Of a stretch of DNA of 21,312 nt, positions 1 to 21,312 are shown piece by piece (within the stretch, counting starts at the first letter, position 1; the number at the start of each line of letters is the position of its first letter). The stretch covers positions 1 through 21,312 of the IMG/VR virus record IMGVR_UViG_3300037010_001487. One strand, given 5' to 3'. This DNA comes from a virus. The notes below the pieces were generated by a model. It saw only the letters and a program-made list of their open reading frames with translations. It did not search any database and was not told the DNA's origin. Both the position numbers and the translations under genes were made by a program.

Positions 1-516
1 GTGACCACCGCGTCGGCGCTGGCCACCGGCACTACCGACACCATCGGCACCGCCGAGTGGGCCGCCGTGGCGCTGCTGGCGCAAGACGGCATCAATGGCA
101 CCAATGGCACCAACGGCACCAACGGCCAGCGCGGCAGCATTGAGGCGGCAGCCAGCATCACGGGCACCAGCTGGAGCGACGCCGCCGCCGTGGCCGCCAT
201 CAGCGCGGCCGGCTACGGGGCGCCTGTGCTGCTTGATCGCGTCACGCTCTACAACAGCAGCGCCAATTACACCCAATCCAAATATTACGACGGCGCAGCG
301 TGGCAAACCTGGGCGGCGCTGGTCGATGGAAATTTGCTGGTCAACGGATCGGTGGCAGCAAACAAGCTGTCAGTAAACCAGCTTGATGCGATCAGCGCCA
401 CAGTCGGCTTATTGCGATCCGCCACCAGCGGCGCCCGTCTTGAAATATCCACCGATGTAATTCGTGTCTACGATTCATCTGGTGCGCTGCGCGTCAAGCT
501 TGGAAACCTGGCATGA
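1..516 (+). CDS. Phage tail-tip/host-specificity protein J, C-terminal part (5' truncated by window)
   Basis: This reading frame is open from the first base, so the gene almost certainly begins upstream and only the last ~171 residues are seen. It contains a short collagen-like run of four GTN/GIN triplets at about residues 31-43. The C-terminus (from about residue 118, LLVNGSVAANKLSV, then a region reading LEISTDVIRVYDSSGALRVKLGNL) matches the usual end of the central-fibre part of lambda J-like proteins. Such proteins sit at the distal tail tip and contact the host receptor. The stop overlaps the next gene as ATGA, consistent with a late tail operon. Identification rests on C-terminal motif style and position upstream of lysis genes; the catalytic or receptor-binding part is not visible. 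Confidence 0.72.
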   Translation: MTTASALATGTTDTIGTAEWAAVALLAQDGINGTNGTNGTNGQRGSIEAAASITGTSWSDAAAVAAISAAGYGAPVLLDRVTLYNSSANYTQSKYYDGAAWQTWAALVDGNLLVNGSVAANKLSVNQLDAISATVGLLRSATSGARLEISTDVIRVYDSSGALRVKLGNLA

Positions 517-785
517 CGTTCGGGCTGCAAATCACAACCGCCAGCGGCGAAGTTGTTTTCGATTCAACGGCCGCTGTTGGTGGTGTGCTGGCCGATGTGG
601 TTTCGCGTGCTGCAAGCGGCTCACCAACCACCGTTAGTTACCCCGCATTTGCGGGCCACACTCCATATTCGGCTGATGCAGGCGGTAATTTTGGCGTTGG
701 GGCATGGGACACCTCTTTGGGTTACCCAAGGTTAACTATTCCAGCCACATCAACCCCAATCGTCATCGCGGTGTTTTTTAAATGA
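513..785 (+). CDS. Small tail-associated phage protein, unknown function
   Basis: A 90-residue protein starting at the ATG that overlaps the stop of the J-like gene (ATGA) and ending with a TGA that again overlaps the next ATG. It begins MTFGLQITTASGEVVFDS, and the next protein begins MTFGAKIFNPGNELVVS. The shared opening suggests a related N-terminal beta-strand domain. It has no signal peptide or membrane segment and is rich in Ser, Thr, Ala and Val. Position just after the tail-tip protein suggests a small virion-associated or tail-fibre accessory protein. I do not recognise the family, so the function is open. Confidence 0.7.
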   Translation: MTFGLQITTASGEVVFDSTAAVGGVLADVVSRAASGSPTTVSYPAFAGHTPYSADAGGNFGVGAWDTSLGYPRLTIPATSTPIVIAVFFK

Positions 786-1531
786 CATTCGGCGCCAAGA
801 TATTCAACCCCGGCAATGAATTGGTGGTGTCTGCTGATTCAGCCACCTATTACTACGCAGGGCTGGCAACGTTGTACAGCACCACGGCGGCAGCATCAAA
901 CCACTGCGGCTCATACACCTACAAAACAACATTGCCGGCTGGGTCAAAGCCGCCTATGTTTTTTGTTGAGCTAAAAAGTGGAGCGGTTATCAATATCACT
1001 GATGTATTTGGTGGTGCACTTTATGGCTACGGCAATGATTGGTATGTGAATATCGATTCAGTGGCAATCAGCGGGTCAACGTCAGCGCCGCCATCACAAA
1101 CCATGGTGGTGCCTACGGTCTATGTTTATGCGCCAGCCATTGCGCCAACTGACACATATGGCTGCATGCTTTATTTGCCAACCGGCGAGCCTGCAGTTGA
1201 TTTTACGAGGCGGCCGTTATTCATGAGGGCGGCGCTTAATTTCAGTGCCGTATCAGATACAGGCCCTCCGTTTTTTGATGATTCGGTTTCACTGCCGGTG
1301 TCAATATCAAAGCCTGCAATATTTGGCAATTGCAGTGGTGAGTATTTTTGGGCTGACACATATGCAGGGGTGACCTACAAATATGGGTGGGCACTGTACG
1401 GGGGTAGCCTGCACCGCTACCCCTATTTTTCAACGCTTGACGCCAGCATGGGCGCAGACGATGGCGAGGTATCAGGCGGGGTAATGTCTGCCGCCACAGC
1501 GCTTTTGGTTGAGGCAATAAATCTTGTTTAA
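782..1531 (+). CDS. Tail-associated phage protein, unknown function
   Basis: A 249-residue protein, start fixed by the ATGA overlap with the preceding gene. The N-terminus MTFGAKIFNPGNELVVSADS resembles that of the upstream 90-aa protein, so the short one may be a truncated or domain-only relative. Composition is rich in Tyr, Ser, Thr and Gly with short beta-type stretches, as in fibre or tail-surface proteins, and there are no hydrophobic segments. Codon use is visibly less GC-biased than in the flanking lysis genes (many AAT, TTT and ATT codons), which may reflect separate acquisition of host-range genes. A role at the tail tip is inferred from position only. Confidence 0.7.
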   Translation: MTFGAKIFNPGNELVVSADSATYYYAGLATLYSTTAAASNHCGSYTYKTTLPAGSKPPMFFVELKSGAVINITDVFGGALYGYGNDWYVNIDSVAISGSTSAPPSQTMVVPTVYVYAPAIAPTDTYGCMLYLPTGEPAVDFTRRPLFMRAALNFSAVSDTGPPFFDDSVSLPVSISKPAIFGNCSGEYFWADTYAGVTYKYGWALYGGSLHRYPYFSTLDASMGADDGEVSGGVMSAATALLVEAINLV

Positions 1532-1541
1532 GGAGCACCAA

Positions 1542-1742
1542 TTGAAAACCTTGAAAATCATTCTCGCGGCTGCAGTGTTGGGCATGTCAACCGGTTGCGC
1601 TACAGGGCCGGCCAGCGGCCCGCCGGTGCACGAAAAACCCAACCCCAACAGCGTTTGCCGGTGGGAGCGCGGCAACTGTCAGTCCTACAACCCCCGAGAC
1701 CGGCTCGACATGATCCGGTTGCAACAAGAGTTAGGTTTGTAG
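1542..1742 (+). CDS. Small predicted lipoprotein in late operon
   Basis: A 66-residue protein. The TTG at 1542 is chosen because AGGAG at 1531-1535 lies 6 bases upstream; an in-frame TTG 18 bases earlier has no such site. The N-terminus MKTLKIILAAAVLGMSTGC is a classic lipoprotein signal: two Lys, a hydrophobic core and a lipobox ending in Cys at residue 19. The mature part is about 48 residues, hydrophilic, with two more Cys and Pro-rich sections. It lies between the tail genes and the holin. It is not the outer-membrane spanin, because a better Rz1 is embedded in Rz downstream. The role is unknown. Confidence 0.68.
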   Translation: MKTLKIILAAAVLGMSTGCATGPASGPPVHEKPNPNSVCRWERGNCQSYNPRDRLDMIRLQQELGL

Positions 1743-1841
1743 CAGCAGGCCATGCCGCTGCAGACGTCTGCACCGCCCGGCCGCAGCGCACGCGGGCTGC
1801 GGCCATCCGATACCCACACCCACCACCTGGAGCCCTGCGCA

Positions 1842-2207
1842 ATGACCGAACCAACTCTACCCACCGCCGGCGTCGGCATCGTCACCGTCGCGGTGGCGTT
1901 GCTGGGCCCCATGGCGGGGCCCTATGCCGTCATCGTGCTCAGTGCGCTGGCCGGCGCGTTGTGGGCGCTGTCGGCCCAGGCCACGCCCAACCGCATCGCC
2001 GGCGGGCTGCTGGTGGCCCGCCTGGTGCTCACCGCGGTGGTGCTGGCCGGCGGGGTGGCCTGGATCATCGACAGCCAGTACCACTGGCCAGCACATCAAA
2101 CCCTGGCACCGGTGGCGTTTGCCATTGGCATGGGCGGTGATCGCTGGCGGTCGCTGGTCGACGTGGTGGTGGGCCTGGTGAGCAAGCGGGTAGGAGGGGG
2201 CCAATGA
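1842..2207 (+). CDS. Predicted phage holin
   Basis: A 121-residue membrane protein that would form the pore or lesion in the inner membrane that releases the endolysin. I choose ATG 1842 because GGAG lies at 1829-1832; the frame is open further upstream but that extension is Arg/Pro/His-rich and not membrane-like. There are three hydrophobic stretches: about residues 7-24 (VGIVTVAVALLGPMAG), 25-40 (YAVIVLSALAGALWAL) and 50-72 (LLVARLVLTAVVLAGGVAWI), followed by a basic C-terminus ending KRVGGGQ. Size, membrane topology and position directly before a second membrane protein and an endolysin support the call. The stop overlaps the next ATG (ATGA). Confidence 0.68.
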   Translation: MTEPTLPTAGVGIVTVAVALLGPMAGPYAVIVLSALAGALWALSAQATPNRIAGGLLVARLVLTAVVLAGGVAWIIDSQYHWPAHQTLAPVAFAIGMGGDRWRSLVDVVVGLVSKRVGGGQ

Positions 2208-2506
2208 GCACCGATTTGTACCTGCTGGCGTGCGCTGTGCTGGTTTACAGCGGCTTTTGCCGCCTGGTGCACATGACCACCGCAACGCGCCTGGTCATCC
2301 GCGCCGCGATCTGGGTGCTCACCGTGGTGGCCGCCGTGGGCGTTGCGGCCGTGCTGGTGTGGGGTTACCACCCGCACTGGGTGGCCGTGGCCCAGGTGGT
2401 GGCCATCGCCATCGTGCAAGTGGCCTGCTCGTCGCTATGGCGAGCGGGTGTGCCTGATGACTACCAACGCCCCAGCCAACTGGAGATCCAACATGATCGA
2501 CCCTGA
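2204..2506 (+). CDS. Small membrane protein of the lysis cassette (second holin/antiholin candidate)
   Basis: A 100-residue protein starting at the ATG overlapping the holin stop. It has three hydrophobic segments, about residues 5-22 (LYLLACAVLVYSGFC), 31-54 (VIRAAIWVLTVVAAVGVAAVLVWG) and 58-76, and a hydrophilic tail. Its last 14 bases overlap the endolysin gene in another frame. Paired membrane proteins before an endolysin are common in phages of this kind, where one is the holin and the other an antiholin or accessory holin. The sequence alone does not say which does which. Confidence 0.62.
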   Translation: MSTDLYLLACAVLVYSGFCRLVHMTTATRLVIRAAIWVLTVVAAVGVAAVLVWGYHPHWVAVAQVVAIAIVQVACSSLWRAGVPDDYQRPSQLEIQHDRP

Positions 2507-3050
2507 ACAACTGGCCGCCGCGTGCGGCTGCAATGCCCAACGTGCGGCCACCTGGGCCGCCCCGCTGAGTGAGGCCATGGACGCCTGGGGTATCAACACC
2601 CCGGCGCGCCAGGCCGCGTTTCTGGCACAGATCGCGCACGAGTCGGGCCGCCTGGTCTACGTGCGCGAGCTGTGGGGCCCCACGCCCACGCAAACGCGGT
2701 ACGAAGGTCGGCATGACTTGGGCAACCTGCAACCGGGCGACGGCTTCAAGTATCGCGGCCGGGGCCTGATCCAAGTGACCGGCCGGGCCAACTACATCGA
2801 CGCCCGCGACGGCATGCGGCAGCACATGCCCGACGTGCCCGACTTTGAAGCCGAGCCCGAGCTGCTGGAGCAACCCAAGTGGGCCGCGCACTCGGCCGCG
2901 CACTATTGGTGGACGAAGGGGCTCAACATCCTGGCCGATGCCGGCAGCTTTGAAGCCATCACCCGGCGCATCAATGGCGGGCTCAATGGCCAGGCTGACC
3001 GCCTGGCGCTGTGGGGCGACGCCCAGGCCGCGCTGGGAGTGGTGGCGTGA
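2493..3050 (+). CDS. Endolysin, glycoside hydrolase family 19 (chitinase-like muramidase)
   Basis: A 185-residue enzyme that cleaves the glycan backbone of peptidoglycan at the end of infection. The start ATG 2493 has GGAG at 2482-2485. GH19 landmarks are present: FLAQIAHESG with the expected catalytic Glu near residue 50, then WGPTPTQTRYEGR, then GDGFKYRGRGLIQVTGRANY (residues ~82-101), which is the hallmark substrate-cleft segment, and a C-terminal ITRRINGG motif near 157-164. There is no N-terminal signal or membrane anchor, so export should depend on the holin. The length is typical of single-domain phage GH19 endolysins. The last bases GTGA overlap the start of Rz. Confidence 0.93.
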   Translation: MIDPEQLAAACGCNAQRAATWAAPLSEAMDAWGINTPARQAAFLAQIAHESGRLVYVRELWGPTPTQTRYEGRHDLGNLQPGDGFKYRGRGLIQVTGRANYIDARDGMRQHMPDVPDFEAEPELLEQPKWAAHSAAHYWWTKGLNILADAGSFEAITRRINGGLNGQADRLALWGDAQAALGVVA

Positions 3051-3565
3051 TCGCCGGCCTGCTGCTGGGCAGGGTGCCGCCCGGCGTTGTCATCGCCCTG
3101 GTGGCCAGCGTCATCGAGATTGGCGCCGGCATCTGGGCCGGGCACCACTTCACGGCCCAGGCCTACGAGGCCCAGATTGCCCAGGCTGATGCAGCCCGCG
3201 CCAAGGCCGTGGCCGATGCCGCCAGCGCGGCACAAACAGAGACCGCCCGCCGCGTGCAGGCTCAACAGGAGATTGCCCAAGATGCCCAACACGCTGCCCA
3301 GGCCGCTCGCTTTGATGCTGGCCGTGCTGATGCCGCTGCTGCTACTTTGCGCGTGCAGCTCGGCGCCTACCTCGCCGGCAATCGTGGCGCCGCCGTTGAT
3401 CCCGCCACTGTCGCCGCTGGCCAGACAGCCGGCGATGCCGCCCGAGTGCTCGCCGACCTGTTCAGCCGCGCTGATGACTTTGCGGGCCGAATGGCGGCAG
3501 CGGCTGATGCTGCCAGGGCAGCCGGCGCAGCCTGCGAGCGCAGCTACGACGCCTTGAGCAAATGA
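3047..3565 (+). CDS. Rz: Inner-membrane spanin Rz-like protein (DUF2514-type)
   Basis: A 172-residue protein. GTG 3047 is selected because it overlaps the endolysin stop (GTGA). One N-terminal membrane segment (about residues 12-32, PPGVVIALVASVIEIGAGIW) is followed by a long Ala/Gln/Glu/Arg-rich helical stretch (about 36-100) expected to form a periplasmic coiled coil, and a C-terminal domain with one Cys (ACERSYDALSK). This is the architecture of an i-spanin, which joins the outer-membrane spanin to fuse the two membranes in the last lysis step. Rz1 lies inside this gene in the +1 frame, which strongly supports the assignment. Confidence 0.82.
   Translation: MIAGLLLGRVPPGVVIALVASVIEIGAGIWAGHHFTAQAYEAQIAQADAARAKAVADAASAAQTETARRVQAQQEIAQDAQHAAQAARFDAGRADAAAATLRVQLGAYLAGNRGAAVDPATVAAGQTAGDAARVLADLFSRADDFAGRMAAAADAARAAGAACERSYDALSK
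3282..3557 (+). CDS. Rz1: Outer-membrane spanin lipoprotein Rz1, fully embedded in Rz in another frame
   Basis: A 91-residue protein beginning at ATG 3282, preceded by AGGAG at 3267-3271. The product starts MPNTLPRPLALMLAVLMPLL and reaches a lipobox LLLLCAC|SS with the acylated Cys near residue 24. The mature part is short and Pro-rich (SSAPTSPAIVAPPLIPPLSP), exactly the Rz1 style. The gene lies entirely within Rz (3047-3565), displaced by one frame, an arrangement known for lambda Rz/Rz1. The frame is open upstream of 3282, but the lipoprotein signal fixes the start. It should act in the outer membrane, contacting Rz across the periplasm. Confidence 0.85.
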   Translation: MPNTLPRPLALMLAVLMPLLLLCACSSAPTSPAIVAPPLIPPLSPLARQPAMPPECSPTCSAALMTLRAEWRQRLMLPGQPAQPASAATTP

Positions 3566-3756
3566 TTCGCCTGCGCTGGTGGCGCCGGCCGCCACCAGAG
3601 CCGTCCAGCACCCTGGCCGATGTTGACTGGGACACCGGGCGCGACACTGCACCGATGGACCTGGGCCAGTCCGCTGATGTGCGCTACAGCGCCAGGCGCA
3701 CCCGGCCTGCAGGCAATGACGAGGTGGTCAGCGGGCCGGTGCCGTTGGCCGATTGA
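3562..3756 (+). CDS. Small phage protein of unknown function at the end of the late operon
   Basis: A 64-residue hydrophilic protein, start set by the ATGA overlap with the Rz stop. It opens with a basic, Trp-containing stretch (MIRLRWWRRPPPEPS) followed by an acidic middle (DVDWDTGRDTAPMD). There is no signal or membrane segment. It is the last plus-strand gene before the attachment region, and its 3' end overlaps by 29 bases the 3' end of a convergent minus-strand gene. The translational coupling is the main reason to believe it is expressed. Confidence 0.55.
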   Translation: MIRLRWWRRPPPEPSSTLADVDWDTGRDTAPMDLGQSADVRYSARRTRPAGNDEVVSGPVPLAD

Positions 3757-3943
3757 TCGGCTCGTCGTCACACCCGGGCTCACGATCCCATGCACTGCAC
3801 CCACGCTCAGGTTGTGACCTGACCCGTGCACACCCTGGGCAATTGCACTGCGCGGCCGTGCCGTTGGCAATCAAGCCCGCAAAGTGCACGCACACCCAGC
3901 AGGGCTGATCGTCCAGCGGTTGGCCAATGTGTGAGTGCGACAT
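3728..3943 (-). CDS. Small Cys-rich protein between lysis genes and attP
   Basis: A 71-residue protein from ATG 3943, reading MSHSHIGQPLDDQPCWVCVH and continuing with CNCPGCARVRSQPERGCSAWDREPGCDD. The pattern C-x2-C, C-x-C-x2-C, then ERGCSAWxREPGxDD resembles small Cys-rich proteins I recall as common in betaproteobacterial phages and genomes. The cysteines suggest zinc binding. There is no clear ribosome-binding site. It lies beyond the leftward terminator at 4175-4200, so it would need its own promoter and could be a lysogeny-expressed cargo gene. It runs convergently into the late operon. The resemblance is from memory, hence moderate confidence. Confidence 0.5.
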   Translation of the reverse strand: MSHSHIGQPLDDQPCWVCVHFAGLIANGTAAQCNCPGCARVRSQPERGCSAWDREPGCDDEPINRPTAPAR

Positions 3944-4063
3944 GCGAAAAGGGTAGGGTGGCCAGGCCGCACAGTCGGCCCGATGCGGGAGCGCCTGCGG
4001 GAGTTGCGGGAGCAACTACAAACCAGCAAGGCGGAAAACAGTTATAAATCAACAGCTTACAAC

Positions 4064-4091
4064 TGGCGGAGAGAGCGGGATTCGAACCCGC
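4064..4091 (-). other. attP: attP core: 3' end of a tRNA gene (serine type), T-arm and acceptor with CCA
   Basis: Read on the minus strand this is a tRNA 3' end: T-arm stem GCGGG (4091-4087), loop TTCGAAT, stem CCCGC (4079-4075), acceptor strand TCTCTCC (4074-4068), discriminator G and encoded CCA (4066-4064). The bases upstream on the minus strand (to about 4108) resemble the long variable arm of class II tRNAs, and the acceptor fits a serine tRNA. No matching 5' acceptor GGAGAGA or anticodon arm precedes it, so it is not a whole tRNA. Phages that integrate into tRNA genes carry such 3' fragments so that the host gene is rebuilt on integration. It lies ~125 bases from the integrase stop. Confidence 0.75.
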
Positions 4092-4174
4092 GGGGGGCTG
4101 TTAATCAGTGGGCGGTTTGAGCACTGGCGCGGCCTGCAGCACGATTACTCCCGCATGCAATATGCGTTTTGCAC

Positions 4175-4200
4175 AAAAAAGCCGCCTGGGAAGGCGGCTT
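4175..4200 (-). terminator. Rho-independent terminator of the leftward early operon
   Basis: A 9-bp perfect stem (AAGCCGCCT at 4179-4187 with AGGCGGCTT at 4192-4200) closes a GGGA loop. On the minus strand it is followed by a run of six T (4180-4175). It lies 17 bases past the integrase stop and would end the long leftward transcript before attP. Confidence 0.85.
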
Positions 4201-4216
4201 GTTGCGGGAGCGGTTT

Positions 4217-5272
4217 TTACCGCACCGGCTTGAGCTTTTCGCCATGTACATAGTGCTGGCGGGTAACGCTCAAACTGCTGTGCTGCAGCAGGGCTGATGC
4301 ATCAGCCAGTGAGCCGGCCAGCTGGCCTGCGCGCTTGCGCATGTCGCGCAGCCAAAGGTGCGCCACTTCGGGGCACTCGGCCTTCGCTTTGGTGCGTGCC
4401 TCGTCAAACCGTGCCTTGAGCATGCGGTAGGTGATGGGCTTGCGGCCGGCGGCCAGGATGAAGATGTGCTCGGGGGCCTTCAGGGCCTTGCGGCGCTCAA
4501 TGATGGGCTGCAGCACGGTGGATGCTGCCAGGTCAAACTCGGCCCGCTTGCCGGTCTTGCCGGCCTTGACCACCAGCATGCCGGCGCGCACGTCAGTGAG
4601 GCGCAGGGCCAGCACGTCCATCACACGCAGGCCGGTGGCGGTGGCGATGTCGAGCGCGTCTTTGAGCACCTGGTCGCCGTGCTTGTGCAGGGCGGCAAAG
4701 GCCGCGTCGCCCACGTCGACCTGGCGCGAGGTGGTGGGGCCCTTCCAGCCGCTGCGTTGCATGTCGGCCGCTGGCCAGTGCAGCTCAGTGAGGCCCTGCA
4801 GGCGCGCCCAGCCCCAGATCACGCTGAGCAGCTGCATTTCTTGCTTTGCGCGGGCCTTGGCACTGCGCTGGTCGACGTAGCGCACCAGGGTGGGCATCTT
4901 GATGTCTTCCCACCTGGCGCCGCCGAACGGCCCGCGCAGGGCCGCCAGGCACTTGGTGTAGCCCTTGATCGTTTCGGGGCTGCGTTCGCGGCCGTCGGGG
5001 CGGATCTTGAGGCCGCGCTCTTCCCAGCCCCTGAAGGCCTCTTCCAGCGTGCCGGCGATGCGTGGGGCGTCGAGGTGGATCTCGGCCCAGCGGCGCAAAG
5101 CGGCATCGCGGTCATTGCCCAGCTTGATGTCGGGCTTGCCGGTGCCGCGCATGTCGTACCACCAGCTCGTCCACACCTGGCCGGCTTTGCCGCGCTTGAT
5201 GCTGACACGCAGCTTGGGGTATTTGGAGGGTTTAGGCATGGTGCAGACGTCTAGACGGTCGGGGGGAGCCAT
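4217..5272 (-). CDS. int: Tyrosine-recombinase integrase
   Basis: About 351 residues; catalyses site-specific recombination between attP and attB. N-terminal arm-binding region about 13-70 (PKLRVSIKRGKAGQVWTSWW), core-binding SAM-like domain about 75-165, catalytic domain from about 185. Catalytic residues seen (counting from the ATG at 5272): Arg in ATGLRVMD near 216, the lysine hairpin KAGKTGK near 237-242, RDMR near 309-312 where the usual His-x-x-Arg has Arg in place of His (a frequent phage variant), LQHSS His near 331 and Tyr nucleophile in QHYVHG near 341. ATG 5272 shares its A with the previous stop (TGATG); ATG 5239 is a plausible alternative. It is the last gene before the terminator and lies beside the att core. 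Confidence 0.93.
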   Translation of the reverse strand: MAPPDRLDVCTMPKPSKYPKLRVSIKRGKAGQVWTSWWYDMRGTGKPDIKLGNDRDAALRRWAEIHLDAPRIAGTLEEAFRGWEERGLKIRPDGRERSPETIKGYTKCLAALRGPFGGARWEDIKMPTLVRYVDQRSAKARAKQEMQLLSVIWGWARLQGLTELHWPAADMQRSGWKGPTTSRQVDVGDAAFAALHKHGDQVLKDALDIATATGLRVMDVLALRLTDVRAGMLVVKAGKTGKRAEFDLAASTVLQPIIERRKALKAPEHIFILAAGRKPITYRMLKARFDEARTKAKAECPEVAHLWLRDMRKRAGQLAGSLADASALLQHSSLSVTRQHYVHGEKLKPVR

Positions 5273-5517
5273 CACAGATAGGGGTCAGGCACTTCGCGCA
5301 GGGTGCCAAAGTCATCCATCACGGCACACCACGCTTGCGCATCGTGCCGCAGCAGGTGGCGCGCACATGGCGGCCCGGGCCAAAGGTCATTGCTCCACTC
5401 AGGCGTGCCATCGCCTCGGCTGAACATCACAGGCACCTCCCACAGCCATGGCGCAGCATAGATGCTGCCGTGGCGAACGAGCGTGACGTCAAGGCCCAAC
5501 GCATACTGAATCGTCAT
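5272..5517 (-). CDS. Small phage protein, unknown function
   Basis: An 81-residue protein starting at ATG 5517 and ending in a TGA whose last base is the first of the integrase ATG. It is Trp-rich (WLWEVPVMF, WSNDLWPGPPC, WCAVMDDFG) and contains CARHLLRHDAQAW in the middle. No membrane segment, signal or recognised domain. Its position between the DUF4224 protein and the integrase, and translational coupling to the latter, suggest co-expression with the integration/excision functions. I do not recognise the family. Confidence 0.62.
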   Translation of the reverse strand: MTIQYALGLDVTLVRHGSIYAAPWLWEVPVMFSRGDGTPEWSNDLWPGPPCARHLLRHDAQAWCAVMDDFGTLREVPDPYL

Positions 5518-5526
5518 GTGAGGCTT

Positions 5527-5739
5527 TCAGCGCACGAGCGAGAAGTCAACGCCCGAGGCCTTGCTGGCGACCTGGGGCAGCAGGGCGTGGGCCTGGGCCA
5601 CCTGGCGCGACACACGCACGGCGCGGCCCAAGAAGGTAAAAGGGATGCCCTGCCTGGCCAGCACTGCTGCCTGGCTGGCGGGGCGGGTCTTGCCGGTGAT
5701 CTCGACCAGTTCTTTGGCCGTGAGTTCGTCGGTTGTCAC
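5527..5739 (-). CDS. DUF4224-type small protein, excisionase-like
   Basis: A 70-residue protein. GTG 5739 is chosen because it overlaps the upstream stop (GTGA). The sequence DELTAKELVEITGKTRPASQ followed by QAAVLARQGIPFTFLGRAVRV is the signature of DUF4224, a small winged-helix-like domain often encoded beside phage integrases. It resembles excisionase DNA-binding domains, so a recombination directionality role is plausible, but that is inference from family context. It lies two genes upstream of int in the same operon. Confidence 0.75.
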   Translation of the reverse strand: MTTDELTAKELVEITGKTRPASQAAVLARQGIPFTFLGRAVRVSRQVAQAHALLPQVASKASGVDFSLVR

Positions 5740-6200
5740 GCTGCAGCCTTTTCCTTTTCCACGGCGTCGGCCATGGCCTGGGTTTGGATCTCTGACCACA
5801 CTGCGGCCTGTTCGGCGGTGACCAGGTCGACGATGTCGGCCAGGTCATCCATGTGGGCCACGCCTTGCTTGGCCAGTTGGTAGTCGGGCCCGTCGAATGC
5901 CACGCGGTTGGTGCGGCCAAAGCGCTCGATGAGGCGCGTGACCACGTCGAGCTGCACGGCCATCTCGGCCACGCCAGCGTCGAGCAGCTGGGCCACGCGC
6001 ACCCAGGTGAGCACGCTGCCGATGTAATCCCACAGCATGGGCGGCTCAGCCTGGCCGGTGGCGATGGCGTCGAGGTTGCTGACGTGGTACAGGCCAAGCT
6101 CACGGCGTTGGGCGGCCGTGAGCTTGGGGCGCAGCGCGCGTGGCAGCTTGGCAAGAAGGGCGCCATTGGGCTTGCGTGGCGGTGGTGGGCGGCGGCTCAC
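5736..6200 (-). CDS. Phage protein, unknown function
   Basis: A 154-residue protein starting at GTG 6200, which shares a base with the upstream TAG; GGAGG lies about 8 bases upstream. The N-terminus is basic and Pro-rich (MSRRPPPPRKPNGALLAKLPRA), followed by a largely alpha-helical body with LTAAQRRELGLYHVSNLDA and an acidic, Ala-rich end (MADAVEKEKAAA). No catalytic motif or membrane segment. The basic start could contact nucleic acid. It belongs to the integration-end gene cluster by overlap on both sides; I do not recognise a named family. Confidence 0.62.
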   Translation of the reverse strand: MSRRPPPPRKPNGALLAKLPRALRPKLTAAQRRELGLYHVSNLDAIATGQAEPPMLWDYIGSVLTWVRVAQLLDAGVAEMAVQLDVVTRLIERFGRTNRVAFDGPDYQLAKQGVAHMDDLADIVDLVTAEQAAVWSEIQTQAMADAVEKEKAAA

Positions 6201-7036
6201 TACATGCCTCCTTCTGTCTTCGCGCCCGAGACTGCAGCGCGATCCAGCCGCTCAATTTCGGCCAGGATCAGCGCGCCGGCGCGCACAAGATCACTGCGGC
6301 GGTCTTTCGGCTTCCACCAACTCGCTGCCCACGGCCAGTAGCCCGGGCACATGCCATCTGGCCGTTGCGGGGCTGCATAGCAGGCAGCCGCAGCGCCAAT
6401 GCTTCCGTCGCTGTGCGCGTCATCGTGTTGCCAGGGCTGGCCAGCCGGATCAACCAGCATGCCGGTGAGCAGCAGGGGCGATGCGCGCAGGCGCCGGCCC
6501 TGCTGGCCGTCTTCAAGCTGTTTGAGGATGGCCTCGGCCTGGTCGTCGGTGATCAGGGCCGGGTGGGTGTTGCGCTGGATCTGCCACTCATGGCGCGGCC
6601 GGCGTTTGTCGCCGTTGATGCTGGCGGTGCCCATGCGCTCGGCGTGCATGCCCCACACGGTGTGGCCGGCGTAGGTGAGGGCCTGCCAGTCCATGCTTTG
6701 GGTGCTGCTGGTGGGCCATGGCAGGGCCAGCTTGGCCACGGCAGTGCCACGCGGCACGCCGCGGGCGCGCATGGCCAGGTAGGCGGCCACCAACGGGCTG
6801 GCCTGGTCGTCGATCACCAGGCGGCTTTTGAGCACGGGCGCACCATCACGCACGGCACCGGTGGCGGTGTAGTCGAGCGTGTAGCCACGCGGGGCCCGGC
6901 CACCGGCGCGCCAGCCCTGGCGCACGTTCTCGGCCATGCCGGCCAGGCCTTTGGCGCGGCTGATGAGGCTGTGGTACTCGTCAAACGCCTGCAGCACGCT
7001 GCGCAGCACCATGTCGGTGGCGGGGGTGGGGCTCAC
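6200..7036 (-). CDS. Large-serine-recombinase-like protein lacking the catalytic domain
   Basis: A 278-residue protein, start GTG 7036 overlapping the previous stop (GTGA). It reads like the middle of a large serine recombinase: helix SRAKGLAGMAENVRQGWRAG, then GGRAPRGYTLD (family pattern GGRPPYGY), LVIDDQASPLVAAYLAMRARG (family LVIDPEEAxxVRxIFxxYxxG), a segment like the helix before the next block (DWQALTYAGHTVWG), then HPALITDDQAEAILKQLEDG and LLLTGMLVDPAGQPW. The last block is where full enzymes have the zinc-ribbon (LLxGLLxCGxCG); the cysteines are absent. The N-terminal resolvase domain with its catalytic Ser is absent and no sequence for it lies upstream. Translational coupling suggests a kept DNA-binding protein rather than debris. 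A role in regulation or excision is inference. Confidence 0.72.
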   Translation of the reverse strand: MSPTPATDMVLRSVLQAFDEYHSLISRAKGLAGMAENVRQGWRAGGRAPRGYTLDYTATGAVRDGAPVLKSRLVIDDQASPLVAAYLAMRARGVPRGTAVAKLALPWPTSSTQSMDWQALTYAGHTVWGMHAERMGTASINGDKRRPRHEWQIQRNTHPALITDDQAEAILKQLEDGQQGRRLRASPLLLTGMLVDPAGQPWQHDDAHSDGSIGAAAACYAAPQRPDGMCPGYWPWAASWWKPKDRRSDLVRAGALILAEIERLDRAAVSGAKTEGGM

Positions 7037-7239
7037 GGTTTGACAAAAAGCTCGCCGCGAATTTCAATGCAAGCGGTCATTTTTCCTGCGGCGGCACTTA
7101 AAAAGCCGTCGGGGCCCCGTGCCAGCTCGGTGGCATCAAATGATGGTGTGTATTCCAACGTCTTGACAACAAAACGGCCGGCGTCGATTGAATCAGCCAA
7201 GTCGCGCAAGGACTTGGAAAAGTGTTCTTGTTTGACCAC
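7033..7239 (-). CDS. Small phage protein, unknown function
   Basis: A 68-residue protein. The frame stays open upstream, but GTG 7239 has a strong GGAGG at 7249-7245, five bases away, so I take that start. The protein (VVKQEHFSKSLRDLADSIDA, then FVVKTLEYTPSFDATELARG and MTACIEIRGELFVKP) looks like a compact alpha/beta fold. Its stop overlaps the next GTG. The reverse-transcriptase remnant lies directly upstream, ending ~36 bases before this start, so the gene probably marks the edge of a deletion. No recognised family. Confidence 0.62.
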   Translation of the reverse strand: MVKQEHFSKSLRDLADSIDAGRFVVKTLEYTPSFDATELARGPDGFLSAAAGKMTACIEIRGELFVKP

Positions 7240-7274
7240 TTGATCCTCCAGGGGAGCGGATATTGCCACGGTAG

Positions 7275-7388
7275 GCCAGGGCGGTAGTGCCCGCTGGCCA
7301 GCTCTTCGTGTAGCTGGTAGAGGTTGCGCTCGGCATGAGCCTCGAATGCCAGCGCTGAGGCGCTGTTGCGCTTGGTGCGTCGGCAGTT
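7275..7388 (-). pseudogene. Remnant of a reverse transcriptase N-terminus (DGR/retron-type)
   Basis: On the minus strand the frame beginning at 7388 reads CRRTKRNSASALAFEAHAER followed by NLYQLHEELASGHYRPG. This resembles the opening of diversity-generating-retroelement reverse transcriptases, which have a basic region, then FE-x6-NLxxLxxEL-x2-GxYRPG before the first polymerase blocks. Immediately after YRPG the homology stops and the sequence runs into the ribosome-binding site of the next gene. No palm motif (YxDD) follows. An ATG in a different frame at 7404 suggests a small frameshift near the original start. The fragment lies 50 bases downstream of a gene with a DGR-like variable region, the usual neighbourhood of such an enzyme. 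Confidence 0.62.
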
Positions 7389-7437
7389 CGGTATGCAAGT
7401 CCATGGTGGCGGTGCTCAGTTCAAAGGATTGAAGGAC

Positions 7438-7911
7438 TTAAGGGGTGACTCTGCGGATGGCCACAGCAGCGCCTTCGGCGCTCTTGCGGTCGTACTCCTG
7501 GCTGCCGTTGATGAAGGTGCAGTCCCAGGCGAACGAGGCGTCTTGCTCGTGCTGCTGGCAGGACCATTGCCAAACGGGCTTCAGGTGCGGCTTGCAGTTG
7601 GCGTACAGCAAGGCCTGCTCTTGCCGGTCGGGCAGCGATCCGCCGATTTCTTCAGCCCAGGCCATGGCGTCGTCCCAATCAAGATCGCTGTCGGGGCGCG
7701 GGGCCATCAGCACCAGGTGGTGCTTGATCTTGCCGTCAGCATCAAGCACGGTGCCGGCGTAGTGCTCACCGACCTGCAGTGTGATGGTGGCCTCAGGCAC
7801 GATGAGCAGCGTGGGCCGGCTCGTGGGCTTCGATTGCTCGGTAAGTGCGGCAATCAAAACGGCCAAGCGGTTGTGCTCGGCCTGGATGTCTTCAAGGGTG
7901 ATCGTGGTCAC
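7438..7911 (-). CDS. DUF1566-like (C-type-lectin-fold) protein A with DGR-like variable C-terminus
   Basis: A 157-residue protein. GTG 7911 has GGAGAGA at 7923-7917, spacing 5; the open frame upstream is Arg-rich out-of-frame sequence of its neighbour. The N-terminal third (TITLEDIQAEHNRLAVLIAA) is helical. The body (DWDDAMAWAEEIGGSLPDRQ, ALLYANCKPHLKPVWQWSC, SFAWDCTFINGSQEYDRKSA, ending GAAVAIRRV) follows the DUF1566-like pattern WxxAxxWAxxxGGxLPxRxE...YWSS...A...G....AVRR, which has a C-type-lectin-like fold used for display in DGR targets. The last 30 codons before the terminal residues align without gaps to protein B and show AAC-type diversification. No signal peptide. The binding target is unknown. 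Confidence 0.75.
   Translation of the reverse strand: MTTITLEDIQAEHNRLAVLIAALTEQSKPTSRPTLLIVPEATITLQVGEHYAGTVLDADGKIKHHLVLMAPRPDSDLDWDDAMAWAEEIGGSLPDRQEQALLYANCKPHLKPVWQWSCQQHEQDASFAWDCTFINGSQEYDRKSAEGAAVAIRRVTP
7453..7542 (-). repeat. Variable-region-like repeat, copy in protein A
   Basis: Thirty codons that align without gaps to 7968-8057. The distal part (7488-7459, encoding RKSAEGAAVA) is identical over 30 bases in both copies and includes an AGCGCC-GAA-GGCGCT inverted repeat, as expected for an initiation-of-mutagenic-homing end. The proximal part contains codons TTC, GAC, ACC, ATC, AAC, AGC, TAC and GAC, where the partner has TAC, TGC, CGC, GAC, GAC, GGC, GAC and ACC: always C in third position. 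Confidence 0.65.
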
Positions 7912-7946
7912 GGGTGTCTCTCCTGTGGTTTGAAAGGATTGAAGGA

Positions 7947-8378
7947 TCAAGCGGTCAAGGGAATCAAGCGGACGGCCACAGCAGCGCCTTCGGCGCTCTT
8001 GCGGGTGTCGTTCTGGCCGCCGTCGTCGAAGCGGCAGCACCAGGCGTACGAGGCATCGTCTTCGTCTCCGGTGTCTGCTTCGAGGGAGTCACAAGTCCAG
8101 TGCCATTCGGGCTGCAGCTTGGCCTTTGCATGGTCGTACAACAGGGCGGCCACGGGGTGGGTCGGCAGGTGGCCATCGACGCTTTCGGCCCAGGCCTTGG
8201 CGTCTTGCCAGGACAAACGGCGACCAGGCTTGGCATCGACCAGCACCACCGCGTAGTGGATGCCGTCTTTGCCGGTGGTGATGCCCTGAAACGTTCCGCC
8301 TTCCAGTGGCTGGCCCAGTGGAGGCAGGCTGGAAAACAGGATGGCCGCAATAACGGCGTGCTTCAGGGTTTCGGTCAT
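7947..8378 (-). CDS. DUF1566-like (C-type-lectin-fold) protein B with DGR-like variable C-terminus
   Basis: A 143-residue paralogue of protein A, start ATG 8378 with AAAGGAG nine bases upstream. Unlike A it begins with a hydrophobic stretch, MTETLKHAVIAAILFSSLPP, which could be a weak signal or anchor. The body (LSWQDAKAWAESVDGHLPTH, ALLYDHAKAKLQPEWHWTCD, ASYAWCCRFDDGGQNDTRKS, ending GAAVAVRLIPLTA) follows the same DUF1566-like pattern. It is only partly similar to A over most of its length, yet the DNA of the last conserved block is identical. This suggests recent copying of that block from a shared source. Its gene precedes A in the operon with 35 bases between the stop and the next start. 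Confidence 0.75.
   Translation of the reverse strand: MTETLKHAVIAAILFSSLPPLGQPLEGGTFQGITTGKDGIHYAVVLVDAKPGRRLSWQDAKAWAESVDGHLPTHPVAALLYDHAKAKLQPEWHWTCDSLEADTGDEDDASYAWCCRFDDGGQNDTRKSAEGAAVAVRLIPLTA
7968..8057 (-). repeat. Variable-region-like repeat, copy in protein B
   Basis: Partner of 7453-7542, 30 codons. Of 16 base differences between the copies, 14 fall at first or second codon positions and 2 at third positions, the reverse of ordinary divergence. The 30-base block encoding RKSAEGAAVA is identical. Downstream of both genes the motif TCCTTCAATCCTTT is also shared (minus strand). Confidence 0.65.
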
Positions 8379-8418
8379 GGTGAAATGCTCCTTTCAGTGG
8401 CGGTGGTGGATTGGTATG

Positions 8419-8685
8419 TCAGTGATGAGGCTTGACCGGCTTCAAAGTCGCCGGGGCCTTGGGCATCGTCTTGAGCACGAACTGAGTGGTGCCCAGCAGG
8501 CGGTCAAATGCGGCATCTGCGCCCTCTGCGTTGGCCATCAGCACGCCGGTGACGCTAGCCAGCTTCATCAGGTAGTTGCCAATCGCAATCGGATCAACGC
8601 TGGCCATGCGGCAGGCTGTCAGGTAGTCGCCGACAGCTTTCTTGGCGAGCTCTTCGGCTTCGTCGGGGGTGGCTGCTTGTGTCAT
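8419..8685 (-). CDS. Small helical phage protein, unknown function
   Basis: An 88-residue protein from ATG 8685. It is mostly alpha-helical: TPDEAEELAKKAVGDYLTAC, then GNYLMKLASVTGVLMANAEG and DAAFDRLLGTTQFVLKTMPK, with a Pro/His/Lys tail. The ribosome-binding site is weak (GAAAG). It lies directly upstream of the two DUF1566-like genes. DGRs often encode a small helical accessory protein (Avd), but those are basic four-helix barrels, usually longer, and placed between target and RT. This one is acidic and in the wrong place, so I do not call it Avd. Function unknown. Confidence 0.62.
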   Translation of the reverse strand: MTQAATPDEAEELAKKAVGDYLTACRMASVDPIAIGNYLMKLASVTGVLMANAEGADAAFDRLLGTTQFVLKTMPKAPATLKPVKPHH

Positions 8686-8708
8686 GGAGGGGCTTTCAGT
8701 TGTTGGGC

Positions 8709-9611
8709 TCAGGCTGCCCGCTTGAGCCCGTTGATGACCTCGCAGGCCGCCAGAACGTGAACGGCATTGCCGATCATCTTCATGGCCGTCTTGTGGTCTT
8801 CGGGCAGTTGGTAATCAGCGGGCAGGCCCATGAAGCGCTTGGCCTCGGGGATGCTCACCATTCGGATTCGGTCGCCGTTGATCACGGCATAGCGGTCGAC
8901 GGTCGTCAGCGTGCCGATGGGGCGCGCCAAGCTGCGGCCAGTGCGCGTGCTGCCGTAATAGGGCAGCAAGAAGCGCTCGCCCAACTCAGCGCGGCCAACC
9001 GCAACAAGGCGTTGCGTGCGCGGCACTTTGTCAGCAACGCGTGACCAGTTGCCGGCGTTGAAGTCGATCACCTCGGCAGCAGGTCGCGGGTCACGCTTGG
9101 GCAGGTTGAGTTGCACCGGATGCTTTGACCGGGTGCCGACGATGAACAAGCGCGGACGGCTTTGCGATGCACCCAGGTCTGCGCAGTCAACCAGCATCGG
9201 GGCAAGTGCATAACCCAGGGCATGCATGGCCGCGCACCAAGCTTGGTACAGCACCCACTTGGCGTAGTCGGGCACGTTCTCCACGATGAAGGCTTGCGGC
9301 CGGTGTACCTCTGCGCAGGTCACCACTGCCCAGGCGGTGGCGCGCAGGGCATCGTGGTGCGGCTTCTCTTCCCCGCGGGCTTTGCTGTGCCCTTGGCAGG
9401 CTGGAGACGCCAGCAGCAAATCGTGTGCAGGCACGTCACGAAAGTCGGCCTGCTGCAAATCCTGGCAAGCATGCTCTGTGCCTGGGTGATTCGCCGCATG
9501 CCACTCCACGGCCGTGGGCCAGTGGTTGGCGGCCCACACCACGGTGCAGCCTGCAGCAGCAGCCCCGGTGCTGAAGCCGCCGGCTCCTGCGAACATGTCG
9601 ATGGCGTTCAC
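8709..9611 (-). CDS. C5 cytosine-specific DNA methyltransferase
   Basis: A 300-residue enzyme that transfers a methyl group from S-adenosylmethionine to cytosine C5 in a specific DNA site. Motif [12 protein letters not shown] is at residues 6-16, the catalytic loop is [10 protein letters not shown] (Cys near 72; the usual PPCQ reads PACQ), motif VI IVENV at ~109-113, motif [15 protein letters not shown] at ~149-159, and motifs IX-X are at the end ([21 protein letters not shown]). The target-recognition region between VIII and IX is short, so this is a compact monospecific enzyme. No restriction endonuclease is adjacent, so it is an orphan phage methylase, likely protecting the phage from host restriction. 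It overlaps the upstream HD gene by 4 bases. Confidence 0.92.
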
Positions 9612-10132
9612 GCTGCCCTCAGCTCAGCAAACCGCGCCAAAAACATCGCCCTGGCCGTCTCCGGTGACACCGGCTTGATGACGACGGGCAGCAGCTCAAG
9701 GCCTGCAGTGCAATCCCATTGGTCTTGGTAGTCGGGCATCAGGTCGCGCTTCTCGGTGCCCAGCAGCACCAGGTCGGCGTGCTTGACCGAAGCAGGGAGC
9801 TTCGCCGGCAGCCCATACCGGCCGAACACGGCCGCCTCCACGCGGTCTTCGATCACCTTGTAGTCGGGCAACAACTGCTTGAGCGGTTTGGCCACGTCGC
9901 CAATGAATGCTTCGGCAGCGTCATGCATCAGGCCTGCAAAAGCGTCTTCGGCCGGCACGATGTGCGACACCAGCACAGAGTGCTGCGCGACGCTGTAGAA
10001 CGTGTGCACGTGGCCCGTGAAACGACAGATGTGGCTCAGCGCGTGAGCGATGTCCACGATGGTGAATTCGCATTTCTCGGGATTGAGGAAGTCGAAGTAG
10101 GTGCCGCCTTGGGTGAGGATGTCGGGGCGCAT
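9608..10132 (-). CDS. HD-domain phosphohydrolase (YfbR-like nucleotidase)
   Basis: A 174-residue protein; ATG 10132 shares a base with the upstream TGA (TGATG). HD-family metal ligands are visible: His in [10 protein letters not shown] near 51, the His-Asp pair in [14 protein letters not shown] near 70-71, and Asp in [15 protein letters not shown]. The segment [20 protein letters not shown] is typical of phage HD proteins related to 5'-deoxynucleotidase YfbR. The likely role is hydrolysis of deoxynucleoside monophosphates or other nucleotides during phage DNA synthesis; substrate specificity cannot be read from sequence. The adjacent methyltransferase hints at nucleotide/DNA modification metabolism but does not prove a link. 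Confidence 0.85.
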
Positions 10133-11364
10133 CAAACCACCCCCACATCGTCAGCAGCCAACACGGCGCGATGGCCATCGGAGTTCATCGCGCCTACCAG
10201 CCCTTCGGCTTCCATGCGCTCGAACAAGCGCGCGGCGCGGTTGTAGCCAATGCGCAGATGCCGCTGCACCAGGCTGATGCTGGCCTTGTTGTGCGTTCGC
10301 ACGATGGTGCAGGCCTGCTCATAGAGCGGATCGGGTGTGTCAACACCACCAGCCATCAGCGTTTTGCCGCTGGCATCCTTGATCTCAAATCTGGTGCCGC
10401 CTTCGCGCGCCAGATTGTCAAGCCGGGCCGCGGCTTCTTTGGCATCGCCGGCCGTGGCTGCTTCAATCGGTAGTTGAGCCTGCCCGCCCAGGTTCAACAG
10501 CAGTTCGTACAGCAACTTCGACAGCACGCCGGTGGTGATCGCCACGTCAGCATCAAAGGAATCTTCGCCCTGGTCTTGCGCACGGCGCTCCATCATCGCG
10601 GCATCGGCAATCTGCACGCGCTGGATCCTCAGGTCATCGACAAGCACGAATGACACGCGGGCATCGTGGGTCAGTGCCAGCTTGGTGGGCACCTTGCCGG
10701 TTTGCAGATGGCGGGCCACGTCGCGCCCATCAAGCGCGTGGTTCTGGTACCGCACGATCGCGTGATCGTTGGATGCGCTCTCAAGCACTGCGTCGCGGTC
10801 AATGGTCAGACCAAGCGGCGTGCCGTTCAGCATCCAGGCGGCCATGGTGCTGTCGACCGATCTGGCAACGCGCAGCAGATGCAGGTTCAACTTGGGCCAT
10901 GCCTGAATCAAACCGGTGGCCACCACATCGGCCTTGCTTTGGCTTGCGGAATCGATCACAAGCAGTTTGTCGGCCGGGCTGATCCACGCCAGGATCGACG
11001 TGCGGCGCGTGAAAGCCACCGGCAGCAGCTCAAGCCGCGCCTGGTCGGCCAGTTCACGGCGGGCCCGCTTGCCCGGCTTGCGGCCGGTGTCTCGCTCCAC
11101 TTCGTCGGCCAACTCGTTGGTGCGGCGTTTGACCACATCCTCGGGCAACAACTTGGCCTCGGTCATCTGTTTGACGATCCACGCGCCGGCCACGTTCTCG
11201 ACCAGTTGGCCATGCTCGAAGCCTCGCGGCGGAACCCAGCCGGTGCTGGTGGCTTGGGTCTTGCCGCAGGGCACAAAGCCACCGGGCGCCATGGCTTCGG
11301 ACAGCTCGTGCGCACTGTCGGGCATATCGGCATTTATCGCATAGATGATCAGGTTTTTGAACAC
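10132..11364 (-). CDS. rdgC: RdgC-like recombination protein fused to an FtsK gamma (KOPS-reading) domain
   Basis: A 410-residue protein. GTG 11364 is chosen because GGAG lies at 11374-11371 and the next residues FKNLIIYAI match the conserved RdgC opening (FKNLIIYRL). RdgC features follow: [89 protein letters not shown]. RdgC is a ring-shaped DNA-binding dimer that restrains RecA. From about residue 345 a different domain begins, [20 protein letters not shown] then [20 protein letters not shown], a close match to the winged-helix FtsK gamma domain that reads KOPS in the chromosome terminus. The fusion is directly visible; whether it targets KOPS is inference. Confidence 0.85.
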
Positions 11365-11385
11365 TCGGGACTCCGGTTGCGGTTG

Positions 11386-11468
11386 AAGAAAAACGGGCGG
11401 CCCACTGGGCTCGGCAAGGGGAAGGGAGGGAGACTTACAGGAGGGGTTACCCTTGCCGACTCGCCCGT
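11386..11468 (-). promoter_or_regulatory. Nested inverted repeats before rdgC: candidate attenuator or structured leader
   Basis: In the 124-base gap between the IS110-domain gene and rdgC, two nested perfect inverted repeats occur: outer CGCCCGT/ACGGGCG (11462-11468 with 11393-11399) and inner CCCTTGCCG/CGGCAAGGG (11450-11458 with 11412-11420). A small GCCC-ACT-GGGC hairpin sits in the 12-base bulge of one side. On the minus strand the outer stem is followed by a T-rich tract TTTTTCTTC, as in an intrinsic terminator. The purine/pyrimidine-biased loop is 29 bases. It could attenuate or process the operon transcript before rdgC. Confidence 0.45.
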
Positions 11469-11488
11469 GAAAACTGGTGTTAGGCGAA

Positions 11489-12691
11489 TCAGTGAACCGT
11501 TGGCTTGTAGGCATGCAGTCCGTGCAAGTTCTTCCAGGCAATCCACAGATCGCGCAGCAAGCGCTTTTCCATGTACCGCTGGGCGCGTGCGTGGATGTGG
11601 CCCTGTGACATGCACTTGTCGGCCTCGCCCTTCTTGATCTGGGCGGCGGGCTTGACTGTCAGGCCTGCGGCCTCGGCCTTCTGCACCTCGTAGGCCTTGC
11701 GTGCCAAGTAGATCTCGCGGTAGGGGCCTTGGCACTTCAACAGCGAATCGCCGATGACGAACATGGTGGAGCGGCGGCGCGGGCTGTACCCGTGGCGGAT
11801 AGCAAGGGCCGCGTCACCCGCGATGCACTGCTGGCGCTTGCCGTCAACGATGCCCAGGCCCATGCGCTTCCAGACCTTGGCCGGGTTGCTGTAGTTGCTC
11901 AGGTCGCCGCACTTGCCAACGATCTGAGCCAGGCCGATTTCCCCGAAGCCACGGGTGCTCTGCACAAAGCTGTAGATGGACAACTTCTTGGCAAGGGCTC
12001 TCAGTTTTCCTTCGCAGTGAAGCTTTCCGGCATGCGCTACGTCGCGCTTTTGAAGGCGGCACCGAATGGAGAATTCCTCGTCGCGGTCTTCACGGCCAAC
12101 GGCACCGGCATCAATGGCCTTGTAAAGATCATCGGCGGCCTTCTTTGTCGCAGCTACAGCCTTGTCGTCATCGCCGGGGTGAATGGACCTGCCAATGCGC
12201 CTGCACGTTGCTTTGATGTTTCGCGTCTCGTTGCCTTCGTCGCGCATCATGTCGTCGCGCTGCTTCTCCCACTCGGAAATCAGGGCGATGATGTCGGCAG
12301 GGGCAGGCAAACGATCAGTGGGTTTCGTGCCGTTCGTGGTCTGCCCCTGCTCGACAAAGGGTTCCACGTTGGCGGCAATGCTGGCTGGGGCTTCACTGCA
12401 ATACTGGCCGCTCAACGTGGAAGAGGGTTCGTTGAATGGGGTTGCACCCGACGGGTGGGTTTCACTATGGCTTTGGAAACCCTCACTCAACGAATTGGGT
12501 TCTTCTGCTGGGGTGGCACCAGTGTTATGGGTTGCGGGGGTAACAAGGCATCCCACAACAGAAGAATTAGGTTGATGAGGAATCGGCACCCGGACACGGG
12601 GTTGCATCTGACCTCTGGCCGCAGCCTCATCAAAAAGGGAGGGGGTGTGGTGGACACCGGGACGCTGGGCAACAACTCTTGTGCGGTCCAT
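11489..12691 (-). CDS. Phage protein with IS110-transposase-like C-terminal domain, no RuvC domain
   Basis: A 400-residue protein; ATG 12691 shares a base with the previous stop (TGATG), and AAGGGGG precedes it. Residues ~1-130 are low-complexity and contain two similar segments, THNTGATPAEEPNSLS and THPSGATPFNEPSSTLS. After a helical linker, the C-terminal half reads like the Tnp (Transposase_20) domain of IS110/IS116: FGEIGLAQIVGKCGDLSNYS, AKVWKRMGLGI, then RRRSTMFVIGDSLLKCQGPY and REIYLARKAYEVQKAEAA, ending AQRYMEKRLLRDLWIAWKN. The N-terminal DEDD RuvC-like domain is missing, and the Ser-Gly expected after the GLxP region is not obvious. It sits in a recombination gene cluster, so it is likely a repurposed DNA-binding protein rather than an insertion element. 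No terminal repeats are seen. Confidence 0.65.
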   Translation of the reverse strand: MDRTRVVAQRPGVHHTPSLFDEAAARGQMQPRVRVPIPHQPNSSVVGCLVTPATHNTGATPAEEPNSLSEGFQSHSETHPSGATPFNEPSSTLSGQYCSEAPASIAANVEPFVEQGQTTNGTKPTDRLPAPADIIALISEWEKQRDDMMRDEGNETRNIKATCRRIGRSIHPGDDDKAVAATKKAADDLYKAIDAGAVGREDRDEEFSIRCRLQKRDVAHAGKLHCEGKLRALAKKLSIYSFVQSTRGFGEIGLAQIVGKCGDLSNYSNPAKVWKRMGLGIVDGKRQQCIAGDAALAIRHGYSPRRRSTMFVIGDSLLKCQGPYREIYLARKAYEVQKAEAAGLTVKPAAQIKKGEADKCMSQGHIHARAQRYMEKRLLRDLWIAWKNLHGLHAYKPTVH

Positions 12692-13296
12692 CACACACCC
12701 CCTTGATCGGTGACCACGCCAAAGCGCTGGGCCAGTTGGGCCAACTGCGCTTCGGTCAAGGTCTTGGAAACTGTTGTGCTGTCATCGGGCAGCGCTTCGG
12801 CGATGGCATCCAGCCAATCGCAACGGGCCTGGCTGGACTTCGCCACTTTTCGGTAGCGGGCGGCCTCGTCCATAACTTGCGACTTTGTGGCATTGCCAAG
12901 CAATCCACGCTCAAGCGGCCACGTAAACCATGACTTGCACATGTTCACCAGCGCAGATGCAGTGCGGTCACGACTAGGCGCTTGGGTGCCATGTGAGACA
13001 ACGCATGGCTGCTGGAATTTTTTGCCAGCCAGGTCATCCCGAACGTCTTTCCTGGAATCCCGAATGATGAGCATGACCCACTGCGTGATGCAGTAGTTCT
13101 GAAGCTCTAGGTAGGCCGCCCCAAGCTCGTGGCGCAGTGCGGTGCATGCCATCTTTGCAAGTTCATCGGGCTCGGCTTCTGGGTTCGCCTGCCAGGTTCT
13201 GCGGATGATTTCCCTGGGCAAAACGCGCGTACTTTGGGTGTCATCAAAGCCGATGCCCGCAGGCACCCAGAACGGTGTGTTGCTGTCGAAAGTCAT
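12691..13296 (-). CDS. Phage protein of the recombination cluster, unknown function
   Basis: A 201-residue soluble protein from ATG 13296. It begins MTFDSNTPFWVPAGIGFDDT and has a helical centre (CTALRHELGAAYLELQNYCI) and an acidic/helical C-terminus (KTLTEAQLAQLAQRFGVVTD). No signal, membrane or catalytic motif. The ribosome-binding site is weak (AAAGA). It lies between the SMC-like ATPase and the IS110-domain gene, and couples to the latter by TGATG. A role with the neighbouring recombination/replication proteins is guessed from position only. Confidence 0.65.
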   Translation of the reverse strand: MTFDSNTPFWVPAGIGFDDTQSTRVLPREIIRRTWQANPEAEPDELAKMACTALRHELGAAYLELQNYCITQWVMLIIRDSRKDVRDDLAGKKFQQPCVVSHGTQAPSRDRTASALVNMCKSWFTWPLERGLLGNATKSQVMDEAARYRKVAKSSQARCDWLDAIAEALPDDSTTVSKTLTEAQLAQLAQRFGVVTDQGGV

Positions 13297-13323
13297 GGCA
13301 TTCTTTGTTAGGTTGTGCGCTGC

Positions 13324-15114
13324 TCAAGCCGCAGCCTTCAACTGCCCCACCACACCGTTTTCAATCCAGTGCGCCTGGATGGTGGTGGGCAGATCGGCCG
13401 GCAGGGCCTTGAGGGTTGCGAAGATCAGCGCGGTGTCGAGTTCGCCGGTTTCGGCCAGAACTTCAAGCCACGCCAGCAGTTCTGCGCGGCCCTGCAAATC
13501 CAGCACATCGACGCGATCCAGCACCAGCAATCGCACACCGCTCAAGAAGGCGATGGCCTCAGCCACCATGGCATCAGCGCGCCACTTTTCGGATTCACTG
13601 ACCAGGTGGTAGTTGCGGTCTCCAAACATCACGCTCATGTCGGTGCCGATGACCACGACAGGCCACTGCGTGTCTGCTGCCGAAGACGCCAAGCGCTCGT
13701 TGATAGGCCCCAAGGCCTTGGCAAGCACTTCAGACGGGATGCCGTCAGGCGCCAGGGCATCGCCAATCGCGTCCCATGCGGCCACGTCGTGGGCGGCCAC
13801 GCCGGCATCACCGGTCTTCTTCTCGGCAGCATCAGCCGCGGCCTTGGCCGTGTTGATCACGTCCAGCTTCTTGACGATTTCGGCGCGCTGGGCCTTCAGG
13901 GCGTCGGCTTGCTCTTTGGCGTTGGCCAGCTCGGACACATCGAACGTCTCGGCCAGTTCGGCTTCGATGCTGTCGGCGCTGGCCTTGGCTTGCCTGGCGG
14001 CCAGCAGATCGCGTTCATCGTTGGCCACCGCGCTGGTGGTCAGGCGGTGGGCTTCGACAAGGGCCGGCAGGCGCTCACGGTTCGCAGCATCGCCACCAGT
14101 GGCGCCCACCTTGCCGTGCTGGGCCTCGTAGGTAGCCAGGGCCTTGCTGGCGTCCATGCCCACCACGCTGTCGCGGTCCACGGTGCCCAGCACCAGCAGA
14201 GCATGCACAGCGGCTGCCAAGTCGTGCACCAGACCCACGCGGGGCCCAGCACCTGCAGCAGCTTGTGCAGCGGCCAGATCGGCCGCCAGGCGCGCCAGTT
14301 CGACTTGGTCGGTGGTCAGCTTGTCGGTAATGCGCTGCAACTTGGCGGCATGCTCTTTCAGGGCCGGCAGCTTGGCACGCAGTTCGGCGCGGCGCTGTTC
14401 TTCGGCCTGGGCCTTGCCAATGGTCATCTGCCACGATTCAGCGGCCACGTCGCAGTGCTGCAGATCGGTGGTCAAGGCCTTGAATGCCTGGGCGTCGTAG
14501 GTGGGCACGGCGGCGCGCCACAGCTTGGCCTTCTCGCTGCCGTAGGTTTCGCCCGTGATTGCGCGCCACGCGCCCTTGGCCTCGGTGGCCTTGGCCTTGG
14601 CGTCCTTGGATGCGGCTTCAAAGCCGGCGCGCAGCAGCGGTGCAATGCGTTCCACGCGGGCCTTGTCGCAGCCCAGTTCGATCAGCCGGGCACGCACGGC
14701 GGCCGGGTCAGTCTTCATGCCCATCAGGCCGTAGAGAAAGGCGCGGCGCTCTTTGTCGTCCAGGCGGGCAAAGCGCTGGGCGTCCAGCACATAGGGCAGA
14801 GTGGGGTCGGTCTCGCGGCCCTTGAAGCTGTCGGTGATCTTGCCGGCCGCGTTGATGGTCACGGTGTAGGTGTCGCCATCGGCGTCGCGCAGCTCGCACA
14901 CTGCGGTGTCGGCGCCGGTGTGGATCAGCTGGGCGGCCTCTTTCTTGAGCGAGACGCGGCCCAGGTCAGCTGTCAAAGCCAGGGCCACGGCATCGCGCAG
15001 GCTGCTCTTGCCGGCGCCGTTGCGGCCGGCAAAAAGCTGAACGGTGGCCTGGGTTTCGACATCGCAGCTTTGCAAGCCCAGGAACCCGGAAACAAAGAGG
15101 TTAGCGACTTTCAT
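13324..15114 (-). CDS. SMC/RecF/SbcC-like AAA ATPase
   Basis: A 596-residue ATPase. The start MKVANLFVSGFLGLQSCDVE is the usual first strand and loop of RecF/Rad50-type heads, with Walker A AGRNGAGKSS at ~29-38. The middle (about 170-430) is Ala/Glu/Lys/Gln-rich and partly coiled coil (AKLPALKEHAAKLQRITDKL, ANAKEQADALKAQRAEIVKK). The C-terminal half of the head has a signature-like VSESEKWRADAMVAEAIAFL and Walker B VRLLVLDRVDVLD near 527-539, in which the usual catalytic Glu after Asp is Arg. This could weaken hydrolysis. It lies directly downstream of recT in a phage recombination module, suggesting a role in DNA-end processing or annealing, like an SbcC partner. Confidence 0.85.
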   Translation of the reverse strand: MKVANLFVSGFLGLQSCDVETQATVQLFAGRNGAGKSSLRDAVALALTADLGRVSLKKEAAQLIHTGADTAVCELRDADGDTYTVTINAAGKITDSFKGRETDPTLPYVLDAQRFARLDDKERRAFLYGLMGMKTDPAAVRARLIELGCDKARVERIAPLLRAGFEAASKDAKAKATEAKGAWRAITGETYGSEKAKLWRAAVPTYDAQAFKALTTDLQHCDVAAESWQMTIGKAQAEEQRRAELRAKLPALKEHAAKLQRITDKLTTDQVELARLAADLAAAQAAAGAGPRVGLVHDLAAAVHALLVLGTVDRDSVVGMDASKALATYEAQHGKVGATGGDAANRERLPALVEAHRLTTSAVANDERDLLAARQAKASADSIEAELAETFDVSELANAKEQADALKAQRAEIVKKLDVINTAKAAADAAEKKTGDAGVAAHDVAAWDAIGDALAPDGIPSEVLAKALGPINERLASSAADTQWPVVVIGTDMSVMFGDRNYHLVSESEKWRADAMVAEAIAFLSGVRLLVLDRVDVLDLQGRAELLAWLEVLAETGELDTALIFATLKALPADLPTTIQAHWIENGVVGQLKAAA

Positions 15115-15123
15115 GGTGCTGCA

Positions 15124-16251
15124 TCACTCCATCGAGGTGGTGGCGGCGCGCGTGCGGCGGCCGGTGGCGGGGTTGGCGTTGGCCTGCTGCTGGGCGGCCA
15201 GGCGCTCGTTCATCACCTGCTGGTTGGCCAGCACACCGTCGCGGGCCAGCAGGGCCGCCATCACGGCTTCGCGGCCTTCGCCTTCGGGCAGTTCCTCGGC
15301 TTCATCGCTCATCAGCTGCAGCGTCACCAAATCGCCGCATTCGTTGATTCGGTTGATGAAGGCTTGGGTGTCGAACTCGACCGGCTCAGCCTCATGGTGG
15401 GTGGCGTAATCGCGCCCAACCACTTCAGCCATGGGCACCGGCGCATCCGGTCGCAGCTCGGTGGTGGTGTAGACGCGGCCCACCGTGCCATCAGATGCCA
15501 CGTCGATGGTGGTCATGTCCTGCAACTCTTCAGTGGTGCGGCCCATGCCCATCACCACATCAGGCGCGTGGATGCGACCGAAGAACGAACCGGCCCGGTA
15601 CTGCAGCATCTGGTGCTTCATTTCGGTCTGCCACTTGCTGCCAGACTTGCCGTACCAGCCTTCCTCCACGGCCATACGCATCGACACAGGAGCCGATTCA
15701 ACGCGCTCCGACGTGGTGCGACCGTTCTCTTTGATGTAGGCCCAAGCCACGCACACAAGGTCTTCGACTTCGACTTCTCGGTCGATGAAGTCATAGCCTC
15801 CCTTGGCCTTGTTCCATCCCTGCTTCTCGCGGTACTTGGCCTTGATCAGCCCACGCGACTTGATGTCAAACCGCAGCGGGGTGAACCGGCCACTGGCGTT
15901 GATCGCGGCGATCACGAACTGGGCAGACCACGACAGGCGGCCTTCGATGATGTTGGCATGCTGCATCACCGACGTGATCGACATGCCAACGGCGCGGGCC
16001 GTCTCGATGGCCACCAGGCAGTTGCCCAGCGCCGAAGGGTTGTCGATCCAGGTTTCGTTGCCGTTCACCTTTTTCAGAACCTGGCTTCGGAACTGCGCGG
16101 GCACAGCGTCCGAGGTGGCAAAGGCTTTGGCGATGCGCTGGGCCAGCTCAAAGCCGCGCAGACTGAACATGTCGATGCGCTGGTCGCCTTGTTCGGCCAG
16201 GGCGGTTTGCTGGGGTGCGCGCAGCGCGGCGACGGTGGTGGGTGTGTTCAT
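15124..16251 (-). CDS. recT: RecT-family single-strand annealing protein
   Basis: A 375-residue protein; ATG 16251 follows GAGAGAACC, and I prefer MNTPTTVAAL over a slightly longer open frame. The RecT-type core is visible: PSALGNCLVAIETARAVGMS, RLSWSAQFVIAAINASGRFT, EVEVEDLVCVAWAYIKENGR, WQTEMKHQMLQYRAGSFFGR, MGMGRTTEEL. These proteins bind single-stranded DNA and anneal complementary strands for recombination-dependent replication. The C-terminus (NERLAAQQQANANPATGRRT) is low complexity. It works with the nuclease encoded just upstream (16269-17081); the two genes are 17 bases apart. Confidence 0.88.
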   Translation of the reverse strand: MNTPTTVAALRAPQQTALAEQGDQRIDMFSLRGFELAQRIAKAFATSDAVPAQFRSQVLKKVNGNETWIDNPSALGNCLVAIETARAVGMSITSVMQHANIIEGRLSWSAQFVIAAINASGRFTPLRFDIKSRGLIKAKYREKQGWNKAKGGYDFIDREVEVEDLVCVAWAYIKENGRTTSERVESAPVSMRMAVEEGWYGKSGSKWQTEMKHQMLQYRAGSFFGRIHAPDVVMGMGRTTEELQDMTTIDVASDGTVGRVYTTTELRPDAPVPMAEVVGRDYATHHEAEPVEFDTQAFINRINECGDLVTLQLMSDEAEELPEGEGREAVMAALLARDGVLANQQVMNERLAAQQQANANPATGRRTRAATTSME

Positions 16252-16268
16252 GGTGGTGGTTCTCTCTT

Positions 16269-17081
16269 TCACTCGTGAAAATGGCAGGTAGCCCAGCGCA
16301 CGCAGAACTTCTCACTGCACAGCACGCTCTGTGGGTTGGGGGGGAAAAGGCCGCCGCGGAACATCTCCGCCGCATACTCGATCAAGCCGCGCTGGTCTTC
16401 GGTTCCGACCATCACGCGCTTGGCGTCAAACACTGGGGATGCGGCCACGGCTGGCCGGCTGCTGGTGGACAGGGCCAGCACCTGGCCGCCCACGGTTTGC
16501 ACGCCTTCGGTGGCCTCGTACATCAGCTGGTAGGTGCCCACCTGGGCACTGCGGCCCTTGATGACCGCCAGGCCGTCTGAGATCACGCGCGATCCGCTTT
16601 TCAGATCGGGGATCACCACACCGCCTTCCGCCTCGGCCACGCGGGCACGGTCCATGCTGCCGGTCAGGCGCACGATCTGGCCGCCGCCACAGTCGATGTC
16701 CATCGGGTTGAGCTTCTGCTCCACGCTCTTGAACGTGAACCTGGGCGACAGATCCAGGCAGTACATGGTGTGCAGCTTCAGACCGATCGTTTCGGCTTGG
16801 CGCACCGTCAGCGAGTCCTGCGTGTAGTCGACATCCCGGTCAGGGTGGTGCAGGGCGTCCACGAACTGGCCGGCCGCATCGTCAACCGACACTTGCGCGC
16901 CGCCTGGCAGGCGCCCGGCGTCAAACAGCGCTGTGCTGGCATGGATGGCGGTGCCCAGCTGCGCACGCAGGCCCGACGGCTTGTGCATGCCCAGCAGGTG
17001 CGTGCCTTCCCAGCTGTGGGCGCAGTCGAACAGCTTGCCCCAGCTGCTGGCGCGCACGGTGATGATGCTGGGTGCGGTCAT
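16269..17081 (-). CDS. PD-(D/E)XK exonuclease, RecB/Cas4-like with probable Fe-S cluster
   Basis: A 270-residue nuclease that should make the single-stranded tails used by RecT. ATG 17081 is chosen for its ATGA overlap with the upstream stop and AAGGA six to seven bases before it. Motifs: LFDCAHSW (Cys 20), GTAIHASTALFD, the core LTGSMDRARVAEAEGGVVIP ending in DLKSGS (Asp...Asp-x-Lys), GTYQLMYE (the QxxxY motif) and a C-terminal cluster CSEKFCVRWATC (Cys 255, 260, 266). One N-terminal and three C-terminal cysteines match the 4Fe-4S arrangement of Cas4/AddB-type nucleases. It precedes recT in the operon. Confidence 0.88.
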   Translation of the reverse strand: MTAPSIITVRASSWGKLFDCAHSWEGTHLLGMHKPSGLRAQLGTAIHASTALFDAGRLPGGAQVSVDDAAGQFVDALHHPDRDVDYTQDSLTVRQAETIGLKLHTMYCLDLSPRFTFKSVEQKLNPMDIDCGGGQIVRLTGSMDRARVAEAEGGVVIPDLKSGSRVISDGLAVIKGRSAQVGTYQLMYEATEGVQTVGGQVLALSTSSRPAVAASPVFDAKRVMVGTEDQRGLIEYAAEMFRGGLFPPNPQSVLCSEKFCVRWATCHFHE

Positions 17082-17320
17082 GACCATTCCTTTTCACGAA
17101 GGGTCGAAAACCACAGGCCGAAGGTTTCATACGGCAGATCAATTGACCGAACGCCACCCATCGGCAGGCTGGACGGTGCGTCGAGCGGGCCGCCTTGATT
17201 CAGCCATTCGCCTACCGTCACCAAGTATTCCGGCCAGCATTTCAGGCTTGAATAAATGTCACCGATGTAGCCGGTGGTGCAGGCCACTGCGGGCTGCACG
17301 ATGATGCTTTTGATGCTCAT
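17078..17320 (-). CDS. Small phage protein, unknown function
   Basis: An 80-residue protein from ATG 17320, which overlaps the stop of a 30-aa gene (ATGA), and whose own stop overlaps the exonuclease start. The frame is open upstream but that part is Pro/Arg/Trp-rich and out of frame with its neighbour. The protein (MSIKSIIVQPAVACTTGYIG, then LKCWPEYLVTVGEWLNQGGP and SIDLPYETFGLWFSTLREKE) is compact and Trp/Tyr-rich, with no membrane segment. Being sandwiched by couplings supports that it is real. Confidence 0.65.
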   Translation of the reverse strand: MSIKSIIVQPAVACTTGYIGDIYSSLKCWPEYLVTVGEWLNQGGPLDAPSSLPMGGVRSIDLPYETFGLWFSTLREKEWS

Positions 17321-17409
17321 GCCCGCACCACTTTCCTGGCCAGCCGGTGCGATGTGCACAGGCCCAGGCCGCAGGCGCGGCACAGGCGATAGATCAGGTA
17401 CTGCTTCAT
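17317..17409 (-). CDS. 30-residue microprotein with CxxC-type motif
   Basis: A very short gene: ATG 17409 overlaps the preceding stop (ATGA) and its TGA overlaps the next ATG. The product is MKQYLIYRLCRACGLGLCTS followed by HRLARKVVRA. It is basic, with Cys-x2-Cys-x4-Cys and a His, perhaps a tiny zinc knuckle. G-rich sequence (CTGGGGGTTCGCAGC) precedes the start. Double translational coupling is the main evidence; without this gene the flanking genes would be separated by ~85 untranslated bases in an operon where genes otherwise touch. Confidence 0.6.
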   Translation of the reverse strand: MKQYLIYRLCRACGLGLCTSHRLARKVVRA

Positions 17410-17756
17410 GCTGCGAACCCCCAGGGGTAGAACGCTGAAGCGATGGCAGCCAACACCGTGACGGCAGCAACCAGACCGGGCAGCCAGTCGGCACGGGCCT
17501 CGGGAAAGTTGTCGTCGTCGCAGCCGCGAATTGCATCGCCCACCACGATGACGAACGCCACGATGGCCAGCAGCCAGCCGACGAACCAGCCCACCTCGCG
17601 CATGGCCTTGGCCTCGGCCTTGGCGTACTCAGTGGCGTGCACATGGCCTTCTTGGGCACAAGCCGTGTCGAAGGTCAGGTCGTGCATGGGGTCAAAGCAA
17701 GACCCGGCACCGTGCGCCATGTGGTCGCTGATGGCTTTGTCGAGGGCGGTGTTCAT
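17406..17756 (-). CDS. Small membrane protein, unknown function
   Basis: A 116-residue protein from ATG 17756, overlapping the upstream stop as ATGA. The first 55 residues are soluble and acidic with His and Cys (HMAHGAGSCFDPMHDLTFDT). Two hydrophobic segments follow, about 57-74 (GWFVGWLLAIVAFVIVVG) and 92-111 (LPGLVAAVTVLAAIASAFYP), joined by an acidic loop GCDDDNFPEARADW. It should sit in the inner membrane with a cytoplasmic N-terminal part. The function is unknown; early-operon membrane proteins of temperate phages are sometimes exclusion factors, which is only a possibility here. Confidence 0.65.
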   Translation of the reverse strand: MNTALDKAISDHMAHGAGSCFDPMHDLTFDTACAQEGHVHATEYAKAEAKAMREVGWFVGWLLAIVAFVIVVGDAIRGCDDDNFPEARADWLPGLVAAVTVLAAIASAFYPWGFAA

Positions 17757-18007
17757 GCCCGCACCTCAATCTTGTAGCCCTGGGGTGCATGCTGATTCCA
17801 CAGTTCACCGGTCGGATCAACCAACGGTTGCTCGCGCTTGATGAACACGAAATTCCAGCGGCCTTCGGCATAGGCCGCTCGGTCGTCGCTGTACTGGTAC
17901 ATCCAGTCATGCGACTTCAAAGCCTTTTCGTAGGCCTGTCGGCGGTTCTGCGCCTCCGCTTCCGCCGCCATTTCGGTGTAGTGGGCAACTGCGTTGGGAT
18001 GGGCCAT
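17753..18007 (-). CDS. Small phage protein, unknown function (donor of the 41-bp duplication)
   Basis: An 84-residue soluble protein from ATG 18007, one base after the stop of the pentapeptide-repeat gene. It reads [60 protein letters not shown] and so on, a helical start followed by a mixed Trp/Tyr-rich part. The first 41 bases of this gene occur again at 18762-18802, where they begin a separate 29-aa reading frame. No known family is recognised. Confidence 0.68.
   Translation of the reverse strand: MAHPNAVAHYTEMAAEAEAQNRRQAYEKALKSHDWMYQYSDDRAAYAEGRWNFVFIKREQPLVDPTGELWNQHAPQGYKIEVRA
17967..18007 (-). repeat. 41-bp direct repeat, copy 1 (start of the 84-aa gene)
   Basis: Matches 18762-18802 with one mismatch (GGGAT against GGGGT on the plus strand). 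Both copies end exactly at an ATG start codon on the minus strand and flank the pentapeptide-repeat gene. Confidence 0.85.
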
Positions 18008-18008
18008 T

Positions 18009-18716
18009 TCAGTACGCCTCAGCTTCTGCACGGGTGATGAAAAAGTGGATGCCTGGAGCGCATTCGGTTTGCCAGTCGTCGCTGAACGAATCCGGCGTTA
18101 CGCGATTACCCGCGATGTACTGAGTTTTTCCGTCATACCTTGCAATGCCGACTTCAGCGCCGATCACTTGCAATACATCAGCAAATTCAGCGCGGCACTT
18201 TCGGCCAAATGCATGCGAGCGCTTTGCATCGGCGGGGATGCGCAATTGCACGATCACACCGCCTTGACACTTTTTCCAACCGATCAGATCACCATCGGGA
18301 AGGATGCGAGTGCACGCTATCGCAAGCTCAACTCCAACGGCACCGCTCAGGTTGGCACCGCTCAGGTTGGCACCGCTCAGGTTGGCACCGCTCAGGTTGG
18401 CACCGCTCAGGTCGGCACCGCTCAGGTTGGCACCGCTCAGGTCGGCACCGCTCAGGTCGGCACCGCTCAGGTTGGCACTGATCAGGTCGGCACCGCTCAG
18501 GTAGGCACCGATCAGGTCGGCACCGCTCAGGTTGGTACCGATCAGGTTGGCACCGATCAGGTCGGCACCGCTCAGGTCGGCACCGCTCAGGTTGGTACGG
18601 CTTTGCGCAGCTTTTTCCAACGCATGCCGCGTATGCAAACCACTATCTATGTCATCCGGCACGTCGCACTCAAAGAGCACGGCATCTGTGAATCGGTGCT
18701 TGATCTGAACTTTCAT
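18009..18716 (-). CDS. Pentapeptide-repeat protein with DUF5758-like C-terminal domain
   Basis: A 235-residue protein from ATG 18716 (overlapping the stop of a 29-aa gene). Residues 1-41 form an N-terminal lead ([20 protein letters not shown]). Residues 42-126 are 17 perfect-length pentapeptides of type A(D/N)LSG, which fold as a right-handed quadrilateral beta-helix. The C-terminal domain ([58 protein letters not shown]) matches the DUF5758-type domain commonly fused to pentapeptide repeats in phages and plasmids. The repeats are nearly identical at DNA level (15-bp unit), so repeat number can change easily. Pentapeptide proteins can mimic DNA, but no partner is evident. Confidence 0.85.
18339..18593. 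repeat. Tandem array of 17 units of 15 bp in the pentapeptide gene
   Basis: The plus strand shows GGCACCGCTCAGGTT repeated in register with few substitutions (for example CTCAGGTC, ATCAGG, GTACC variants). Each unit encodes one A(D/N)LSG pentapeptide on the minus strand. Units near the 3' end of the gene are most uniform, and those near the 5' end carry most variants, as expected from expansion at one side. Confidence 0.85.
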
Positions 18717-18802
18717 CTGTCTCTCCGGGACCAAGGCTTGACGATCACAGACGCCTGACGCGCCATTTCGGTGTAGTGGGCAACTGCGTTGGGGTGGGCC
18801 AT
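18713..18802 (-). CDS. 29-residue peptide made from a duplicated gene start
   Basis: The reading frame starts at ATG 18802 and ends in a TGA overlapping the pentapeptide-gene ATG (ATGA). It encodes [20 protein letters not shown] followed by VKPWSRRDR. The first 13-14 residues are the same as those of the protein at 17753-18007, because 41 bases are duplicated. It lies 7 bases after the lipoprotein stop. It may be only a translated leader that couples ribosomes to the pentapeptide gene. Confidence 0.45.
18762..18802 (-). repeat. 41-bp direct repeat, copy 2 (start of the 29-aa gene)
   Basis: Second copy of the repeat at 17967-18007, about 795 bases away in the same orientation. Recombination between the copies would delete or amplify the pentapeptide gene as a unit, keeping the operon in frame. 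Confidence 0.85.
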
Positions 18803-18809
18803 CAGCGCC

Positions 18810-18920
18810 TCACTTGCAAGCCAAGGCCGCGCAGTTGGGCGGGTTGATGGTCTCGTCAGGATCACCGCCGCCGCAGGCTGCCAGCGTTGCCGGCAGGGCC
18901 AGGATTGTCATCAGTCGCAT
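18810..18920 (-). CDS. 36-residue predicted lipoprotein, first gene of the leftward operon
   Basis: ATG 18920 is preceded by AAGGAG, a strong ribosome-binding site. The product MRLMTILALPATLAACGGGD continues PDETINPPNCAALACK. It has a short signal with lipobox LAAC (acylated Cys near residue 16), Gly next to it, and two further Cys near the end. It is the first gene after PL, with a ~35-base leader. Small phage lipoproteins made early, such as those of the Cor/Llp kind, block receptors and exclude further phages; this protein is shorter, so that role is only a suggestion. Confidence 0.62.
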   Translation of the reverse strand: MRLMTILALPATLAACGGGDPDETINPPNCAALACK

Positions 18921-18961
18921 TGCGTTCTCCTTTGCACTGCTTGGTGCAGCGATTGGAGTAA

Positions 18962-18991
18962 AGTCTACCGGCAATAGACGCTTGGCGTCAA
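18962..18991 (-). promoter_or_regulatory. PL promoter of the leftward early operon, overlapped by two operators
   Basis: On the minus strand, -35 TTGACG (18991-18986), an 18-base spacer and -10 TAGACT (18967-18962). The -35 and -10 and the spacer length are identical to those of PR at 21119-21148. Start of transcription is expected near 18955, about 35 bases before the lipoprotein ATG. Confidence 0.75.
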
Positions 18992-19003
18992 CGGGCGATA
19001 GAC
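18963..19003. promoter_or_regulatory. Left operator pair (OL): two 17-bp palindromes, 24 bp apart
   Basis: Sites GTCTACCGGCAATAGAC (18963-18979) and GTCAACGGGCGATAGAC (18987-19003) fit the consensus GTCTAYC-N3-GRTAGAC shared with the right pair at 21107-21147. Starts are 24 bases apart in both pairs. One site overlaps the -10 and the other the -35 of PL, so bound repressor would block RNA polymerase. Confidence 0.75.
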
Positions 19004-19044
19004 GAATAACGAAAAAAAGTTTTGATAGGGAAACCCGCAGACGC

Positions 19045-19068
19045 AAAAAAGCCCGCTCAAGGCGGGCT
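19045..19068 (-). terminator. Terminator of the repressor-side leftward transcript
   Basis: Stem AGCCCGC (19050-19056) with GCGGGCT (19062-19068), loop TCAAG, followed on the minus strand by six T (19050-19045). It would stop leftward transcription from the repressor and secreted-protein genes before it enters PL, a position like that of the terminator after lambda rexB. Confidence 0.8.
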
Positions 19069-19150
19069 CGGGGCCGGATGCACCGGCAATCAACGGCTCA
19101 GGCCGAAGGGGTTACAGGGCTCTACGGAATAACGTGTTGAAAGGACAGCT

Positions 19151-19480
19151 ATGAACAACAACCAGAAAACGGAAAAACGTGTGGAAAAGCGGCAGGCGAA
19201 GAGCCGCCACGGCCAGTTCATGCGCATCGACTGGGAAGACGATTCTGACGTTGAGTACGTCTACGGCCACGTCACGCTTGACCAGGCCAAGGCGGCGTTT
19301 GAGAGCTATGGCGGCTCTGGTTGTGGTGAGGCTGTGAACGGCATCAAGCATCGCTGGGCGCGCAAGCGTCCGACCGGGCAGTATTCGGAGTACGAGTGGA
19401 TACTGCACACCTACGACGTGCCGTCTCGCGGCGCGTTCCCGGTGACTGAGCTTGATGTCTCCACTGCCAGGACCGCGTGA
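19151..19480 (+). CDS. Phage protein, unknown function, in the immunity region
   Basis: A 109-residue soluble protein from ATG 19151 with AAAGGA nine bases upstream. The first 20 residues are highly charged (MNNNQKTEKRVEKRQAKSRH), and the rest is a compact domain (MRIDWEDDSDVEYVYGHVTL, ALKH-type basic patch replaced by NGIKHRWARKRPTGQYSEYE). It runs rightward, opposite to the repressor and to PL, and its stop overlaps the next gene (TGATG). No clear promoter is visible in the ~80 bases upstream. The family is not recognised. Confidence 0.65.
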   Translation: MNNNQKTEKRVEKRQAKSRHGQFMRIDWEDDSDVEYVYGHVTLDQAKAAFESYGGSGCGEAVNGIKHRWARKRPTGQYSEYEWILHTYDVPSRGAFPVTELDVSTARTA

Positions 19481-19782
19481 TGCCCTGCTACATCGAGCAC
19501 ACCAAGCACGGCGACACGATGTTTCTGTGTGGCGACCTCGGGCCGCACTGCGCAGCCGACAAGTGCGCGGCTGTGAGCGGCTGGCTGTGCGACTACCCGG
19601 TGGGCGAGGGCAAGACCTGCGACCTGCCACTGTGCGGCAGCCACGCCTACGAGGTGGCACCGAACATTCACTACTGCCCCGGCCACCTGACGCTCTGGAG
19701 CGCGTTCCGCGACTCCGGCGGTGTGAAGCGCGAGCTTGAGAACGTGGTCCCGTTTCCACACGGCACCACTTCAAAGTCATGA
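19480..19782 (+). CDS. Cys-rich, probably zinc-binding small protein
   Basis: A 100-residue protein; ATG 19480 shares a base with the previous stop. Pattern: MPCYIEHTKHGDTMFLCGDL, then GPHCAADKCAAVSGWLCDYP, EGKTCDLPLCGSHAYEVAPN, IHYCPGHLTLW. At least nine Cys and several His in spaced pairs suggest a double zinc-binding fold. Proteins of this style are common in betaproteobacterial phages and plasmids, from memory, and have no known function. The C-terminal end runs into a direct repeat (19749-19762), so the last residues may have changed by recombination. Confidence 0.68.
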   Translation: MPCYIEHTKHGDTMFLCGDLGPHCAADKCAAVSGWLCDYPVGEGKTCDLPLCGSHAYEVAPNIHYCPGHLTLWSAFRDSGGVKRELENVVPFPHGTTSKS

Positions 19783-19797
19783 CCCCGTTTCCACACG
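19749..19797. repeat. Two 14-bp direct repeats CCCGTTTCCACACG
   Basis: Exact copies at 19749-19762 and 19784-19797, starts 35 bases apart. The first lies in the 3' end of the Cys-rich gene, the second abuts the broken end of an HNH-nuclease remnant. They probably mark a recombination junction. Confidence 0.75.
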
Positions 19798-19807
19798 TTA
19801 ATCCGTC

Positions 19808-19966
19808 GAGCCGTTTGATGTGGTCGATCACGTAGTTCGGGCAGGCCCCACGCGGCTTCCCGGTTGACGGGCAGGGGTGCGCGTGCTTGAAAGCGCTGAT
19901 GGCCTTGTGGTCGCGGTGGTGCTTGGCTTCGGCGGTTTGGCACGCCAGGGCGACTATGGCTGCGAG
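19808..19966 (-). pseudogene. Fragment of a small HNH endonuclease gene
   Basis: The minus strand from 19966 reads LAAIVALACQTAEAKHHRDH, then AFKHAHPCPSTGKPRGACPN and YVIDHIKRL. This is the N-terminal two-thirds of small HNH nucleases (pattern FxxxxPCPxTGxxRGxCPGYxVDHIxPL). The expected C-terminal GG...NMQWxT part is missing: after DHIKRL the frame passes into the direct repeat at 19797. There is a stop just upstream of LAAI and no start codon, so the 5' end is also gone. The preserved piece includes a secretion-signal-like start. It is best read as a relic. Confidence 0.65.
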
Positions 19967-20011
19967 CTACCACATTTCATTACTGCCCGATCAGGGCGGT
20001 GCGCTTGAAGC

Positions 20012-20527
20012 TCATGGCTGAATTGCATGTTCGAGATCGAGCTTGGCAATCGCAGAGGTGAGCGAGTCCAGTAGTTGGTGCTGTCGATTGATGAAAAGGG
20101 CGTCTGACTCCGTCCCTTGAAATGTGCCCTGCAATGCAGCAACAAATGCCCCTTGTGCTGCAACGATGGCGTCTTTGACCTTTGGCGATTTGACCGAGGT
20201 GGCTGCTTTCTTTGCCAGCGTCAATGATTGGCCCTCAGCATCTGATGCGCATGCAGCGCTCTTTGCTCGGGCTCCTGCTTCTCGACCGTCTTTCGACATG
20301 TACTTTTGTCGTAGTTCAAGCGCTCTTGCAACGAATTTTTCTCGCCCGCTTTTGGATTCCATTGACGTTTCCCACGTTATCTGATCCGTTGCTGCAAGGA
20401 ATGCGCAATCGGCGAGAGATGCGCTGATGTGGGCTTTGTAGGCATCCATGTCAGACGTTTTTGGCGCTGCCTGAGCTGATGCCGTCTGCGTGCAGATTAC
20501 CAGCGCTGCAATGGCAAAAATTTTCAT
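20012..20527 (-). CDS. Secreted (periplasmic) protein next to the repressor, unknown function
   Basis: A 171-residue protein. Of two adjacent ATG codons, 20527 fits the AAGGGGG ribosome-binding site better. The start MKIFAIAALVICTQTASAQA is a clear cleavable signal peptide (cut after ASA-QA or QAA). The mature protein is helical and Ala/Lys-rich with two Cys (ADCAFLAATDQITWETSMES, KSAACASDAEGQSLTLAKKA), possibly joined by a disulphide. It lies downstream of the repressor in the same direction and before a terminator, so it is likely expressed in the lysogen, like the rex genes. A conversion or exclusion role is inference. Confidence 0.7.
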   Translation of the reverse strand: MKIFAIAALVICTQTASAQAAPKTSDMDAYKAHISASLADCAFLAATDQITWETSMESKSGREKFVARALELRQKYMSKDGREAGARAKSAACASDAEGQSLTLAKKAATSVKSPKVKDAIVAAQGAFVAALQGTFQGTESDALFINRQHQLLDSLTSAIAKLDLEHAIQP

Positions 20528-20638
20528 CATTCCCCCTTGCGCCTTTGGCGCTGTTGTCGTCAAAACAGGCCCCATGCCTGTCGAAAGTGAACCACCGGGC
20601 AAGAACTCCCCACCTTGAACAGGTTAGGCCGTTCGGTT

Positions 20639-20660
20639 GGTTGTGAACTACCGCACAACC
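20639..20660. other. 7-bp inverted repeat downstream of the repressor gene
   Basis: GGTTGTG (20639-20645) and CACAACC (20654-20660) are separated by 8 bases, within the 172-base gap between the secreted-protein gene and the repressor stop. No T-run follows on either strand, so it is not a convincing terminator; it could be a weak RNA hairpin in the leftward transcript. Nothing else stands out in this gap. Confidence 0.35.
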
Positions 20661-20699
20661 TGGGGTTGGTGGGTAGCCTGTAAATTTTGGCGGGGCGAC

Positions 20700-21074
20700 C
20701 TATGCGGCCTCCCGTTTGATTTCCAATCCAATCTGGGCGGCTGTGAGAATCATCGCCCCCTCGAGCAGCTTTCGATCTCCAGGCTCCATGGCGTGCACTG
20801 CATCAAAGTCCACCGTCTCGAACGGCCATCGGCGCACACCAAACAGGATTTCATCCGCGCTCACCTCAAGCGCCTTGCATAGGGCAGCAAGCTCCGGCGA
20901 TCTAACTGCGTTTTTGCCGGTTTCCCAGTGGCCTACGGTGCCTTTGCTCTTGCCAATTATTTTGGCCAATCCGAGCGTTGATAGGCCAGCCTTGTCGCGC
21001 GCAGCGGAAATCCGTTTGCCGCAATCCTTTTGGAACTGCAGTTCAGCCGCTGCTTTGATTTCTTTGTCGTTCAT
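20700..21074 (-). CDS. XRE-family phage repressor (CI-like)
   Basis: A 124-residue protein from ATG 21074. It has a classical helix-turn-helix: GKRISAARDKAGLSTLGLAK then IIGKSKGTVGHWETGKNAVR and SPELAALCKALEVSADEILF. The C-terminal part (AVHAMEPGDRKLLEGAMILT) is too short for a LexA-type autocleavage domain, so induction must work differently from lambda CI. It faces away from the Cro-like gene, and the intervening 80 bases hold PR and two operators. No Shine-Dalgarno sequence precedes the ATG, so translation may be leaderless or weak. It should bind the four 17-bp sites and hold PL and PR shut. Confidence 0.85.
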   Translation of the reverse strand: MNDKEIKAAAELQFQKDCGKRISAARDKAGLSTLGLAKIIGKSKGTVGHWETGKNAVRSPELAALCKALEVSADEILFGVRRWPFETVDFDAVHAMEPGDRKLLEGAMILTAAQIGLEIKREAA

Positions 21075-21106
21075 GGTTTGACGGTAGCCAAACCGAAAAA
21101 TCGAAC

Positions 21107-21147
21107 GTCTATCCGCGCTTGACGTTCGGCGTCTATCACGGATAGAC
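21107..21147. promoter_or_regulatory. Right operator pair (OR): two 17-bp palindromes, 24 bp apart
   Basis: GTCTATCCGCGCTTGAC (21107-21123) and the near-perfect palindrome GTCTATCACGGATAGAC (21131-21147, 7-bp arms). Starts are 24 bases apart, as in the left pair. The first site supplies the TTGAC of the PR -35 in its right half, mirroring the left pair where the -35 lies in the degenerate half of one site. Confidence 0.8.
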
Positions 21148-21148
21148 T
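21119..21148 (+). promoter_or_regulatory. PR promoter driving the Cro-like gene
   Basis: -35 TTGACG (21119-21124), 18-base spacer, -10 TAGACT (21143-21148), identical in hexamers and spacing to PL. The -10 ends six bases before ATG 21155, so transcription should begin at or next to the start codon and give a leaderless mRNA. Confidence 0.75.
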
Positions 21149-21154
21149 TAATGC

Positions 21155-21312
21155 ATGAGCGACCATATTGCATCTGAACGAGACGCCCTGCGCCTGGCTG
21201 CCGAGATCGTCGGCGGTCAGGCGGCGATTGCCGCTGTTTGTGGCTTCAGTGACCGGCGTCATGTCTGGCCCTGGTTCAACACGGGGCGTCGGGTGCCTAT
21301 CGAGCATTGCCC
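21155..21312 (+). CDS. Cro/YdaS-like DNA-binding protein (3' truncated by window)
   Basis: The frame from ATG 21155 stays open to the end of the window, 52 codons. It reads MSDHIASERDALRLAAEIVG, then GQAAIAAVCGFSDRRHVWPW and FNTGRRVPIEHCP. The pattern GGQAALAxxCG-x6-HVWxW-x4-RVPxEHCP is typical of the YdaS/Cro family of small helix-turn-helix proteins that oppose the phage repressor. It is divergent from the repressor gene and directly downstream of PR. There is no ribosome-binding site and no room for one. Confidence 0.82.
   Translation, partial: MSDHIASERDALRLAAEIVGGQAAIAAVCGFSDRRHVWPWFNTGRRVPIEHC

Follow-up and report, generated by a model that had tools for sequence, protein, structure and literature searches.

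Diversity-generating retroelements (DGRs) are as a rule described as working machines. The DGR of the Bordetella phage BPP-1, as set out in the accessible part of PMC12875486, comprises avd, a template repeat (TR) and a reverse transcriptase (RT), together with a target gene carrying a variable region (VR). Inactivated DGRs have already been published. The accessible part of Schillinger et al. 2012 (DiGReF, PMC3521204) reports DGRs inactivated by a nonsense mutation, an insertion element or a frameshift, with VR and TR clean; adenine-only exchanges beside a broken RT are read there as very recent inactivation, and a mutated RT is described for which another copy may serve the targets. In the accessible part of a global survey (PMC8144416), active and inactive DGRs are told apart by VR variation. 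We found no report of repeated deletion of the DGR core in one phage group in the accessible parts of the open-licence full-text literature, and the accessible part of PMC3091744 likewise contains no such case.

The DNA analysed here (the window) is a stretch of 21,312 nucleotides, positions 1 to 21,312 of the IMG/VR record IMGVR_UViG_3300037010_001487. It belongs to a temperate phage with relatives among Burkholderiales prophages. A second record of this phage, IMGVR_UViG_3300035180_001067 (G001; 36,506 bases), holds the entire window; the two disagree at positions 10123 and 10126, both within the first 16,040 bases, and at no position of the remainder. We give a probability of about 0.88 to the reading that the window carries a decayed DGR of this phage, deleted through a microhomology joint, with both targets frozen at their last diversified versions. 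The features concerned are listed in Table 1.

Table 1. Features of the broken cassette and its surroundings, in window positions.
Feature	Position	Strand	Description
Target gene B	7947..8378	(-)	143 aa, C-type-lectin-like variable protein; ORF, relatives in 59 comparison loci, alignment
VR of target B	7968..8057	(-)	90-nt span used in tests
Target gene A	7438..7911	(-)	probable GTG start at 7911 by alignment of relatives; open frame from 8040
VR of target A	7453..7542	(-)	90-nt span used in tests
Avd stub	7380..7404	(-)	collinear with the Avd start of L002 and L177
Joint 1	7380..7387	(-)	6-8 nt common to the Avd and RT sides: ACTGCC, up to ACTGCCGA
RT fragment	7274..7387	(-)	profile positions 18-55 of 364; PHROG, tblastn, own profile, L177 alignment
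Unrelated 68-aa ORF	7033..7239	(-)	GTG start, ribosome-binding site GGAGG at 7249-7245, after the RT break
Truncated serine recombinase	6200..7036	(-)	residues 5-211 match 113-312 of the 505-aa L049 recombinase

The original prediction placed about 38 RT-like residues on the minus strand at 7275-7388, and these residues are present as quoted. When searched against RT families, the 38-residue stump matched PHROG 1423 (reverse transcriptase) over the whole fragment with E=6.5e-8, and PADLOC RT weakly (E=0.0041); a Pfam search of this very short piece gave no match. With an HMM built from 138 related RT loci the fragment was recognised at E about 1e-13, and tblastn found 16 phage records, the best nine at 55-71% identity. 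Chance similarity or a plain intergenic origin of the stump is ruled out by the PHROG, tblastn and related-RT profile matches. The stump had been taken for the N-terminus of an RT; it lies near the N-terminus, not at it, as profile positions 1-17 are also lacking. It had also been described as stopping abruptly at the ribosome-binding site of an unrelated gene: the RT similarity does stop abruptly, at 7274, and that site follows about 25 nt further on.

Polymerase motifs had been reported as absent, and an RVT_1 profile search of the window indeed gave no match. The same search of the 36.5-kb record containing the window found none either, and an RT with the SQ motif and YxDD is absent from it. 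The RT and TR might instead persist in a part of the genome outside the two records, since G001, at 36.5 kb, may be incomplete, and three of 80 relatives carry an RT at another place in the contig (L140, L161 and L174). We regard this as very unlikely, as the avd and RT remnants at the usual site reveal that the cassette there was destroyed, and the TR, which normally adjoins avd and RT, is found nowhere within 36.5 kb.

A further remnant, absent from the original prediction, lies directly beside the RT fragment. We found that the Avd stub consists of the start codon and first codons of the DGR accessory gene Avd, eight in all (MDLHTELP); an Avd profile search of this phage's loci gave no match, only these eight codons, start included, persisting. 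The left side of the joint is the avd start ATGGACTTGCATACCGAACTGCCG, with the counterpart ATGGCCTTGCATCACGAACTGCCG in L177, and the right side is RT, ACTGCCGACGCACCAAGCGC, an exact 26-mer also found in six viral contigs beyond those of this phage. Microhomology of at least 6 nt at a random junction occurs in 0.3% of random pairs (chance 0.003). Reading from the avd start codon leads in frame into the 68-aa ORF and yields a fused frame of 123 aa (7033-7404, minus strand), in which the RT fragment is read in another frame.

The deletion ends were mapped by comparison with intact relatives, which show the order target-target-Avd-TR-RT, whereas in the window the Avd start runs straight into an RT fragment. 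The closest intact cassette by TR is that of L177, a prophage in a Methylibium MAG, which also gave the longest collinear match among the five loci compared. Window positions 8335-7380 are collinear with L177 4631-5573 at 76% identity, the alignment breaks exactly at the joint, and it resumes within the L177 RT, where window positions 7387-7274 match up to L177 6325. The distance from the avd start to the RT joint in L177 is 662 bp, and therefore about 646 bp, comprising the remainder of Avd, the TR and the beginning of the RT, are missing from the window relative to L177. At the second break, roughly 310 further RT positions are gone. Another intact relative, L002, carries two targets followed by avd (8784-9146), the TR (about 9328) and the RT (to 10540). 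The avd stub and RT fragment are thus broken remnants of cassette genes at the cassette's own place, beside the targets, and outside the breaks the region matches intact relatives collinearly. A VR-TR recombination event was considered as the cause of the deletion and is ruled out, since the avd start sits between VR A and the RT fragment.

The genome is metagenomic, and an assembler can be misled by the near-repeats that VR and TR form. Both points would favour an assembly artefact in which the assembler skipped the cassette. The joint, however, is a match of 6-8 nt and not a VR/TR repeat, too short for k-mer collapse, and it is common to two records, possibly not independent assemblies, that differ at 2 of 16,040 compared positions. 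The gene downstream is moreover foreign to the cassette. We consider such an artefact extremely improbable, and keep to the reading of a genuine deletion.

Beyond the RT break, the 68-aa ORF has no homologues in phages, and in IMG/VR only this same phage carries it. The serine recombinase that follows lacks its N-terminal catalytic part, and its C-terminus is of other origin (residues 203-271 match PHROGs of unknown function); the 505-aa serine recombinase of L049 is encoded downstream of the DGR of that locus. Since a foreign ORF is followed by a decapitated recombinase, the region from the targets to the integrase was cut and joined more than once. A tyrosine integrase (4217-5275) and an excisionase-like gene (5527-5799) adjoin the serine recombinase, and the phage may have switched integrase type. 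Elsewhere in the window, direct repeats of units of about 15 nt occupy 18338-18602 within a pentapeptide-repeat-like ORF (GADLSGA; 18009-18734, minus strand).

Targets A and B each match Lcl_C weakly, below the cut-off. The model of target A (pLDDT 71) shows a weak resemblance to C-type lectins; a fold search with it gave no match at E<=0.001, and the comparison with the C-terminal domain of Legionella Lcl gave a probability of 1.00 but E=0.029. Of the 25 TR-adenine sites, 13 differ between the two VRs, against 3 of the 65 other sites (Fisher p=1.1e-6), where, the native TR being missing, non-adenine positions are judged against the TR of a relative (L177) as proxy. When 74 distinct TRs were used as proxies, the median p was 3e-6, with p<1e-3 in 66 of 74 and weaker values in eight, the worst being p=0.019. 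Upstream of the VR, the two genes are identical at 122 of 225 codon-aligned nucleotides (54%). Copying from one TR would be the natural way to equalise two such different genes outside adenines, and, judged by this signature, both neighbouring genes are genuine DGR targets. The likeness of the VRs outside adenines, although the genes are only 54% identical upstream, therefore points to recent diversification. The two changes in VR A outside adenines could be drift, or a trace of a different original TR. A TCCTTCAATCCTTT-like box follows the targets (window 7415-7437 and 7930-7950, minus strand) and is also seen in L002, L118, L120, L178 and others; it is possibly part of a homing signal or of translation coupling.

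The template repeat that had been reported as lacking from the window is lacking from the 36.5-kb record as well, the best other site showing at least 23 mismatches of 55, while a similar scan recovered the TR in 130 of 132 loci with intact RT and targets (loci not deduplicated by contig). The machinery may nevertheless act from elsewhere: the original prediction had allowed for an RT in trans, and the VRs of a cassette broken in cis could still be rewritten by the Avd, TR and RT of a co-resident prophage or related phage. The VRs are almost clean outside adenines, the TR of L177 is very close to the source TR of the VRs (4 sites differ outside A), and the accessible part of PMC3521204 offers a precedent in Pseudogulbenkiania, where distal targets adjoin a strongly mutated RT while an intact RT is present at another place. 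No support for such a donor was found, however: the 27-nt 3' core shared by the ends of both VRs, AAGAGCGCCGAAGGCGCTGCTGTGGCC, occurs in no other IMG/VR contig, a relaxed form likewise revealing no donor, and is absent from the GTDB species genomes scanned. The two records of this phage also agree completely in both VRs, and VR A carries its two differences outside adenines. One candidate donor, L137, which shares its IMG sample number with G001, was rejected; it has one target, no Avd, TR or RT in the 2.26 kb downstream of it, and no RVT_1 in its 12.5 kb. Rewriting in trans is therefore held to be unlikely.

The comparison with intact relatives and the adenine restriction of the VR differences support the earlier suggestion that the phage lost the machinery and kept its last diversified proteins. 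According to this decayed-cassette reading, the ancestor carried, on the minus strand, the usual cassette of target B, target A, avd, TR and RT in this order. As the comparison shows, one deletion fused avd codon 8 to an early RT codon through the 6-8 nt microhomology, and a second break took the remaining roughly 310 RT positions. Without Avd, TR and RT, mutagenic retrohoming should be impossible in cis, and both target proteins are therefore probably frozen, evolving by ordinary mutation. The loss would be recent, because the two VRs are still nearly identical outside adenine sites.

To place this loss among its relatives, IMG/VR was scanned for relatives of target A; 97 were found, and the counts given here cover 80 of those contigs. 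A full one-frame RT is present in 54 of the 80, each of which has the SQ motif and YxDD, and in intact contigs the RT ends 1704-1885 bp past the target. Besides the three contigs whose RT lies at another place, there are six that stop too close to the target (L135, L142, L149, L154, L163 and L168). L165 carries a complete DGR RT split by a frameshift (6403-7514) with avd and TR intact, which is either a sequencing error or a fresh inactivation.

Sixteen of the 80 extend for more than 2 kb downstream and yet have no full RT. Evidence of a DGR is kept by 12 of these, representing ten distinct sequences with different breaks, since L113 is identical to L114 and L118 to L119; the proportion 12 of 80 is approximate, as the intact contigs may include duplicates and the protein of the window stands first in the query alignment. 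Among the 12 are this phage (L097), L106 with avd cut after residue 47 and L118/L119 with avd cut after residue 57, both without TR and RT, as well as L121 and L126, in which only RT positions 298-364 and 316-364 are left, respectively. In L111, L113/L114 and L144, avd and TR are kept and the RT is cut at 250, 127 and 108, respectively, and L120 and L131 retain the VR signature only. No DGR remnant was found in more than 2 kb downstream in L128, L134, L137 and L164. Beyond the 80, L087 keeps avd without TR or RT, L180 (a Burkholderiales MAG) keeps avd without TR or RT at the target locus, and L078 and L086 have cut RTs. In three contigs, an HNH_3 endonuclease gene immediately follows target A, where intact relatives have avd (L120 5513-5980, L131 5574-6152 and L126 5532-6023); mobile endonucleases may replace DGR cores.

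The number of non-adenine differences between paired VRs was used as a crude clock of the time since loss. Among 57 intact pairs, that is, 62 distinct pairs minus five with 18-26 non-adenine differences that were taken as mis-anchored, there were 0 differences in 41, 1 in 13 and 2 in 3. The seven pairs without TR and RT showed 2 (the window), 1, 0, 0, 4, 0 and 2 (rank test p=0.02), a contrast weakened by the use of proxy TRs for these pairs; L106 (indel), the first pair of L121 (mis-anchored) and L180 (no anchor) were omitted. On this clock the losses look recent, with at most slight drift.

One possible explanation of these losses is that in this group of temperate phages the DGR core behaves as a module that disappears repeatedly through independent deletions or replacements, in some cases with an HNH endonuclease gene taking its place, while both diversified targets stay open, so that the phages would diversify and then freeze, fixing a successful binder. 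We consider this tentative and rather doubtful. If it is true, the lack of old orphans that have drifted would imply that frozen lineages either do not last long or quickly acquire a cassette anew. Whether phages discard the machine in order to retain a good binder can be tested on these repeated losses, and a cassette caught just after deletion, with readable joints and two targets recording past activity, shows how a DGR dies.

As compared with known systems, the window shares the gene order of L177, L002, Burkholderia phage Magia (whose annotation lists a target with a lectin fold, a protein resembling Avd and an RT) and Pseudomonas phage Cruim01, all of which have avd-TR-RT downstream of the targets. 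These four retain avd and a full RT, the TR being shown also for L177 and L002, whereas in the window avd is reduced to a stub of 8 codons and the RT to a fragment of 38 codons. The BPP-1 DGR works, in contrast to the cassette of the window, which lacks avd, TR and RT and has two targets. Like the inactivated DGRs in the accessible part of PMC3521204, the window combines a broken RT with a preserved adenine signature in the VRs, but here avd, the TR and most of the RT have been deleted. In the cyanobacterial targets described in the accessible part of PMC7517822, the target likewise outlives the diversifying parts; those targets are dispersed paralogues with no RT pseudogene nearby, whereas in the window the deletion joints are visible in place.

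Follow-up and report, generated by a model that had tools for sequence, protein, structure and literature searches.

Two adjacent genes encoding small lectin-like proteins in a 21.3-kb IMG/VR phage fragment (IMGVR_UViG_3300037010_001487; all 21,312 nt of it are hereafter called the window) are very probably former targets of a diversity-generating retroelement (DGR) that has decayed and left them orphaned, and are now fixed in sequence. The ancestral cassette would have consisted of lectin A, lectin B, Avd, a template repeat (TR) and an RT. This RT would have made adenine-mutagenised copies of the AAC-rich TR, and these would have been written over the 3′-terminal part of both lectin genes; the two resulting variable regions (VRs) have a common backbone and diverge where the template has an adenine. 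Nearly the whole of Avd, together with the TR and the start of the RT, would then have been lost in a deletion between the copies of a 6-bp repeat, and the remaining RT in a second deletion or replacement, leaving the lectins as intact ORFs of fixed sequence. We infer the order of these events, the lack of a co-resident DGR acting in trans, and the reason for the loss of the core. The features of the locus are listed in Table 1.

Table 1 Features of the lectin locus and of the lost retroelement in the window
Feature	Position	Strand	Basis or remark
Integrase	4217-5275		window gene
123-aa ORF	7033-7404	-	Avd start, out-of-frame RT and unrelated downstream sequence
RT remnant, 37 codons (CRRTKRNSASALAFEAHAERNLYQLHEELASGHYRPG), model positions 130-167	7274-7385	-	out of frame with the surrounding ORF
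Deletion junction, 6-bp microhomology ACTGCC	7382-7387	-	common to Avd codons 6-8 and RT at about codon 131 of the model
Avd remnant, start codon and first ~8 codons (ATGGACTTGCATACCGAACTGCC)	7382-7404	-	protein match MxLHTELP
AT-rich 8-bp direct repeat (TCCTTCAATCCTTT) just 3′ of VR B	7423-7436	-	
Target gene B, C-type-lectin-fold protein with N-terminal helix, 157 aa, GTG start	7438-7911	-	AlphaFold2, Lcl_C family
VR of gene B	7453-7542	-	differences from VR A on TR-A columns of relatives
30-bp identical block at VR 3′ end, gene B (IMH position)	7459-7488	-	
AT-rich 8-bp direct repeat (TCCTTCAATCCTTT) just 3′ of VR A	7933-7946	-	
Target gene A, small C-type-lectin-like protein, 143 aa, upstream of the pair	7947-8378	-	ORF
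VR of gene A	7968-8057	-	differences from VR B on TR-A columns of relatives
30-bp identical block at VR 3′ end, gene A (IMH position)	7974-8003	-	

Both lectin ORFs are intact in the window, and gene A belongs to a family whose relatives are 26-60% identical. A sequence-only reading of this DNA had counted 16 differences between the two VRs, 14 at codon positions 1-2 and 2 at third positions, and our recount over 90 bases agrees with it (9/5/2 by position). The near-universal NNC form of the changed codons was likewise borne out, as both copies carry NNC throughout the variable core with GAG/AAC as the sole exception, and the identical 30-base block beside clearly diverged protein bodies is real. 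Outside the VR, the genes share 50.5% nucleotide identity over 101 aligned codons, with differences distributed 52/45/53 by codon position. Third positions are 93% identical in the VR versus 48% elsewhere. By the Nei-Gojobori method, the bodies yield dN 0.60 and dS 1.38 (dN/dS 0.43), and the VRs dN 0.25 and dS 0.05 (dN/dS 4.8).

The description of these proteins as DUF1566-like holds at the level of the family, since Lcl_C/PF07603 matches 35 out of 35 members (best E 6e-7), versus an E-value of only 0.015 for the window protein itself. The AlphaFold2 model of gene B displays a C-type-lectin fold with an N-terminal helix (pLDDT 95), so that this gene carries a C-terminal VR within such a fold. 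Its best PDB match is 8q4e, the C-terminal domain of Legionella Lcl (E 9e-5), and many other C-type lectins also match. The model of gene A has a pLDDT of 82 with low confidence in the VR loop. Because of the fold and the VR, it is natural to infer that the lectins would bind a variable partner.

Related phages harbor the complete cassette, in the order lectin-(lectin)-Avd-TR-RT. Burkholderia phage Magia, Shewanella phage QDWS and loci L004 and L006-L009 encode one or two homologous lectins followed by Avd, an AAC-rich TR (for example GCC TGG AAT TGC AAC TTC AAC AAC GGC AAC CAG AAC AAC AAC) and RT. An intact RT beside the lectins, defined as a match of at least 400 residues in one ORF, was found in 74 distinct related loci, to which the window targets are linked by homology and synteny. 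Among these we found no close relative of the window phage with an intact cassette, the nearest proteins being about 60% identical. Tandem lectins in the early operon, at first regarded as unusual, turned out to be typical of this phage family. One member (L088:4389-10836) displays four lectin VRs across about 6 kb and a single TR with zero mismatches outside template A; this TR serves VRs up to 6.7 kb distant.

In this family the template is adjoined by a structured RNA that has no designation other than RT-15 (Rfam RF03018). It matched all 11 intact cassettes tested with 142-169 bits (L061:6844-7035, L066:6853-7047, L125:7266-7454 and eight more), on the same strand and, in the cases compared, ending at the TR start. 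RT-15 looks like the 5′ leader of the template RNA in this DGR family.

The templates of these relatives account for most of the differences between the window VRs. When the VRs were aligned to the consensus of 23 relatives' TRs, in which 25 of 90 columns are A, 13 of the 16 differences fell on A columns (hypergeometric P 1e-6). The other three are a third-base change in the first codon (position 7540), the third-base change in GAG/AAC, and ATC/GTC within the conserved tail; the last two would fit drift after the loss of the core. Across 140 VR-TR pairs of the family, template A was changed in 1594 of 3633 cases (44%), against 42 of 4274 for C (1%), 55 of 2919 for G (2%) and 111 of 1774 for T (6%), a T rate to which pairs whose TR is not the exact parent may contribute. 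Moreover, the near-identical phages L062 and L064, both with an intact cassette, have the same TR sequence and are separated by 50 mismatches in 9.2 kb, and one of their VRs differs at 14 sites, 13 of which are TR A; therefore, the DGR of this family works in nature. Sequence comparison thus establishes adenine-specific variation, and the external template provided by relatives is strong evidence for a DGR origin, above the codon-position skew of the VRs, which by itself is modest relative to the rest of the genes (Fisher P 0.09). The initial proposal of twin DGR-type VRs in lectin-fold genes, copied from a shared template with adenine mutagenesis, is upheld by these comparisons, as is the expectation that variation in related phages concentrates on template adenines.

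Directly downstream of gene B, scars of Avd and RT occur in the expected order, strand and place. The lectin-Avd junction has 83% DNA identity to L061, and the RT remnant has 84% DNA identity to L066 (tblastn E 1.8e-22 over the 36.5-kb contig described below; HMM 6e-15). Beyond this remnant, at about RT codon 170, the DNA is unrelated. The 123-aa ORF that spans the scars was rejected as a gene and regarded as an accidental fusion. Missing from the window are most of Avd (about 8 codons are left), the RT-15 RNA (absent in an Rfam search), the TR and the remainder of the RT. The whole window is contained with two mismatches in a second contig (G001, IMGVR_UViG_3300035180_001067, 36.5 kb). Neither the window nor these 36.5 kb hold a DGR-type RT besides the 37-codon remnant, or a TR or third VR-like copy besides the two VRs; both are fragments, and judging from the 45 kb of the relative Magia, 8-9 kb of the window phage may be unseen. 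Across all of IMG/VR, the exact 26-bp IMH block occurred in no contig besides the same phage. The three components of a functional DGR, namely intact RT, TR and Avd, are all absent here. The idea that a template and an RT are still to be located elsewhere in the genome is not borne out: relatives indicate that template, Avd and RT existed, but here they were deleted, with scars from 7404 to 7274. As far as sequence can tell, the loss of the core and the identity of the TR are established.

A second prophage in the same cell could still supply RT and TR in trans and so diversify the orphan targets. The preserved VRs and 3′ repeats would suit this scenario, as would two single-lectin contigs with no RT in view (L172 and L173), between which two VR codons are changed (TAC/TTC, in each case the same base change at A). 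Nevertheless, these contigs are fragments of 4-5 kb, retrohoming needs matching TR and VR ends while no TR with the window IMH occurs in IMG/VR, and none of the 34 differences between the RT-less L057 and L059 over 6.2 kb lies in the VRs or lectin genes. Diversification in trans is thus very improbable. An active DGR with TR, Avd and RT outside the 21-kb window is very unlikely. It would agree with intact VRs, with the lack of differences in the 30-bp block, and with the reach of the single TR of L088, but the Avd and RT scars sit at the normal site, the 36.5-kb contig has neither TR nor RT, and the VRs are identical in the two assemblies, even if these are nearly clonal.

An assembly artefact in which the cassette collapsed at its repeats is highly unlikely. 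VR/TR repeats can confuse short-read assembly, yet the junctions are located off the repeats, at Avd codon 8/RT codon ~131 and at RT codon ~170, and breakpoints away from the VR/TR repeats therefore argue against a collapse. Besides, only two mismatches separate the two contigs over 21.3 kb, though they may derive from one project. Finally, it is scarcely credible that diversifying selection or gene conversion acting on ordinary paralogues produced the pattern in the absence of a retroelement, for although tandem lectin genes could exchange sequence and the codon-position skew alone is weak, the AAC codons of the TR fall exactly at the variable columns, change is specific to adenines and an RT remnant remains in situ, so that the TRs and the RT scar already refute this reading.

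Loss of the DGR core, as proposed for the orphaned lectins of the window, is not confined to this phage. Scans with lectin alignments, together with the phage hits and followed by merging of near-identical records, yielded 125 distinct loci from Burkholderiales prophages and IMG/VR contigs. Among these, 74 had an intact RT. A single fixed rule divided the others into 29 RT-less loci, where enough downstream DNA is present but the RT is missing or reduced to a small piece, 13 with a partial or split RT and 9 that were not judgeable. One locus (L197) was removed from the RT-less class, as its RT lies elsewhere in the record, and whole-record searches with an RT profile found no intact RT in the other RT-less records searched. 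Hence, 28 of 102 classified loci have lectins without an intact RT. Some retain scars of Avd only (1-47 in L046, 1-57 in L057/L059), others of both Avd and RT (L075, Avd 1-63 with RT 440-477; L166, Avd 1-24 joined to RT 428-478; L101, Avd with RT 431-478) or of RT only (L039, 22-91 and 430-477; L060, 410-478; L108, 409-478; L192, 443-478). In L039, RT-15 survives (192 bits) despite the loss of the TR and RT core. In L060 (6001-6966), a third lectin follows gene B at the site of relatives' Avd/TR, beside an HNH piece and RT 410-478.

On a tree of gene-B homologues with the VR left out, the RT state requires 14 changes, a rough count given 119 columns and many unresolved forks, and at least 5 of them are forced by well supported branches. 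Near neighbours of opposite RT state include L166/L168 and L069/L071. Among RT-less relatives, body dN/dS in the least diverged pairs is 0.32-0.56, which suggests that these lectin bodies are under constraint; some branches may predate the loss.

HNH-type genes were often found where the core is missing. Within 2.5 kb of the last lectin, they occur in 10 of 28 RT-less loci (L003, L039, L060, L068, L075, L077, L101, L108, L157 and L192) versus 0 of 74 intact loci (P 6e-7), and within 6 kb in 10 versus 1 (P 6e-6), in a test for which query proteins were picked from RT-less loci, groups were defined after looking, and Avd and RT occupy most of the first 2 kb of intact loci. Four of the encoded proteins have Pfam support for HNH_3, in one case together with NUMOD4; those of the L075/L039 type have no Pfam match and were called HNH-like from a motif by eye. 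The window has no HNH gene at the site of its lost core. A group I intron as carrier of these genes was discarded, as no Rfam intron occurs in the ten loci, and simple insertion was rejected because the flanking RT pieces do not sum to a whole RT. The HNH genes could instead represent invasion with replacement of the core. We tentatively propose, as a possibility somewhat short of even, that this family repeatedly and selectively loses the DGR core and keeps the lectins, often through an HNH (homing-type) endonuclease gene that replaces Avd-TR-RT; some phages would thereby lock in a selected lectin, and RT-less lineages would long keep undiversified lectins. We found no report of recurrent core loss with kept targets or of HNH replacement, which is weak evidence of novelty given incomplete coverage of the literature.

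Among the closest known systems are the DGRs of Magia (MT701587; genes 047 and 046, Avd 045, RT 044) and of Shewanella phage vB_Sb_QDWS, with tandem early-operon lectins that are homologous to the window pair (44% and about 30% identical). Both resemble the window phage in their AAC-derived VR codons and, in contrast to it, have kept Avd, TR and RT after the lectins. In the GenBank record of Magia, these lectins already carry the remark 'possible DGR target, contains IMH-like region'. Bordetella phage BPP-1 (mtd) likewise has a lectin-fold target with a C-terminal VR and adenine mutagenesis, and Avd and RT as in the intact relatives, although its target is a tail fibre and those of this family are small early-operon proteins. 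Lcl_C (DUF1566) targets of DGRs in Legionella and Bacteroides uniformis phages (PMC8143477) belong to the same fold family as the window lectins, which differ from them by residing in other phages, in an early operon, and with no retroelement left. In surveyed clades, phage DGR targets are mostly tail proteins, with many others of unknown class (Roux et al., PMC8144416). The family described here thus displays a DGR aimed at small early-operon lectins, not tail fibres. DGR catalogues are built on the RT, and targets that outlive their retroelement are invisible to such surveys; the scars of the lost parts date the window VRs as fossils. Many relatives reached an equal outcome through different breakpoints, and therefore 'diversify, then freeze' is testable in a real phage family.

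BPP-1 requires a GC-rich hairpin 3′ of the VR (PMC3240598). This family has instead an AT-rich 8-bp direct repeat, whose pattern occurs in 149 of 196 VR flanks, 0 of 70 TR flanks and 2.8 of 196 shuffled flanks, as counted on the very flanks from which it was derived. Hairpins of at least 5 bp are not enriched (28 of 197 VR flanks vs 12 of 70 TR flanks), and a BPP-1-like GC-rich hairpin was rejected on this count. The direct repeat may be a VR-specific target mark that replaces the hairpin.

The lectin pair (7438-8378) lies in the early/integration region, as indicated by the integrase and, upstream on the minus strand, genes for a cytosine methylase, an RdgC-like protein, an SbcC-like ATPase, a RecT-like recombinase (named by homology to Magia genes) and a PD-(D/E)XK nuclease. 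The only differences between the window and G001 over 21.3 kb are at 10123 and 10126, 3 bases apart at the start of a phosphohydrolase gene. A 278-aa protein (6200-7036) has a weak serine-recombinase match (PF07508), apparently without the catalytic domain, and its C-terminal 70 residues are common to many phage proteins of unknown function. Meanwhile, one protein (10132-11541) fuses an RdgC domain with an FtsK gamma DNA-binding domain, and a 15-bp repeat array is found at 18294-18662, in a pentapeptide-repeat gene with a DUF5758 C-terminus.
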